Positions 1 through 62,592 of a stretch of DNA of 62,592 nucleotides are shown here, in pieces. Below the pieces are notes generated by a model, which did not search any database, was not told the DNA's origin, and saw only the letters and a program-made list of their open reading frames with translations. Origin of the DNA: Rhodospirillaceae bacterium Spongia-Bin9 (GTDB lineage Bacteria; Pseudomonadota; Alphaproteobacteria; Bin65); the NCBI GenBank assembly GCA_900197615.1, contig FZLR01000004.1:1-62592 (forward strand), read 5' to 3'. A program made the translations under genes and the position numbers. The number at the start of each line of letters is the position of its first letter. Within the stretch, counting starts at the first letter, position 1.

Positions 1-2
1 TA

Positions 3-1046
3 TTCCGGATCGGCGCCGGTGGATCGCCCCTCGGCGCCCGGACCTTGTGCGCAATCGCGCCGGCCGGGCGGCTGGCGTTCGTCGAGAATGCCGATCCGGA
101 CACGGTGGGCCGGGCAGTGGCAGGCGACATGGCCGATTGCGCCTTCCTCGCCATATCGAAATCCGGCGCCACCGCCGAGACCCTGGCGGTCTTCGCGCAC
201 TATTGGGCGGTGGCGGCGGACGCGCTGGGCCCGGCCGAGGCCGCAGCGCGCTTCCTTGTCGTCACCGGACCGCAGGAGTCGCCGCTGCGCCGGCTGGCCC
301 GGCGCCACGGCATCGCGGTGCTGGACCACGAACAGGATGCAGTCGGCCGCATGTCCATTCTGGCCAATGTCGGATTGCTGCCGGCCGCCATCGACGGCGT
401 CGACGGCCGGGCCGTCCGGGCCGGGGCGCGTACCGTCGCAGAGCAGGCGCTGACGGCAGAAACGGCGGCAGATTGCCCGCCGGCGCTGGGCGCGGCGATG
501 CAGGTGGCACTGATGCGGGAGCGGGGCGCGACCGCCAGCATCCTGATGCCGTATGCCGACCGGCTGGCCGACTTCTCCCGCTGGTATTGCCAGCTCTGGG
601 CGGAAAGCCTGGGCAAGGCGGGCTGCGGCAGCATGCCCTATCCGGCGCTCGGCACGGTCGACCAGCACAGCCAGCTCCAGTTCTGGCTCGACGGTCCGCC
701 GATCGGCACCTACACGATTATCGACCGACCGCCGGCCGACACGCCGCCGCTGCGCCTCTACGACCCCGGCCTGGACTGGATGGACGGCCGGACTCTCGGC
801 GAACTTATGGAGGCCGCGGCCGGCGCAACTGCCGCTATTCTGGTGCAAAACGGCCGTCCGGTGCGGCGGATTCGTCTCCACAGGAGCAGCGTCGATGCGG
901 AAATTGTCGGCGCACTAGCTATGCATTTCCTGCTCGAGACGGCGATCGCCGGATACATACTGGGAATCGATCCATTCACCCAGCCTGCCGTCGACGCGGG
1001 CAAGAGTTTAATTCAAGAATTTCTCTCGAAATCTGTGGAAAAATGA
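3..1046 (+). CDS. pgi: Glucose-6-phosphate isomerase, 5'-truncated by window edge
   Basis: The frame is open from base 3 and lacks its N-terminus because the window begins inside the gene. The enzyme interconverts glucose-6-phosphate and fructose-6-phosphate in the cytoplasm. Seen: a GGSPLGA start of the sugar-isomerase fold, the phosphate-binding stretch SKSGATAETL, the QLWAESLGK signature carrying the catalytic Glu, the DQHSQLQFWLDGP segment and a final AVDAGKSL with the C-terminal Lys. About 347 residues are present; family members run about 430-550. The stop lies 17 bases before mutL on the same strand, so the two may be cotranscribed. Confidence 0.93.
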   Translation, partial: FRIGAGGSPLGARTLCAIAPAGRLAFVENADPDTVGRAVAGDMADCAFLAISKSGATAETLAVFAHYWAVAADALGPAEAAARFLVVTGPQESPLRRLARRHGIAVLDHEQDAVGRMSILANVGLLPAAIDGVDGRAVRAGARTVAEQALTAETAADCPPALGAAMQVALMRERGATASILMPYADRLADFSRWYCQLWAESLGKAGCGSMPYPALGTVDQHSQLQFWLDGPPIGTYTIIDRPPADTPPLRLYDPGLDWMDGRTLGELMEAAAGATAAILVQNGRPVRRIRLHRSSVDAEIVGALAMHFLLETAIAGYILGIDPFTQPAVDAGKSLIQEFLSKSVEK

Positions 1047-1063
1047 TTTACTTTATTTGGTGA

Positions 1064-2911
1064 ATGATTCGTCTCCTTCCACCAGATGTTGTTAACCGCA
1101 TCGCTGCGGGCGAAGTGATCGAGCGCCCGGCGGCGGTCGTCAAGGAATTGGTCGAAAACGCGATCGACGCCGGCGCCAGCAAGATCGACGCGATCGTGCG
1201 CAACGGCGGCCGGAGCTATATCGCCGTAACCGACGACGGCCGCGGCATGGGGCGCAAGGCCCTGGCCCTCGCCGTGGAGCGGCATGCCACCAGCAAGCTG
1301 CCGGGCGACGACCTCGTCAATATTTCGACGCTTGGCTTCCGCGGCGAGGCCCTGCCCTCGATCGGCGCCGTCAGCCGGCTCAAGATCACCACCCGGGAAG
1401 CGGAAACCGCTTCGGGCTGGTCGATACACATCCATGGCGGCCTGCGCGGCATTCCCGGGCCGGCGCCTATGCCCGGAGGCACCAAGGTCGAGGTGTTCGA
1501 CCTGTTCTACGCCACGCCGGCGCGACTCAAATTCCTCAAGAGCGGGCGCAGCGAGCAACAGTCGGTAACCGACACCGTCAATCGCCTGGCGATGGCGCAT
1601 CCGGAGATCGGTTTCAGTCTGCGCGGCGACATCGAACGGCCGCTGATCTCGCTGCCGGTCAACACCGGGGATATGTTCGATATGCGGCTGGCGCGGCTCT
1701 CGGCCGTCCTGGGCAAGGATTTCGCCGATAATGCCGTACGCGTCGACGCCATGCGCGACAAATTGCGGCTGACCGGCCATATCGGCGTGCCGACACTGCA
1801 TCGGGGGAGCGCGCGGCACCAGTATCTGTTCGTCAACGGCCGGCCGGTCAAGGATCGCCTCATGGGCGGAGCCGTGCGCGGCGCCTATCGCGATTTCCTG
1901 GCGCGAGACCGGCATCCGCTGGTCGCGCTGTTTCTTGATATTCCGCCGGAAGAAGTGGACGTAAATGTCCATCCGGCCAAGACCGAGGTCCGGTTCCGCG
2001 ACGCCGGTATGGTCCGGGGACTGATCGTGAGCGCCCTGCGCCACGCGCTGGCCGAGGCCGGCCACCGGGCGTCGACGACCGTGGCAGATGCGGCGCTCGG
2101 CGCGTTCCGCCCGGCAAACGGCAATGGCGCGGCGGGCCGGCCACCAGGCGTTTCGACCAACGGAAGGCCGTCTGGCGACCACGCGCCTGGCGTCAACGGC
2201 ATGGCCGAGACGGCAACCGCCTGGCAGGGCCCCAACCCGTCGCATCTGCCGGCTTCGGATGTGTTCAACGGCGTCGGCGCACCGACCGTCCGGACGCTCG
2301 GGGAGCCGGACGCCGAAGACACTGCGTTCGACAATCCCCTCGGGGCGGCCCGGGCCCAGGTCCACCGGACCTATATCGTCTCCCAGACCGCCGACGGTAT
2401 TGTGATCGTGGACCAGCACGCGGCGCACGAGCGGCTGGTCTATGAGGAGATGAAGAAGGCGCTGGCCAACGGCGGCGTTCATCGCCAGGGCCTGTTGATC
2501 CCGGAAGTCGTCGAACTGGACGACGACCTGGCCAACGCCCTGATCGCGCGCCGCGGCGATCTGGCGGAGTTCGGGCTGGCGATCGAGAAATTCGGCGGCG
2601 GGGCCATCGTCGTGCGGGAGTATCCCGCGCTGCTGGGCGACGGCGATATCCAGGGTCTGGTGCGCAATCTGGCCGACGAGATCGTCGAGATGGGCGGCGA
2701 TTTCTCGCTGAAGGAGAAGCTGGACGAAGTGTGCGGAACCATCGCCTGCCACAGCTCGATTCGCGCCGGGCGGACGATGAACGGCGACGAGATGAACGCC
2801 CTGCTGCGCCAGATGGAGGCCACGCCGCACAGCGGTCAGTGCAATCACGGCCGCCCGACCTATGTCGAACTGAAGCTGAACGACCTCGAACGGCTGTTCG
2901 GCCGGCGTTAG
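1064..2911 (+). CDS. mutL: DNA mismatch repair protein MutL
   Basis: 615 residues, normal length. MutL couples MutS mismatch recognition to strand incision. The N-terminal GHKL ATPase is clear: [15 protein letters not shown] and GFRGEAL motifs within the first 110 residues. A proline/glycine-rich linker covers about residues 345-420. The C-terminal dimerisation part has [12 protein letters not shown] near residue 450, which fits the DQHA(X)2E(X)4E endonuclease motif, and ends with a CNHGRPTY segment. This indicates the nicking type of MutL found in bacteria without MutH. It starts 17 bases after pgi and ends 25 bases before the convergent amidase. Confidence 0.97.
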
Positions 2912-2936
2912 GCGCGGCCCGGAGTCTCCACCGCTT

Positions 2937-4370
2937 TCAGGCAGCAATCACCGGCCAGCGGTCCTTCCACGGCCGGGCATTCTCAAGCTGCCCGGCCAGA
3001 CGGAACAGGGTGGCCTCGTCGCCGTAGCGCCCGGCAAACTGCACCCCGACCGGCAGCCCCGCGCCGTTCCAGACCAGCGGCACGGTCATGGCCGGTTGCC
3101 CGGTCACGTTGAACAGCGGCGTGTGCGAACTGAATAGCGCGACGGCCTGCCGGGCGGACCGCCGGGTCTCCTCGGTCCAGAGGAAGCTGCCGACCGGCAA
3201 CGGCGGCGCGGCCACGGTCGGCGTCAGCAGGATATCCCAGTCGTCGAAAAACCGGCCGACGATACGCGCGACGCGCTGGGCATCCTGAACGGCAATCAGA
3301 TAGTCGGACGCGCCGATCTTCTGCGAGACTTCATACATGCGCCAGGTCCAGGGCTCGAAATATTCGGGCGCGGGCGCCCGGTCCAGGCGGCGCGCCCAGT
3401 CGGCGACAACCCATCCGAACATGCCGGTCCACAGGTTCGAGAACAGCCTGGCGATGCCGTCCCAATCGATATCCGGTTCGGCATAATCGACACGGTGGCC
3501 GAGCGATTCGCATAGCCGGGCCGCATCCTCGACGGCGGCGACGCAATCCGGATGCACGTCGCAACCGTTCATCGAGCCGGTCATTACAGCGATCTTCAGC
3601 GTGCCCGGATCAGCCCCGACCTCCGCGGCGAAGGGCCGGGCCGGCGGGGGCGGCGCATAGGGCTCGCCGGGCGCCGGGCCGGCGGTGGCGTCGAGGATCG
3701 CCGCGCTGTCGCGCACCGAGCGGCTGACGACATGTTCGTGGATAATGCCGTTGCCGATATCGCCGTAATGCGGCGCCAGCGAGTTGCGCCCGCGGGTCGC
3801 TTTCAGCCCGAACAGGCCGCAGCAGGACGCCGGAATGCGGATCGAGCCGCCGCCGTCGTTGGCGTGCGCGACAGGGACCAGCCCGGCCGCAACCGCTGCG
3901 GCCGAGCCGCCGCTGGAGCCACCGGTCATATGGCCGGTGTTCCACGGGTTGCGCGCCGGGCCGAACAGGGCCGGCTCCGCCGTCGGCAGCAGGCCGAACT
4001 CCGAGGTGTTGGCCTTGCCGAGGACGACGAGCCCGGCGGCGCGATAGCGGGCCACCAGTTCGCTGTCGCCGTCCGAGACGTAACCTGCGAGAAATTCCGA
4101 GCCCTCGGTCATCGGCTCGCCGCCGAACTCCGCAGCCAAATCTTTCAGAAAAAACGGAACGCCGCGAAATGGCCCGTTCGGCAGATCGCCGGCGGCGGCC
4201 GTGCGGGCCTGCTCGAACATCGGATGGACAACGGCATTGAGGGCCGGATTGCGCCGTTCGATCCGCCCGATGGCGGCGTCGACCAGTTCCAGCGCGGTGA
4301 CGTCGCCTTGCCGGACCAGTTCGGCCTGGGACGTGGCGTCGAGTTTCCAGACGTCGCCGAGACCTGTCAT
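2937..4370 (-). CDS. Amidase signature family protein
   Basis: 477 residues, full length for the family, which hydrolyses carboxamides through a Ser-cisSer-Lys triad. Seen: Lys76 in FFLKDL, the GGSSGGS stretch with cis-Ser152, and nucleophile Ser176 in [10 protein letters not shown]. The gene overlaps the upstream tyrosine phosphatase by four bases (ATGA), so they are translationally coupled. The substrate cannot be read from the sequence. GatA is less likely because no gatB/gatC neighbours are present. Confidence 0.9.
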
Positions 4371-4843
4371 GCCGTTGCCTTTCGTTCGAGCAGCATAGCC
4401 ACGATGCCGCGGCAGCCGGCTTCGATCAGGTCGAGCGCCAGCTCGTAATCTTCCGCGCTGCCGTCATAGGGGTCGGGCACGTCGCGTCGCCCGGTCCCCG
4501 GCGCGAAATCGAGAAACAGGCGGATCCGGCCGGCGCGCGCCGCCGGCACTGCCCGCATGAGCCGGTCGAAATGCCCGCTGTCCATGGCGAGGATCGGGTC
4601 GAACCGGTCGAAGTCGGCCGACGAAAACGTCCGGGCGCGCTGACCGGCGAAATCGTAGCCGCGCCGTTCGCCGGCCTCGCGCGCCCGGGCATCCGGCGGC
4701 AGACCGGTGTGATACGCATGGGTGCCGCACGAATCGATCGTTACCGTATCGCCGAGCCCGGCGGCTTCGGCCATCCGGCGCAGGACCGCCTCGCCCGTCG
4801 GGGAACGGCAGATGTTCCCGGTGCAGACGAACAGGACGTTCAT
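4367..4843 (-). CDS. Low-molecular-weight protein-tyrosine phosphatase
   Basis: 158 residues, cytoplasmic. The P-loop CTGNICRS (Cys7-X5-Arg13) sits at the very N-terminus, and the general-acid loop DPYDGS lies near residue 128, as in LMW-PTP enzymes that form a cysteinyl-phosphate intermediate. It starts 3 bases after the SDR upstream and overlaps the amidase by four bases, so it lies mid-operon. The role could be protein dephosphorylation; arsenate reductase relatives share the fold, but no ars gene is nearby. Confidence 0.92.
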   Translation of the reverse strand: MNVLFVCTGNICRSPTGEAVLRRMAEAAGLGDTVTIDSCGTHAYHTGLPPDARAREAGERRGYDFAGQRARTFSSADFDRFDPILAMDSGHFDRLMRAVPAARAGRIRLFLDFAPGTGRRDVPDPYDGSAEDYELALDLIEAGCRGIVAMLLERKATA

Positions 4844-4846
4844 GCC

Positions 4847-5629
4847 CTACAGGTGCGAGCCGCCGCCGTCGACCGTCAGCGACTGGCCGGTGAGGAATCC
4901 GGTCTGCGGCGAGGCTAGGAACAGGATGCAGCCGATCAGGTCGTCCGGCGTTTCCGTGCGCTTGAAGCACTGGGTCTGGGCGAACGCCCTGAAGCCCTCG
5001 GCCGTGGTCGTCTCGCGCGGGACTTCGGTCATGGTCGCGCCGGGCAGGATGCAGTTCACGGCAATACCGAAATCGCCGAGCTCCCGCGCCATCGAGCGGG
5101 TCATGCCGATCACGGCGGATTTCGAGGCGATATAGTGCAGGTAGCGGTCGCGACCCCGGTTGACCGCGGCGGACGAAACGTTGATCACCCGGCCCCAGCC
5201 GGCCGCGCGCATCGCCGGCACCACCGCCTTCGTGGCCAGCATCGTGCCGGTGACGTTGACGTCGAGCACCCGCCGCCATTCGTCGACCGGGATCTCCCAG
5301 AACGGGCGCATTTTCAGGGTCGAGAAGATGGCGGCGCCGTTGAACAGGATGTCGATGCGCCCGTGTTCGCGCAGCACGGTTTCCGCCATCGCCTCGACCG
5401 AAGCCGGGTCTGCGACATCGGCCGGTACGGCCAGCGCAGCCGGTCCGATTTCCTCTGCCACAGCCGCTGCCTTCGCGCCGTCGATATCGGCAATGACCGG
5501 CAGCGCGCCGCAGGCCGCGAAGGCATGGGCCGCCGCCCGGCCGATCCCCTGGCCACCGCCGGTGACGATGGCGACCCGCCCCTGCAGGCCGTCCATCGCC
5601 GGGCGATCCGGGTCAGTTGCAGAAGCCAC
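4847..5629 (-). CDS. Short-chain dehydrogenase/reductase (SDR)
   Basis: 260 residues of classical SDR type using NAD(P)H. Seen: the nucleotide-binding TGGGQGIG near residue 25, the Asn of the NGAA segment, the catalytic Ser of INVSSA and the YxxxK motif YIASK. The C-terminal LTVDGGG is the usual SDR end. Its start overlaps the stop of the upstream alpha/beta hydrolase by 17 bases. The substrate is unknown; being in a unit with a hydrolase and an amidase suggests small-molecule catabolism. Confidence 0.92.
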   Translation of the reverse strand: MASATDPDRPAMDGLQGRVAIVTGGGQGIGRAAAHAFAACGALPVIADIDGAKAAAVAEEIGPAALAVPADVADPASVEAMAETVLREHGRIDILFNGAAIFSTLKMRPFWEIPVDEWRRVLDVNVTGTMLATKAVVPAMRAAGWGRVINVSSAAVNRGRDRYLHYIASKSAVIGMTRSMARELGDFGIAVNCILPGATMTEVPRETTTAEGFRAFAQTQCFKRTETPDDLIGCILFLASPQTGFLTGQSLTVDGGGSHL

Positions 5630-6791
5630 GGGCGCCCAGCCAGTCGAGGCAGGTATCGGCCGCTTCCTGCAGCTTTTCCTTCTGCCCGAGATAATAGTGG
5701 GAGCCGCCCTTTATCACCTTCATGGTTTTGTCGGCGCTGCCGGCGGCATTGTAGATCGTACCGGTGTGGGGTTGCGGCACCGCATCGTCGGCCGAATTCT
5801 CGATGGCGAGCAGCGGCGCTTGCACCGTGCGCACGCATTTCTCGCCATGGGCGTTGGTGTCGTCCGGCGACCACTGGCTCAGCCAGGCGCGCAGGGTGGA
5901 GAAGCGGCCGAGGCCGACCGGCCCGCTGTTCACCGTCTCCGGCACGCCGAGATAGCAGGTGCCGGGTTCGCGGTCGTTCGGGTCCAGCGCCGGATCGAGA
6001 AAGCGCGGCTCCGCCATCGTCCGATGGGTGATCAGGCTGCGCTCGATCTCGTTGCCGCCGCGCTTCTTCAGGTCTTCCAGCATCTGGCGCACATAGGCCG
6101 TCTTGCGGCGCACCCGGCCAAGCTGGGCAGCCCGGAAGCGGGCGATGAAATCGGCGCTGTAGGGCGGTTGGTTCGGGTTTGCGGGATTGTAGAGGTCGAG
6201 CTCCGGATCGCGGTTGTCCGGATCGTTCTCGTCGCGCACGGAGGGATCGATCCAGTCGGTCAGCACGACGGCGCGGGACAGGTGTGCGGCCTGGAATATG
6301 ACCGCGTCGGCGGCAATCAGGCCGGCGGCGGTCAGGTCGTAGGAGTCGCCGGCGGGCGTGTGGGTAATCGTCGGGTTCTCGGCCTGGGACTGATAGAACA
6401 GCGAGAGCGAGCCGCCGCCGGACCAGCCGACCAGCACGACCTTGCCGTAGCCCCAGTCCTCCTTCGCGTGCCGGACCCAGGCGCCGAGGTCGGCCGTGAC
6501 CTTTTCCATGATCAGCGATGTATCGTTCTTCGGATAGCGGCTGGCGGCGCACAGGACATGGACGCCGTGGCGCGCCATCGCCCGCGGCATGGGCAGGAGC
6601 TGGAGCGTCGAGGCCGGATGCATGTAGACGAGCAGCGTGTCGGACGGCTTGCCTTCCGGCAGGAAGCGGACGCCCTCCAGGTTCACCCGGCCGTGGCTGC
6701 CGGCGAATCCGTACGTCTCGGTAAACTGGCTGGTCTCCGCATAGGAAATGTGCGCCCAATCGGGCCGCCAGGTGAAGGTTTCGCGCGCCAT
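5613..6791 (-). CDS. Alpha/beta hydrolase family protein
   Basis: 392 residues. The nucleophile elbow GWSGGG lies near residue 146, the family Asp/His are plausible in the C-terminal quarter (DDAVPQ and GGSHYY), and a YMHPAST segment forms the oxyanion side of the fold. No signal peptide is evident. It is the first gene of the minus-strand unit hydrolase - SDR - phosphatase - amidase. The substrate class cannot be called; the family includes esterases and C-C hydrolases. Confidence 0.85.
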   Translation of the reverse strand: MARETFTWRPDWAHISYAETSQFTETYGFAGSHGRVNLEGVRFLPEGKPSDTLLVYMHPASTLQLLPMPRAMARHGVHVLCAASRYPKNDTSLIMEKVTADLGAWVRHAKEDWGYGKVVLVGWSGGGSLSLFYQSQAENPTITHTPAGDSYDLTAAGLIAADAVIFQAAHLSRAVVLTDWIDPSVRDENDPDNRDPELDLYNPANPNQPPYSADFIARFRAAQLGRVRRKTAYVRQMLEDLKKRGGNEIERSLITHRTMAEPRFLDPALDPNDREPGTCYLGVPETVNSGPVGLGRFSTLRAWLSQWSPDDTNAHGEKCVRTVQAPLLAIENSADDAVPQPHTGTIYNAAGSADKTMKVIKGGSHYYLGQKEKLQEAADTCLDWLGARGFCN

Positions 6792-6950
6792 CGCTCCCCG
6801 CTCTCCGCTCCCATTCGTCTTCCGCCATCCATGCCCGCGCCCGGCGCGCCTGTAAAGTCCCGGCGGCGCGCAGCCCGCTCCCCGGTGCAGCTATTGATCG
6901 GGGCCGGCCGATCGGGTTTATAGGCGGTTCCCCAACGCCCGGAGCCCGCC

Positions 6951-7730
6951 ATGTACCAGCCGTTCGATCTGACCGGAAAAGTCGCCCTCGTGACCGGCGG
7001 CAACGGCGGCATCGGCCTCGGCTTCTGCGAGGCGATGGCCCAGGCCGGGGCGGACATCTGCATCTGGGGCACCAACGCGGAGAAGAACGCCGCCGCCGCC
7101 GGGCGGCTGGTGCCGACCGGCCGGAAGGTCCGCACACAACAGGTCGATGTCTCGGACAGCGCGGCGGTCGACGCCGCCTTCGCCGTGGCACTGGCGGCGT
7201 TCGGCCGGGTCGACGGCGTGTTCGCCAACGCCGGCGTCACCGGCCGCAAGCGCAGCTTCTTCGAAATCGACGACGCCGAATGGCAGCGCGTGATGCAGGT
7301 CAATCTGGATGGCGTGTTCTACACCCTGCGCGCCGCGGCCCGGCACATGGTGGACCGGGCGGAGAACGGCGACCCCGGCGGCCGGCTGGTCGCAACCGCC
7401 AGCCTCGCCGCCCTCTCAGGCGCCGCCCGGAACGAGCATTATGGCGCGACCAAGGGCGCCGTCGTCTCGATGATCCGGGCGATGGCGGTGGATTTCGCCC
7501 GCCACGGCATCACCGCCAACGCCATCCTGCCCGGCTGGATCGAAACCGACATGACCGAGACCCTGTTCGCCTGGGACCGCTTCGCCGAATCCGCCCTGCC
7601 CCGGACGCCCGCGGGCCGCTGGGGCCGGCCGGAGGATTTCGGCGGCATCGCCGTCTACCTGATGAGCGACGCCTCGGCCTTCCACACCGGCGACAGCCAC
7701 CTGATCGACGGCGGCTATTGGGTATTCTAG
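6951..7730 (+). CDS. Short-chain dehydrogenase/reductase (SDR)
   Basis: 259 residues, classical SDR. Seen: TGGNGGIG cofactor loop, NAG segment (FANAGV), catalytic Ser in the TASLAAL region, YGATK catalytic Tyr/Lys, PGWIETDM after the active site and the C-terminal LIDGGY. It is transcribed divergently from the hydrolase operon across 159 bases and converges on bufD. Likely a 3-hydroxyacyl or sugar-type oxidoreductase, but the sequence does not decide. Confidence 0.92.
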   Translation: MYQPFDLTGKVALVTGGNGGIGLGFCEAMAQAGADICIWGTNAEKNAAAAGRLVPTGRKVRTQQVDVSDSAAVDAAFAVALAAFGRVDGVFANAGVTGRKRSFFEIDDAEWQRVMQVNLDGVFYTLRAAARHMVDRAENGDPGGRLVATASLAALSGAARNEHYGATKGAVVSMIRAMAVDFARHGITANAILPGWIETDMTETLFAWDRFAESALPRTPAGRWGRPEDFGGIAVYLMSDASAFHTGDSHLIDGGYWVF

Positions 7731-7764
7731 CCCCGATTCCGGAGCCGGCCGACGCTATGCCGGA

Positions 7765-8292
7765 TCAGTTGTTCGGCCAGCGCAGGCGCCGGAGCGGCGC
7801 ATCGAGCGAAATTACGCCCGGTCCCCCTTTGACGATCATGGCGGCGAGAACGGCGAACGCGAGCGTCTCCTTGGAAAAGAAGTTCGGATACACGACTAGG
7901 CCTATAATCAGCGCCATAAAGCACAGGACCGCCGCCGCGTAGCGCGACGCCAGGCCGACCATCAGGAACAGGGGCGCGATGCTCTCGGCCCAGACGATCG
8001 GATGCATGGACACGGCGTGGAACCATTCCGGCATTTCGAAACCGAAATACTTGTATTCGGCGAACACGAAATCCTGGTTTTCCGCGATCGCCCAGGGCAG
8101 TGGAATGCTCATGAATCCGAGGTCGATCTTCTCGCCGACCCGGGTCAGCGCCGAGCGGAAGAAGAACAGGGCAACGGCGAACCGGGCGCCCAGCGCGAGC
8201 AGCGAATAGGGGATCAGCTCGAAAAGGCGGAAGGTCTGCTGGACCAGGCCGTCGAGCCCCTCTTCCGTCGACTTGTTTTCGGTCATTCTCAT
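7765..8292 (-). CDS. bufD: DoxX-family membrane protein BufD of the bufferin operon
   Basis: 175 residues, integral inner-membrane protein with about four hydrophobic segments (near 25-48, 85-105, 110-130 and 133-150 by eye), matching DoxX. In known bufferin operons a DoxX protein is the fourth member; its exact role is not settled. Start chosen at ATG 8292 because GGAG lies 9 bases upstream; ATG 8286 is the alternative. It lies 48 bases after bufC on the same strand. Confidence 0.85.
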   Translation of the reverse strand: MRMTENKSTEEGLDGLVQQTFRLFELIPYSLLALGARFAVALFFFRSALTRVGEKIDLGFMSIPLPWAIAENQDFVFAEYKYFGFEMPEWFHAVSMHPIVWAESIAPLFLMVGLASRYAAAVLCFMALIIGLVVYPNFFSKETLAFAVLAAMIVKGGPGVISLDAPLRRLRWPNN

Positions 8293-8340
8293 CGAGTTCT
8301 GCTCCTTGCTTGGCTGAGGTCCCGGGATGCCCTGCCCGTA

Positions 8341-9111
8341 TCAGCTGGCATCTATCGTGTAATCGGAATGGAATGTGCCGCCTGCCAGATGGCCGGCCAG
8401 GCAGGTCGAAAGGTCGAAGTCCGCATCGGCACCGGCGACCGCAGCGGCAGCCTCGCCGAGCGTATCGCCGCGGGCGAACGCGTCGAGGAAAGCGAAGTCG
8501 CCGGGCGCCAGCAGGACCACATCGACCTTGCTTTCCGGCCGCCGCACCAGCACCTGCTGCGCGGCGTCCTGCTTTCCGTCCGGTCGCGGATCGGGCAACG
8601 CCTCGGCGCCCCACATATCCCAGACCGGCCAGTCCGACCCGATCAGGCGGACAGTCGGGTGCAGCCGGAAGCGCAGCCCGGCATAGCGGTCCGGCGCCAG
8701 CCCGGCCAGATGTTCTGCAACCAGCGGTTCGGCATCGGCTTCGAAATAGGCTTCGTTCACCGCCCACTCGACCCGCGCGAGATCCGGCAGGAAAGGCAGT
8801 TCCTCGACAGCCGGCGCAAAGCCGGCCAGAAACGCCGCGAAGTCGGCGCCATAGGCGTAGAGGGCGGGCCGCTGCGGCGGGTGCGCCGCGATAAAGCGAT
8901 GGGCCAGCACGGCGAAATTCTCATCGCCGACCAGTTTGGCGACGGTCGGGAAAGCAGCTTCCAGCACGCCGGTCAGCGACAGGAAGATGTTGTTCCGGTA
9001 GATGCCGAAGCGATGGCCGTTTTCCATGCCGTCGTCGGCGAGGGTCGCGACCGCCGCGGCGTCCCGGCCGACAGTGCCCGCGCGAAAAGCGGTTTGCAGA
9101 TCAGGCAACAT
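8341..9111 (-). CDS. bufC: DUF2063-family protein BufC, partner of the MNIO enzyme
   Basis: 256 residues from ATG 9111, which overlaps the bufB stop by 11 bases. It matches the DUF2063 family: the N-terminal half has the YRNNIFLSL and [12 protein letters not shown] segments typical of the family, followed by a less conserved C-terminal half. In bufferin systems this protein partners the DUF692 enzyme, probably presenting the precursor. A longer open frame back to 9294 runs inside bufB in another frame and is not used. Confidence 0.87.
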
Positions 9112-10021
9112 CGTCCAGCACCCGGCGTTGCGGCGCGAGCCTGTCCAGAAGCGCCTGCGCCCTGCCCGCTTCGCCGAGCAGGACTTCGAGCGGCGGCAGG
9201 TCGAGATCCCACTCCATGAGGACGGGTTTCGGCCCGAGTCGCGACAGCGCGGTTTCGAGCAATTCCCAGACCGCCTCCTTGACGGTCGATCCATGGTCGT
9301 CGATCAGCACCGGCCGGCCGTCCCATTCCGTATCGGCGTGGCCCGCGATGTGAATCTCGCCGACCGGGTCGCCGGGAATTGCATTCAGGAATTCCAGGGC
9401 GTCGTAGCCGTGGTTATGGGCGCTGACATGGATGTTGTTGACGTCCAGCAGCAGGCCGCAACCGCTGCGCCGCGCCGCCTCCGCGCAGAATTCCCATTCC
9501 GGGATCGTCGATTGGGCAAAGGTGACGTAGGAGGACGGGTTCTCGATCAGGATGCGTCGGCCGAATGCGTCCTGCGCCTGCCCGATATTGCGCACCAGAA
9601 TATCCAGCGCCTCTTCGGTATACGGTAGTGGCAGCAGGTCGTTCAGATAGTCGCCGCCGGTCGTACTCCAGGAGACGTGCTCCGAGACCAGGCCGGGCTC
9701 GAACCGGTCGAACAACGCCCGGAGTCGCGCCAGATGGTCCTTGTCGAGGCCTTCCGCGCTGCCCAGCGACAGGCCGACGCCGTGGCAACTCAGGGGATAG
9801 TGCTGCCGGATCGCCTCGAGCGTGGCCAGCCGCGGCCCGCCCGGGCAAAGATAATTCTCGGAATGAACTTCGAGCCAAGCAACCGCCGGCCGGCCGGCCA
9901 GGAATTCGTTATAGTGGGTATGGCGCAGGCCGACCCCGGCGGCAGCGGGAACCGGTTCCCGCGTAAAGGCCCCAGACGAGCCGTTCCCGTGGTCGAAGGC
10001 CATACCGTCCTCTGCCGCCAT
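9101..10021 (-). CDS. bufB: DUF692 multinuclear iron oxidative enzyme (MNIO) BufB
   Basis: 306 residues. DUF692 enzymes are TIM-barrel iron oxidases that modify cysteine in RiPP precursors; in bufferins they are reported to form 5-thiooxazoles. Seen: [14 protein letters not shown] near the start, EVHSENYL, the [11 protein letters not shown] metal-site segment, [34 protein letters not shown] and a late DDHGS. These supply the His/Glu/Asp ligands of the family. ATG 10021 is the longest start; ATG 10003 is possible. It overlaps bufC and follows bufA after 241 bases. Confidence 0.92.
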
Positions 10022-10219
10022 CCGTTGCCGCCCGTCGGCCTTCTATATCTGGACGCCCGTGCGCAAGTCGCAAGGACTTTCCGTTCGTCGAAATATTATG
10101 GCTCACGCGCCGCGTTCCCGGCCAGCAATGCCGGAAAAGCGGGGAGAGTCCGTCTCAAACGAATATCCCCGGCGCCGCTTGCGCAGGACCGAGGCGAAAA
10201 TTCGGGGACGCAAGAATAA

Positions 10220-10244
10220 GGCGGCGCGACAGAGCCGCGCCGCC
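10220..10244 (-). terminator. Hairpin after bufA, likely partial terminator
   Basis: A perfect 9-bp stem (10220-10228 with 10236-10244) and a 7-base loop, followed on the minus strand by TTATTCTT. It lies 19 bases past the bufA stop and before bufB, so it probably lets bufA be made in excess of the enzymes. Inference from position. Confidence 0.55.
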
Positions 10245-10262
10245 TCTTCGATCGATCCAGCG

Positions 10263-10556
10263 TCAGCTGGACTTCTTCTTCGGGTTCATACCCTTGAACG
10301 GCTTGGTCTGGCCGCCGGCTTCCATGCAGGCTTCGGCCGACGCAACGCCCTTCCAGTCGTCGCCGCTGTAGCTGACCTTGGACTGGCCGGCGCAGCTGTG
10401 GGTGTTCGCGGCGTTGCCGCAGTCGTTCTGGCCGGCTTTGGCGATGCCGTAGCACTTGGTCTTGGCGGCCATGGCCGGGGTCGCCGCCGTGACGGCAGCC
10501 AGGGAAAGGGCGCCGGCAACGGCGGCGGCAACGGTCAACGCGTTGACTGATTTCAT
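10263..10556 (-). CDS. bufA: Bufferin precursor BufA (DUF2282), copper-binding RiPP
   Basis: 97 residues. A Sec-type signal peptide ends at about AMA-30/Ala31 and is followed by four cysteines, C35, C46, C55 and C77, in the DUF2282 spacing (KCYG, DCGN, SCAGQSK, ACME). In characterised bufferins these cysteines are modified in the cytoplasm by BufB/BufC before export, and the product binds copper in the periplasm. The C-terminus ends in a basic KKK tail. A strong GGAGG site precedes the ATG. First gene of the operon. Confidence 0.92.
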
Positions 10557-10582
10557 GGTTCGGTCCTCCGATGAGATATGAT

Positions 10583-10609
10583 TTCGGGTGTGTGGTGTAA
10601 AACCGCTAC
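10583..10609 (-). promoter_or_regulatory. Possible ECF-type promoter of bufA
   Basis: On the minus strand GTAGCG (10604-10609) and CGAA (10583-10586) are 17 bases apart, ending 26 bases before the bufA start. This loosely resembles the GTAACC-N16-CGAA SigF-type promoters known for bufferin genes in Caulobacter. One base longer and imperfect in the -35, so weak. Confidence 0.3.
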
Positions 10610-10642
10610 ATAGATACTCACTGGCTCTGCCGAATCAAATCC

Positions 10643-10658
10643 CCTTCGTTCACGAAGG
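10643..10658. repeat. Small palindrome upstream of bufA
   Basis: A 7-bp inverted repeat, CCTTCGT and ACGAAGG, with a two-base centre. It lies about 90 bases upstream of the bufA start and between the divergent bufA and aldolase genes, so it could be an operator. Confidence 0.3.
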
Positions 10659-10786
10659 CGTGCAGGAATTGTGGTTTTCCGCCGATTTTGCTCTCATTGC
10701 CGTTACCGCTATTGACCGGCCGGGCGGCGGCGATCACATTCCGCCGCCAGCAGCCCCGGCAACGGATATCAACAAAGGCGGCGGCC

Positions 10787-11542
10787 ATGCCAGACCTCTC
10801 GACGACATCCCGGAACGATGCGATCCGGCAGGCCCGCCGGGACCTTGCCGCCGCCCTGCGCATGGCGGACCGGCTCGGCTTCGGCGAAGGCGTGTGCAAC
10901 CATTTCAGTTTCGCCGTCCCCGGCGCCGACGGCCTTTTCCTGATCAACCCCCGGCGCCTGCACTGGTCGGAGGTGACGGCGTCCAGCCTGCTGCTGGTCG
11001 ATGACGACGGCGCGCTGGTCGAGGGCGACACGCCGCCGGAGGCCAGCGCTTTCTATATCCACTGGCGCCTGCACAAGGCGGCGCCGCAGGCGAAGTGCGT
11101 GCTGCACACCCACATGCCCTACGCGACGGCGCTGACCATGCTGGAAGACCCGACGCTGCTGCCGCTCAGCCAGACCTCGCTGATGTTCCATGACCAGGTG
11201 AGCTACGACACGGCCTTCAACGGGCTCGCCGGGTACCGGGAGGAAGGCGACCGGATCGCCGCGGCGCTCGGCAACCGCTCGACCCTGTTCCTTTCGAACC
11301 ACGGCGTTATCGTGACCGGCGCGAGCGTGCCCGAAGCGTGGAACCGGCTCTACTATCTGGAACGGGCCGCGATGCATCAGGTGATGGCGCTGTCGACCGG
11401 CAAGCCGCTGCGCCCGGTGCCGGAGGATATTGCCGAATTGACGGCGCAGCAGATAAACGAAGACCTGGCCGACATGGCGGAGAACCATTTCCGCTCGGTC
11501 CACCGGATTCTGGAACGGGAGTGCCCCGAATACGTCCACTAG
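10787..11542 (+). CDS. Class II aldolase/adducin family protein
   Basis: 251 residues from ATG 10787, preceded by AAAGG; an upstream in-frame start at 10688 would add 33 low-complexity residues. The zinc-binding His pair is visible in LHTHMPYATAL and a third His in NHGVIVTG, as in fuculose-phosphate aldolase-like enzymes. Family members cleave aldol substrates or decarboxylate; the substrate is not evident. Divergent from bufA. Confidence 0.9.
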   Translation: MPDLSTTSRNDAIRQARRDLAAALRMADRLGFGEGVCNHFSFAVPGADGLFLINPRRLHWSEVTASSLLLVDDDGALVEGDTPPEASAFYIHWRLHKAAPQAKCVLHTHMPYATALTMLEDPTLLPLSQTSLMFHDQVSYDTAFNGLAGYREEGDRIAAALGNRSTLFLSNHGVIVTGASVPEAWNRLYYLERAAMHQVMALSTGKPLRPVPEDIAELTAQQINEDLADMAENHFRSVHRILERECPEYVH

Positions 11543-11563
11543 GCCGCCGGTCGCGCCGGCGCC

Positions 11564-11899
11564 GTGAACGCCGCCCCGACAAAGAGGAAAAAACGATCCC
11601 GCAGCGGCGCAGCGAAGCGGCGGACCGGGGCGAAGGCGGGCGCGGCGCAGGCGCGGCGGCTCAGGACGCGGGCGGCCTTCTCCATAGCTTTGTCGTGTTT
11701 CGCGCTGCCCCTGGCGGTCGCCGGGCTGCTGATTCCGCTGCCGGCCGGGCTGGCTGCCGTGCTCGCGGCTCTGATCGCGCTGATCGCCGGGCGCGGTCGG
11801 CCATGGCCGCGCCGAATCGCGCTGGTCGCGCTGACCCTCGGTGTCTGCGGGCTAGTCGGCGGGTTCGTCATCGGTATTACCGTGACGGCGCCCGGATGA
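11564..11899 (+). CDS. Small membrane protein, unknown
   Basis: 111 residues from GTG 11564. A very basic first 35 residues (KRKKR, KRR) is followed by two hydrophobic stretches at about 38-73 and 83-107 with few charges, a pattern expected of a two- or three-span membrane protein with a cytoplasmic basic N-terminus. Not recognised. Overlapping frames in the other directions look like shadows because they lack this pattern. Confidence 0.45.
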   Translation: MNAAPTKRKKRSRSGAAKRRTGAKAGAAQARRLRTRAAFSIALSCFALPLAVAGLLIPLPAGLAAVLAALIALIAGRGRPWPRRIALVALTLGVCGLVGGFVIGITVTAPG

Positions 11900-11933
11900 G
11901 CGCGGGCCCGGCCGCCATCGCCTCGGAACGCGC

Positions 11934-12797
11934 ATGAGTTTCCTGGACCGGATTCGCGAGATCAACCGGCACGATCCGGATGCCTTTATCCCGTTCGTCG
12001 TCGACAGCCGGCGCCTCGGCGCAGTGCGCAAGGACCGGATCGGCGCAGTGCTGTCCGCCACCGACGCCTTCGTCCGATCCCGTGACGGCAGCCTGACTTT
12101 TGCGGACACTCTGGCTGCCGGAACGCCGGAAGTCGTCGCAGCGCGAAACCGGGCCATGGCGGCGGCGGCGGCGCGCCTGGCCGAGACCGAGTCCATAGGC
12201 CGTTTGCGCGGCGAACTCTATCCCGCCGCGTGCCGGTTCGGCGAAACACCTGCTTTCGTTGTCGACCGGGCCGCAGTGCCCTTTTTCGGCCTGCGGGCCT
12301 GGGGCGTGCACCTGAACGGCTACACATGGCGCGATGGCGCGCTGCACATGTGGGTCGGCCGGCGCGCGAAAGACAAGCCGACCTATCCGGGCCGGCTCGA
12401 CAATATGGTCGCCGGTGGCCAGCCGGTCGGGCTCGGCCCGATGGAAAACCTGGTCAAGGAATGCGCCGAGGAGGCGGACATTCCCGAAGCTCTGGCGCGG
12501 CAGGCCCGGCCGGCCGGCGCCATCACCTATGTCCAGCAAGCGTCGGAAGGCCTCAAGCCGGATGTACAATTCTGCTTCGACCTGGAACTGCCGCCAGCGT
12601 TCGTACCGCGCAATACCGACGGCGAGATCGAGAGCTTTGCCCTCCAGCCGATCGAACGGGTCGCCGAAACCGTTTCCGAAACCCGGGAATTCAAGGACAA
12701 CTGCAACCTGGTGATCGTCGACTTCCTGATCCGCCACGGCTTTATCCCGCCCGACGATCCGGACTATGTCGCGCTGGTCCAGGGCCTCCATCCCTGA
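11934..12797 (+). CDS. DUF4743/Nudix hydrolase
   Basis: 287 residues. The N-terminal ~120 residues match the DUF4743 domain that precedes the Nudix fold in the thiamin-pyrophosphokinase-related hydrolases. The Nudix box lies near residues 160-185: GG...GPMENLVKECAEEADI, a variant of GX5EX7REUXEEXGU with Lys for the Arg. Such enzymes hydrolyse damaged thiamin diphosphate or other nucleoside diphosphates. ATG 11934 overlaps nothing essential. Confidence 0.88.
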   Translation: MSFLDRIREINRHDPDAFIPFVVDSRRLGAVRKDRIGAVLSATDAFVRSRDGSLTFADTLAAGTPEVVAARNRAMAAAAARLAETESIGRLRGELYPAACRFGETPAFVVDRAAVPFFGLRAWGVHLNGYTWRDGALHMWVGRRAKDKPTYPGRLDNMVAGGQPVGLGPMENLVKECAEEADIPEALARQARPAGAITYVQQASEGLKPDVQFCFDLELPPAFVPRNTDGEIESFALQPIERVAETVSETREFKDNCNLVIVDFLIRHGFIPPDDPDYVALVQGLHP

Positions 12798-13135
12798 GGG
12801 GCGCCCGGATTCCGCCGCGAAATTTTTTTACCCCGCTTCAGCGGAATTCTTCTGCTAGAGGGCAGGGCCGCCGCAATTATCCTTCCCCCGCTTCAGCGCA
12901 CTGATGTCCGGTTTAAAATGGTGGACTGGATGCATGACATTGATTCTATTCGTTTCCAGACGTTTAGCGGCGTTTGGGACACGAACGGAGTGAGGTGGCC
13001 CCCACCCGGCGCGCTGCTGCGCGCCGACCTCCCCCGCTGAAGCGGGGGAGGTACAGGAAAGCGCCTCCATGGGCGGATATTTGCGGCCATTTGCAGAGGA
13101 ACCCTCCGGGTAGAAACCGGAAAAGGCCCAACCGG
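12798..13135. other. Gene-free stretch with repeated palindromic units
   Basis: 338 bases between the convergent Nudix gene and hpnE. I see no gene. It holds at least three copies or part-copies of a CCCCGCTTCAGCG-type unit (about 12832-12845, 12886-12901 and 13028-13051). Confidence 0.6.
13028..13051. repeat. Perfect 11-bp palindrome, probable terminator/REP unit
   Basis: CCTCCCCCGCT (13028-13038) pairs with AGCGGGGGAGG (13041-13051). It is the complete form of the partial units at 12832 and 12886 and lies between two convergent genes, so it could stop transcription from both sides although no U-run follows. Confidence 0.6.
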
Positions 13136-14437
13136 CTATCCGGCTGCCGGCGGACGGCCGATCGCTTGCGCCGCGGTTTCGCCCGAGCGGATGGCGCCTT
13201 CGATGGTCGCCGGCAGGCCGGTGTCGGTCCAGTCGCCGGCGAGATAGAGGTTGCGCCAGCGGGTTCGCGGACCGGGCCGCAGCCTGTCCTGGGCCGGAGT
13301 CTGGGCGATGGTCGCGCGCTTTTCCGTAATCACCCGGCAGGGCGGGACCGGGCCAGCCGCCCCGGTCGCCCGGCAAATGTCGTCCCAGATCGTGTCGGCG
13401 AGCCGGTCGTGGGGCAGGTCGGCCTCGGCGACCCCGGCGCTGACGGTGACGGACAGGACGTCGCCGCGCAGGAACAGCCATTGCGCGGTGCCGCCAGTCA
13501 GCCCCAGCAGCGGGAGCCCGCCGGGCAGGGCAAACCCGTCCCCGACGACGTAATGCAGGTTCACGATCGGCCGGTATTCGTTCGGCGTTTCGACACCCGG
13601 GAAAAGGCCGGCGCAGGCCGACGACGGCGCCGCGCCGACGACGGGCTCGCCGGGCGCGACGGCGACTGTCTCGCCGCCGGCCGCCAGTGCGGTTACCGCC
13701 GCATCGTCGAAGGAAACCGTACGGACCCGGACGCCGGGCCGGACCCTGCCGCCGCGGGCTTCAAGCCACTTTACCGCCGGATCGGCAAAGCTTTCCGACA
13801 GGTCCGTCCGCGCGATGCAGGGCCGGAAGGCGGCCTCCCCGCGCAACAGGATTTCCGACATCACCGGCCAGAGCAGCCGCGCCGCGCCGGCGGCAGCCTC
13901 TGTGTTGAGCACGGCGACCGCCATCGGTTCCCAGAACCGTTCGTAGAGGCGGCGGCGCGCAGATCCGGGCGGCCCGTCGAACAGGTCGGCGACCGTGCGG
14001 TCCCCGGCCCGGCGCAGGCCTAAGGCGGCGGCATAGTCCGTGAGGCGGGTCTCCGGCACGCGCCGGCCGGGGGCGCAGACCCACCAGGGAAGCGGCCCTC
14101 GGTTCGGCCGCAGGGTCCAGCGCTCCCCCGATCCGAGATCGACGAAAGCCAGCCGCGCGGGCGATACCTCGACCAGGGAGTCGGCCGCGCCGACGGTACG
14201 AAGAAAGGCCATGGCCGACCGGTTGCCGGACAGCAGCAGGTGGTTGCCGTTGTCGATGCGGCGGTCGAGCGCGGAATCGTAGAAGGACCGGCAGCGGCCG
14301 CCCGGCCGGGCGGCCGCCTCGAAAACGGTGACGGACCAGCCCAGTCCGGCGAGCCGGACCGCGGCGGACAGGCCGGCGAGGCCGGCGCCGATCACCCAGG
14401 CCCGGGAGATCCGGGGGGAGGCGGTGTCCGACGGCAT
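13136..14437 (-). CDS. hpnE: Hydroxysqualene dehydroxylase HpnE
   Basis: 433 residues from ATG 14437; the open frame extends upstream through hpnD in another frame and that part is not used. FAD amine-oxidase fold: GAGLAGLSAAVRLA dinucleotide motif near residue 14, EAAARPGGRCRS, and the C-terminal YLAGDWTDTGLPATIEGA. HpnE reduces hydroxysqualene to squalene after HpnD and HpnC. Five bases separate it from the hpnD stop. hpnC is not in the window. Confidence 0.92.
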   Translation of the reverse strand: MPSDTASPRISRAWVIGAGLAGLSAAVRLAGLGWSVTVFEAAARPGGRCRSFYDSALDRRIDNGNHLLLSGNRSAMAFLRTVGAADSLVEVSPARLAFVDLGSGERWTLRPNRGPLPWWVCAPGRRVPETRLTDYAAALGLRRAGDRTVADLFDGPPGSARRRLYERFWEPMAVAVLNTEAAAGAARLLWPVMSEILLRGEAAFRPCIARTDLSESFADPAVKWLEARGGRVRPGVRVRTVSFDDAAVTALAAGGETVAVAPGEPVVGAAPSSACAGLFPGVETPNEYRPIVNLHYVVGDGFALPGGLPLLGLTGGTAQWLFLRGDVLSVTVSAGVAEADLPHDRLADTIWDDICRATGAAGPVPPCRVITEKRATIAQTPAQDRLRPGPRTRWRNLYLAGDWTDTGLPATIEGAIRSGETAAQAIGRPPAAG

Positions 14438-14442
14438 CCGGC

Positions 14443-15360
14443 TCAGATCAGCCCGTAGCGCACGGCGATCCACAGCTTGCGCGGCCTGGAGAGCGACACC
14501 GGCTCGGCGTAGCGCTGCCAGCCGCGCCGCTCCATTGCACCGAGAATCGCGCGGTAGCCCATCATCATCATCCGCGCCGGCCGCATCGGGCCGCGCCGGC
14601 ATTTGCGCATGTGTTGCAGCGCCATCCTGTAGTGCTGCTTTGCCATGCGCGCGACCTCGGCGCAGATCGCCGGCAGGGCGGAATGGCCGAGCACCGTATT
14701 GGGATCGCGCGACTCCAGTCCTTGCGCATGGATCAGCTCGGCGGGCAGGTAGAGCCGGCCGCGCCGGGCGTCCTCGTCGAGATCGCGCAGGATGTTGGTC
14801 AGTTGCAGGGCGCGGCCGAGATGATGGGCGACCCGACGGGCCCGCTCCTCCTCGGCACCGAACGCCCGGATCGAGAGCCGGCCGACGGCCGACGCCACCC
14901 GGTCGCAATAGGTATCGAGCGTCGCCAGGCTCGGCCCGCGAATGTCTTCTATGGCGTCCATTTCCATGCCGTCGACGATGGCGAGGAAATCTGCCTTCTC
15001 CAAGCCGAACTGGCAGACGGGACGGACCAGCGCGCGCAGGGTCATGATCTGCGGATCGCCGCGATAGACCCGTTCCAATTCGCTGCGCCAGTTCTTCAGC
15101 CGGCCGATCTTTTCCGCCGCCGGCGCCGCGGCATCGGCGATGTCGTCGACCTCCCGGCAGAAGGCGTAGATCGCATACATCGCGGTGCGCCGGTCCTCCG
15201 GCAGGATTTTCATGGCCGCCAGGAAGCTCGTGCCGGAGGCCTGGACGATCTCCTGCGCATGGGTCTGCGCCTCGAAATCCGGCGCAGGCAGGCCAGCATC
15301 GCCGCTATCGGCGGAGCCGGGCGGCGGCGGGCGGTCGGAGTCGGCGGCTGGCTGGGTCAC
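14443..15360 (-). CDS. hpnD: Presqualene diphosphate synthase HpnD
   Basis: 305 residues. Trans-isoprenyl diphosphate synthase fold that condenses two farnesyl diphosphates to presqualene diphosphate. Seen: SGTSFLAAMKILP, FCREVDDIAD (first Asp-rich motif), a substrate-binding YCDRVASAVG, and QLTNILRDLDEDARRGR with the second Asp-rich motif. A proline-rich leader of ~30 residues precedes the fold. Same strand as hpnE, so a two-gene unit feeding squalene/hopanoid synthesis. Confidence 0.93.
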   Translation of the reverse strand: MTQPAADSDRPPPPGSADSGDAGLPAPDFEAQTHAQEIVQASGTSFLAAMKILPEDRRTAMYAIYAFCREVDDIADAAAPAAEKIGRLKNWRSELERVYRGDPQIMTLRALVRPVCQFGLEKADFLAIVDGMEMDAIEDIRGPSLATLDTYCDRVASAVGRLSIRAFGAEEERARRVAHHLGRALQLTNILRDLDEDARRGRLYLPAELIHAQGLESRDPNTVLGHSALPAICAEVARMAKQHYRMALQHMRKCRRGPMRPARMMMMGYRAILGAMERRGWQRYAEPVSLSRPRKLWIAVRYGLI

Positions 15361-15454
15361 GGAACGGGGCTATCGGGGCGGCGAGGCCGTCACTGTTTCC
15401 GCACGGAGTCTATAGCCGCGCAACGGCAGGCGTCACGCATTTTCGGCGCCCGCC

Positions 15455-15512
15455 CCTCACGTCCCCGGCGTAGGCGACCGGAGAAAACGGCGGTGAACGG
15501 CCGGACGTGAGG
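15455..15512. repeat. Inverted repeat between trmB and hpnD
   Basis: CCTCACGTCC (15455-15464) and GGACGTGAGG (15503-15512) form a perfect 10-bp stem around 38 bases. It lies downstream of trmB and upstream of hpnD, so either terminator-like or an operator. Confidence 0.35.
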
Positions 15513-15551
15513 TCGCGTCGAGGTTTCGGACAGCTTGGCGACCGCTTGGGC

Positions 15552-16326
15552 CTAGGCCACCGTACCGTTGCGGCGGTAATTCAGGTAGGTGCAGCGCCGG
15601 CCCTCTTTCAGGGCCTTGGCCTCGTAGCGCGTCTGCGGCCAGTCCGCGGGCCGTTCCAGCCAGTCCGCGGCCGACCGGGCCGTCCAGTCGAACCAGGGCT
15701 GCCGGCCCATGATCCGCAGCGTCCATCCAAGAAAGACCGGATGATCGGTTGCAATGCGCAGGATGCCGCCCGGCGGCATCAGTTGGGCGAAGCGCCGGAC
15801 CGTTGCGCTCTGGACCAGGCGGCGGTCCCGGTGCCGGCGTTTGGGCCAGGGGTCGGGATGGAGCAGGAATAGCCGGTCGATCGTCGACGGGCCGAGCGCT
15901 GTCATGAGCAGTCTGGCGTCGTCGTCGAAAATCCGGATATTGCCGAGCGTCCGCTGCTCGATATGGCGCAGCAGCGAAGCAACGCCGTTGGCGAAGGCTT
16001 CGCAGCCGATAAAGCCGATGTCGGGATAGGTTTCGGCCTGCCAGGCCAGATGCTCGCCGGCCCCGAAGCCGATTTCCAGCCAGTAAGCCTTCCGCGGCGT
16101 ATCGAAGAGCGCCGGCAGATCGACCGGGCCCTCGCCGGGCAACCGGATGACCAGTTCGGGCAGCAGGGTCTCGACCAGCCGCGAGCGGCCTTTGCGCAAG
16201 GGGCGGCCCCGCCGGCGGCCGTGAAACCTCCGTTGCGCCCCCTCGCCCGGATACGCTTCGCCCGGAGGCAATTCGCCGGGATGCGGTTCGCCGGACGCCG
16301 GCCTTTGGCCCGAATTCGAGCCCGCC

Positions 16327-16349
<23 letters not shown>
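15552..16349 (-). CDS. trmB: tRNA (guanine-N7-)-methyltransferase TrmB
   Basis: 265 residues if started at ATG 16349, which overlaps the metK stop by 23 bases; an ATG at 16433 lies deeper in metK. SAM-dependent N7 methylation of G46 in tRNA. Seen: [14 protein letters not shown] (SAM site), [31 protein letters not shown] signature and ATDHPVF. The first ~45 residues are Pro/Gly/Glu-rich and not conserved. It sits behind metK, the gene that makes its cofactor. Confidence 0.92.
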
Positions 16350-17514
<1,165 letters not shown>

Positions 17515-17744
17515 AGGTATTCTCCTCCCTGCCGCTACAGCGTTACGCGAATTGCGGCGTGCGGCCGGACCTTAAAGAGCGCCGCCGGGCCGCGCAAGCG
17601 ACCGCAGCGGGCACAAACCGCATAGCCGACAGACCGTGTAGGGGAGGGTCTAAACCGGTACAGACCGGATAGATAGGTAACACTTTAGACCGGACGGATG
17701 TCGCGCGCTGTCGTGCCGAATTCCGCTCCGGACCGAATCCGAGC

Positions 17745-17780
17745 GTATCGAAGGGCCTGCCCTGAGCTTGTCGAAGGGGG
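17745..17780. repeat. REP-like element
   Basis: Contains GTATCGAAGGGCCTGCC followed by CTGAGCTTGTCGAAGGG, the dispersed intergenic repeat type seen in many high-GC proteobacteria. It lies just downstream of the SMP-30 gene. The rest of 17515-17786 holds nothing I recognise. Confidence 0.5.
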
Positions 17781-17786
17781 CTGCCC

Positions 17787-18695
17787 CTATCCCCCGAACG
17801 TCCCGACCGGCGCGCCTTTGACGCCGGGGTTGAGGGCGAACAGGCCGCCGGCCAGCGGTTCGGCGGCGCGCGCCGCCGCATCCATGCCCGCGGTGCCCGA
17901 GGTGACGACAAGAATGTCGAGGTCCGGGCCGGCGAAGGCGCAGCTGGTCGGGCGGCCGACCGGCAGTTCGATGACACGGTCGACCGCCCCGTCCGGTGTG
18001 AAGCGCACGATGCAGCCGCCGTCCCAGCGCGCGCTCCACAGGCAGCCCTCGGAGTCGACGGCCATGCCGTCGGGCCAGCCGGGGGCCTGGCCGGGCGCGA
18101 CCGCCACCTGCCGCGGGCCCAGAACACCGCCGTTGGGCAGGCCGCCCTCCGGGTCGAAGCCGTAGCGGAAGATCGCGCCGGCAGGGCTGTCGGCGATGTA
18201 GAAGACCGTCGCGTCCGGGCTCCAGCCCGGGCCGTTGGGCACGGTGAAGCCGTCGGCGATCTCCGCCGCATCGCCCCCCGGCCCGAGCCGGTAGAGCCGC
18301 CCGCCGGCGCCCGTGTAGTTGCGCGGCATCGTGCCGGCCCAGAAGCGGCCGTCGGGGCCACATTTGCCGTCGTTGAAATGGTAGTCCGGCCGCGCCGCTT
18401 CCGGGCGGCTGACCAAACCGAACGCACCCGTCTCCGGGTCCAGCAGGCCGAACCCGGACGCCATCGCCGCGACGAGTCCGCCATCGCCGCACAGGCCGAT
18501 ACTGTGGATCGCTTCGGCGACCGGAACGCTCGCCGTTGCGCCGGTCGAAGGATCGGTGCGGTAAAGCCGAGGGCCCATGCAGTCGATCCACCGGACGCAG
18601 CCGCACCGCGCATCCCAGACCGGCGATTCGCCCAGCCGGGCCTTCGCGTCCGACAATAGCGCGACAGAGTTTCCTTTCGTCATGGTGCGGAGCAT
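17787..18695 (-). CDS. SMP-30/gluconolactonase family protein
   Basis: 302 residues from ATG 18695, chosen because GAGG lies about 10 bases upstream; ATG 18683 is also possible. A six-bladed beta-propeller with a metal-dependent lactonase site. Metal ligands fit LGESPVWD (Glu), VPNGPGWSPD (Asn) and WPDGMAVDSEG (Asp), and FNDGKCGPDGRFWAGTM is the family's best-conserved segment. Likely hydrolyses a sugar lactone. It is divergent from higBA. Confidence 0.9.
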   Translation of the reverse strand: MLRTMTKGNSVALLSDAKARLGESPVWDARCGCVRWIDCMGPRLYRTDPSTGATASVPVAEAIHSIGLCGDGGLVAAMASGFGLLDPETGAFGLVSRPEAARPDYHFNDGKCGPDGRFWAGTMPRNYTGAGGRLYRLGPGGDAAEIADGFTVPNGPGWSPDATVFYIADSPAGAIFRYGFDPEGGLPNGGVLGPRQVAVAPGQAPGWPDGMAVDSEGCLWSARWDGGCIVRFTPDGAVDRVIELPVGRPTSCAFAGPDLDILVVTSGTAGMDAAARAAEPLAGGLFALNPGVKGAPVGTFGG

Positions 18696-18792
18696 GAGCA
18701 ATCGCCTCGGATGCAGCAAGTTTACTGCAAACGCCGGCTGAAACCGAAGCGCACCTTTACGGGACTCGTAAAGCGAAGTAGCCTCCGTACAG

Positions 18793-19071
18793 GTGATTCG
18801 AAACTTCAAAGATCGGCGCACCAGGCGCTTCTTTGAAGGACATCGAGTCTCGGCATTCCAGCCGTTCGCCGACCGGTCCGCCCGTCGCCTGACGCTTCTG
18901 GATAGTGCGGAAACGCTCGGCGATCTGGCCGCCCTGTCCGGCAATCGTCTGGAAGCTTTGCCAGGCGACCGCTCGGGTCAGCACAGCATTCGGATCAACA
19001 GGCAATGGCGTGTCTGCTTCCGCTGGACCGAGGATGGGCCGCATGACGTGGAGATCGTGGATTATCATTGA
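18793..19071 (+). CDS. higB: HigB-type mRNA interferase toxin
   Basis: 92 residues, RelE/HigB fold. Seen: FKDRRTRRFFEG near the start, RLEALPGDRSGQHSIRINRQWRVCFRW with the conserved Arg residues, and the closing VEIVDYH. HigB toxins cut mRNA on the ribosome. Gene order toxin then antitoxin is the usual higBA order; 12 bases separate the genes. Confidence 0.92.
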   Translation: MIRNFKDRRTRRFFEGHRVSAFQPFADRSARRLTLLDSAETLGDLAALSGNRLEALPGDRSGQHSIRINRQWRVCFRWTEDGPHDVEIVDYH

Positions 19072-19083
19072 GAGGATGGGACG

Positions 19084-19389
19084 GTGAGCCTGAAGAATGG
19101 CATGCGGCCGGTTCATCCCGGCGAAATTCTGCGCGAGGAACTGGATGCGCTCAGCCTGTCGGCGAATGCGCTGTCGAAGGCGCTGGGCGTGCCGGTTAAC
19201 CGGATCACGGCCATCCTGAACGGCCAGCGCGGTGTGACCGCGGACACGGCGCTGCGGCTGGCGCGCTACTTCGGCACGACGCCGCAAATGTGGCTGAACC
19301 TGCAAAAGACCTGGGAACTTCGGCGGGCGGAGGCCGAATCCGGCCGCGAAATCGCCGAACGGGTGACGCCCCGGCGGTCGGCCGCGTGA
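19084..19389 (+). CDS. higA: HigA-type antitoxin
   Basis: 101 residues from GTG 19084. HTH of the Xre type: RPVHPGEILREELDALSLSANALSKALGV, then NRITAILNGQRGVTADTALRLARYFGT, the HigA/VapI signature, then MWLNLQKTWELRRAE. It neutralises HigB and normally represses the operon. Confidence 0.93.
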   Translation: MSLKNGMRPVHPGEILREELDALSLSANALSKALGVPVNRITAILNGQRGVTADTALRLARYFGTTPQMWLNLQKTWELRRAEAESGREIAERVTPRRSAA

Positions 19390-19476
19390 CGTTTCTCCGA
19401 TAGACCGGACCGTCCGCCCCGGATATTTTCGGAATGTATCCCGTTTATCGGTCTTGCAAGACCGCCTCGGTGCGGC

Positions 19477-19516
19477 AAGGCCCCGCGGTCGCCGGTATTC
19501 CGGCGCGCGGGGCCTT
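19477..19516. terminator. Long hairpin after higA
   Basis: AAGGCCCCGCG (19477-19487) pairs with CGCGGGGCCTT (19506-19516), with an inner GCCGG/CCGGC stem. Situated 88 bases past higA, before the aminotransferase. No strong U-run, so efficiency is uncertain. Confidence 0.5.
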
Positions 19517-19647
19517 CTACATTCGGGGACGGCGTCTACCGCCCCCTGCTTCCAACCCTGTGTCATTCTTCGCGCTATCGGGCGGACGGCACGCGCGTTA
19601 GGGAGGCGGCTGCCGACCTTCCATTCCCCGACCGTCCGGAGCCTGCC

Positions 19648-20820
19648 ATGGGCGACGCCGAGCTTCTTGCCGCCATCAACCCCCGCATCGCGGCGATTCC
19701 GGAAAGCGGCATCGTCGAGCTGGCCAATCACGGGCGGGAGATCGAAGGGCTGATCCCGCTCTGGATCGGCGAGGGCGACCTGCCGACGCCGGCCTTCATC
19801 GGCGAGGCCGCAATGGAGGCGTTGCGCGAGGGACAGACCTTCTACACATACCAACGCGGCATCCCGCCCCTGCGCCGGGCGCTCGGCTCCTATCTCAGCC
19901 GGATCTACGGCGTCGAGGTGTCGCCGGAGCGCACCATCGTCACCATCGGCGGCATGCAGGCGGTCATGCAGACGATGCAGATGCTGCTCGGCCCGGACGG
20001 CGAGGTCGTCGCGCCGGCACCGGTCTGGCCCAATATCGGCGCCGCGGTCGATATTGTCGGCGGCCGGGTCGTCGATGTGCCCCTGCGGCTCGGCAATGCC
20101 GGCTGGACGCTCGATCTCGACCGGCTGTTCGATGCGGTCGGCCCGCGGACCAAGGCGTTTTTCATCAATTCGCCGGGCAACCCGACCGGCTGGACCATGA
20201 GCCGCGAAGACCAGATCGCCGTGCGCGACTTCGCCCGGCAGCGCGGCCTGTGGATCGTCGCCGACGAGGTCTACGGCCGCCTGGTCTACGACATGCCGGT
20301 CGCGCCCTCCTTCCTGCAGGTCTGCGAGCCGGACGAGCGGCTGGTCGTCGTCAGCACCTTCTCGAAAAACTGGTCGATGACCGGCTGGCGCATCGGCTGG
20401 CTGGTCGGGCCGGAAGCGCTCGGCCAGGTGTTCGAGAACCTGGTCCAGTACAACACGTCCGGCGTGCCGACCTTCCTGCAACACGGCGCCGTGGCCGCAA
20501 TCGAACGCGGCGAGCCCTACCTGCGGGATATGATCGCACGGTGCCATACGGGGCGGGATATCGTCTGCGATGCGCTGGCGCCGCTGCCCAACGTCCGCTT
20601 TGCTAGGCCGGACGGCTCCTTTTACCTCTACCTGGCGGTCGACGGCGAGACCGACAGCCGCGCGCTCGCCTACCGCCTGGTCGACGACGCCCGCGTCGGC
20701 CTGGCGCCGGGCTCGGCCTTCGGGCCGGACAGCGAAGGCTTCATGCGGCTCTGTTTCGGCGTCTCCCACGACAAGCTGGAAACGGCGATGGCGCGGCTGG
20801 TCCCGGCGCTCGCGCGCTAA
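19648..20820 (+). CDS. Pyridoxal-phosphate aminotransferase, class I/II
   Basis: 390 residues, fold-type I. Seen: YQRGIPPLRRALGSYL near the N-terminus, SPGNPTGW, DEVYGRLVYD, the PLP-Lys segment STFSKNWSMTGWRIGW, and FARPDGSFYLYL with a C-terminal RLCFGVS Arg for the substrate carboxylate. Probably acts on aspartate, aromatic or similar amino acids; specificity is not visible. Followed by an exporter gene 17 bases on. Confidence 0.92.
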   Translation: MGDAELLAAINPRIAAIPESGIVELANHGREIEGLIPLWIGEGDLPTPAFIGEAAMEALREGQTFYTYQRGIPPLRRALGSYLSRIYGVEVSPERTIVTIGGMQAVMQTMQMLLGPDGEVVAPAPVWPNIGAAVDIVGGRVVDVPLRLGNAGWTLDLDRLFDAVGPRTKAFFINSPGNPTGWTMSREDQIAVRDFARQRGLWIVADEVYGRLVYDMPVAPSFLQVCEPDERLVVVSTFSKNWSMTGWRIGWLVGPEALGQVFENLVQYNTSGVPTFLQHGAVAAIERGEPYLRDMIARCHTGRDIVCDALAPLPNVRFARPDGSFYLYLAVDGETDSRALAYRLVDDARVGLAPGSAFGPDSEGFMRLCFGVSHDKLETAMARLVPALAR

Positions 20821-20837
20821 CGGCTGCGGCCGTTTCC

Positions 20838-22073
20838 TTGACCGAGAACCCGGCCCGGCGGCAGGCCCCACGGCAGGCGCGGCCCGGCGGGCTGCTGTTC
20901 GCCACGCTGGTGCTCGCCACCATGATGGGGCCGATGGCGCTCCAGATGTTCTTCCCGGCGGTGCCGGGCGTGAAGGCCGGACTCGGCGTTTCCGACGGCC
21001 TGGCCCAGTTGACTCTCAGCCTACCCCTGTTCGTCATGGCGTTCCTGACCCTGGCCTACGGCGCGCTGTCCGACCGGCTGGGCCGTCGGCCGGTCCTGAT
21101 CGCCGGCATCCTGCTGTTCGCCGCGGGCAGCGCGCTGGCGTCGGCCGCGGACACGATCTGGCTGCTGCTCGCCGGGCGCTGCGTTCAGGCGGCGGGCGGC
21201 GCCTGCGGCGTGGCGCTCGGCCGCGCCATCGTCCGGGATGTCTACGGCCCCGAGCGGCTGGTCAGGATGATCGCCTGGCTGACCATGGCCTTCGCCCTCG
21301 GCCCGATGCTCTCGGTGCCGCTTAGCGGCTGGCTGATCGCCGGCTACGGCTGGCGCAGCGTGCTGGTCTTCGCCGCGCTCGCCGGCCTCGTCATCGCGTT
21401 CTGCGTATTTCTGGTCGTCGCCGAATCCCATCCGCCCGCGGCGCGCACGACGGGCGGCGTCCGCCGCCTGATCCGGGACTATGCCGCCCTGTTCGGCAAC
21501 CTCCGCCTGCAGGCCTTCGTCTGGCATTCGGGCGCGACCTCGGCCGCCTTCTTCGTCGCCGCGCCGGGCTCAGCCATCGTGATGATCGACTATCTGGGCT
21601 ACTCGCCTGAGGCTTACGGCACCTGGTTCCCGCTGTTCCCGACCGGCTTCCTGCTCGGCAATTTCGTCGCCGGGCGGCTGAGCGGCCGCTTCGCCGACGA
21701 GACGATGGTTCTGGCGAGCAGCCTGCTTCAGGCGCTGGCGGTGGTTGCGCTCGCCCTGTTCGCGACATCGGGCGCGCTCGCGCCCTGGATGATTTTCGTC
21801 CCCGGCGGCTTTATCACCTTCGCCAACGGGATCGGCCTGTCCTACGCCCAGGCCGGCGCGATCCGGCTGGCCGGCCGCCTTGCCGGGACGGCCGCCGGCA
21901 TCGGCTCTTTCATGCAGCTGTTCTGCGGCGCTCTGTTCGTCCAGCTCTTCGGCCTGCTCGCCGACGGCACGTCCGGGCCTTACGTGCTCGTGCTCTCGCT
22001 GACGACCGCGCTGGCGCTGATCGCCGGCGGCGCTGTCTTCGCCCAGCGCGCCCGTCCCTCTATACGGCGCTGA
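20838..22073 (+). CDS. MFS exporter, Bcr/CflA type
   Basis: 411 residues from TTG 20838 with 12 hydrophobic segments. Seen: the motif-A loop YGALSDRLGRRPVLIAG after segment 2 and a proline-rich segment 5 region as in the drug:H+ antiporter-1 group. It starts 17 bases after the aminotransferase, so the two are probably cotranscribed. Likely exports a small drug-like or amino-acid-derived compound. Confidence 0.88.
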   Translation: MTENPARRQAPRQARPGGLLFATLVLATMMGPMALQMFFPAVPGVKAGLGVSDGLAQLTLSLPLFVMAFLTLAYGALSDRLGRRPVLIAGILLFAAGSALASAADTIWLLLAGRCVQAAGGACGVALGRAIVRDVYGPERLVRMIAWLTMAFALGPMLSVPLSGWLIAGYGWRSVLVFAALAGLVIAFCVFLVVAESHPPAARTTGGVRRLIRDYAALFGNLRLQAFVWHSGATSAAFFVAAPGSAIVMIDYLGYSPEAYGTWFPLFPTGFLLGNFVAGRLSGRFADETMVLASSLLQALAVVALALFATSGALAPWMIFVPGGFITFANGIGLSYAQAGAIRLAGRLAGTAAGIGSFMQLFCGALFVQLFGLLADGTSGPYVLVLSLTTALALIAGGAVFAQRARPSIRR

Positions 22074-22127
22074 CGCGCCTGCTTGGGATGAGGGATCTTG
22101 GGAATATTCCTGAGCGTCAACAACACT

Positions 22128-22172
22128 CGCCCTCACCCTGAGTAGCCGCCGAAGGCGGCGTATCGAAGGGTC
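22128..22172. repeat. REP-like element
   Basis: CTCACCCTGAGTAGCC, a GCCGCC-GAA-GGCGGC hairpin, then GGCGTATCGAAGGG. The same unit recurs at 29884 and, inverted, at 29809. Confidence 0.6.
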
Positions 22173-22197
22173 GTCCGGCCAGTCGCAGGTTTCGGGG

Positions 22198-23040
22198 TCA
22201 ACGAAAGTGCGCTTCGTAACTAGTAGCAAAGAGTGACACGTGCGCTTCGAGGGGCGGATACAGTTCGAATGCCTTCGGTTCCCGAGCAAAATTCCACAGC
22301 CTTAACAAACACCATTCGCTGGCTTGCGCTTCGGAAACGGCACGTTCGTTGCGCGTGATGTGAAAGGGCGTGCGCTCCCATCCGTTCGTGGTCTTTACTT
22401 CGATCAGCCGGGGGCGACCGTCGTGCCAAAAGCTCGCGATGTCGTATCCCGCGCCGTCTCTCTCGTCACGGGATACCCATTTCACCCGCTCCGCCAGATC
22501 GGGACGATGCTCTGACCATAGTGTCTGTCGTTCATAGTCGAATACCAGCGCCTCTCCAGCTTGACCGAGCGCCCGGTTGCGCTGGTCCCGGCCCGCTACA
22601 TCGAATCTTCGCGCGACGCCGAGCATTCTCTCGAGATCGGCTGGCGGAAGCGCGTTACTGTGAGTGGGCGGCGGCGAAACATAGAGCAAGCCCGGATCCG
22701 CATTGCCGGTCGCAGTACGCGCGACCCGATCAAGCGCAAACTGGTTCGGATGGCGCTCCAGCCAGCGCCATACCGCATCGATCAGCGAATCTTGGAAATT
22801 GTAGGCCGGTCTGTAGCCATCAAGCCAAGTCTGAGCGAATGCCTTTAGCACCGCGCTGATATTCCGGTGCTTAAACTCGATAGAGCCCCGGCTACGATCG
22901 ATTCGCATCTGGAGTTGCCGGTTGTGCTCGGCCTTGTTGGGTCGATGACCTGAGAGATCGTCTGCAAGCATCGCAAAGTAGTCGGCGACGATTGCGTCGT
23001 TCTCCTCGTCGGTCCAGGGAGTGCCCGCCCCGCCGGCCAT
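22198..23040 (-). CDS. DUF3883 (NO VEIN C-terminal-like) protein
   Basis: 280 residues, orphan. The N-terminal ~100 residues are helical with several Trp. The C-terminal half is a DUF3883 domain: GQAGEALVFDYERQTL, VKWVSRDERDGAGYDIASF and RLIEVKTTNGW, i.e. the E, D and ExK pattern of restriction-endonuclease-like folds. DUF3883 domains occur beside helicases and nucleases of defence systems, but no such gene is adjacent. Its lone position between an exporter and acs gives no further clue. Confidence 0.75.
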   Translation of the reverse strand: MAGGAGTPWTDEENDAIVADYFAMLADDLSGHRPNKAEHNRQLQMRIDRSRGSIEFKHRNISAVLKAFAQTWLDGYRPAYNFQDSLIDAVWRWLERHPNQFALDRVARTATGNADPGLLYVSPPPTHSNALPPADLERMLGVARRFDVAGRDQRNRALGQAGEALVFDYERQTLWSEHRPDLAERVKWVSRDERDGAGYDIASFWHDGRPRLIEVKTTNGWERTPFHITRNERAVSEAQASEWCLLRLWNFAREPKAFELYPPLEAHVSLFATSYEAHFR

Positions 23041-23063
23041 AGTTTGGACCGCTCAGCGCGCGC

Positions 23064-25007
<1,944 letters not shown>

Positions 25008-25249
25008 TGTCCTGCCCCAAATTGCCGGCCGGGACCGCCAACGCGCCGCCGCCGGGTCCGGCCTGGTATCCCTCTGCCGCCGTTTTATCGCGCCGGGGCG
25101 CTTTTGCACAGGGGGGCACAATAAGTTCGACCGCTCGCCAATGCATCGACCGATGTGCGTCCCGGCAATACCGCCCTGCCGCTAAGAAATGGCCCTTCCG
25201 GCTGAGCCATGTTATGATCTGACTAGAATCATAACCATATGGAATTTAG

Positions 25250-25980
<731 letters not shown>

Positions 25981-26081
25981 CCGGGCGGTTGCAGCACAGG
26001 AACCTCCGACTCTCACCGGAAACCGGCTTGCGGGAGCGGCGCGCAGACGCGGACATTGCTGGTCAATACGGGAGTATGACC

Positions 26082-26432
26082 ATGAAACGATCGGGAACGG
26101 TTCTCGCGGCGGCGGTTCTCGCCGTGTCGGTCCTTGCGGCGGCGGCCGGCCCGGCGCAGGGCGAGCGTCGAATCCGGATTGCCGACGATCTCATCGGCAT
26201 CCCGATCCGGACACTGCACGCCTACGTTGACGGCGTCCTGGCGGGGCACCGGGCCTCGGCCGGACTGTACGGCCGTCTACCGATCGTCTGCCCGCGGCCG
26301 GGGGCCAGCATAGCGGAACTCTCCATCGCCGTGCTGCTGCATCTGCGCAGCGCCCCTGGAGATCGCATGCGGCCGGCCGGTCGCATCGTCCTCCGGGCGC
26401 TCGGCAAGACCCATCGTTGCCGGCGCGTTTGA
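26082..26432 (+). CDS. Small secreted protein, Rap1a/Tai-like
   Basis: 116 residues from ATG 26082 (ATG 26076 is two codons earlier; GGGAG precedes both). A clear signal peptide of about 25 residues ends near GPAQG. The mature part has YVDGVLAGH and a lone Cys in IVCPRPGASIAEL, then a helical end with a second Cys. The layout (YVxGVxxG, IC/VC-P-x-G, VxxYL) resembles Rap1a/Tai periplasmic immunity proteins, but the match is by eye. It sits between two TA modules. Confidence 0.55.
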   Translation: MKRSGTVLAAAVLAVSVLAAAAGPAQGERRIRIADDLIGIPIRTLHAYVDGVLAGHRASAGLYGRLPIVCPRPGASIAELSIAVLLHLRSAPGDRMRPAGRIVLRALGKTHRCRRV

Positions 26433-26544
26433 GATTTGCCCGCGGCGGTACCTTCCCGATGCGAATGCAGGCCTGCAAATTTCTTAAAACTGTATATCTA
26501 AGAGAATAGTATATCCAAAATCCGATAATATCCGGATACGGACC

Positions 26545-26775
26545 ATGCAGGTTTCGAAATGGGGTAACAGCCTAGCCGTCCGGCTGCCCAGGGCGGTCTT
26601 CGATACCCTGGGCCTGACGGTCGGCGACCGGCTGGAGATCGTGTCCGCCACGCCCGAGCGGATCGTGCTGGCGAAGGACGAGCGCCGGGTGCGGGCAATC
26701 GAGCGGATGCGCGCACGCGGCTGGTCCCTGCCGGAGGGCTATACCTTCGACCGCGACGACGCCAACGTCCGGTGA
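26545..26775 (+). CDS. AbrB/MazE-type antitoxin
   Basis: 76 residues. Swapped-hairpin AbrB fold: VSKWGNSLAVRLPRAVFDTLGL followed by VGDRLEIVSATPERIVL, then a short toxin-binding tail. It overlaps the following PIN toxin by four bases. An unusually AT-rich stretch (about 26473-26540) with several TATA-like boxes lies just upstream and likely holds its promoter. Confidence 0.9.
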   Translation: MQVSKWGNSLAVRLPRAVFDTLGLTVGDRLEIVSATPERIVLAKDERRVRAIERMRARGWSLPEGYTFDRDDANVR

Positions 26776-27167
26776 CCGCCTTCCTCGACACGAACCTGCT
26801 GATCTACGCCCAGTCCGCCGACCCGAAGGGCGAGGTCGCGCGGCAGGCAATTCTGGACGGCGGTGTGATCAGCGTCCTGGTCGTCAACGAGTTTAGCTCG
26901 GTCCTCCGCCGGAAGTTCCGGCTCGACTGCCACGCGGTTGCCGGGGCGGTGGCGGACTTACGGACGGCGCTCGATCCGGTCCGCCCGGTCGGAATCGACA
27001 CCTGGACCGCGGCCATCGACCTCGCCCGGCAACACCGGTTCAGCTTTTACGATTCGCTGATCCTCGCCTCGGCGCTCGAAGCCGGCTGCAATACCCTGCT
27101 GACCGAAGACCTCCAGGCCGGCCGCCGCATCGACGGCCTCACCATCGTCAACCCGTTCGATCGATAA
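26772..27167 (+). CDS. vapC: PIN-domain toxin (VapC type)
   Basis: 131 residues from GTG 26772. Seen: FLDTNLLIYAQS (Asp), VVNEFSSVLRR (Glu), FYDSLILASAL (Asp) and LLTEDLQAGRRI, the acidic quartet of VapC RNases. The last 20 bases overlap the end of the convergent PIN gene on the other strand. Confidence 0.9.
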   Translation: MTAFLDTNLLIYAQSADPKGEVARQAILDGGVISVLVVNEFSSVLRRKFRLDCHAVAGAVADLRTALDPVRPVGIDTWTAAIDLARQHRFSFYDSLILASALEAGCNTLLTEDLQAGRRIDGLTIVNPFDR

Positions 27168-27540
27168 AGGCACGCGGTGAAAGAACCTCGACCGGTCCGT
27201 ATTGCGGTTCTGTGAAATCGCGGCGATTGCCCGTGATCAGGTTCGCGCCGCCGGCTATCGCAGTCGCCAGATAAGCTTCGTCGTCAGCGTCGCGAAGACC
27301 GAATGTGACGTCTGCCGGTTCTACGAAGACGGCGACCTGTTCGAAGTCAGCGATGATGGCCAGGATGCCGTCACGATAGCCGGCGTGTGCCGACCGTTCG
27401 GCGACTTCCTCATACTCTTCGACAATGGGGCGGGACAGCACCACCTCGCAATAGCGTATCGCCTCGACGATAACCCTGGCGCAGACTCCGCCGGACCGAG
27501 CAGCCGAAACAACGACGTTACAGTCGATGACGACCCTCAT
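27148..27540 (-). CDS. PIN-domain toxin, COG1569-like
   Basis: 130 residues. VIDCNVVVSAA at the start, IVEEYEEVAER (Glu), DADDEAYLATAIAGGA (Asp cluster) and LITGNRRDF, the arrangement of the COG1569 PIN subgroup rather than classic VapC. It overlaps its antitoxin by four bases and is tail-to-tail with the module on the plus strand. Confidence 0.88.
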   Translation of the reverse strand: MRVVIDCNVVVSAARSGGVCARVIVEAIRYCEVVLSRPIVEEYEEVAERSAHAGYRDGILAIIADFEQVAVFVEPADVTFGLRDADDEAYLATAIAGGANLITGNRRDFTEPQYGPVEVLSPRAFIDRTG

Positions 27541-27830
27541 ACTTTACGAGAATGGCGTTCCTTGCGGGCGGCAGCGATATCGGCGAGGACATCTTCCATA
27601 ATCTCGTCTTCGGAGCGGCCGATATCCTCGGGTGCCGGTTCGATCTGCGCTAAGACGGCGGCAACACGGTCGGCTACCACGTTACGATCGACCACCTGCT
27701 TGGGGCGAAAGAGAATTCCGTCGCCGACGACGGTGGCTTCTAAAAGGTCGCCTTCATGCAGGTCGAGCCCGCGGCGCAGCTTCGCGGGGATGGTGACCTG
27801 GAACTTCGGTTTTACCGTGACCAGCGACAT
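27537..27830 (-). CDS. AbrB/MazE-type antitoxin
   Basis: 97 residues. AbrB swapped hairpin: VTVKPKFQVTIPAKLRRGLDLHEGDLLEA, then GILFRPKQVV, then an acidic helical tail expected to bind the PIN toxin. AT-rich sequence with inverted AATTTCCAA-type elements (27850-27880) upstream may be its operator. Confidence 0.88.
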   Translation of the reverse strand: MSLVTVKPKFQVTIPAKLRRGLDLHEGDLLEATVVGDGILFRPKQVVDRNVVADRVAAVLAQIEPAPEDIGRSEDEIMEDVLADIAAARKERHSRKV

Positions 27831-27935
27831 GGCAGACTCTGCGGATCAATTGTTGGAAATTTGGAAATTCCTACAATCTTGAACCGATTTGGTCAAGTAT
27901 CCGGGACCAACGGTTTTGCCGCGATCCTTCCCCCG

Positions 27936-28349
27936 TCACGCCTCCGTTTCTGCCATCCGGCACAGCAGCCGCCAGTGTTCGTCGCTCACCGGCATCACAG
28001 AAAGGCGGGAGTTGCGCACCAGGGCGAAATCGGCGAAGGCCGGGTCGGCCTTGATCTCGGCGAGGGTCACCGGGCGCTTGACCGGGAACAGCGCCTTGAA
28101 GTCCACCATGTCGAAGCGGCCGGACGGGTCGGTGTGGTCGGGATAGAATTCCCGCGCCACCTCGAGTACGCCGACGATCCGCTTCTCGTTGACCGAATGG
28201 TAGAAGAAGGCGCGGTCGCCGAGCTTCATGGCGCGCATGTTGTTCGACGCCTGGTGGTTGCGCACGCCGTCCCACTCGGCGACGCCGTCGCGCACATGAT
28301 CGTCCCACGACCATTCTCCGGGTTCGGATTTCACCAGCCAGTAGGCCAT
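27936..28349 (-). CDS. EVE domain protein
   Basis: 137 residues from ATG 28349 (open frame continues to 28595 but inside the next gene). EVE/PUA-like fold: MAYWLVKSEPGEWSWDD, WDGVRNHQASNNMRAM, KLGDRAFFYHS and GVLEVAREFYPDHTD are the hallmark segments. EVE domains bind modified bases in DNA or RNA. Length fits single-domain EVE proteins. It follows the MFS gene by 23 bases on the same strand. Confidence 0.93.
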   Translation of the reverse strand: MAYWLVKSEPGEWSWDDHVRDGVAEWDGVRNHQASNNMRAMKLGDRAFFYHSVNEKRIVGVLEVAREFYPDHTDPSGRFDMVDFKALFPVKRPVTLAEIKADPAFADFALVRNSRLSVMPVSDEHWRLLCRMAETEA

Positions 28350-28372
28350 CGGCCCGCCTCCTTGAGCTTCTG

Positions 28373-29746
28373 TCAGTCGGTGTGCCGCTCCGTTTGGCGC
28401 GCTTCGGCCCCCGGCGCAACCCCCGGCGCAACCCCCGGCGCCGCTCTCCGCGCGATCCAGCGCCGCCAGCCTTCGGCGATCTGCCGGCGCAGCACCAGGG
28501 TGAAGACCGCCGCCGCAATCAGCAGCACGGCGCCGATGCCGGCGAACACGACGCGGTAGGCCTCGGCCGGCGGATGGCCGTCGACCGGCAGCCACAGCCC
28601 GAGCGCGATGCCGGGGACGACCTGCATCAGCCCGGCGCCCATGAAGGAGGTGAAGTTGACCGAGGTGATCGCCCGGCCGGTCAGCCGGTCCGGGAACATG
28701 TCGCGGGCGATCGCCAGCAGCAGGATCGAGCCGAAGTTGAACGCGCCGATCAGGACGAAGACCAGCGCCGCCTGGACCGACGAGGAGAGCGGCGCCAGCG
28801 CCAGGATCCAGAAGCCGAGGCTGCTCGTGCCGGCCGCCAGATAGATGAAGGGCATGCGCAGCGTCGTGCGCCGCTCGAACAGGGCGTAGAGCCCCGCGCC
28901 CACCATCGTGGCGACGCTCATGACCAGCAGGATGTCGCCGCGCTCGATGGTATCGGCGCCGTGCACGTCTGCCAGATAGGGCCCGCCCCAGAAGCCGCGC
29001 AGGGCGATGATCGACGGATAGGCCACCATGGCGAGCGCGATCACGCCCCAGACCGGCGCGTGGCGGAAGATGCGGCTTAGGTCGAGCACCGAGCGGAGGA
29101 AAGATTCGGCCGGCTGCTCGGGCAGGCGCTCGCCGCGCCGAGGCACCGCCCGGAAGATGACCAGCGCGAGTACCAGCGAAACCGCCGCGGCAATCAGGAA
29201 TCCGGTGCGCCAGCCGACGGCTTCGGTGAGCGCGGCGAAGGGCGTGCCCGAAAGGATCATGCCGATGCCGCTCACCGAGGTCAGCAGAGCGGCGAGGCCG
29301 CCGAAACGCGCCGGCGGGAAGCGCTGGGAAACGACGACCAGGCCGCCGACGAACATGGCCGAACAGCCGGCGCCGATCAGCAGTTGCGCGGCGACCAGCC
29401 CGGCCGCACCGCCGGCCTGGGAGAACAGGGCGGCGCCGGCGCCGGCAATCGTCAGCATCGCGGCCATGACGCGGCGCGGGCCGTAGCGGTCGAGCAGGAC
29501 GCCGATCGGCACATGCATCAGCGAGAAGGCGATGAAGAAGGCGCCGGCGGCGAGGCCGAGCTCGGCCGGGCTGAGCGCGAGGCCGCTGCGCAGCTCCGGC
29601 CCGATCACCGCCGGGGCGGTGCGGTAAAACTGGCTGACGGTGAAGGCGGCGGCAAGCACGGCCAGCAGCCCGACGGTTCCCGTGCGGGCTTCGGTGCGGG
29701 CGGCAGGCGGGGGCACCGACGGTTCGGGCGGGTTCGGGTCGGTCAC
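28373..29746 (-). CDS. MFS transporter
   Basis: 457 residues with 12 hydrophobic segments; motif-A LDRYGPRRVMAA follows the second. Nearest by look to the nitrate/sugar-phosphate-like general MFS group with an N-terminal proline-rich cytoplasmic stretch. The C-terminus carries a near-perfect triplicate of Ala-Pro-Gly-Val encoded by tandem CCCGGCGCAAC-type repeats (28408-28440). Substrate unknown. Confidence 0.88.
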   Translation of the reverse strand: MTDPNPPEPSVPPPAARTEARTGTVGLLAVLAAAFTVSQFYRTAPAVIGPELRSGLALSPAELGLAAGAFFIAFSLMHVPIGVLLDRYGPRRVMAAMLTIAGAGAALFSQAGGAAGLVAAQLLIGAGCSAMFVGGLVVVSQRFPPARFGGLAALLTSVSGIGMILSGTPFAALTEAVGWRTGFLIAAAVSLVLALVIFRAVPRRGERLPEQPAESFLRSVLDLSRIFRHAPVWGVIALAMVAYPSIIALRGFWGGPYLADVHGADTIERGDILLVMSVATMVGAGLYALFERRTTLRMPFIYLAAGTSSLGFWILALAPLSSSVQAALVFVLIGAFNFGSILLLAIARDMFPDRLTGRAITSVNFTSFMGAGLMQVVPGIALGLWLPVDGHPPAEAYRVVFAGIGAVLLIAAAVFTLVLRRQIAEGWRRWIARRAAPGVAPGVAPGAEARQTERHTD

Positions 29747-29808
29747 CGGCGCGTTACCGTCCTTATTGCGTTTGTTGCGGCCAAGTCGGTCTTATCCCTG
29801 GCGCGTCC

Positions 29809-29925
29809 CTCGATACGCCCCGGATCGAATCCGGGGCTACTCGGGATGAGGGAGGAGGGAAATCGGTTGCCGTCCTTACACTACTCACCCTCACCCTGAG
29901 TAGCCGCGAAGCGGCGTATCGAAGC
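29809..29925. repeat. Inverted pair of REP-like elements
   Basis: A unit reading TCGATACGCC...GGCTACTCGGGATGAG (29809-29850) faces a unit CTCACCCTGAGTAGCC...GGCGTATCGA (29886-29923), the same element as at 22128. This head-to-head pair fills the gap between the CobW and MFS genes. Confidence 0.6.
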
Positions 29926-29957
29926 GCGCGCGTGCTCCAGTGAGGATGTCGAGCGCC

Positions 29958-30902
29958 TTACACGGCAGTTCCCGGCACGGAAAGGCCCGCTTGCACACAG
30001 GCGTCCAGCACTCGGAGCAGGGCTTGCCCGGCCACCGCGTCGAACGGGCCGATCAGGACGACGCGCGCGGGACCGCGCGGCGCTGCGGACAGGCCGAGCC
30101 GCCCGCCGCTCCAGTCGATCCGTTGCAGGCCCGCACCGGTGGCGACAACGCCCTTGGCGCGGTGGATCTCGGGCCGGTCGGCAAGTAGACGTCGGAAGGC
30201 GGCGGGATCGACCGGGCGGGTCGGCCGCCAAACCACCGACGACAGGCCGTGTCCGGGGTCTTCCTTCTGTTCGGCTTTGCCGGGCGGCGCTATCGGTTCT
30301 GCGCCGCCGGCGCCGAGCAGCCTAGCCGGATCGACGCGCGCGAACCGGGTCTCGACGACCTCCGCCGGCCCGGCCTGCGCTTGCACCCAGTCCCGGAGCT
30401 CGGCGGGTTCCTCCGCCGCCAGCAGGTCGAGCTTGTTGAGCACCAGCAGGTCCGCCGCCTGCATCTGCTGCACGACCAGCCGGCCGACGAACTTGTCCGC
30501 CGCCCGCGCCCGGACCGTCGCGGCATCGGCCAGCACTGCGGTTCCGCCCGGCCGGCAGCCCGGCCAGTTGCCGGCAAGCCGCATGACCCGCGCCGGGTCG
30601 GCAACGCCGCTCGCTTCGACGACGATGCGATCCGGCGGCCGCCCGCGCCCAACCTGGGCCTGGAGCGCCGTGCCCAGATCGTCGGCAATCGCGCAGCAGA
30701 CGCAGCCGTTGGTCAGCGCGATCGTGTCGCCGCCATGGTCCGCTATCAGCCCGGCGTCGATATTGACCGCGCCGAAATCGTTGACCAGCACGGCCAAGCG
30801 CAGCCCGTGCTCCGCCGCCAGCAGGGCGTTCAGGCAGGTCGTCTTGCCGGCCCCGAGATAGCCGCCGATCACGGTGACCGGGATGACAGGAGGGGCGGTC
30901 AC
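29958..30902 (-). CDS. CobW/G3E-family GTPase metallochaperone
   Basis: 314 residues. P-loop GGYLGAGKTTCLN near residue 13, VNDFGAVNIDAG, the metal-site CVCC motif (NGCVCCA) and the NKLDL base-specificity motif, followed by a CobW C-terminal domain. Such proteins move Zn, Co or other metals to client enzymes. It overlaps the following dehydrogenase start by four bases and may be cotranscribed with it. Confidence 0.92.
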   Translation of the reverse strand: MTAPPVIPVTVIGGYLGAGKTTCLNALLAAEHGLRLAVLVNDFGAVNIDAGLIADHGGDTIALTNGCVCCAIADDLGTALQAQVGRGRPPDRIVVEASGVADPARVMRLAGNWPGCRPGGTAVLADAATVRARAADKFVGRLVVQQMQAADLLVLNKLDLLAAEEPAELRDWVQAQAGPAEVVETRFARVDPARLLGAGGAEPIAPPGKAEQKEDPGHGLSSVVWRPTRPVDPAAFRRLLADRPEIHRAKGVVATGAGLQRIDWSGGRLGLSAAPRGPARVVLIGPFDAVAGQALLRVLDACVQAGLSVPGTAV

Positions 30903-31804
30903 TCCGGCTCCCAGTGCGTAATCGCCCGGGTGAAGTCGGCGTCGGGGCCGAGCGCGGCGTTGGCCTCGGCCCAGCGCGCCTTCATGTTCCCTGCGAGCGG
31001 CGCGTCGGCGCCGACGGCCTCGGCCAGATCCGCGGCGATCGCGACGTCCTTGGTCATCAGCCCGAGCTTGAAACCGGTGGCGAAAGTCCGGGGCAGAACC
31101 TCCTGCTTCATCGGCACTTCGGAGTTGAAGTTCCGGCCCGTCGAGTTGTTGACGATGGTGAGCAGGGTCTCGCGCTCCAGGCCGAAGGCATCGCCGACGA
31201 TCAGGGCTTCCGCCGCAGCGGTAAAGGCCGCCGCCGCGATATAGTTGTTCAGCGCCTTGGCCGCATGGCCGGCGCCCAGCGGCCCGGCGCGGAACAGCCG
31301 GTTGCCCATCGCGCGCAGGATCGGCTCCGCCCGTTCGGCCGCCAATTCGTCATCGGTCCCGACCATGATGGCGAGCGTGCCATCCCGCGCCTTTTCGACA
31401 CCGCCGCTGACCGGCGCGTCGACCAGGCCGATGCCGTGTTCCGCGAGCGCAGCGCCGAGCGCGCGGGTGCCGACCGGTTCGGAGGAACTCATGTCGATGA
31501 CCAGGCCGCTCCCGGATTTGCCGACGCCGAGGCCGCGCCCCAGCGCGCCGCCCTCCTCCTCAAGCAGGACCTGCCGAACGATGGCGCCGGTCGGCAGCAT
31601 GGTCACTATGACGGTCGCGGTGTCGGCGAGCGCGGCCAGCGTCGGGGCGGTCCGGCAGCCGGTCTCCCCGGCGCAGGCCTGAGCGGCGTCCGGGTCGGCA
31701 TCGTAGCCGATCGCCTCGATTCCTGCGCGGGCCAGGTTGGCAGCCATCGGTCGGCCCATGTTGCCGAGGCCTATGAAGCCGACGATCTCCCCGGAAAGCG
31801 GCAT
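30899..31804 (-). CDS. Beta-hydroxyacid dehydrogenase (HIBADH family)
   Basis: 301 residues. N-terminal NAD(P) fold with GFIGLGNMGRPMAANLARAG; DAPVSGGVEKARDGTLAIMVG is the substrate-binding signature, and KALNNYIAA holds the catalytic Lys. Typical of 3-hydroxyisobutyrate/tartronate-semialdehyde reductases. Overlaps the CobW gene by four bases. Confidence 0.92.
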   Translation of the reverse strand: MPLSGEIVGFIGLGNMGRPMAANLARAGIEAIGYDADPDAAQACAGETGCRTAPTLAALADTATVIVTMLPTGAIVRQVLLEEEGGALGRGLGVGKSGSGLVIDMSSSEPVGTRALGAALAEHGIGLVDAPVSGGVEKARDGTLAIMVGTDDELAAERAEPILRAMGNRLFRAGPLGAGHAAKALNNYIAAAAFTAAAEALIVGDAFGLERETLLTIVNNSTGRNFNSEVPMKQEVLPRTFATGFKLGLMTKDVAIAADLAEAVGADAPLAGNMKARWAEANAALGPDADFTRAITHWEPE

Positions 31805-31942
31805 GGCATTGCTCCGTTAGCGTTGCGGACAGGCCGGCCATGATAGCCGCTGCGCGGCGCCGGCGCTGCCGTCTTTCCCGAATCGGTCGGGCTGCCCGAC
31901 TGTGGCTTCCCCCGCGCCGCCGGATGCCGTAACACCCCGGCC

Positions 31943-33115
31943 ATGCAGTTCTTTGCCGACACGCCGCTGCTCGACCTCGCGCCCTATGCCGGCCTGCGCA
32001 CCGAGGTGCGGGCCTTTCTGGCCGAGGAGCGAGAACGCGCCGGGATAGACAGCTGGGTCGGCTCCTGGGAAGGTTTCGACCGCGGCTTCAGCGCGCGGCT
32101 GGCGGAGCGCGGCTGGGTCGGCATGGCGATCCCGCAACGCTATGGCGGCCACGAAAAGGGCCTGCTCGAGCGTTATGTCGTGCTGGAGGAATTGCTGGCG
32201 GGCGGCGCGCCGGTCGCGGCGCACTGGATCGCGGACCGGCAGACCGCCCCGCTGATCCTGCGCTTCGGCACGGAGGAACAGCGCGCCTGGTTCCTGCCGC
32301 GCATCGCGACGACCGAAATCTGCTTCGCAATCGGCATGAGCGAGCCGGACAGCGGCTCCGACCTTGCCGCGGCCCGGACCCGCGCCGAGCCGGTCGGCAA
32401 CGGCTGGCGCATCAACGGCACGAAGGTCTGGTCGTCCAACGCCCACCGCGACGACTGGATGATCGCGCTTTGCAGGACCGGGGGCCGGACCGGCGACCCG
32501 GGCGAGGGCCGCCCCGATGACAGACATGGCGGGTTGAGCCAGTTCCTGATCGACCTCAGCGCGCCGGACATCGCGATCCGCCCGATCCACAATCTGGCAG
32601 GCGACCATCATTTCAACGAGGTAGTGTTCGAGGATCACGACATCCCGGCCGACCGGATTATCGGCAATCCGGGCGACGGCTGGCGCCAAGTGATGAGCGA
32701 GCTGGCCTTCGAGCGCAGCGCGCCGGACCGCTTTCTCTCGACCTTCCGCCTGATCGTCGAGCTGGTGCGCGCCGCCGGGCCGGAACCGGACAGGCTGGCC
32801 GCCGGCGAGATCGGCGCGCTGGTGGCGCGGCTGGCGGCGGTGCGGCTGCTCTCGATCCAGGTCGCCGGCGCGCTCGACCGGGGCGAGACGCCGAACACCG
32901 AGGCCGCTTTGGTCAAGGAAGTCGGCACCGCGCTGGAACAGGACACGCCGGAGGCCGCACGCCGGATCCTGGCCGAAACGCCGCCCGGCGACCGCGCGGC
33001 GCTGCTCGAAGAGTTGCTGGCCTACGACGTGCTGCACACACCGTCCTTCACCCTGCGCGGCGGCGCGCGCGAGGTGGTGCGCGGCATCGTCGCCCGCGGG
33101 CTGGGCCTGCGATGA
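31943..33115 (+). CDS. Acyl-CoA dehydrogenase, subunit 1
   Basis: 390 residues. Flavin-binding MSEPDSGSDLAAARTRA, WSSNAHRDDWM and C-terminal GGAREVVRGIVARGLGL. Oxidises acyl-CoA to enoyl-CoA with FAD. The stop overlaps the start of a second, shorter acyl-CoA dehydrogenase gene by four bases; such pairs often make an alpha2beta2 enzyme for bulky acyl-CoAs (e.g. steroid side chains). Substrate unknown. Confidence 0.92.
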   Translation: MQFFADTPLLDLAPYAGLRTEVRAFLAEERERAGIDSWVGSWEGFDRGFSARLAERGWVGMAIPQRYGGHEKGLLERYVVLEELLAGGAPVAAHWIADRQTAPLILRFGTEEQRAWFLPRIATTEICFAIGMSEPDSGSDLAAARTRAEPVGNGWRINGTKVWSSNAHRDDWMIALCRTGGRTGDPGEGRPDDRHGGLSQFLIDLSAPDIAIRPIHNLAGDHHFNEVVFEDHDIPADRIIGNPGDGWRQVMSELAFERSAPDRFLSTFRLIVELVRAAGPEPDRLAAGEIGALVARLAAVRLLSIQVAGALDRGETPNTEAALVKEVGTALEQDTPEAARRILAETPPGDRAALLEELLAYDVLHTPSFTLRGGAREVVRGIVARGLGLR

Positions 33116-34065
33116 GCGGAAACGGCGATACGGTCGCTGCCGCGTTCGCCGACGCCGTGCGGCAGGCCCTGGCGCCGCACTTTGCCGCCTACGAAGGGCC
33201 GGCGGACCGGGCGCTCGAATGGTCGGGCGATCATTGGCAGTCGGTCGCCGATCTCGGCCTGCCGAAGCTGCTGCTTCCGGAAACGCAAGGCGGCGGCGCA
33301 TCGCTGGCCGAGGGGGCAGCAGCGGTCGAGGCGCTGGGCGCGCTCGGCGATCCCTCGCCGGCTGCCGATACCGCGGTGCTGGCCTGGCTGCTGGCGCGGC
33401 AGGGCGCAACCGTGGCGGACGGTCCGCTGGTGCTGGCGGAACCGGGCTGCCGCGTGGCGTGGCCGCAAATCGCGTGCGCCATCGATCCCACCGGCGAGCC
33501 GGTCGCCGCGTTGGCGGCAGATAGCGGTGCGCTGCTGAACGGCGTGCCGGCCTCGGCCCCGCTGCCGGGCGCAACCGGCGACGTCGCGCCGTTCCGGCAG
33601 GCGATGGCGGCGGCGCGCGCGGTGCAGATTGCCGGCGCGGCCGCAGCAGCGCTGGAGTTGACCATCGGCTATGTCCGGGACCGCAGCCAGTTCGGCCGGC
33701 CGCTCGCCCGCTTCCAGGCGGTGCAGCAGCATATTGCGGTCGCCGCGGCCGAAGTCGCCGCCGCCGCCCAGATCGCGCGCACCGCCTTCGCCGATTTGGA
33801 CCGGGGGCTTGACCGGGACGACCCGTTCCTCGCCGCTTCGGCGAAAATCGCCGCGGGCCGGGCCGGTACGATCGCCGCAAAGGCCGCCCACCAATTCCAC
33901 GGCGCCATGGGCTTTACCGCCGAATATCCCCTACACCGGCTGACCCGCGCGATCTGGCAATGGCGCGAGGATTTCGGCAACGAAGCCTGGTGGAGCCGCC
34001 GCCTCGGCGCGCAGGTCTGCAAGGCCGGCGCCGACGCCCTGTGGCCGACGCTGGCGGGCGGGTGA
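33112..34065 (+). CDS. Acyl-CoA dehydrogenase, subunit 2 (short)
   Basis: 317 residues, shorter than the ~380-residue family. The middle beta domain is reduced; the C-terminal helical domain is good: RSQFGRPLARFQAVQQHIA and HQFHGAMGFTAEYPLHR. No obvious catalytic Glu, as expected for the non-catalytic partner of a heteromeric enzyme. Coupled by a four-base overlap to subunit 1. Confidence 0.88.
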   Translation: MSGNGDTVAAAFADAVRQALAPHFAAYEGPADRALEWSGDHWQSVADLGLPKLLLPETQGGGASLAEGAAAVEALGALGDPSPAADTAVLAWLLARQGATVADGPLVLAEPGCRVAWPQIACAIDPTGEPVAALAADSGALLNGVPASAPLPGATGDVAPFRQAMAAARAVQIAGAAAAALELTIGYVRDRSQFGRPLARFQAVQQHIAVAAAEVAAAAQIARTAFADLDRGLDRDDPFLAASAKIAAGRAGTIAAKAAHQFHGAMGFTAEYPLHRLTRAIWQWREDFGNEAWWSRRLGAQVCKAGADALWPTLAGG

Positions 34066-34106
34066 GGGCGGAACCGACGCGTCGGACGTCACGCCGAAGC
34101 TGCCGT

Positions 34107-34436
34107 TTACCCAGCGATGCCGAGAAAGACGAGAATGGCCCGGTCGATCCGGCGCATGTCCGCTGCGGAAAGCCTGCCTATCCGTCGGCTCAAGCGCTCG
34201 CGGCGAACGGTTGAAATTTTGTCGACCATGACGTGGCTGTCCTCGACAAGGCCGTTGTCCGGATTGGCGGCAAGGGGGATGCGAAGCAGCGGCGCTTCGG
34301 TCGATTCGCCGGTAATCGCGCAAATGGTGACGGAATTAGTATCCTCGAACCGGTCGTCCTGAACGATGACGACTGGCCTGGGCTTTCCCGTGTAGTCGCC
34401 GCCACCTGCCGCGACCCAGGTCTCGCCGCGCTTCAC
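34107..34436 (-). CDS. MazF/PemK-type mRNA interferase toxin
   Basis: 109 residues. GETWVAAGGGDYTGKPRPVVIVQDDRF at the start, split here around the KPRPVVIVQ core, then SVTICAITG, and a C-terminal LSRRIGRLSAADMRRIDRAI helix are all MazF/PemK features. Overlaps its antitoxin by four bases. Confidence 0.92.
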   Translation of the reverse strand: MKRGETWVAAGGGDYTGKPRPVVIVQDDRFEDTNSVTICAITGESTEAPLLRIPLAANPDNGLVEDSHVMVDKISTVRRERLSRRIGRLSAADMRRIDRAILVFLGIAG

Positions 34437-34660
34437 CCGGCTTCGAACTCGCTTATGGCATCGATAAACGCCTGATCGGCCTCGTCATGCCGGCTGGCGG
34501 CGACGGCGCGAGATTGCCGGCGGGCTTCATCCGCGAAATTCGGCGCGCGGGTATCGGGCACCCAGATTTGCAATGGACGCAGACCTTCCCGGCGCAGCCG
34601 GGCGCGATGCCGGCGCACCTTGTCATTTGCTGCTGTAGTACGCTTGAGAATATTGGCCAC
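34433..34660 (-). CDS. Antitoxin MazE-like (DUF3018)
   Basis: 75 residues. VRRHRARLRREGLRPLQIWVPDTR is the DUF3018 signature (seen around LRPLQIWVPD), followed by an acidic tail ADQAFIDAISEFEAG that should wrap the toxin. A TTACATGTAA palindrome, a good operator candidate, lies 17 bases upstream of its start at 34678-34687. Confidence 0.88.
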   Translation of the reverse strand: MANILKRTTAANDKVRRHRARLRREGLRPLQIWVPDTRAPNFADEARRQSRAVAASRHDEADQAFIDAISEFEAG

Positions 34661-34677
34661 GAACCGCCTCTCCTCTA

Positions 34678-34687
34678 GTTACATGTA
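34678..34687. promoter_or_regulatory. TTACATGTAA palindrome, possible TA operator
   Basis: A perfect 10-base palindrome 17 bases upstream of the mazE-like antitoxin start, the expected place for autorepression. Inference from position only. Confidence 0.4.
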
Positions 34688-34750
34688 ACCTATGCCGGTT
34701 CTGTCTGCAATTCAAGGAGGAAACGCTGGAGCGGATCTTGTTCCCTGCGG

Positions 34751-35710
34751 TCACGCACGCCCCTTCGGCACCACCTCGTAGCCCGGTTCTTCCGGTTCGT
34801 CGTCGGTCATTTCGGCCGGGAAGCCGGGCGCGCGGAGGTCGATGCCGCAGGCGTCCTCCAGCCGCCGGACGATGTTGGGCGACCACTCGCGCGGGCCGTA
34901 GCGGGCCTCACCGTCCCGGAATATGTCGATCAGCAACGGCGCGATTTCCAGCGGCACGCCGGCGCGCTCCGCAATGGCGCCGAAGATGCCGATGTCCTTG
35001 GACACCAGGTCCATCGTGAAGTTGATGTCGCGGCTGCCGTTGAGGATGACCTGGCTTTCGGTTTCGTGGACGAAGGAGTTGCCGGACGAGATGCGGATCG
35101 CCTCATAGGCCGTGTTGAGGTCCATGCCCGCCATCTTCGCGGTCGCCAGCGCCTCGCACAGGGAGACCAGGTTCGCCGTGGCGAGATAGTTGGTCACCAC
35201 CTTCAGGATCGAAGCCGAGCCGAGCGCGCCGGTGTGGAGGATGCGCCGGCCCATGGCCTTGAGCACGGGAAGCAGCGTCTCGAAAGTCGCACGTTCGCCG
35301 CCCGCAAATATCGCGATGTTGCCGGTCGCGGCCCGGTGGCAGCCGCCGGAGACGGGGCAGTCGACCGGTTCGCCGCCCTTCTCCCGCACCAGAGCGCCGA
35401 GTCGCCGGACCTCGGCCTCGTCTGTGGTGCTCATCTCGGCCCAGATCGTGCCCGGCGTGAGGCCGGCCAGCAGGCCGCCCTCCGCCTCCAGCACCGCGCG
35501 GCTCGCCGCCGGCGACGGCAGGCAGGTGATGACCACATCGCACGACGCGGCCATCGCCGCCGGGCTTTCGCCCGCATGCGCGCCGCGTTCGGCCAGCGTC
35601 CGGACCGCGCCCGGATCGAGGTCGCGAACCGTGAGGTCGAAGCCGTTGCGCAACAGGCTGCCGGCGAGCTTGCCGCCGACATTGCCCAGGCCGATAAATC
35701 CAATCTTCAT
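34751..35710 (-). CDS. Beta-hydroxyacid dehydrogenase (HIBADH family)
   Basis: 319 residues from ATG 35710; the open frame extends to 35911 without family similarity. MKIGFIGLGNVGGKLAGSLL cofactor motif at the N-terminus, DCPVSGGCHRAATGNIAIF, and KVVTNYLATANL with the catalytic Lys. An acidic C-terminal tail of ~25 residues is extra. Diverges from the dienelactone hydrolase gene. Confidence 0.92.
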   Translation of the reverse strand: MKIGFIGLGNVGGKLAGSLLRNGFDLTVRDLDPGAVRTLAERGAHAGESPAAMAASCDVVITCLPSPAASRAVLEAEGGLLAGLTPGTIWAEMSTTDEAEVRRLGALVREKGGEPVDCPVSGGCHRAATGNIAIFAGGERATFETLLPVLKAMGRRILHTGALGSASILKVVTNYLATANLVSLCEALATAKMAGMDLNTAYEAIRISSGNSFVHETESQVILNGSRDINFTMDLVSKDIGIFGAIAERAGVPLEIAPLLIDIFRDGEARYGPREWSPNIVRRLEDACGIDLRAPGFPAEMTDDEPEEPGYEVVPKGRA

Positions 35711-35852
35711 CTTGCGCGCCTTGTTGCGGAGGTATGAAGACGGCGGTTTGTGCCGCGCTCCGGGTTCGACTTCAAGCGCCTTGTGCCTGCGCCCTTGACC
35801 GACGGCGCGGGACGGGCTTGCCTGCCGCCGTCGCGACAGGAGAGACCGGACC

Positions 35853-36602
35853 ATGAAAGAGCATATCGCCCCTATCGACGCGCCGGACGGCGTCATGGAG
35901 ACCTTCGTCACACAGCCGGACGAAGGCGGGCCGCACCCGGTCGTGCTGTTCTACATGGACGCGATCGGCGTGCGCGAGGAGCTGAAGGACATGGCGGGCC
36001 GGATCGCCACGGCCGGCTATTGCGTGCTGCTGCCCAACCTGTTCTACCGCGTCGCCGGAATCGACGAGGTGCTGCTCGACGCGAAGCAGATCGAGGTCAA
36101 GGGCTCCGCCGAGCGCGAACGGTTCTGGGGCCTGGTCAAGAGCGTGAGCAACGACCGGGTGGTGGCGGATACGCGCCCGCTGCTCGACTATGCCAGCGCG
36201 CTGGACGGCGCCCGTCCCGGGCCGGCAGGCTGTGTCGGCTACTGCCTGTCCGGCCAGTTCGTCTACACGGTCGCGGCGCGCTTTCCGGACGAGATCGCGG
36301 CGGCAGCGAGCTATTACGGCGCCGGCATCGTGACCGACCGGCCGGATTCGCCCCATCTCGCAACGGACGCCATCCGGGCCGAACTCTATCTCGCCTTTGC
36401 AGAGGACGATATGTGGGTGCCGGACGCGTCGGTGGACGCGCTGGCCCGCTGCCTCGAAGGCACCGCCGTACGCCACCGGATCGAGCGCTACGCCGGCGCG
36501 CATCACGGTTTCGCCTTCCCCGACCGGCACTGCTACGACAAGGCCGCGGCCGAGCGCCACTGGGAGCGGATGCTCGCCTTGTTCCGCCGCAATCTTGGCT
36601 GA
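35853..36602 (+). CDS. Dienelactone hydrolase family protein
   Basis: 249 residues, cytoplasmic alpha/beta hydrolase. Nucleophile Cys in VGYCLSGQF (GXCXXG), an Asp in FAEDDMWVPD, and His in AGAHHGFAFPDR. Hydrolyses dienelactones or related esters in aromatic degradation. AGGAGAG lies before the ATG. Substrate not evident. Confidence 0.92.
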   Translation: MKEHIAPIDAPDGVMETFVTQPDEGGPHPVVLFYMDAIGVREELKDMAGRIATAGYCVLLPNLFYRVAGIDEVLLDAKQIEVKGSAERERFWGLVKSVSNDRVVADTRPLLDYASALDGARPGPAGCVGYCLSGQFVYTVAARFPDEIAAAASYYGAGIVTDRPDSPHLATDAIRAELYLAFAEDDMWVPDASVDALARCLEGTAVRHRIERYAGAHHGFAFPDRHCYDKAAAERHWERMLALFRRNLG

Positions 36603-36677
36603 CAAAGGGGGTCTGCGCGGCCTCGCAATGCGGTCGGATTCCCTTGAAACGCCGGGACGCAGGACCAAATTGAGCGC

Positions 36678-37091
36678 ATGACCGAAGGAACCGACAAGAT
36701 CGTCAAGTCGGCTGCCGATTGGCGCGCGCAGCTGACCGATATCCAGTTTCACGTCGCCCGCGAGCACGGCACCGAGCGCGCCTTCACCGGCGAATATTGG
36801 GACACCAAGACACCCGGCACCTATCGCTGCGTGTGCTGCGGCCAGCCGCTGTTCTCGTCCGACGCCAAATACGATTCCGGCACCGGCTGGCCGAGCTTCT
36901 GGGCGCCGGTCAACGACAGCGCCGTGGCGCTGCGCGACGACCGCAGCCTGTTCATGCTGCGCACCGAAGTGCTGTGCAGCAAGTGCGACGCCCATCTCGG
37001 CCACGTCTTCCCCGACGGGCCGGCGCCGACCGGCCACCGCTTCTGCATGAATTCGGCCGCGCTGAACCTGGAGGCCAAGGCGGACGGCTGA
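36678..37091 (+). CDS. msrB: Peptide-methionine (R)-S-oxide reductase
   Basis: 137 residues. Zn-binding CVCC and CSKC pairs, [16 protein letters not shown] and the catalytic Cys in RFCMNSAAL. Reduces methionine-R-sulfoxide in proteins. No signal peptide, so cytoplasmic. 75 bases after the dienelactone hydrolase gene on the same strand. Confidence 0.96.
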
Positions 37092-37290
37092 GAGGCCCCC
37101 TGTCGGTTTGAAACCAGTAACCGCACCGGGCCGCCGCCAGCTTTCGACAGCACGATAGCCGGGCCGCGTTGCCGTCCCCGCCGCGTTTCCGCAATCCATC
37201 GCAAAATTGGGGCTTGCGCGCGCCGCGATCCGTCCCCATATCGCCGCGCCTCGGCACTTCCGCCGGGCCTCTCTGGAAAAGGCGCGAACC

Positions 37291-38571
37291 GTGGCGCGCA
37301 TTGACGCCTCCCTCGCCGAACCGAAAGCGCTGCTGGCGCCGGTCGCCGCCCTGCTGGTCGGGGTGGCGCTGCTGATGCTGGGCAACGGCCTGTTCCTGAC
37401 GCTGGTCCCCCTGCGAGCCGATCTGGAAGGCTTCGGCGCCGCCTGGATCGGCGCGATCGGCGCGGCCTATTCCGTCGGTTTCGTGATCGGCTGCTATCTG
37501 GTGCCGCCGCTGGTCGCCCGGGTCGGCCATATCCGCGTCTATGCGGCCATCGCGGCGCTGGGCGCTATCGTCCCGCTGCTGCATCTGCTGGCGTTGAATC
37601 CCGTCGCCTGGATCCTGTTCCGCATCGTGATCGGCCTGTGCATTTCCGGCCTCTACATGGTCATCGAAAGCTGGCTGAACGGCGCTGCGACCCGGCGCAA
37701 CCGCGGCACGGTTTTCTCGGCCTATGTCGCCATCCACCTGATGGCGGTGACCGCGGGGCAATATCTTCTCCTGCTCGATACGCCCAGCAGTTCGAAGCTG
37801 TTCTCCCTGGCGACGATACTGTTCGCGCTTGCGGTGATCCCGGTCTGCTTGACCCGCGCGCCCTCGCCACCGCTGCCGGTCAAGGCGCAGCCGGAGTTGC
37901 GCAGGCTGTGGCGCAATTCTCAGGTCAGCGTGGTCGGCTGCCTGACCAACGGCATGGCCAACGGCGCAGTCTGGAGCCTGGCCCCGGTCTACGCCAAAGG
38001 CCTCGGCCTGTCGGTGACCGGAATTGCGACATTCGTCAGCATCGCCATCGTCGGCGGCGCGGTCGTCCAGTATCCGCTGGGCCGCCTGTCGGACCGGCTG
38101 CCCGACCGGCGATTGCTGATCGCCATGGTGTGCGCGGTCGCCTCGCTCGCGGGGCTGGTCCTGCTGTCGGCGGGGGACCTCCCGGTCACCGTCGTCTACC
38201 CGGCCTATTTCCTGTTCGGCGCCGCGGCCTTCTCGATCTACGGCTTCTCCGTCGCCCACGCCAACGACCATGCCGAGCCGGAGGATTTCGTCGAGATCAT
38301 GGCCGGCCTTCTGGTGATCTTCGGCGTCGGCGCCGTCGCCGGGCCGCTGATCGCCGCGGTCCTGATGGAGACGTTGGGATCGGGCTCCCTGTTCCTGTTC
38401 ACCAGCGTCGTGCACGGCGCCGTCGCGCTGTGGACCTTCTGGCGCATGAAACAGCGCCGCCCGATCGCCCCCGAAGATCGCGAGGATTATGTGCCGATGG
38501 CGCGGACCTCGCCGAACATTTTCGCCTTCGATCCCCGGGCCGAGGATGCGTCGCCGGAGGGAGGCGGCTGA
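37291..38571 (+). CDS. MFS transporter (UMF/YcaD-like)
   Basis: 426 residues from GTG 37291, with GGAAAAGG upstream; a longer frame from 37207 looks non-conserved. Twelve hydrophobic segments; LEGFGAAWIGAIGAAYSVGFVIG and RLSDRLPDRRLLIAM are typical of the YcaD subgroup, as is the hydrophilic C-tail. Substrate unknown. Confidence 0.88.
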   Translation: MARIDASLAEPKALLAPVAALLVGVALLMLGNGLFLTLVPLRADLEGFGAAWIGAIGAAYSVGFVIGCYLVPPLVARVGHIRVYAAIAALGAIVPLLHLLALNPVAWILFRIVIGLCISGLYMVIESWLNGAATRRNRGTVFSAYVAIHLMAVTAGQYLLLLDTPSSSKLFSLATILFALAVIPVCLTRAPSPPLPVKAQPELRRLWRNSQVSVVGCLTNGMANGAVWSLAPVYAKGLGLSVTGIATFVSIAIVGGAVVQYPLGRLSDRLPDRRLLIAMVCAVASLAGLVLLSAGDLPVTVVYPAYFLFGAAAFSIYGFSVAHANDHAEPEDFVEIMAGLLVIFGVGAVAGPLIAAVLMETLGSGSLFLFTSVVHGAVALWTFWRMKQRRPIAPEDREDYVPMARTSPNIFAFDPRAEDASPEGGG

Positions 38572-38689
38572 CCCGCGGCAGCCAAGGCGGCGCCCGGCGG
38601 CTCTTTATTTCGCTCGCGCGATTTATAGATCAGGGAAACGCGCCGCTCCGGCGGCGCGGCCGGCCCCCTTCCACCGCCGTACATGCCGC

Positions 38690-39562
38690 ATGAACCCGTT
38701 TTCCTTCGAAAACGACGCCGCAGCCGACGCCAAACCCCCTGCCGAAGCCGCGTCCTTTCCGGCCGGCCCGCCGGGCATCGAGCCGCGGACTATCGGCGCC
38801 GTGCACTGGCTCGGTCTGTGGACCCTGTATCGAAAGGAAATCCAGCGCTTCGCGAAGGTCGTCACCCAATCCGTGCTGGCCCCGATCGTGACGACATTGC
38901 TGTTCCTGTCGGTCTTTTCGCTGGCGATGGGCGATGTCGTGCGGGAGGTCGGCGGCGTGCCGTTCGTCGAATTTCTTGCGCCCGGCCTGGTCATGATGGC
39001 GATCGTCCAGAGCGCCTTCCAGAACACCGCCGGTTCCCTGCTCATCTCGAAGATCCAGGGCAATATCGTCGACGTGCTGATGTCGCCCCTGTCGCCGGGC
39101 GAACTGGCGCTGGCCTACGCGGCGGCGGGCGCGACCCGCGGCCTGATGGTCGGCGCCGTCACCCTGGGCGCCATGGCGGTCTTCGTGCCGATGCAGATCC
39201 ACGCGCCGTTCACCATCCTGTTCTTCGCCGTCATGGCCTCGGCCATGCTGTCCCTGCTCGGGCTGATCGGCGGCATCCGGTCCGACAAGTTCGAGCAGAT
39301 GGCCGCGGTCACCAACTTCGTCATCACCCCGGCGGCATTCCTCAGCGGCACCTTCTATTCCATCGAACGCCTGCCCGGTGTCCTGAACGACCTGGCCCAC
39401 CTGAACCCGTTCTTCTTCATGATCGACGGCTTCCGCAGCGGCTTCATCGGCCGCGCCGACGGCGACACCCTGGCCGGCGGCATCGCCCTGCTCATCCTCA
39501 ACGTCGCCCTGTGGTTGGTCTGCCTGCAGATGTTCCGGACCGGCTACAAGCTGAAGAGTTAG
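38690..39562 (+). CDS. ABC-2 type transporter permease
   Basis: 290 residues from ATG 38690. Cytoplasmic N-terminus, then six hydrophobic segments; the conserved ABC-2 stretch FLAPGLVMMAIVQSAFQNT and the late GTFYSIERLPGVLNDLAHLNPFFFMIDGFR (seen around the PGVLNDLAHLNP core) identify the family. No ATPase gene is adjacent, so it must use one encoded elsewhere. Confidence 0.92.
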   Translation: MNPFSFENDAAADAKPPAEAASFPAGPPGIEPRTIGAVHWLGLWTLYRKEIQRFAKVVTQSVLAPIVTTLLFLSVFSLAMGDVVREVGGVPFVEFLAPGLVMMAIVQSAFQNTAGSLLISKIQGNIVDVLMSPLSPGELALAYAAAGATRGLMVGAVTLGAMAVFVPMQIHAPFTILFFAVMASAMLSLLGLIGGIRSDKFEQMAAVTNFVITPAAFLSGTFYSIERLPGVLNDLAHLNPFFFMIDGFRSGFIGRADGDTLAGGIALLILNVALWLVCLQMFRTGYKLKS

Positions 39563-39835
39563 GCGGGCGTTTCGATACGCGACTTCTCGGTAAATCGGGC
39601 ATAACCGAAGTCCGTCATATCGACCGGAACGGCCCGAACAGGCAGTGGAGCGGAAAATTCATTCCTGCGTACAACGAGTGTCTCGGCACCGCGCCGGAAA
39701 GATTTCTCCGCTCCCTCCAGTCGGTCGAAATGACGGAAGCGAGGTTACTCTCCGGGCGAGATGCCGGGTGAAAATTTCCTTCGATATTACAAAGGCGGGC
39801 TGACCGCTTTCGGTGTCGGCCTTACTCCTGCGGCT

Positions 39836-42190
39836 TCATCCTCGCACCTCTTCCAGCGCCCGCCACACCGCATGCGGCGTCAGCGGCATGTCCAGGGCCG
39901 TCACGCCGTCCTCCGCCAGCGCGTCCAGCACAGCGTTGATGACGGTCGGCGGCGAGGCTGCGGTCGGGCCCTCGGCGATGCCCTTGACGCCGAGCGGGTT
40001 GTCGTCGCCCGGCACCGGGTTGAAGGCCGTATCGACCGGCGGCATGTCGTCAGCCCGGGGCAGGCAGAAATCCATGAAGCTGCCGCTGAGCAGCTGCCCG
40101 GTGCCGGATTCGTAGACGGTGTTCTCCATCAGCGCCTGGCCGACGCCCATGGCGATACCGCCATGCAACTGCCCGGCCGCGAGCAGGGGATTGATCACCT
40201 TGCCGGGGTCGGAGACCACGACGTAGCGGTCGAGCCAAACCCGGCCGGTCTCGGGATCGACCTCGACCTCGCACAGATGGCAGCCGCTGGGATAGCTCAT
40301 CCCCGGCACTTCGAAGCGTTGCTCGATATGGAGCGGCGCGCCCTGCGCCTCGGCTGCCGCCGCCACGGCGAACAGGGAGACCGCGCGGTCCGTGCCGCGC
40401 ACACCGTAGGCCCCGCCGGCAAAGCCGATATCCGCGTCGGCCGCTTCCAACAGCTCGGCCGCCACCGGCTTGCCGGCGTCGATAATCGACAGCGCGCCGT
40501 TATGGACCGCTCCGCCGCCGATGCGCATGGTGCGCGAGCCGTGGGAGCCGGCGCCTTCCGCGATCCGGCCGGTGTCGCCGTCCTCGACGATCACCCGGTC
40601 CGGCGCCACGCCCAGCAGATCGGCGACGATCTGGCCGAACACGGTGGCGTGGCCCATGCCGCAATCCTGGCTGCCGACCAGCGCCCGGACCCGGCCCTCC
40701 TCCGGACCTTCGGCCTCGACCCGCATATCGACGAACTCGGAGAGCGCGCCGCCGGCGTTCTCGACATAGGTCGTGACCGACCGGCCCCGGCGCAATCCAC
40801 GGGCCGCCGAGGCTGCCCGGCGCGCGGCGAAGCCGTCCCAGCCGATCCTGTCGAGCCCGGCTTCCAGGCTGCCGAAAAAGTCGTTGCGCTGGTAGCGCGC
40901 GCCGGTCGGGGAGTCCCACGGCATGTCGGCGAGCGGAATCAGGTTGCGTCGGCGCAATTCCACCCGGTCGATGCCCATCTCGCGCGCCGCCGCGTCGATC
41001 AGCCGTTCCAGCGCCAGCGTCGCCTCGGCCCGGGCGATGCCGCGATAGGCGGCGATCGGTGCGGTGTTGGTAAAGACGCCGGTAATCTCGAAGCGGTGGG
41101 CCGGGATGCGGTAGGGCCCGCAGATCATCGGCGACATCCACGCCACGATGACGTGCGGCGCGCGGTTCACCCAATAGGCGCCGTGCCACCATTCCGCCTT
41201 GACGTCGATGGCGGTAATACGGCCGTTGGCGTCGAGCGCCATGCGGGCGTGCAGGTTCTGGCTGCGCGACTGGGTATCGGTGAGGAAGGCCTCGCTGCGG
41301 CTGGCGATCCAGCGCACCGGCCGGCCGAGGTCGCGCGCCGCGGCCAGGGCAACGATGAATTCGGGATAGGTCAGGTTGCGCGCGCCGAACCCGCCGCCGG
41401 TGTCCGGCACGATGACCCGCAGATCGTCCCGGCCGATGCCCAGACAGCCGGCGACGGTGGCACGCATGCTGTGGCCGGACTGGCAACCCGCGCGCAGTGT
41501 GAATTTGCCGTCGCTATAGTCGGCGAGCGCGCCACGCGGCTCCATGAAGGCGGCGGTCGAGCGGGTAAAGACGATATCCTGCGCGACGATCCGTTCCGCC
41601 GCTGCGAAAGCCGCATCGGTTGCGGCCGCGTCCCCCGCCGCCCAGGCGAAGGACCGGTTGTCGGCCGCATCGGGCCAGATCGCTTCAGCACCGTCGGCCA
41701 GGGAATCTTCCAACGTGCCCAGCGCCGGCAGGGAATCGTAGTCGACCTCGACCAGTTCCGCCGCTTCCAGGGCAGCCGCTTCGGTCTCGGCAACGACGAA
41801 GGCGACGGCCTCCCCGGCGAAGCGCACCCGGCCCTCCGCCAGCGGATACAGCGGGGCATCGGCGATCGGCCGCAGGGTCTCGCCGGCCGGCAGCGGCTCG
41901 CCGGCGCCGGTCGGCAGGGGCAGCACGCCGGCGGCTCTCAGGTCCGCCGCGGTGTAGACTGCCAGAACGCCCGGAACGGCCAGCGCCGCCGCGGTATCGA
42001 TGGCGCCGAGTTCGGCGTGGGCGTGCGGCGAGCGCACGAAGATCGCATGAACCTCGCCGGGCAGCGACAGATCGGCGGTGAACGTGCCGTCCCCGGTCAG
42101 GAAGGCGCGGTCCTCGACGCGCCGCATCGGGGCGCCGATCAGGGGCGTGGTTTCGGGTGCGGTTTCCCCGGAGGATTCGGTCGTTGTCAT
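39836..42190 (-). CDS. Molybdenum hydroxylase large subunit (xanthine dehydrogenase/CoxL family)
   Basis: 784 residues from ATG 42190. Binds the molybdopterin cofactor in aldehyde oxidase / CO-dehydrogenase-like enzymes. Seen: GAPMRRVEDRAFLTGDGTF at the start, VPDTGGGFGARN, AYRGIARAEATLALERLID, GSQDCGMGH and the catalytic Glu in GIAEGPTAASPPTVINAV. The medium FAD and small Fe-S subunits are not in the window, so partners must lie elsewhere. Substrate unknown. Confidence 0.92.
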   Translation of the reverse strand: MTTTESSGETAPETTPLIGAPMRRVEDRAFLTGDGTFTADLSLPGEVHAIFVRSPHAHAELGAIDTAAALAVPGVLAVYTAADLRAAGVLPLPTGAGEPLPAGETLRPIADAPLYPLAEGRVRFAGEAVAFVVAETEAAALEAAELVEVDYDSLPALGTLEDSLADGAEAIWPDAADNRSFAWAAGDAAATDAAFAAAERIVAQDIVFTRSTAAFMEPRGALADYSDGKFTLRAGCQSGHSMRATVAGCLGIGRDDLRVIVPDTGGGFGARNLTYPEFIVALAAARDLGRPVRWIASRSEAFLTDTQSRSQNLHARMALDANGRITAIDVKAEWWHGAYWVNRAPHVIVAWMSPMICGPYRIPAHRFEITGVFTNTAPIAAYRGIARAEATLALERLIDAAAREMGIDRVELRRRNLIPLADMPWDSPTGARYQRNDFFGSLEAGLDRIGWDGFAARRAASAARGLRRGRSVTTYVENAGGALSEFVDMRVEAEGPEEGRVRALVGSQDCGMGHATVFGQIVADLLGVAPDRVIVEDGDTGRIAEGAGSHGSRTMRIGGGAVHNGALSIIDAGKPVAAELLEAADADIGFAGGAYGVRGTDRAVSLFAVAAAAEAQGAPLHIEQRFEVPGMSYPSGCHLCEVEVDPETGRVWLDRYVVVSDPGKVINPLLAAGQLHGGIAMGVGQALMENTVYESGTGQLLSGSFMDFCLPRADDMPPVDTAFNPVPGDDNPLGVKGIAEGPTAASPPTVINAVLDALAEDGVTALDMPLTPHAVWRALEEVRG

Positions 42191-42336
42191 ACCGTCGGAT
42201 TTAAGGCCGCGGCGCGGCCGGCGACAGTCGCCTTTCTGGCGCGCCCGCCCGGCATCCAAGCACCGCCCCGACGTCACCGGGGGCGCGACCCGGCTGCCGG
42301 TTGACCTTTGTCCCGGCCGGGGCCTTTCTCGCCGCC

Positions 42337-43551
42337 ATGAGCACGACCGACCCCTCCGCCGCCGCTACCCCGCGTCCCGGCCTGCCGCTCGACGGCGTCC
42401 GCGTCCTCGATCTCACGACCATCGTCTACGGCCCCTACGCCACGCAGACCCTGGGCGATTTCGGCGCCGAGGTCGTCAAGGTCGAAGCGCCGGGCGGCGA
42501 CGCCATGCGCCAGATGGGGCCGCGGCGCAGCCCGCGCATGGCCGCGGTGTTCCTGGGCATGAACCGCAACAAGAAAAGCATCGTGCTCGACCTCAAGCGC
42601 AAAGCCGCCCAGGAGGCCCTGTGGCGGCTGATCGATAGCGCCGATGTCTTCGTGCACAATATCCGGCCGCAAAAGATCCTGAAGCTGGGCTTCGACCCAG
42701 ACGCGGTCATGGCGCGCAACCCCGGCATCGTCTACGCCGGGCTCTACGGCTATCGAGACGGCGGCCCCTATGCCGGCCAACCGGCCTATGACGACGTGAT
42801 CCAGGGCCAGGCCGGGCTTGCCGGCACGTTCCTGGCGCGGGACGGTGCGCCCAGCCTGATCCCGACCATCGCCGCCGACAAGATTTCCGGCCTGCTGGCG
42901 GTCAGCGGCATGCTGGCCGCCCTGCTGCAGCGCTTCCGGACCGGCCGGGGAGTCTATGTCGAGACCGCCATGTTCGAAGGCGTGGCCAGCTTCACCCTGG
43001 CCGAGCACCAGTACGGTGCGATCTTCTCGCCACCCATGACGCCGCCGGGCTATCCGCGCGTGCTCTCGCCCCATCGCCGGCCCCAGCCGACCGCCGACGG
43101 CTTCATCTGCCTGCTGGCCTATACCGACGAACAGTGGCGCCGCTTCTGGGACCTGGTCGACCGGCCGGAGATGATGCAGGACCCGCGCTTCCTGACGATC
43201 GGCGACCGGCTGAACCATGTCGATCCGCTGTACGGCGAATCGGGCAAGGAGCTGGTCAAGAAAAGCTCGGCCGAATGGCTCGACCTGCTGCGCCGGGCCG
43301 AGATTCCCTGCGGCCCGGTCAACACGCTCGAAGACCTCTATGCCGACCCGCACCTCGCCGCGACCGGCTTCTTCCGGCGGTACGAGCATCCGACCGAAGG
43401 ATCGATGGAGATCCCGGACACCGCCTTCCGCTTCGACCGCGCGCCCCTGCCGGTCCGACTCGGCCAGCCGCAACTCGGCGAGCATACCGAAGCGCTGCTC
43501 AGCGAAGCTGGCTTCGACGCCGGCGAGATCGCGGAGATCGTGGACGGGTGA
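42337..43551 (+). CDS. CaiB/BaiF family CoA transferase (class III)
   Basis: 404 residues from ATG 42337. Moves CoA between acids via an aspartyl intermediate. Seen: VLDLTTIVYGPYATQTLGDFGAEVVKVE, given here around its TLGDFGAEV core, NRNKKSIVLDLK, QGQAGLAG and HRRPQPTADGFICL. It is the last ordinary metabolic gene before the IS remnant and the RiPP cluster. Confidence 0.92.
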   Translation: MSTTDPSAAATPRPGLPLDGVRVLDLTTIVYGPYATQTLGDFGAEVVKVEAPGGDAMRQMGPRRSPRMAAVFLGMNRNKKSIVLDLKRKAAQEALWRLIDSADVFVHNIRPQKILKLGFDPDAVMARNPGIVYAGLYGYRDGGPYAGQPAYDDVIQGQAGLAGTFLARDGAPSLIPTIAADKISGLLAVSGMLAALLQRFRTGRGVYVETAMFEGVASFTLAEHQYGAIFSPPMTPPGYPRVLSPHRRPQPTADGFICLLAYTDEQWRRFWDLVDRPEMMQDPRFLTIGDRLNHVDPLYGESGKELVKKSSAEWLDLLRRAEIPCGPVNTLEDLYADPHLAATGFFRRYEHPTEGSMEIPDTAFRFDRAPLPVRLGQPQLGEHTEALLSEAGFDAGEIAEIVDG

Positions 43552-43575
43552 GCGGGATCGCCGATCCGCAGCTCC

Positions 43576-43776
43576 CGGCGCGCGATCAGCGAGTGGATCG
43601 GCTTCTACAACACCCAGAGGCCGCACTCGGCGCTGGGCGGACGGACGCCGGCCGAGGCATACCGGGGCGACACGCCTGTGGATACGATGGACAAGCCGCT
43701 TCGCGCCTTGACCACATCCCCACAGGCGCAACAGCAGCAACAGGAAGATCGATTCAAGGGGATTCTGGCGGCCTGA
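43576..43776 (+). pseudogene. IS3-family transposase C-terminal remnant
   Basis: In frame: AISEWIGFYNTQRPHSALGG then RTPAEAYRG, the terminal part of the IS3-group DDE integrase core, then a Gln-rich tail ending at TGA 43774. No catalytic DDE part precedes it: only about 67 codons survive. The sequence that follows (about 43778-43840, CCTAACTCAG... CTGTCCGAAAAGGCGAGACCACCTC) resembles an IS3-type end. Confidence 0.8.
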
Positions 43777-43777
43777 A

Positions 43778-43840
43778 CTCCAACCGGAATACACCCTAAC
43801 TCAGCCGTCAGGCTGTCCGAAAAGGCGAGACCACCTCAAA
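43778..43840. mobile_element. Probable right end of an IS3-type element
   Basis: CACCCTAACTCAGC and CTGTCCGAAAAGGCGAGACC lie directly after the transposase remnant, as terminal sequences do in IS3-group elements. No matching left end was found in the window. Confidence 0.45.
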
Positions 43841-43888
43841 CCTCGGATAGTTCGAATTTCTGGCGATCGAAGGCGGGAAGACGGCAGT

Positions 43889-46279
43889 TCAGGACGCCTG
43901 CCCGGCCCGCTTAGCAGAACTCCGGTCCAGCGCCGTCAGCAGTGCCGGCAGGAGCGACAGGTCGGCAATCAGCGCAAAGGCGATAATCATCGCGGTCAGG
44001 ACCCCGACCTGTGCGGTGGGAATGAATGGAGAAAACACGAGGATCAGGAATCCGGCCACCAGCACGACCGTTGTCGTGAACAGCGCCCGGCCGGCCGTGT
44101 CGAAGGTCTGGCGCACCGCTTCTTCGGGGTCCAGGCCGTATTCGCGTCGCGCACGGCGGTACTTGGCGAGGAAATGCACCGTATCGTCCACGACGATGCC
44201 GACGGTCATTGCCACCACGACGGACAGCGAGAGACCCACCTGTCCGACCGTCAACCCCCAGACGCCGAAGCCCAGCACGGCGGGAACCAGATTGGGAACG
44301 ATGCTGATCAGGCCCAACCGCAGCGACCGCAAGGCGAACAGGAGAATGGCGGAAATGGCCAGGAGCACGACTATTGTCCCTACCAGCATGGCGCGGATGT
44401 TGCGCTGTCCGATGTAGGCGAACAGAGCTGCGGGACCGGTGCTGTTGACGCTGGCTACATGGGACGCGTTTTCCTTTAGCCAGGCTTCGGCACGCGCGTT
44501 CAGGTCGAGCAGTTCTTGGGAGTCGAGCGTTTCCGCCGAAACCGTCATGCGCGTGGCCGATCTGGATCTGTCGATCTGGTTGTTCAGGTCCAGGCCCTGC
44601 GGAAGCGAGAGCTCGTAGAGCAGCAGGTATTGTGCCGCCAGTTCCCGGCTATCCGGAATCCGGTAGGCGGCAGGGTCGTCGCTGTGCATGCTCTTGTTGA
44701 GCTGACGGAAAGTGTCGGTGATGACCGCCACATGGCGTACGGGGGGCTGTTTCCGGTACCACTCGGCGAACTTCGAAACCTCGGTAAGGAAAGGAGGATC
44801 GGTAACACCGCCCTCGTCAGATGCATGCAGCGAGTATTCGAGCAGGGTATTACCGCTCAAGCGCTCGTCCATAAAGTCCGTATCCTGCCGAAACTCGACA
44901 CTCTTGTCGAAGAAATGAACGAGGACATCGTTTAGCTCGTTGCGCGGAACGGCCAGAAGCATCGCGGCCACAATCGCCAACCACCCCCAAATCAGCGCCT
45001 TCCTGTGGCGCAGCACGGAATCCGCAAGAATTTTCATTGTCGGACCGCGGAACCGGCGCTCCTTCGGGGCGCGAATGGGGAGAAGCGAGAGCAGAGCCGG
45101 CAAAAAAGTGACGGAAAGAATAAAGGATGCGGCGATACCGAAAGCGACGAAGATACCGAGATGACGGTAGGGCGGTACTTCGGAAAAGTTCATGCTCAAA
45201 AAGCCGAGCGCCGTCGTCAGGCTCGCCAGAAATACCGGATGCAGGTTGAGCCTGACGGATTCAACGATAGCGTCGTGTTTGGAATCTCCGGCACGCAGAC
45301 GTTGCTGCAAAGTCACCAGCAGGTGCACGCAGTTCGCTACGACAATCATCAGCACGATGGTCGGCGCCGGCGAAATGGGCGGCGAAAACGGTAAACCAAC
45401 CCAAAAACCCAGGCCCATCGACGCGAGAATGGAAAGGACGATGACCGCTCCGGTCGCCGCCACTCCTGCCCAGCTCCGGATGAGGACGCCGAGGATCAGG
45501 GCCATGAGCAGGAGGCTCGCCGGCAGGAAGATCATCTGGCTGCCGATCGAAGCCTCCAGAAAAGTTTGGTTGATCATGACCGTGCCGACGATGCGAAGAT
45601 CGATGCCGGGAAATCGCTTTTCTGCCTCTGCAGATACCGATCGGGCGAATTCGGCGACTTCGGCCACGGCCTCCAACAGGCCCTCTTCCGGCATTTCGAC
45701 GGTGACGTTTACAACGCTGACATCGCTGTTCCTGGCCAGAATACTGCCTGCGATACGCGGGTCGGACAAAGCAATGGCACGAATTCGCGAGCGCGCTCCG
45801 GCTTGGGCCAGGTCTTGAGGATCGACCAGGTTCCGCACATATAAATCGTCACCATCGGCGGTCGTGTGCTGAAAATTGGTGAGCGAGTCGACGCGTCTCG
45901 AATACGGTGTCTTCCAGGCTCTTTTTGTGAGCCATACGGCAGCCGAGAGCGCCTTTTGCGACGTTGCGTCACCGTCGTCCGGAACGATCAGGAACGCGAC
46001 GTTGTCGTTTTTCCCGTAGGTGTTTTCCAGCGCTTCGAGTGCCAGAAGCTGCGGATTGTCTTCGTCGAAGAAAATGCGGTAGTTGGCGGAAAATTCGAGC
46101 AAGGCAATGCCGCCTGACGCGATTGCAGCGAAGAACAGTGCAGTCAGGATGACCAGCCAGCGGGCCGCGATCACCCGTCGGGCAAATCGCTTTGCGAATT
46201 GCTCTCCTACTATGCTGAGTTTGTCCACAGGACTCGCGCCACCAATTACGAATGCCCTTGGCGGGCAAGCGGCGCGCAA
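43889..46279 (-). CDS. RND/MMPL-family exporter
   Basis: 796 residues from ATG 46279; GTG 46228 is another possible start. Two halves, each with a large periplasmic loop and a bundle of about five hydrophobic segments. Seen: a membrane anchor near 38-60, then SLLLMALILGVLIRSWAG, and in the second half SVVVAMTVGIVVDDTVHFLAKYRR, which has the Asp pair used for proton relay. It resembles the hydrophobe/lipid-exporting MMPL and HpnN-like group rather than AcrB. It stands alone on the minus strand, just left of the RiPP genes, so a role in exporting the cluster's product is possible but unproven. Confidence 0.9.
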   Translation of the reverse strand: MRAACPPRAFVIGGASPVDKLSIVGEQFAKRFARRVIAARWLVILTALFFAAIASGGIALLEFSANYRIFFDEDNPQLLALEALENTYGKNDNVAFLIVPDDGDATSQKALSAAVWLTKRAWKTPYSRRVDSLTNFQHTTADGDDLYVRNLVDPQDLAQAGARSRIRAIALSDPRIAGSILARNSDVSVVNVTVEMPEEGLLEAVAEVAEFARSVSAEAEKRFPGIDLRIVGTVMINQTFLEASIGSQMIFLPASLLLMALILGVLIRSWAGVAATGAVIVLSILASMGLGFWVGLPFSPPISPAPTIVLMIVVANCVHLLVTLQQRLRAGDSKHDAIVESVRLNLHPVFLASLTTALGFLSMNFSEVPPYRHLGIFVAFGIAASFILSVTFLPALLSLLPIRAPKERRFRGPTMKILADSVLRHRKALIWGWLAIVAAMLLAVPRNELNDVLVHFFDKSVEFRQDTDFMDERLSGNTLLEYSLHASDEGGVTDPPFLTEVSKFAEWYRKQPPVRHVAVITDTFRQLNKSMHSDDPAAYRIPDSRELAAQYLLLYELSLPQGLDLNNQIDRSRSATRMTVSAETLDSQELLDLNARAEAWLKENASHVASVNSTGPAALFAYIGQRNIRAMLVGTIVVLLAISAILLFALRSLRLGLISIVPNLVPAVLGFGVWGLTVGQVGLSLSVVVAMTVGIVVDDTVHFLAKYRRARREYGLDPEEAVRQTFDTAGRALFTTTVVLVAGFLILVFSPFIPTAQVGVLTAMIIAFALIADLSLLPALLTALDRSSAKRAGQAS

Positions 46280-46723
46280 AGTATCATTGCAACCGAATCC
46301 TTATGGCCAGGTTGCCAACGGGCTAATTCGCAGCCAAGAAGCCGACGACTCTGAGAGCAGTCCAACTCACACCATATGCTCCTAACTCACTGAGTCCGGA
46401 GCAATGTCGATCGAGGCATTAACTGTCCTCGGCAGCGCAGACTGAAGATCAATCAGCGGCAAGGTATGGTCCGCCGGGGCGCGATGTCAACGGCTTTGCC
46501 CAGCTTCTGCAGAGCCCATGCATAGCCGATCGTCGTTCATCGAATCGGTCAATGTTCGGCTCTTGGAAGAAGGATCGCCCGGTCGCGGATGCGATCGAAC
46601 AGGCCTGCCGATATGGCCGCCCGACTCCCCACGTTCCGCATATCGCCCAGCGTGGTAGAAATACCGTCAATGCACTAACATTCCATACGGACCAGGCAAC
46701 CGGGCCGGTCAGCGGAGCTAATC
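46280..46723. other. Divergent regulatory gap
   Basis: 444 bases between the RND gene (minus) and the halogenase-like gene (plus). AT content is higher than around it. One open frame (46552-46818) crosses into the next gene in another frame and lacks any recognisable feature. I see no clear promoter. Confidence 0.5.
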
Positions 46724-47989
46724 ATGGGCAAGAATTCTCTGCGGAAAATTGCAGTTGTCGGGCGAGGTACCGCGGGGTCCCTGGCGGCCGCCAGCGTAAC
46801 GCGTCTTCACCCCGATAGCGACTACGAGTTACACCATATATACGACTCGCGTATCCCCATCATCGGTGTGGGCGAAGGCAGTTGGCCGAGCCTGGTCCAG
46901 GAATTGCGACAACTGACGGATTTGCCCCATGAAACCGTCCAGCAGCGCTTGAACGGAACCCGCAAGTACGGCGTTGCGTTCGAGGGATGGGGCCGGCGCA
47001 ATCGGGACTTTACCCACTATTTCACGCCGCAACAGGTGTCCTACGCCTACCATCTGTCTGCCGACGTGTTGACAGACCTGCTGCACGAAAGCACGCGCGC
47101 GCGCCACATCGACGCGAAAGTTCTCGATATCGCGAGGGTGGAGGATGGCGCGCAGGTGGAATTCGAGGGCCGGGCCCCGGAGCGCTATGACCTGGTCTTC
47201 GATGCCCGCGGGTTTCCCCGAGATCTCCAACCCGACCGGCACATCGATATTTCCTTCATCCCCACCAATACGGCCGTCATCCGCCGCTGTCCGGCGATCG
47301 TCGAAGAAGAGCGGGCCGGGCCGGTTCTGCAACATACCTATACCCGTGCGGTTGCGCGTCCGCACGGTTGGATTTTCGTCATTCCGCTAACCGTACACAC
47401 GTCCTACGGCTACATATTCAACCGCGATGTAACCGACGTCGAAGAGGTCGAATTGGACTTCGATTCGTTCCTCGAAACCGATGGCGTATCGGAATTCGAG
47501 CAACGCGCCGTCATTCCGTTTCCCAATTTCGTCCACCGTCGGATCTACAACGGCGCGGTGGCCCGCATCGGCAATGCAGCTGCCTTCATGGAGCCCCTCG
47601 AAGCCACGGCGATCGTATCCGCACAATTGCAGATAGGGATGGTTCTCCACATACGTTTCAATCGTTCGGCAGAGACCGTTGAGCGCGACGCGCCGACCGT
47701 CAATCGCTTCCTGATCGGCACCGTCCTCCGCTACGGCCTGTTCGTCGGCTGGCACTATTCCTGCGGCTCCAAATACGATAGCGAATTTTGGCGCTACGCT
47801 CGCGACCGCGCCTGGCCGCAACATCGCGAGGCAGCGGATCCGGAGGTGGTGGGCTGCGATGCGCTCCGCAAATTCGACGAAATGATGGGACTGTTGAACA
47901 GGCCGGTCATCGACAAGGCGGACTGGGATCGAATGTGTGGAGTCCCTCTCACCAGCTATGCCCAGATGTCCCAGGGTCTCGGCTATTAG
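46724..47989 (+). CDS. Flavin-dependent tryptophan-halogenase-like protein
   Basis: 421 residues, shorter than the ~510-540 of tryptophan halogenases. Seen: dinucleotide-binding GRGTAG at 13-18, GVGEGSWPSL at 48-57, Lys81 in RKYGVAFEGWG, which aligns with the hypohalite-transfer Lys (KxxxxF spacing), GWIFVIPL at 215-222 in the place of the WxWxIP motif (second Trp is Phe) and FMEPLEATAI at 288-297 with Glu293 in the position of the second active-site residue. It could halogenate or otherwise oxidise an indole. In this cluster the obvious indole is the C-terminal Trp of the precursor. No signal peptide; cytoplasmic. Confidence 0.85.
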   Translation: MGKNSLRKIAVVGRGTAGSLAAASVTRLHPDSDYELHHIYDSRIPIIGVGEGSWPSLVQELRQLTDLPHETVQQRLNGTRKYGVAFEGWGRRNRDFTHYFTPQQVSYAYHLSADVLTDLLHESTRARHIDAKVLDIARVEDGAQVEFEGRAPERYDLVFDARGFPRDLQPDRHIDISFIPTNTAVIRRCPAIVEEERAGPVLQHTYTRAVARPHGWIFVIPLTVHTSYGYIFNRDVTDVEEVELDFDSFLETDGVSEFEQRAVIPFPNFVHRRIYNGAVARIGNAAAFMEPLEATAIVSAQLQIGMVLHIRFNRSAETVERDAPTVNRFLIGTVLRYGLFVGWHYSCGSKYDSEFWRYARDRAWPQHREAADPEVVGCDALRKFDEMMGLLNRPVIDKADWDRMCGVPLTSYAQMSQGLGY

Positions 47990-48118
47990 CCGCGGTCCCG
48001 AAACTCTCTTCGGAGGCTCAACTGCGAGAGCTTCTGCGCCGACGTCCGCATTCTCGGGAGCCGCGCCTTTCCAGCACCCTGTTGCGGCCCTTCGATCTTC
48101 AGGCTTCTTGTCCGCCCC

Positions 48119-50512
48119 TCACGCAATAACCGGCTCGGGATTGAGTTCTTCTTCGGCGAGCGGCTTTTTGCGCCAGCCCATGGCGACCGGCACATCGTAC
48201 AGGCGTCCCGGCGCGAAACGCTCCCAGAAATGGCGCATGCCGGGCACGACGACCCGCGCCACCGGCATGCCGATATCCGGCCGCGTCTGGTCGAGCACCA
48301 GGAATTCCATGCCCCTCGCTTCGGCCAGCGCGCGGCACCGCTCGACCTCGTCGCGCGCATCCGCCGCATCGGGAACCGGATAGTCGGCCTTGCCGCGCAG
48401 CGCCGCGCCGTCCGCCGGCGCCAGATACGGATGGTCCGCCAGCGTCGCCGTCCTCCACCACCGCAACGCCAGCGGATCGTCGATCGCCGGGCCCGGGCCT
48501 CCGCCGGGCCGCGGCAGCCAGGTCAGGCACTGGTTCAGTTCGCACACGGCGCGCAGGGCGGCGATGCGCGGATCGGTATGCGCCCCGGCGCCGTAGATGA
48601 TGTCCTCGGTGTCGCCGCCGGTCCGGCGCGAGACGGCAACGAAGGCGGGAATGCCGAGATCGGCGGTGACGTCGAGCACCCACATGTCGCGCTCATGCCG
48701 GCGGTAGTAGTCCGGCGCCGCGGCGAGATAGTCGTCGCCGAAACTCTCCAGGTCGACGCCCGGCACGCGCAGCCGGTTGTACCACCAGATGGCGAAGGCG
48801 TCGCGTTCGACCAGCTCGTAGAAGCCCTGGAGGATCGCCTCTTCCAGCGTGTTGCCGGCGGCGCAACCGTTCGAATCGGCGATAAAGTCGGCGCTGCCCC
48901 GTTGCTCGGCCGGGGTGCTGTAGAGCATCGATGTCGGCAGATGGCGGTGGCGATTCTGCGTTAGAGACCAGACCGGCGACCAGTCGATTTCGGCCTCGGG
49001 GTCGAGGCGCGGCGGTACGATGTTATACGGGTGGCCCCTGGCGTTGATGTTATTCGCATCGTCCAGCTGGCGCTCGCTGAACAACTGGACGTCGTTCGGA
49101 GGGATCGCAGCCGCATCGCCGTCGACGGCCAAATCGGCATACCGGTGCGTGCAGCAAATCTCGTCGCCGTGATAGGCGCCGGAGTAGCGCTCGATCGCCT
49201 CGCACAGCGCGCTCGCTTCGGATTGCGCTCGCGTGCTGCCCTTGCCGGCGCTCTTGCTGCGCAGGCTGCGCCTGAGCGAACTCAGCTTCCGGCTTCGCAG
49301 TCCGTAATTGGTCCCCGCCCAGTAAACGTGAAGCCAGGAATCGGCCTCTTCTGTGGTGCGCGCCACCCAGGTCACGACGCCGCTGACCGGGCTGACCAGA
49401 TGGCGGTATTTCGCAAGGGTTTCTTCGGGAGATACCGAACGCACACCGCCGCTGTTGCCGACGCGCGTCGGGCTCGGCCGCAGACGCACCGGAACCGGCG
49501 GCCGGTCGGCGCGGTACAGGGCCTCGTCGCCGCACGCGAAACATTGCGGCCGGCGCATGACCTGATGCCGTTCGCCGGCGAGACGGCCGACATTGAGCGA
49601 GATGGCCCGGTCGTGAATCGGCGCCGTCTCCTCCAGCACCAGCCACTTGGCGATTTCGGCCGCAATCAGCCCATAGACCGCGTCCAGCACGGCGGGCTCG
49701 GCGGCGCTAGGCCGGAAGGCGGCCTCGTCGCCGGCAAGGTTGCGCAGGAAGGTGTGGACTTCCCGATGGCTGCGTATCCGGTAGGCGAGGCAGGCCCAGC
49801 ACGGCCCCCGTTCCGCCGGCCGGAACACCGGACCGAACAGCGGCTGCAGGCCCTTTGGCCGGACGAGCATCCAGGGTGCGCCGGTTTCGATGTGGCGCCG
49901 GTTGATCTCTTCGTAGCGCTCTTCGAGATAATCGGCGCAGACGGCGACCGAGAGGGTCGGGCGGTTCGCGGCCGTCGCGACACCCATCGCCTCAAGCCGC
50001 CGGGAAAGCTGTCCGCCGTCGCCGTCGACCGCCACGCGCGCAGCCGCCAGGCGTTGTTCCGCCCAGCGCGGCGAGGCGCCGAGGGAGGACCAGTAGGCCG
50101 CCCGGCCCCGGTCCATCGAATGGTCGCCGGAAACGGCATAGCCGCGGGACGCCAGGCCGGCGAGAGCCGCGCGGACATCGGCAGCGGCATGGGTGCCGGA
50201 AAGTGCGGCAACGATATCGCCCTGCGGCCGGCCGTCGAGCAGCGGCAGGAGATTGCCATAGATCGGTCCGCGCAGCAGCGTGTTGAATGTCTCGGAAACC
50301 AGCAGGGTCTGTCCCTCCTCGACCTCATGGAAGTCGAGATGCGGGGTGAGCGTCGGCCGCTCGACAAGTCCCCGGTCCGACGCCGAGACCTCGGTCAGGA
50401 TTCCCTGCGGCGACGGCCTGCCCGGCGATGCGGGCGCGCCCGTCTTCCTGTCCGGGGCCGGGTCGGCGGACCGGCGCAAAGGATTGCCGTCGGGTCGATA
50501 CCTGTCAGTCAT
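48119..50512 (-). CDS. Fused leader-binding/YcaO azoline cyclodehydratase
   Basis: 797 residues. Residues ~60-130 form the winged-helix leader-binding (RRE) part of the bacteriocin cyclodehydratase partner; residues 238-241 (CWAC) and 324-327 (CFAC) give the four Zn cysteines of the E1-like part; residues ~365-797 are the YcaO domain with SEASALCEAIER (431-442) and ELVERD (566-571) ATP-site motifs. Together these convert Cys/Ser/Thr to azolines with ATP. The C-terminus ends NPEPVIA, a reduced form of the PxPxP end. It follows the AlkB-fusion gene by 86 bases on the same strand. No dehydrogenase is adjacent. Confidence 0.93.
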   Translation of the reverse strand: MTDRYRPDGNPLRRSADPAPDRKTGAPASPGRPSPQGILTEVSASDRGLVERPTLTPHLDFHEVEEGQTLLVSETFNTLLRGPIYGNLLPLLDGRPQGDIVAALSGTHAAADVRAALAGLASRGYAVSGDHSMDRGRAAYWSSLGASPRWAEQRLAAARVAVDGDGGQLSRRLEAMGVATAANRPTLSVAVCADYLEERYEEINRRHIETGAPWMLVRPKGLQPLFGPVFRPAERGPCWACLAYRIRSHREVHTFLRNLAGDEAAFRPSAAEPAVLDAVYGLIAAEIAKWLVLEETAPIHDRAISLNVGRLAGERHQVMRRPQCFACGDEALYRADRPPVPVRLRPSPTRVGNSGGVRSVSPEETLAKYRHLVSPVSGVVTWVARTTEEADSWLHVYWAGTNYGLRSRKLSSLRRSLRSKSAGKGSTRAQSEASALCEAIERYSGAYHGDEICCTHRYADLAVDGDAAAIPPNDVQLFSERQLDDANNINARGHPYNIVPPRLDPEAEIDWSPVWSLTQNRHRHLPTSMLYSTPAEQRGSADFIADSNGCAAGNTLEEAILQGFYELVERDAFAIWWYNRLRVPGVDLESFGDDYLAAAPDYYRRHERDMWVLDVTADLGIPAFVAVSRRTGGDTEDIIYGAGAHTDPRIAALRAVCELNQCLTWLPRPGGGPGPAIDDPLALRWWRTATLADHPYLAPADGAALRGKADYPVPDAADARDEVERCRALAEARGMEFLVLDQTRPDIGMPVARVVVPGMRHFWERFAPGRLYDVPVAMGWRKKPLAEEELNPEPVIA

Positions 50513-50598
50513 TCAGCCGGTCCGTAGCGCATTCACGGCGGCGGGGCTTCGCGCGCTTCGAAGCGCACGCAATCCACCTTCTTGCAGCGGGACCGGGC

Positions 50599-53058
50599 TC
50601 AGGACGGGTTGGCCGGGGCGGATTCGGCGGCGTCTGCCGACCCGTCCAGCGCGATGATCGCGGCGGCGGCGCAAGCTGCCGTTTCGCCGACCGCGGCGTT
50701 CAGCGCATCGAAATCGTCCCGGCCGCAGGATCGCGCCAGCGCTTCCCCGGCCCTCGAGCCCAGAGTCTCGACCGAAGCGTCTTCGTCTGCGACGAGCCGC
50801 AGGACGCCGTGCAAGTTCCGCCACAGCGTCGCGGCTTGCGCCAGTTCCGCTGCCAAGCCGTCTTCGATTCGCCCTTGTGCCGCAGCAGCGTGGAAAACCG
50901 AGGCTGCCGCAGGCGCTGGCGCTCCCATGTCGTCCACGGCATGGACAACTTGCAGGAGCCGTGCAGCGCGTTCGATATCGCGGAAACCGCCGCGCATGTC
51001 CTCATAGGCCGAAAGGCCGGTTCCGGCGCCGCCGTCGCCGGCCTCGCGCAGTTCGGCGATCAGCGCGTCGCGCGCGGCGCTCGCGGCAAGGGCTTCGCGT
51101 CGCGCTTCGTCGAATCGCCGCCCGATTCCGGCTGCCCCGTGTTCGAAGATGCAGCGCGCGCGGGTGAGTTCCAGAAGTTCGCCTGCTGGCGCGGCAGCCC
51201 GGCAGTGCTCCGCGAAACCGGTCAGGGACCGCACAGCGCGTCCTTTTCGGCCGCCGGGGATCGGCGCGAAAATCAGGCTGTCGTGCGACAGCTCCCTGAG
51301 TGCATCGTGGAAGCGCCAACACAGTCCGTCGTAGCTGTCGTCGGAGTTGCCTTCGTAAACGAAGAGAATATCGAGCGCTGCGCCTGGCGCCGCTTCGCCG
51401 CTGGCCAGATCGCCCAGTACCGCGGCGGCGACTCCGCCTTCGCTGCCCGGCACGAGCCGGTCGGCGAATTCTTCCGCGACCGACGACAGGACGACGGCAA
51501 TCGAGGCTTCGGCCAGATTGGCAAGCGCCGTCCCCGCCTCGATCGGCGTCAGGTTGCCCCGCAGGATGTGCATGCCGATCTGGAACGCCTTGTCGTTCGA
51601 CCAGTTGCGCACCGTCTCCACCGTGTCCCGAACGTCCTGGACCGGCATTTCGGCGATCCGCTCCTTCATTTCCGCAACGCCGAATTCGTGCGTCCAGTAG
51701 AGGCGCGTCAGGCCCCGGCGGGCGATCGCCTCGGCCTCCGGGTCCGGCCCGAAGCCCTTCGGAAGGTCGAGATCGGTGAATTCCCTTTCCTGCAGGTTGT
51801 CGAGCAGCTCCGGATGCCGTTCGATCCATCCGGCGAGGCGCGGCGCGGCGGCGAATATCTCGACGATGGCGTCGAACGCTTCCGGGCGCGCGGCCGAGAC
51901 CGGGCTGTCATAGGCGCTCCAGTCTTCGATCTCGGGATAGAATTGCGCGCGCCATCGGTCGACCAGCGGGTCCATGGTCGCGAACCAGCGTTTCGGACGC
52001 ACCGCCAGATTGAACATCTTGGCGTAGCTGCCCGGCAGTTGCGGCGACTCGTCGGCGCCGCGATTCTGCAGCAGGGGATAGGGGCGGCTCGCCCAGGCGT
52101 GGTGATCCGGATGCCGCTGCATGTTGTAGAACATCCAATTGCTGAACTTGTAGTTGGCGTTCCACGAATGCCTGGGCAGGACCTTTTCGAACCGGCCGCT
52201 GCGCAAGCGGATCCGGCGTAACCCGTAATGCTGCATGTAGTTGCTGATCTTCATCGAGAAGACGGCGCCGAAACACAGGAACGCGTAGGCCAGAGCCGCC
52301 CAGATACCGCCCATCCAGAAAATCAGCCCGTACCAGAAGCCGGTTTCGATGCTGTAACGCCAGAACGGGTTGCTGTAGTGCCAGACCGGCAACCTCTTGC
52401 GCGCCAGCCGCTCCCGGATGACCCGCCACGAGCCGGTCAGGTTGCTCGCGACTTCCCGGGGAAAGTAGTTCCAGAAGCTCTGCCCTTTGGGCGCGGAGCC
52501 GACATCCAGCGGCGTGCCCACCTGGGCGTGGTGGATGTAAACATGCTCGGTGGCGTATTGCGGGTAGGACGCGGAAGCGAGTAGGAACTCGCCGAGCCGC
52601 CGCTCCCAGGTTGCACGCCGGTGAATCAGCTCATGGCCGACAATGAAGACCGCCTGGGCCTCGACCCCCAGCACCACCGCCAGCAAGAGGCATTCCCAGA
52701 CCGTGAACTGGCCGGAGACGAGGATCTGCCAGAGACCGAACGCCAGCGCTGCCGGCCAGAGAAGCGCCCAGAGCCAGACCGGAAGATTGTGCCAGATCAA
52801 CCTTCCTTCAGGCGTCCTGGCGGGATCCATGTTCCGCGCGTCGTCGCCGAATGCGATATCCAGCGGCCCCGCGAGCATGAAGAAGACGAACGGCGCAACG
52901 ATCCACCAGCCGCCATGGAACAAGGCAAGGAAAATCAGCGGAAAGATTGCCAGCGGCAGAAAATGCGGCAGCGCTTTGAAGAAAGACGGCTCGATGGCCG
53001 TTACAGCCGCCGCCGTTCCCCGATCCGGACCGTCTATCGCGACACTGTCATTCGCCAT
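50599..53058 (-). CDS. AlkB-type membrane hydroxylase fused to a degenerate GlnE-like domain
   Basis: 819 residues from ATG 53058, with AGGAACAGGG upstream. Residues ~25-390: integral membrane di-iron hydroxylase with about six hydrophobic segments and His motifs HELIH (142-146), EHVYIHH (171-177), NYMQHYGL (273-280) and HPDHH (316-320), the alkane-1-monooxygenase set. Residues ~400-806: similar by layout to GlnE adenylyltransferase (ALANLAEAS, LDILFVYEG, LTRARCIF, DMRGGFRDIERAARLLQ). The Asp residues of the nucleotidyl site appear lost (DLDL is ALDI, Asp563 alone kept; the VDLRLRP Asp is Ile). First gene of the minus-strand unit with YcaO. Confidence 0.85.
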   Translation of the reverse strand: MANDSVAIDGPDRGTAAAVTAIEPSFFKALPHFLPLAIFPLIFLALFHGGWWIVAPFVFFMLAGPLDIAFGDDARNMDPARTPEGRLIWHNLPVWLWALLWPAALAFGLWQILVSGQFTVWECLLLAVVLGVEAQAVFIVGHELIHRRATWERRLGEFLLASASYPQYATEHVYIHHAQVGTPLDVGSAPKGQSFWNYFPREVASNLTGSWRVIRERLARKRLPVWHYSNPFWRYSIETGFWYGLIFWMGGIWAALAYAFLCFGAVFSMKISNYMQHYGLRRIRLRSGRFEKVLPRHSWNANYKFSNWMFYNMQRHPDHHAWASRPYPLLQNRGADESPQLPGSYAKMFNLAVRPKRWFATMDPLVDRWRAQFYPEIEDWSAYDSPVSAARPEAFDAIVEIFAAAPRLAGWIERHPELLDNLQEREFTDLDLPKGFGPDPEAEAIARRGLTRLYWTHEFGVAEMKERIAEMPVQDVRDTVETVRNWSNDKAFQIGMHILRGNLTPIEAGTALANLAEASIAVVLSSVAEEFADRLVPGSEGGVAAAVLGDLASGEAAPGAALDILFVYEGNSDDSYDGLCWRFHDALRELSHDSLIFAPIPGGRKGRAVRSLTGFAEHCRAAAPAGELLELTRARCIFEHGAAGIGRRFDEARREALAASAARDALIAELREAGDGGAGTGLSAYEDMRGGFRDIERAARLLQVVHAVDDMGAPAPAAASVFHAAAAQGRIEDGLAAELAQAATLWRNLHGVLRLVADEDASVETLGSRAGEALARSCGRDDFDALNAAVGETAACAAAAIIALDGSADAAESAPANPS
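50641..51861 (-). other. GlnE-like domain within the AlkB fusion
   Basis: Codons 400-806 of the fusion. In GlnE, RGGIRDIEF and TRAR-type segments frame an adenylyl-transfer site. Here both framing segments persist (RGGFRDIER, LTRARCI) while catalytic Asp residues do not, so a binding or scaffold role is more likely than catalysis. Confidence 0.7.
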
Positions 53059-53545
53059 AGCCCTGTTCCTGAGTCTGCCGGCCACATTCGTATTTCGGTT
53101 CGATCACGCTCTGCGGTCAATACCGGCGAACCGATTTCCAGCGATTTATCGCGGTCGCGAACGTCCGGTTCCAGGCCGTCCGCTCGATTGTTCCGCAAAG
53201 CGGCTTCCGCCGGCTGCGCGCCGATTGCTTCGAAGCCTGGCCTGCACGCCTGGGAGTGCCGGTCGACCGTCGCCGCACCGGACGCACCGCAAACTTGCCG
53301 GAACGGTTGTACGTCGAGGCACGCCGCCGGGCGGAAAACCCGAACTGAAGCTCGATCGGAACTACGAAGCCCAAAATGGCGTCTCTCGCAAGCCCCCGGC
53401 CGATGTATGTCGGATCGGTATTTCCGACACCCCGATGACTTGACCTTGCCCGGCCAGGATTGTATATAATTTCCTAATTCTTCACCCAGCCCAATAGAAA
53501 CATTGTACTATTTGCTTTTTCTGTTGGAGGAGGCCCTGCGCGACG
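53059..53545. other. Divergent promoter gap, 3' third AT-rich
   Basis: 487 bases between the AlkB fusion (minus) and the export operon (plus). The left two thirds are GC-rich and hold no gene I can defend; the right third (from 53430) turns sharply AT-rich and carries a good promoter. Confidence 0.6.
53440..53468 (+). promoter_or_regulatory. Sigma-70-like promoter of the export operon
   Basis: TTGACC (53440-53445), 17-base spacer, TATATA (53463-53468). GGAGGAGG at 53526-53533 serves the GTG at 53546. The sequence TTGACCTTGC is shared with the region upstream of the precursor gene. Confidence 0.55.
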
Positions 53546-54094
53546 GTGTTCAATAATCCATTTGACTCATTTCACAAGACAGTTGCCGAAGCGAAAGAAG
53601 AACGCGAACAACTCGACCGGCTGCTGACGATTTCCACACCGCGCGAGCGTCTGCTTGTCGGTGTCACAGCCCTGTTGTTGTTCATCCTTGCGGTATGGCT
53701 CTTCTTTGGCAGCGTATCCCGTACCCTTGCGGTAGACGGAGTAATTGTCGAAGCCGGCAAAGATTTGCACGCGGGCAGCAGGTCTGTGCAAGCGCTTGTC
53801 TGGGTCGGGAACGACGTCGCTCCGCAGATCGTAGACGGCATGTCGGCTACAATAGAACTTAGCTTGGCGGATGGAGAGGTGAAAATTCTTGACGGAAAGG
53901 TCGAGAAGGTCTCCGCAGTAAAATTGTCCGATGAAATGGGTGCATTTGAATTTGCGACACCTTTGTCCGTGCGCCGCGTCGTTGTCGCGCTCGGCAACAA
54001 CCTTGATGTCGCTTCAATCGCGGGCAGGAAATGCCGGATTATCGTCGAACTCGGCAGTCAATCTCCGATCACGCTTTTTCGAATAGGGCGATAG
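53546..54094 (+). CDS. Short HlyD-like NHLP secretion protein
   Basis: 182 residues from GTG 53546. N-terminal ~35 residues are charged and helical, followed by one membrane segment (36-55) and a small beta-rich periplasmic part. It sits where the HlyD-like membrane-fusion protein of NHLP export sets stands, just before the C39 ABC gene, but is less than half the usual ~400 residues and lacks the long coiled-coil and most of the lipoyl part. Four bases separate it from the ABC gene. Base composition is lower in GC than neighbours to the left. Confidence 0.7.
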   Translation: MFNNPFDSFHKTVAEAKEEREQLDRLLTISTPRERLLVGVTALLLFILAVWLFFGSVSRTLAVDGVIVEAGKDLHAGSRSVQALVWVGNDVAPQIVDGMSATIELSLADGEVKILDGKVEKVSAVKLSDEMGAFEFATPLSVRRVVVALGNNLDVASIAGRKCRIIVELGSQSPITLFRIGR

Positions 54095-54098
54095 TAAG

Positions 54099-56309
54099 AT
54101 GCCGCCGCGTGCCTCCAAGGTATCTGGAGATAAGGCTGCATCGGACTTCTCGAAGCAAAAGTTAACCACGCCGATTTTCTTGCAGATGCACGCGTCAGAA
54201 TGCGGCGCAGCCTGCCTCGGCAGCATACTGGCCTATTTCGGGCGCTGGGTGGCGCTCACCGAATTAAGGGAAAGATGCGAGGTGAGCCGGGACGGCAGCA
54301 GTGCCGCCAGCATCCTGCGCGCGTCCAGACACTACGGTCTCGAATGCAATGGGCTCAGCGTACGTGCCGATCAATTGAAAAAGCTGCCGCTACCCCTGAT
54401 TATTTTCTGGCAATTCAGCCATTTCGTTGTCCTCGAGGGATTCGATGGCAGCAAATTTTTCCTCAATGACCCGGCTACGGGGCGGCGCACGATTTCTGCT
54501 GACGAATTCAACAAGAGCTACAGTGGAGTTGCACTGCGATTCATGCGCGGCCCCGATTTCAGACCCGGTGGCGAGCAGCCTGGCTTGTTCAGTCAACTGG
54601 GCGCCCTGCTCGATGGATCGTGGAGTATGCTTGCCGGAGTCATTTCCTGCGGCCTTATGTTAACGATTCTAGCATTTGTCATTCCAGCATCTCTCAGTAT
54701 TTTTGTGGACGGCGTTCTGGAAAACCATGGGCCATGGGGCGGATTGGTGGCAGCCCTAATCGGTGCCGGTGCCGTCGTTTACATCCTCTCCCTGCTCAAG
54801 CACCGCTTCCTGAAGCGGCTCGCAGTGCGGATTTCCGTGACAGGCTATAGTCGGAGCTTGTCGCGTATGCTGCGATTGCCGATAGAGTTTTTCGAGCATC
54901 GGTTGGTTGGCGATTTAACCGATCGGATTTCTTCCATTGACAGAGTCGCGAAGAATCTGACTGGCCAGTTTATTGTGCTCATTATAGACATGGCAATGAG
55001 CGGAATCTTGCTCATAGCAATGCTGATTTACGATGTTATTCTTGCGTCAATTGTCCTTTTTCTGGCTGTGCTTCACGGAATTCTGGCCCGATTTCTTAAC
55101 GGGCTTCGGGCCGTTCGAAGCCAGGCTATGCGCCGCGAACAGGGATTGCTGATCGGCTTCGGCATGCAGATGTTGAGTCATGCGGACAATTTGCGCATGA
55201 CGGGGTCGGACGATCGTTTCTTTTCGCGCTGGAGCGGTCAGCAGGCACGCGAACTGCACGCGCGCCAGCACTATTCCGAACTGGTCTCCGTCAATACCGC
55301 GCTTCCGGGCCTGGTCGGCGCACTTCGCAGCGCGGCGATCCTGGGCATCGGGGGCGGTCTGGTCATTTCCGGAGAAATGACCCTAGGGACGCTGGCCGGA
55401 TTCTATATCCTGGCGGAGATGTTTCTTGCGCCGATCGGGCGCTTTCTGGAATTTACCGACCAACGCCAAGCGCTCGAAACCGATCTTCAACGACTCGACG
55501 ACATCTCCAAAACCGCTGAAGACCCCGTTTTCGACCACCGAAGTCCGGAAGCGGAGTCGATTCCCACCTTCAAAGGTCGGCTCCAGCTTGCAGGCCATCT
55601 CGATCTGCGAAATGTCACCTTCGGGTTCAACAAGAGCCGGCCGCCCTTGATCAAGGACTTCAACCTCGCGATCAAGCCGGGGCAGCGCGTCGCCTTGGTC
55701 GGTCCCAGCGGTTCCGGAAAGTCGACCCTGGCGCGTCTGGTTTCGGGTCTCTACCAGCCCTGGTCGGGCGAGATCCTGTTCGATGGCCATCTGCGGGATG
55801 AAATTCCCGAGGAAGTGCTGCGGCGGTCCGTTTCCATGGTGGCTCAGGAAAACGTGCTCTTTTTCGCGTCCCTTCGCGACAACATCACCTTGTGGAACCC
55901 GGCGGTCCCGGATGAAGCCATCTTCGCTGCGACGCGAGATGCCTGTATCCACGACGAAATTCTGCTCAGGCCGCAGGGATATTCGACTCTCGTCGAGGAA
56001 GGCGGGGCGAATTTCAGCGGCGGCCAGCGGCAACGACTGGAAATCGCCCGCGGGCTGGTGGGCAACCCGACAATTCTCATTCTCGACGAAGCGACCAGCG
56101 CCCTCGATGCCGCGACGGAGGAAATTGTCGACGATGCCTTGCGGCGTCGCGGCGTCACCTGCCTGATTGTGGCGCACCGGCTGAGCACCGTGCGGGATTG
56201 CGACGAAATTGTCGTGCTCGACAAAGGCGTCGAAGTGCAGCGCGGCACGCACGACGAGTTAATCGCCGACCGGGACGGCACTTATTACAAGCTGGTCAGG
56301 TCGGGCTGA
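54099..56309 (+). CDS. NHLP-type export ABC transporter with C39 leader peptidase
   Basis: 736 residues. N-terminal C39 peptidase with Gln29, catalytic Cys35 (HASECGAACL), His107 (SHFVVLEG) and Asp123 (LNDPATG), all intact; then a six-span membrane domain (~170-450) and an ATPase with Walker A GPSGSGKSTL, signature SGGQRQRLEIA, Walker B ILILDEATSALD and H-loop VAHRLST. It should cut precursors after a Gly-Gly-type site while exporting. The stop and the next ATG overlap by one base (TGATG). Matches the NHLP bacteriocin-export permease/ATPase/peptidase class. Confidence 0.95.
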   Translation: MPPRASKVSGDKAASDFSKQKLTTPIFLQMHASECGAACLGSILAYFGRWVALTELRERCEVSRDGSSAASILRASRHYGLECNGLSVRADQLKKLPLPLIIFWQFSHFVVLEGFDGSKFFLNDPATGRRTISADEFNKSYSGVALRFMRGPDFRPGGEQPGLFSQLGALLDGSWSMLAGVISCGLMLTILAFVIPASLSIFVDGVLENHGPWGGLVAALIGAGAVVYILSLLKHRFLKRLAVRISVTGYSRSLSRMLRLPIEFFEHRLVGDLTDRISSIDRVAKNLTGQFIVLIIDMAMSGILLIAMLIYDVILASIVLFLAVLHGILARFLNGLRAVRSQAMRREQGLLIGFGMQMLSHADNLRMTGSDDRFFSRWSGQQARELHARQHYSELVSVNTALPGLVGALRSAAILGIGGGLVISGEMTLGTLAGFYILAEMFLAPIGRFLEFTDQRQALETDLQRLDDISKTAEDPVFDHRSPEAESIPTFKGRLQLAGHLDLRNVTFGFNKSRPPLIKDFNLAIKPGQRVALVGPSGSGKSTLARLVSGLYQPWSGEILFDGHLRDEIPEEVLRRSVSMVAQENVLFFASLRDNITLWNPAVPDEAIFAATRDACIHDEILLRPQGYSTLVEEGGANFSGGQRQRLEIARGLVGNPTILILDEATSALDAATEEIVDDALRRRGVTCLIVAHRLSTVRDCDEIVVLDKGVEVQRGTHDELIADRDGTYYKLVRSG

Positions 56310-59251
56310 TGCAGGACGCAAAGCCAACATACGCATCGATTTCCGAACTGGCCGCCCGCTCCGGCACGTCCGTGCCCTGCGCCGGCAACCTGCCGGTAGA
56401 ACTCGACGATCCGGATAGTGTCTGGTTCATCGACCGGGGCGCCGTAAATCTTTTCCTGGTGGAATTCCAGGACGGGGTGGAGCAGGCGGCGCCGCAACAT
56501 CTGCTGCGGCGCGAAGCGGGCTGGTTGCTGCCGGGCGTCGCACGGGACGCACGAGGCGATGACGAAGACACAACGCTCAGCCTGGTTGCCAAGGGATCGC
56601 CGGATACCCTTCTGAAACGCCTCCCGGCCTCCTTACTGTCGGAGGTTCATCCAACGGAATTGGCGGAACAGACCGATACCTGGCTGACCGCCATTACGGA
56701 CACGCTTTCTCGCTTTGCAAGCCGTCTTCCGCGTCCGACGGCGCTTGCCGAACCCGGCATGACGCAGACTCTGTCGCCGTGTACGCTATCCGTGCGGCGC
56801 GGCGTGGTATGGGTATCCGAACCGCCGCGCGGCACAAGCCTGTACATGGATATTGTCGACCTGGCGGATCTCGCCGGGGCAAGCGGCCCTGACGAAGCCT
56901 CGATGCCGCTGACCCGGACAAGCTGGCTCACCTTGTTCGACGAAGCGACGCTTTCGGGAAAATCGACCGAAACGTTGGCGCAGCAAGGCATGCTGCTGCC
57001 GGCGCTGGCCTCATTTCACGCGGTTGCATTCGCCCTGGAACGCCTTAACCGCCGTCTGGCCGTGGTCGACGATGCGAATCTCGAACGCGCGCGGACGGCC
57101 AGTCGCCGAACGGCCGAGAGAGTTGCGCGGCAGCGGCTCTTCAACATCTATGACCTGCCGATTGACCGGGCTGCCAATGTCGAGGACACGATGCTGGCGG
57201 ATGCCCTGCAAGCCATCGGACGCCATGAAGGAATCGCTTTCAAAATTCCGGCGCGCCCCGGAACTTCCGATTCGCCTGTCGGCCTCGTCGACATTCTCGA
57301 TGCGTCGGGCGTACGCGCCCGGCGCGTGCGATTCAAAGCCGAGGGCGACTGGTGGCGCGGCGACAGCAACGCAATGCTGGGATTCCGCGCCGCGGACGGC
57401 CAGCCCGTAGCGCTGCTGCCGGGAGCGTTCGGGCGCTATCGGGAATTCGACCCGGTCAGCAAGCGCAGCGTCCGGATTACGGCGGATCGCGCCGGCACTC
57501 TGGGAGAGGAAGCCTGGATATTCTACCGGCCATTGCCGTCGGAGAACGTAAGACCGTCAGACCTGCTGGGAATTGCCCTGCACGGTTCGGCCGCAGATCT
57601 GGCGCGGCTGGTGATTGCCGGGCTGCCGGGCGGCCTGATCAAACTGGTGCCGGCACTCGCGCTTGGCGTCGTCGCAAATCAGGTAACGGCGGGCGGAAGT
57701 GCCGGAGCGCTCTATGCCGTGGCCGCGACGGTGGCGGCGTTCGGCCTGCTCGGCGCGCTGCTGCACCTGCTTCAAAGCACGGCGATGATGCGGCTCGAGG
57801 GTCGCTCGGCGTCGCGGGTCGAAGCGGCTTACTGGGACCGCCTCATGCGCCTTCCGCCAAGCATTCTACACCGCCAACCGGCCGGCGATCTGGCCATGTC
57901 GGGAATGACATTCCAGAATATTCGCGACGGCCTGCAGGGGGTCGTTGCCGATAGCCTGCTGTCGGTCATCTTCCTGCTTCCGGTATTTGGCGTCATCTTT
58001 TTTTACAATGGCATCCTCGGGGTCATCGCTCTCGTCTTCAGCCTGGCTTCGCTGTCGATCACCGTTCTCCTCGGGCTGCGCCAGATTTCGCCTTACGGGC
58101 GAATGATGGGCGCAGCACGTCGCGTAGCCGGCCGGCTGTTCCAGATCGTCGGCGGCATCGCCAAGCTGCGTGTGGAAGGCGCGGAAGGGTCGGCTTTCGC
58201 CATCTGGGCGCGGGATTATCGCAAGCAGAAGCGCGCGGAAATCGAACTGGGCGCGCTGGAGGGGCATTCTCAGGCATTCGGTGCCGCGCTCCCGTTCCTT
58301 GCCGGTGGAGTGCTGCTTTTTGCGGTGGTCGCTGTCGGCGACCGGAATGTCCCGGTCGGCGATTTTCTCGTCGTCTACACCGTCTTCATCGCTTTTCAGT
58401 CCGCCATCGCCCGGCTGGGAGAATCCTTCGGCGCGCTCGCCGCTATGTTGCCAGCATTCGATCAGATGCGCCCGCTGTTCGCCCCAGTTTCGGAAGCCGC
58501 GGTCGAAGGCGAGCCGGTCGAATATCTGGGCGGCGATATTCTGTTCGACCGCATTTCCTTCCGCTACGACTCCGACGGGCCGCTGATCCTCGACGATGTC
58601 ACGATTCGCGCCCGTCCCGGCGAGTTCGTTGCGATCGCCGGCGAGTCCGGCGCCGGCAAGAGCACCCTGTTCCGGCTCGCCCTCGGGATCGACCGGCCGA
58701 CCGCGGGCGCGGTGTACTACGACGGACGCGATCTGAGGCACCTGAACCTGAAGCAGGTGCGTCGGAGAATCGGCGCCGTGCCGCAATCGGTCGGGCTCCA
58801 TCCCCAGGATCTCTGGGACAACCTGGTCGGCCACCACGAGGATGTGGCGAGTGAAGACGTATGGACGGCGGTCCGGATCGCCGAAGTCGAAAAAGAAATC
58901 AAAGGCATGCCCATGGGCATGATGACCATGGTCGGCACCAGCGGGGCCGTCCTGTCAGGCGGAGAGAGTCAGCGCGTCACAATCGCCCGCTCGGTGATCG
59001 GCAGCCCGCGAATTATGATGTTCGATGAAGCAACCAATTGGCTGGACAACGACAACCAAGCCAAGGTAATGCGGAACCTCACAGCCTTGACCTCCACCCG
59101 GCTCGTCATCGCCCACCGCCTCTCCACTCTGGAACAGGCAGACCGCATCTATGTGTTGCAGGCCGGAAGAGTCGTGCAAAGCGGCTCTTTCAGCGAACTC
59201 ATGGAGGTCGACGGGGAGTTCCGAGAACTGGTCAAGAGGCAGATCGCCTGA
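56309..59251 (+). CDS. NHLP-type export ABC transporter, second subunit
   Basis: 980 residues from ATG 56309, which overlaps the preceding stop; an earlier frame start at 56198 is inside the first ABC gene. A ~400-residue N-terminal region with a cyclic-nucleotide-binding-like beta fold and no C39 site, then a membrane domain (~425-680), then an ATPase: Walker A GESGAGKSTLFRL (~776), signature SGGESQRVTIA (~881) and Walker B IMMFDEATNWLD (~900, Asn-Trp in place of Ser-Ala). This is the partner normally found with the C39 ABC in NHLP clusters. Confidence 0.93.
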   Translation: MQDAKPTYASISELAARSGTSVPCAGNLPVELDDPDSVWFIDRGAVNLFLVEFQDGVEQAAPQHLLRREAGWLLPGVARDARGDDEDTTLSLVAKGSPDTLLKRLPASLLSEVHPTELAEQTDTWLTAITDTLSRFASRLPRPTALAEPGMTQTLSPCTLSVRRGVVWVSEPPRGTSLYMDIVDLADLAGASGPDEASMPLTRTSWLTLFDEATLSGKSTETLAQQGMLLPALASFHAVAFALERLNRRLAVVDDANLERARTASRRTAERVARQRLFNIYDLPIDRAANVEDTMLADALQAIGRHEGIAFKIPARPGTSDSPVGLVDILDASGVRARRVRFKAEGDWWRGDSNAMLGFRAADGQPVALLPGAFGRYREFDPVSKRSVRITADRAGTLGEEAWIFYRPLPSENVRPSDLLGIALHGSAADLARLVIAGLPGGLIKLVPALALGVVANQVTAGGSAGALYAVAATVAAFGLLGALLHLLQSTAMMRLEGRSASRVEAAYWDRLMRLPPSILHRQPAGDLAMSGMTFQNIRDGLQGVVADSLLSVIFLLPVFGVIFFYNGILGVIALVFSLASLSITVLLGLRQISPYGRMMGAARRVAGRLFQIVGGIAKLRVEGAEGSAFAIWARDYRKQKRAEIELGALEGHSQAFGAALPFLAGGVLLFAVVAVGDRNVPVGDFLVVYTVFIAFQSAIARLGESFGALAAMLPAFDQMRPLFAPVSEAAVEGEPVEYLGGDILFDRISFRYDSDGPLILDDVTIRARPGEFVAIAGESGAGKSTLFRLALGIDRPTAGAVYYDGRDLRHLNLKQVRRRIGAVPQSVGLHPQDLWDNLVGHHEDVASEDVWTAVRIAEVEKEIKGMPMGMMTMVGTSGAVLSGGESQRVTIARSVIGSPRIMMFDEATNWLDNDNQAKVMRNLTALTSTRLVIAHRLSTLEQADRIYVLQAGRVVQSGSFSELMEVDGEFRELVKRQIA

Positions 59252-59363
59252 TCCGGCAAATCTTATTGCTCGCGCGATCGGGCGCGCAATAATTTACATT
59301 CAAACCAAATTCGGCTGCCAGGAATTCAATCTTGACCGGGACCGGCCAAAATTGACGAAATCA

Positions 59364-60668
59364 ATGAAGAAGCCCGTTGATCCAGCAGAATTGCTCGTCT
59401 CGAGGGCTGGCGACGATAGCGATTTTCGCGAACGCCTTCTCGCCAATCCCAGGGAAACGATCGAACAGGAATTCGGCGTGACGCTGGCCGGAGACCATGA
59501 AATTCTTGTGCACGAAGAATCCTATAACGCAACGCACCTGGTGCTTCCGCCGCGTAGCAAGCTCAGCGAGGCGGAGCGGGAGGAGGCAAAGACCGGCGCA
59601 GCGTCGATCGAGTTTCTTCGCAAAACAATGTACGACCCTGCGCCGCCCCTGCGTCCCCCCGCCGTCGAACGGGCGAGGGCCCGGAAGAGCGCCGCGGCGT
59701 CCGGGGAACTTGCTGTGGCCGGCAGGAATAGCATCCGCCGCGGTCTCGAATTCCTGGAATCGACCGTCGACGAAAACGGGGCCTGGCACTGCATCCGGTT
59801 CAACACAGCCGACCCGGACATTCCCCGGCATTTCGAAAGGCCCCCCTTTATTTCGGCGCTCTGCGTCCTGGCCCTCGAATGTTGCGAAGAAGCGCAGGCG
59901 AAGGCCATGTGCGCCGCGACGGGAGCTTACCTCGTCGACACCATCGAATTTCCCGGCTTGTGGCGCTACTACCGCCATCTTCCTCTGGATCTCGATAGCA
60001 GTACGCTCTGTTCGCTTATCGCCGGGAATCACCCCTGGATATTGCTGGAAAGGAACGTGCCGCGAATACTGGCTAATCGAGACGAGGCGGGCCGTTTCAT
60101 GACTTGGATCCTGGCGGAAGACGAACCCGATGTCGTATCGAGGTTCCGTATCGAAGCCGACCCGGTGGTCAACGCGAATGTCATCGCGTATCTCGGCGAT
60201 CGCCCGGAAACCGCGGATGCCCAAAGATGGCTGGAAGCGCTGGTTGCCGAGGGCGGAGTTGACGGCTCGTCCAAATGGTATCCCGACACGGTCGCGATTT
60301 ACTATGCGATCGCCCGCGCCATGGTTCGTGCGCCGACCGCCCTCGAACGGCTGCGCCCGATACTTGCGGATCGAATTCTGGGATTGCGCGACGGGAAGGG
60401 AGACTTCGGCAACGTCCTTCAGACCGCTCTGGCCGTATCGGCGCTCTACAACATCGGAAGCCTCGAAAGCATCGATGCGAAAGGCGAGACAGAGAGAATC
60501 ATGAGTTCGCAGCGTGAGGACGGCGGCTGGCCTGAGCTCCTCGCATTCGGCGACCAGGAATTGAAGTGGGGCACGATCGGGCAGATCGGGCATGGTTCCG
60601 AAGCCGTGACCTCCGCTTTCTGTATCGAGGCTCTGGAACGTCTTGTCGAAATCCTGAGGGTCCGATGA
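59364..60668 (+). CDS. NHLP leader fused to terpene-cyclase-like alpha-toroid protein
   Basis: 434 residues from ATG 59364. Residues 1-80 match the NHLP leader: FRERLLANPRETIEQEFGVTL and ILVHEESYNATHLVLPP parallel the same parts of the precursor at 62065. Residues ~118-434 are an alpha/alpha toroid of squalene-cyclase/prenyltransferase type with DLDSS at 209-213 in the place of the class II DxDD(T) acid motif and QREDGGW at 383-389 as a QW motif. Either a leader-guided enzyme or a substrate. It follows the second ABC gene after 112 bases; no strong RBS is seen. Confidence 0.82.
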   Translation: MKKPVDPAELLVSRAGDDSDFRERLLANPRETIEQEFGVTLAGDHEILVHEESYNATHLVLPPRSKLSEAEREEAKTGAASIEFLRKTMYDPAPPLRPPAVERARARKSAAASGELAVAGRNSIRRGLEFLESTVDENGAWHCIRFNTADPDIPRHFERPPFISALCVLALECCEEAQAKAMCAATGAYLVDTIEFPGLWRYYRHLPLDLDSSTLCSLIAGNHPWILLERNVPRILANRDEAGRFMTWILAEDEPDVVSRFRIEADPVVNANVIAYLGDRPETADAQRWLEALVAEGGVDGSSKWYPDTVAIYYAIARAMVRAPTALERLRPILADRILGLRDGKGDFGNVLQTALAVSALYNIGSLESIDAKGETERIMSSQREDGGWPELLAFGDQELKWGTIGQIGHGSEAVTSAFCIEALERLVEILRVR

Positions 60669-60837
60669 TCCTGCCCCTACGAAGCGGTCCAATGTCAGGT
60701 TATGGAACGAGGCGGACCGGGATTCGCAGAATTTTCATCCCGGCGCCGTTACGACGTGGCTGTTGGCATGAACTGACGCAAGCACCCTCTCGCTGAACCC
60801 GGTTTGAAACTCCACCTTCGTCGCGTGAGCAGACTCT

Positions 60838-61956
60838 ATGGAAATCGATGAAGCAGTCACCCTGACCCAGGACCGTCTCGCCGAAGAGGGCGGCACGATG
60901 GGCGATTTGCTCGGGCACTTTCGAAACAGGATTTCGCCTGTTCTTATCGGAGATTCGGAGTGGGGGCGCATACTCGAATGCGCCGGGAAACTTCCAATCA
61001 CGATGGGCGCTCTTCCATTCGGCTTCGAACTGCCGCTGCATGAACGCAGGCCGGAGGCGGATCTCGGCGCGTCCCTGGCGAGCGGAACCAGATCGGCCGC
61101 GTTTTTCCGGGAGCGCGCCCGGACCGACAAGACGGACAAGGCCGCGCGCGCGATCGTGCGCCTGTTCAGGGAAATGGACGCCGAAAGCTCGGCTCTGCGC
61201 GAAATCGTCGGTCGCAAGTTGATGCTGGAATACGACATCGGCGCTGCGCAGGACGGCGAAAATTCGCTGCCGGGAATGTTCCTGCGGCCGGGCGAACGCC
61301 CGATTGTCGGCGCCCACGGTCAGGAGAACGATGTCGGTCTGGTGGTTGACGCGCTCGTATCCTGCGTCGGCTGGGAGTTGACCGATGCCGAGCGAAAGAA
61401 CGTCGAACGGGTTTACCTGGCGCAGCCGGGCGATACGCGCATGGATTCGTTCGGTGTATTCCCGTCTCGCTCCCGGGCGATCCGCTTGGCGATCATGGGC
61501 TTCAAATCGCAGCAGGAACTAAGTTCTTATCTCGAAGAAACGGGTTGGCCGGGTCAGGTCTCGGATGTCGAAGCCGTGATTGCACGCTTCAAGGAACGTG
61601 TGAATATTGTCAGGACAGGGGCAAATATTGACGTGCGGGAAGAGGGTATCGGTCCGACGCTCGGCCTCACGCTCATTGTCAAGCAAAGATATACAAAAGA
61701 TTCACGTTATTGGCTGGATGGCCTGACCGATTGGGATCCGTTTCTGGAAGCCATGAGCCGCGAGGATATCGTCGTTCCGGAGAAACTGGCCGCGCTTGCT
61801 GACTGGGTTTGCAAGCCGACAACGCTATTCGCAAAATCCGGGCGTTATGTGTTGCTCCGCGGCATTCATCACATAAAGCTGGTCATATCCGAAAATCGAC
61901 TCCGACAGGCCAAAGCCTATGTGTTTATGGTGCTTTCGGGAGCGGTAGCGCCTTAA
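60838..61956 (+). CDS. Unrecognised 372-residue protein of the RiPP cluster
   Basis: 372 residues, soluble, no membrane segment or signal peptide. Mixed alpha/beta. Features: LPFGFELPLHER near 59-70, a charged helical stretch at 85-135, FPSRSRAIRLAIMGF (208-222), YLEETGWPGQ (231-240), NIDVREEGIGPTLGLTLIV (263-281) and a Trp/Lys-rich end. The late pattern (GWPG, then D-x-x-GPxLGLxL) suggests a defined fold, perhaps one of the hypothetical proteins that accompany toroid proteins, but I cannot name it. It follows the toroid gene after 169 bases and is the last plus-strand gene of the unit. Confidence 0.75.
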   Translation: MEIDEAVTLTQDRLAEEGGTMGDLLGHFRNRISPVLIGDSEWGRILECAGKLPITMGALPFGFELPLHERRPEADLGASLASGTRSAAFFRERARTDKTDKAARAIVRLFREMDAESSALREIVGRKLMLEYDIGAAQDGENSLPGMFLRPGERPIVGAHGQENDVGLVVDALVSCVGWELTDAERKNVERVYLAQPGDTRMDSFGVFPSRSRAIRLAIMGFKSQQELSSYLEETGWPGQVSDVEAVIARFKERVNIVRTGANIDVREEGIGPTLGLTLIVKQRYTKDSRYWLDGLTDWDPFLEAMSREDIVVPEKLAALADWVCKPTTLFAKSGRYVLLRGIHHIKLVISENRLRQAKAYVFMVLSGAVAP

Positions 61957-61988
61957 TTCCGGCCCCGAAAGGGCGCACCAAAAAGACA

Positions 61989-62010
61989 ACCCGCCCCGGT
62001 TGGGGCAGGT
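61989..62010. terminator. Bidirectional terminator between the export unit and the precursor
   Basis: ACCCGCCCC (61989-61997) and GGGGCAGGT (62002-62010) pair with one mismatch around a 4-base loop. On the minus strand GTTGTCTTTTT follows, a good stop for the precursor transcript. Confidence 0.65.
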
Positions 62011-62064
62011 CGTCGCTTCTAGCCCTGTGCTGCAATTCGACCGGCTAACCGCCGGTTGTTGGTT

Positions 62065-62337
62065 TTACCAGCAGCAGCAAAGGCCGGCTGAAATAGCTTC
62101 GAGCTGCTCTTCAGTGATGTTGGGATCCGGCGGCAATGCAAGATGCACCGTTTGCATGTCGCTCTCATGGACCCTGATATTCATCGAATCGGGAATCGTG
62201 ATGCCCAATTCCTCACTGATGGTGCTCTTTGGATCTGTCAGGAGCTGTTGCCTGAAGTCCGCGTCCAGGGCGGACCTCTCAACAATCTGCTGCAGCATTT
62301 CGTCGCCGGTTCTCACTATCGTGTCCCTCTGTTCCAT
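62065..62337 (-). CDS. NHLP-type RiPP precursor with five-residue core (LCCCW)
   Basis: 90 residues. Residues ~12-71 match the nitrile-hydratase-alpha-like leader: DADFRQQLLTDPKSTISEEL, GITIPDSMNIRVHES and TVHLALPPDP. The leader ends ISAG (82-85), a Gly-Gly-type C39 site, and only Leu86-Cys87-Cys88-Cys89-Trp90 follow before TAA. Checked on the DNA: three TGC codons then TGG then TAA. Three adjacent Cys fit the YcaO enzyme here; the terminal Trp fits the halogenase-like enzyme. ATG 62337; GAACAGAGG lies within the first codons, so the RBS is weak. On the opposite strand to the export operon. Confidence 0.92.
   Translation of the reverse strand: MEQRDTIVRTGDEMLQQIVERSALDADFRQQLLTDPKSTISEELGITIPDSMNIRVHESDMQTVHLALPPDPNITEEQLEAISAGLCCCW
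62068..62082 (-). other. Predicted core peptide Leu-Cys-Cys-Cys-Trp
   Basis: Codons 86-90 of the precursor, directly after the predicted Ala-Gly cleavage site. The core length assumes cleavage at that site. Confidence 0.7.
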
Positions 62338-62364
62338 GTGGCAGACGAACCCAACTCTTGGATG

Positions 62365-62393
62365 AACGTAGCACTGCTATGTCGCAAGGTCAA
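62365..62393 (-). promoter_or_regulatory. Possible promoter of the precursor gene
   Basis: On the minus strand TTGACC (62388-62393), 17-base spacer, TACGTT (62365-62370), ending 28 bases before the ATG. The first ten bases, TTGACCTTGC, equal those at the export operon promoter. Confidence 0.45.
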
Positions 62394-62490
62394 TTCGTCG
62401 GCGACCGGGGTGACGTACGAGGTTATGTGTCAGCGGTGGGAGGGGGGTCGGAACGCTTCGGGGCTCCGGCCGGAACGGCGGGTGTAAGGA

Positions 62491-62520
62491 AATGTCATGA
62501 AATGTCATGATTTGTCATGA
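62491..62520. repeat. Three 10-base direct repeats (TGTCATGA core)
   Basis: AATGTCATGA, AATGTCATGA, TTTGTCATGA at exact 10-base spacing, 154-183 bases upstream of the precursor ATG. The core TCATGA is itself palindromic. Helical phasing suggests a regulator array. The gene to the right lies outside the window, so which gene is controlled is open. Confidence 0.6.
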
Positions 62521-62592
62521 GTCGTGGCGGCATCCTCCTCCTTTGCGCAGTCGCGGCCCAACCTCACGGATGGGACAGACCGGTCTATTTAC

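Follow-up and report, generated by a model that had tools for sequence, protein, structure and literature searches.

The closest described system is the srp biosynthetic gene cluster (BGC) of sponge microbiomes. As presented in the available text of two reports (PMC10286304, PMC10858898), the precursor SrpE from marine-sponge bacteria carries the core LCCCW; in biochemical work the YcaO protein SrpC was shown to cyclodehydrate the three Cys residues of this core to three thiazolines, and SrpI to brominate its terminal Trp at indole-6 in a leader-dependent manner. LahT150 has served to release this core from its leader (PMC10286304). A recognition site L(X)4L has been mapped in SrpE, with NLTEEQL at residues 66 to 72 (PMC10858898, in its available part). 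Neither prenylation nor a terpene cyclase is reported for srp clusters in the portions of the literature consulted. In the mpr BGC (MprE, MprC/MprD), an NHLP leader is likewise recognized by azoline-forming enzymes, but the native cores differ, and the SrpE leader was rejected by the mpr cyclodehydratase (PMC10286304, PMC12455567, as far as their accessible text goes). For a terpene part, the nearest printed precedent in the text available is the mpp BGC of Moorena producens, which encodes MppE, the SrpI-like brominase MppI, the prenyltransferase MppC, and the terpene synthase MppD; MppC, an ABBA prenyltransferase, geranylates Trp at indole-5, again in a leader-dependent manner (PMC11791876, PMC12715784).

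The window analyzed here, i.e., the whole stretch of 62,592 nucleotides from Rhodospirillaceae bacterium Spongia-Bin9 (contig FZLR01000004.1), contains the features collected in Table 1. Translation of its minus-strand frame 62065-62337 gives a 90-aa product, reading MEQRDTIVRTGDEMLQQ...NITEEQLEAISAGLCCCW, with the C terminus SAGLCCCW* (tail, NITEEQLEAISAG-LCCCW). An NHLP precursor with a five-residue core following Ser-Ala-Gly, as proposed in a preliminary description of this DNA, was thereby confirmed, the leader matching TIGR03793 (leader_NHLP) with an E value of 7.2e-20 at 70.6 bits versus a cut-off of 50.9. The best PDB match of the precursor, a proteusin, was the MprE7-TH1 chimera (8tb1; E 4.9e-11), itself a proteusin of solved structure. 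A chance frame was ruled out by the 736 homologues found at E<=1e-5, a count that includes the window's own copy. The start at 62337 assumed in the preliminary description had to be corrected, as it lies seven codons too far upstream of a likely GTG. Met occupies the position of the window's Val8 in 116 of the 120 homologues listed (the best of the 736). We also compared 82 copies at the codon level (80 loci from genome records, the window, and contig C171, chosen by their CCCW tail); in all 82, a Shine-Dalgarno-like word, loosely defined and counted without a shuffled control, lies 5 to 18 bases upstream of the Val8-equivalent codon, which is ATG in 77 copies and GTG in 5. Because of the Met position and the Shine-Dalgarno-like word, the ATG at 62337 was ruled out as the start, and the coding sequence most likely begins with the GTG at 62316 and encodes 83 aa. 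In this numbering NITEEQL occupies residues 66 to 72, the same place as NLTEEQL in SrpE (PMC10858898, available part). The motif of the window is I(X)4L, not L(X)4L, and 113 of the 120 homologues listed, all ending in LCCCW, share this Ile.

Table 1. Features of the window, with strand and basis of assignment
Feature	Coordinates	Strand	Basis
MMPL/RND-type transporter	43889..46279	-	adjoins precursor in several relatives
Flavin-dependent halogenase-like protein (PF04820), SrpI-like	46724..47989	+	PF04820, E 2.8e-44
Fused YcaO cyclodehydratase, SrpC-like; leader-binding TIGR03882 plus TIGR03604/PF02624	48119..50512	-	profile matches
Fusion of membrane fatty-acid-desaturase domain and GlnE-like nucleotidyltransferase domain	50599..53085	-	domain matches
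Short HlyD-like secretion protein	53546..54094	+	weak TIGR03794 match, far under cut-off
C39 peptidase-ABC transporter; nearest profile TIGR03796, cut-off narrowly missed	54099..56309	+	profile search; ECGAACL, SHFVV, NDPA present
NHLP-type ABC transporter, second subunit; nearest profile TIGR03797, below cut-off; true start likely downstream of the frame start	56198..59251	+	profile search
Fusion of an NHLP leader-like domain with a predicted type II terpene-cyclase domain; 434 aa if read from the likely ATG	59364..60668	+	profile and structure model
DLDS motif (D208-L-D210-S211, model numbered from 59367), counterpart of DxDD/DxDTT	59988..59999	+	alignment, model
372-aa protein, predicted ABBA prenyltransferase fold	60838..61956	+	structure model, Foldseek
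SrpE-type NHLP precursor, 83 aa, likely GTG start	62065..62316	-	TIGR03793, homologue Met, Shine-Dalgarno-like word
Core LCCCW, codons CTT TGC TGC TGC TGG	62068..62082	-	translation; homologue tails
NITEEQL, equivalent to the L(X)4L recognition site but with Ile for its first Leu	62101..62121	-	site mapped in SrpE (PMC10858898, available part)

The preliminary description was aware of no published RiPP bearing such a core; however, LCCCW is already in print as the core of SrpE (PMC10286304, PMC10858898, available text), and the proposal of an undescribed core was rejected. No freely varying or Cys-less C termini were found among the close homologues: LCCCW ends all 120 of those listed (the best-scoring of the 736 found at E<=1e-5, a set that includes the window's copy). 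An open reading frame (ORF) ending in LCCCW was likewise present in each of the 80 loci from genome records of many phyla, a scan that favors this tail since SAGLCCCW was one of its six search words. The LCCCW records came from Alpha-, Gamma-, and Deltaproteobacteria, Acidobacteriota, Gemmatimonadota, Nitrospinota, Binatia, and others. In the 82 codon-compared copies the tail is constant by construction, and therefore only their codons count as evidence: in 15 distinct 18-mers, Leu is encoded by four different codons, Cys by both of its codons, and the end by each of the three stops. Since the codons vary to this extent, the constancy of LCCCW acts on the protein. A wider search with the LCCCGI peptide of the congener G005 (best 120 of 578 matches, 7 of them already known) yielded 113 further proteins, of which 19 end in LCCCW and 94 otherwise; two tails resembling out-of-frame ends (IIRARLLK and ANRDPPAR) were kept in the count. 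This related group keeps CCC and alters the end: CCC lies within the last eight residues in 89 of the 94 non-LCCCW tails, 61 of which read LCCCGI, followed by WCCCGN/T/S, LCCCL, and others. In the genome of the window (G000), a second LCCCW precursor, 74% identical, is encoded on contig C171 (42502-42759, plus strand; L009), and none of the cluster's modification genes was found in the 20 kb of sequence fetched around it. It could share enzymes with the window's precursor, because the YcaO and the halogenase-like protein each found itself alone in this genome (about 96% complete) at E<=1e-3.

The motif WxWxIP is a canonical hallmark of flavin-dependent tryptophan halogenases. It occurred in 0 of the 120 best homologues of the halogenase-like protein, which lack its second Trp and read GWIFVIP (85/120) or GWVFVIP (33/120) at this place, while GxGTxG, the catalytic Lys region, and EPLE were kept in 119, 120, and 119 of the 120. 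Since WxWxIP is absent, we named the protein halogenase-like (SrpI-like in its working) and not a canonical member. The preliminary description had expected this protein and the YcaO to have work on the core; the presence of both genes in the window and the precedent of SrpI and SrpC, as far as published text was available, agree with that expectation, and the same enzymes recur near LCCCW tails. Within flanks of at most 10 kb, often cut by contig ends, the 80 loci contained the gene for the 372-aa protein in 69 cases, for the YcaO in 65, and for the halogenase and the desaturase fusion in 46 each, all counted if present at least in part. The corresponding counts for the cyclase (80/80), inflated by cross-matches to the precursor leader, and for the peptidase-transporter and second ABC transporter, inflated by matches between both, were not used; therefore, we relied on whole-genome presence calls instead. 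The cluster genes run in differing directions and therefore need not form a single operon.

Assignment to the srp kind is suggested by the identical core, the leader family, and the gene content, with SrpE, SrpC, and SrpI compared by description. In the published text available, the srp BGC shares with the window the NHLP leader, LCCCW, the YcaO, the halogenase-like protein, and the placement of the NITEEQL motif; the window differs in the Ile replacing the first Leu of this motif, in the second precursor elsewhere in the genome, and in additional genes with predicted prenyltransferase and cyclase folds, which go unmentioned in the srp literature consulted. Precursor, core, gene set, conservation, and co-occurrence of the genes are read directly from the DNA. 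Taken jointly, we consider it highly probable that they represent an srp-type (SrpE-like) RiPP cluster, the predicted product of which would be a tri-thiazoline, bromo-Trp, and possibly prenylated and cyclized LCCCW peptide, likely cleaved and exported by the C39 transporter. By analogy to the homologous srp system, the YcaO is predicted to form three thiazolines on the core Cys residues, with bromination of the terminal Trp as the likely task of the halogenase-like protein. From the predicted folds, the conserved Asp motif, and gene co-occurrence, we infer that the 372-aa protein with its predicted ABBA fold may transfer a prenyl group to the core and that the leader-domain-fused predicted cyclase may cyclize the prenyl chain. 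As its family suggests, the C39 transporter likely cuts after Ser-Ala-Gly and exports the product, which would be a brominated, prenylated, and cyclized azoline peptide, i.e., a peptide-terpene hybrid.

For the 372-aa protein, Foldseek gave modest query-normalized TM-scores (0.38 to 0.56, among the 50 matches listed). A Pfam search with its family returned weak unrelated matches only, and the family profile had no match to solved structures at E<=10. K347, H345, K316, and D133 were invariant in all 42 aligned family members (30 from LCCCW loci and 12 divergent ones). The open frame of the cyclase fusion begins at 59151, and its structure model, at pLDDT 80, is the weaker of the two. All 24 sequences compared carry DLDS unchanged; its second Asp falls on the position reading N in the AsDMS D333N entry 9m7d, and its last position is Ser, versus Asp in DxDD. 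In more distant homologues, those of the four stretches with Tyr or Trp cores described below, the motif reads EVDST, DLDST, or DADTT; with Glu as its replacement in EVDST, the first Asp does not occur throughout. Drimenol synthase (PDB 9mhs; AsDMS, 9m7d) and the meroterpenoid cyclase MstE (PDB 6sbc) resemble the window's cyclase in its predicted fold, drimenol synthase also having its Asp motif at the equivalent position; in contrast to both, the window's cyclase has an N-terminal NHLP leader-like domain, a DLDS motif, and a RiPP neighborhood. The mpp BGC, judged from its available descriptions, likewise combines a leader-dependent peptide, an SrpI-like brominase, an ABBA prenyltransferase, and a terpene synthase gene, but with a Nif11-type leader and lanthionine rings instead of NHLP and YcaO; no leader-like domain is mentioned there for the terpene enzyme, whereas the window's cyclase has one.

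Genome searches covered two overlapping sets, 41 relatives and 385 genomes of the class. All nine genomes with a Trp core (G000 to G004, G084, G296, G370, and G372) contained both the halogenase (9/9) and the cyclase (9/9). Three genomes had a non-Trp relative only, ending in LCCCGI (G005), LCCCF (G293), or RCCC (G295), and these searches detected neither the halogenase nor the cyclase in any of them (0/3 each; Fisher p 0.0045 for 9/9 versus 0/3, relatedness ignored). All three kept a homologue of the 372-aa protein (51, 44, and 41% identity), and the YcaO of G005 is 87% identical to the window's. In G006, no match was found to the precursor, halogenase, YcaO, cyclase, or 372-aa gene. Left out of the comparison were G269, which has ten NHLP proteins of another type (37 to 43% identity) and in which no halogenase was found, and any further NHLP precursor in a genome that already counted through its LCCCW copy, for example one ending in SAGCM (G370:C54). 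Among 50 LCCCW metagenome-assembled genomes derived from the 80 loci, at least 6 of which are the same genomes or species as those above (identical coordinates), 47 contained the halogenase, 46 the cyclase, and all 50 the 372-aa gene at least in part, one of them with a 32-residue piece only, at a contig end. As separate observations, the related LCCCGI, LCCCF, and RCCC precursors are located at L096:1504-1758, L119, and L128, and the ten NHLP proteins of G269, from the same class, form a run (G269:C1:1018381-1023847; L129, L132-L140) in which all ten tails end in W.

Related genes also accompany other NHLP precursors. In four stretches (L147, L149, L150, and L151), cyclase homologues (35 to 38%) lie less than 9 kb from precursors ending in APTDDSY (twice), APGGDSW, and DYAWDC. 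A homologue of the 372-aa protein is present there, the cores contain Tyr or Trp, and no YcaO match was found in the sequence fetched; in the DYAWDC stretch, a remote homologue of the halogenase (24%) occurs in addition. Possibly, these loci form a wider family of NHLP-terpene clusters. Precursors ending in WCCCGQ, WCCCGN, and SAWNSLNQNS are accompanied by a 372-aa homologue as well, but a cyclase of their own was not found in the stretches fetched. At L143:11682-12032 and L144:11955-12281, a second precursor ending in WCCCGQ or WCCCGN is found near an LCCCW cluster, with its own 372-aa homologue (∼50%), and L146:3421-9476 holds two NHLP precursors (GGGECIC and GGVCQC) together with two copies of the prenyltransferase-fold gene.

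Tentatively, and with somewhat less than even confidence, we propose that the srp clusters of many phyla encode ribosomal meroterpenoids, in which a leader-guided ABBA enzyme would attach a prenyl chain to the C-terminal (bromo)Trp of tri-thiazoline LCCCW and a type II terpene cyclase with an NHLP leader-like domain of its own would cyclize that chain. A serious candidate, itself a little short of an even chance, is a plain product with thiazolines and bromo-Trp only, the prenyltransferase-like and cyclase-like proteins being inactive scaffolds or leader-binding chaperones and the NHLP domain a decoy or docking module. Thiazolines and bromination alone have been demonstrated in the srp literature (PMC10286304, PMC10858898, available text), and the missing sequence match of the 372-aa profile to any solved prenyltransferase and the Ser that replaces the final Asp of DxDD fit such a product; the invariance of DLDS, with its second Asp on the AsDMS D333N residue, and of the four residues in the 372-aa family argues against it, as does the cyclase tracking the C-terminal Trp, as expected of an enzyme acting on Trp. 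It is unlikely that the 372-aa protein prenylates a non-Trp site (Cys thiol, thiazoline, N terminus, or C terminus) and that the cyclase acts on that group. Since its homologues (35 to 51% identity) also occur beside cores without Trp or Tyr, all of them Cys bearing (LCCCGI, LCCCF, RCCC, SAGCM, VCQC, and ECIC), the acceptor need not be Trp; yet the three genomes in which the related precursors end solely in GI, F, or CCC lack the cyclase, which accompanies Trp or Tyr cores even where the stretch fetched showed no YcaO, and the 372-aa protein is 80 to 85% identical among Trp-core congeners versus 51% in the LCCCGI congener G005, in spite of the highly similar YcaO of the latter. A degenerate or silent precursor copy that is not the real substrate is very improbable: it starts with GTG instead of ATG, 276 bases from the contig end, and six of the eight cluster genes lie on the other strand, but frame, ribosome-binding word, and core are intact, the recognition site has a single conservative change, and the full enzyme set is on the same contig.

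Novelty, if any, would thus lie not in the LCCCW core but in the adjoining prenyltransferase-fold and cyclase genes, i.e., in the predicted meroterpenoid step. The pairing of a C-terminal Trp with the halogenase and the cyclase offers a direct means of working out the site of action of each enzyme. If the true molecule also bears a cyclized terpene, it could go unnoticed, as searches for a brominated tri-thiazoline LCCCW would miss it.
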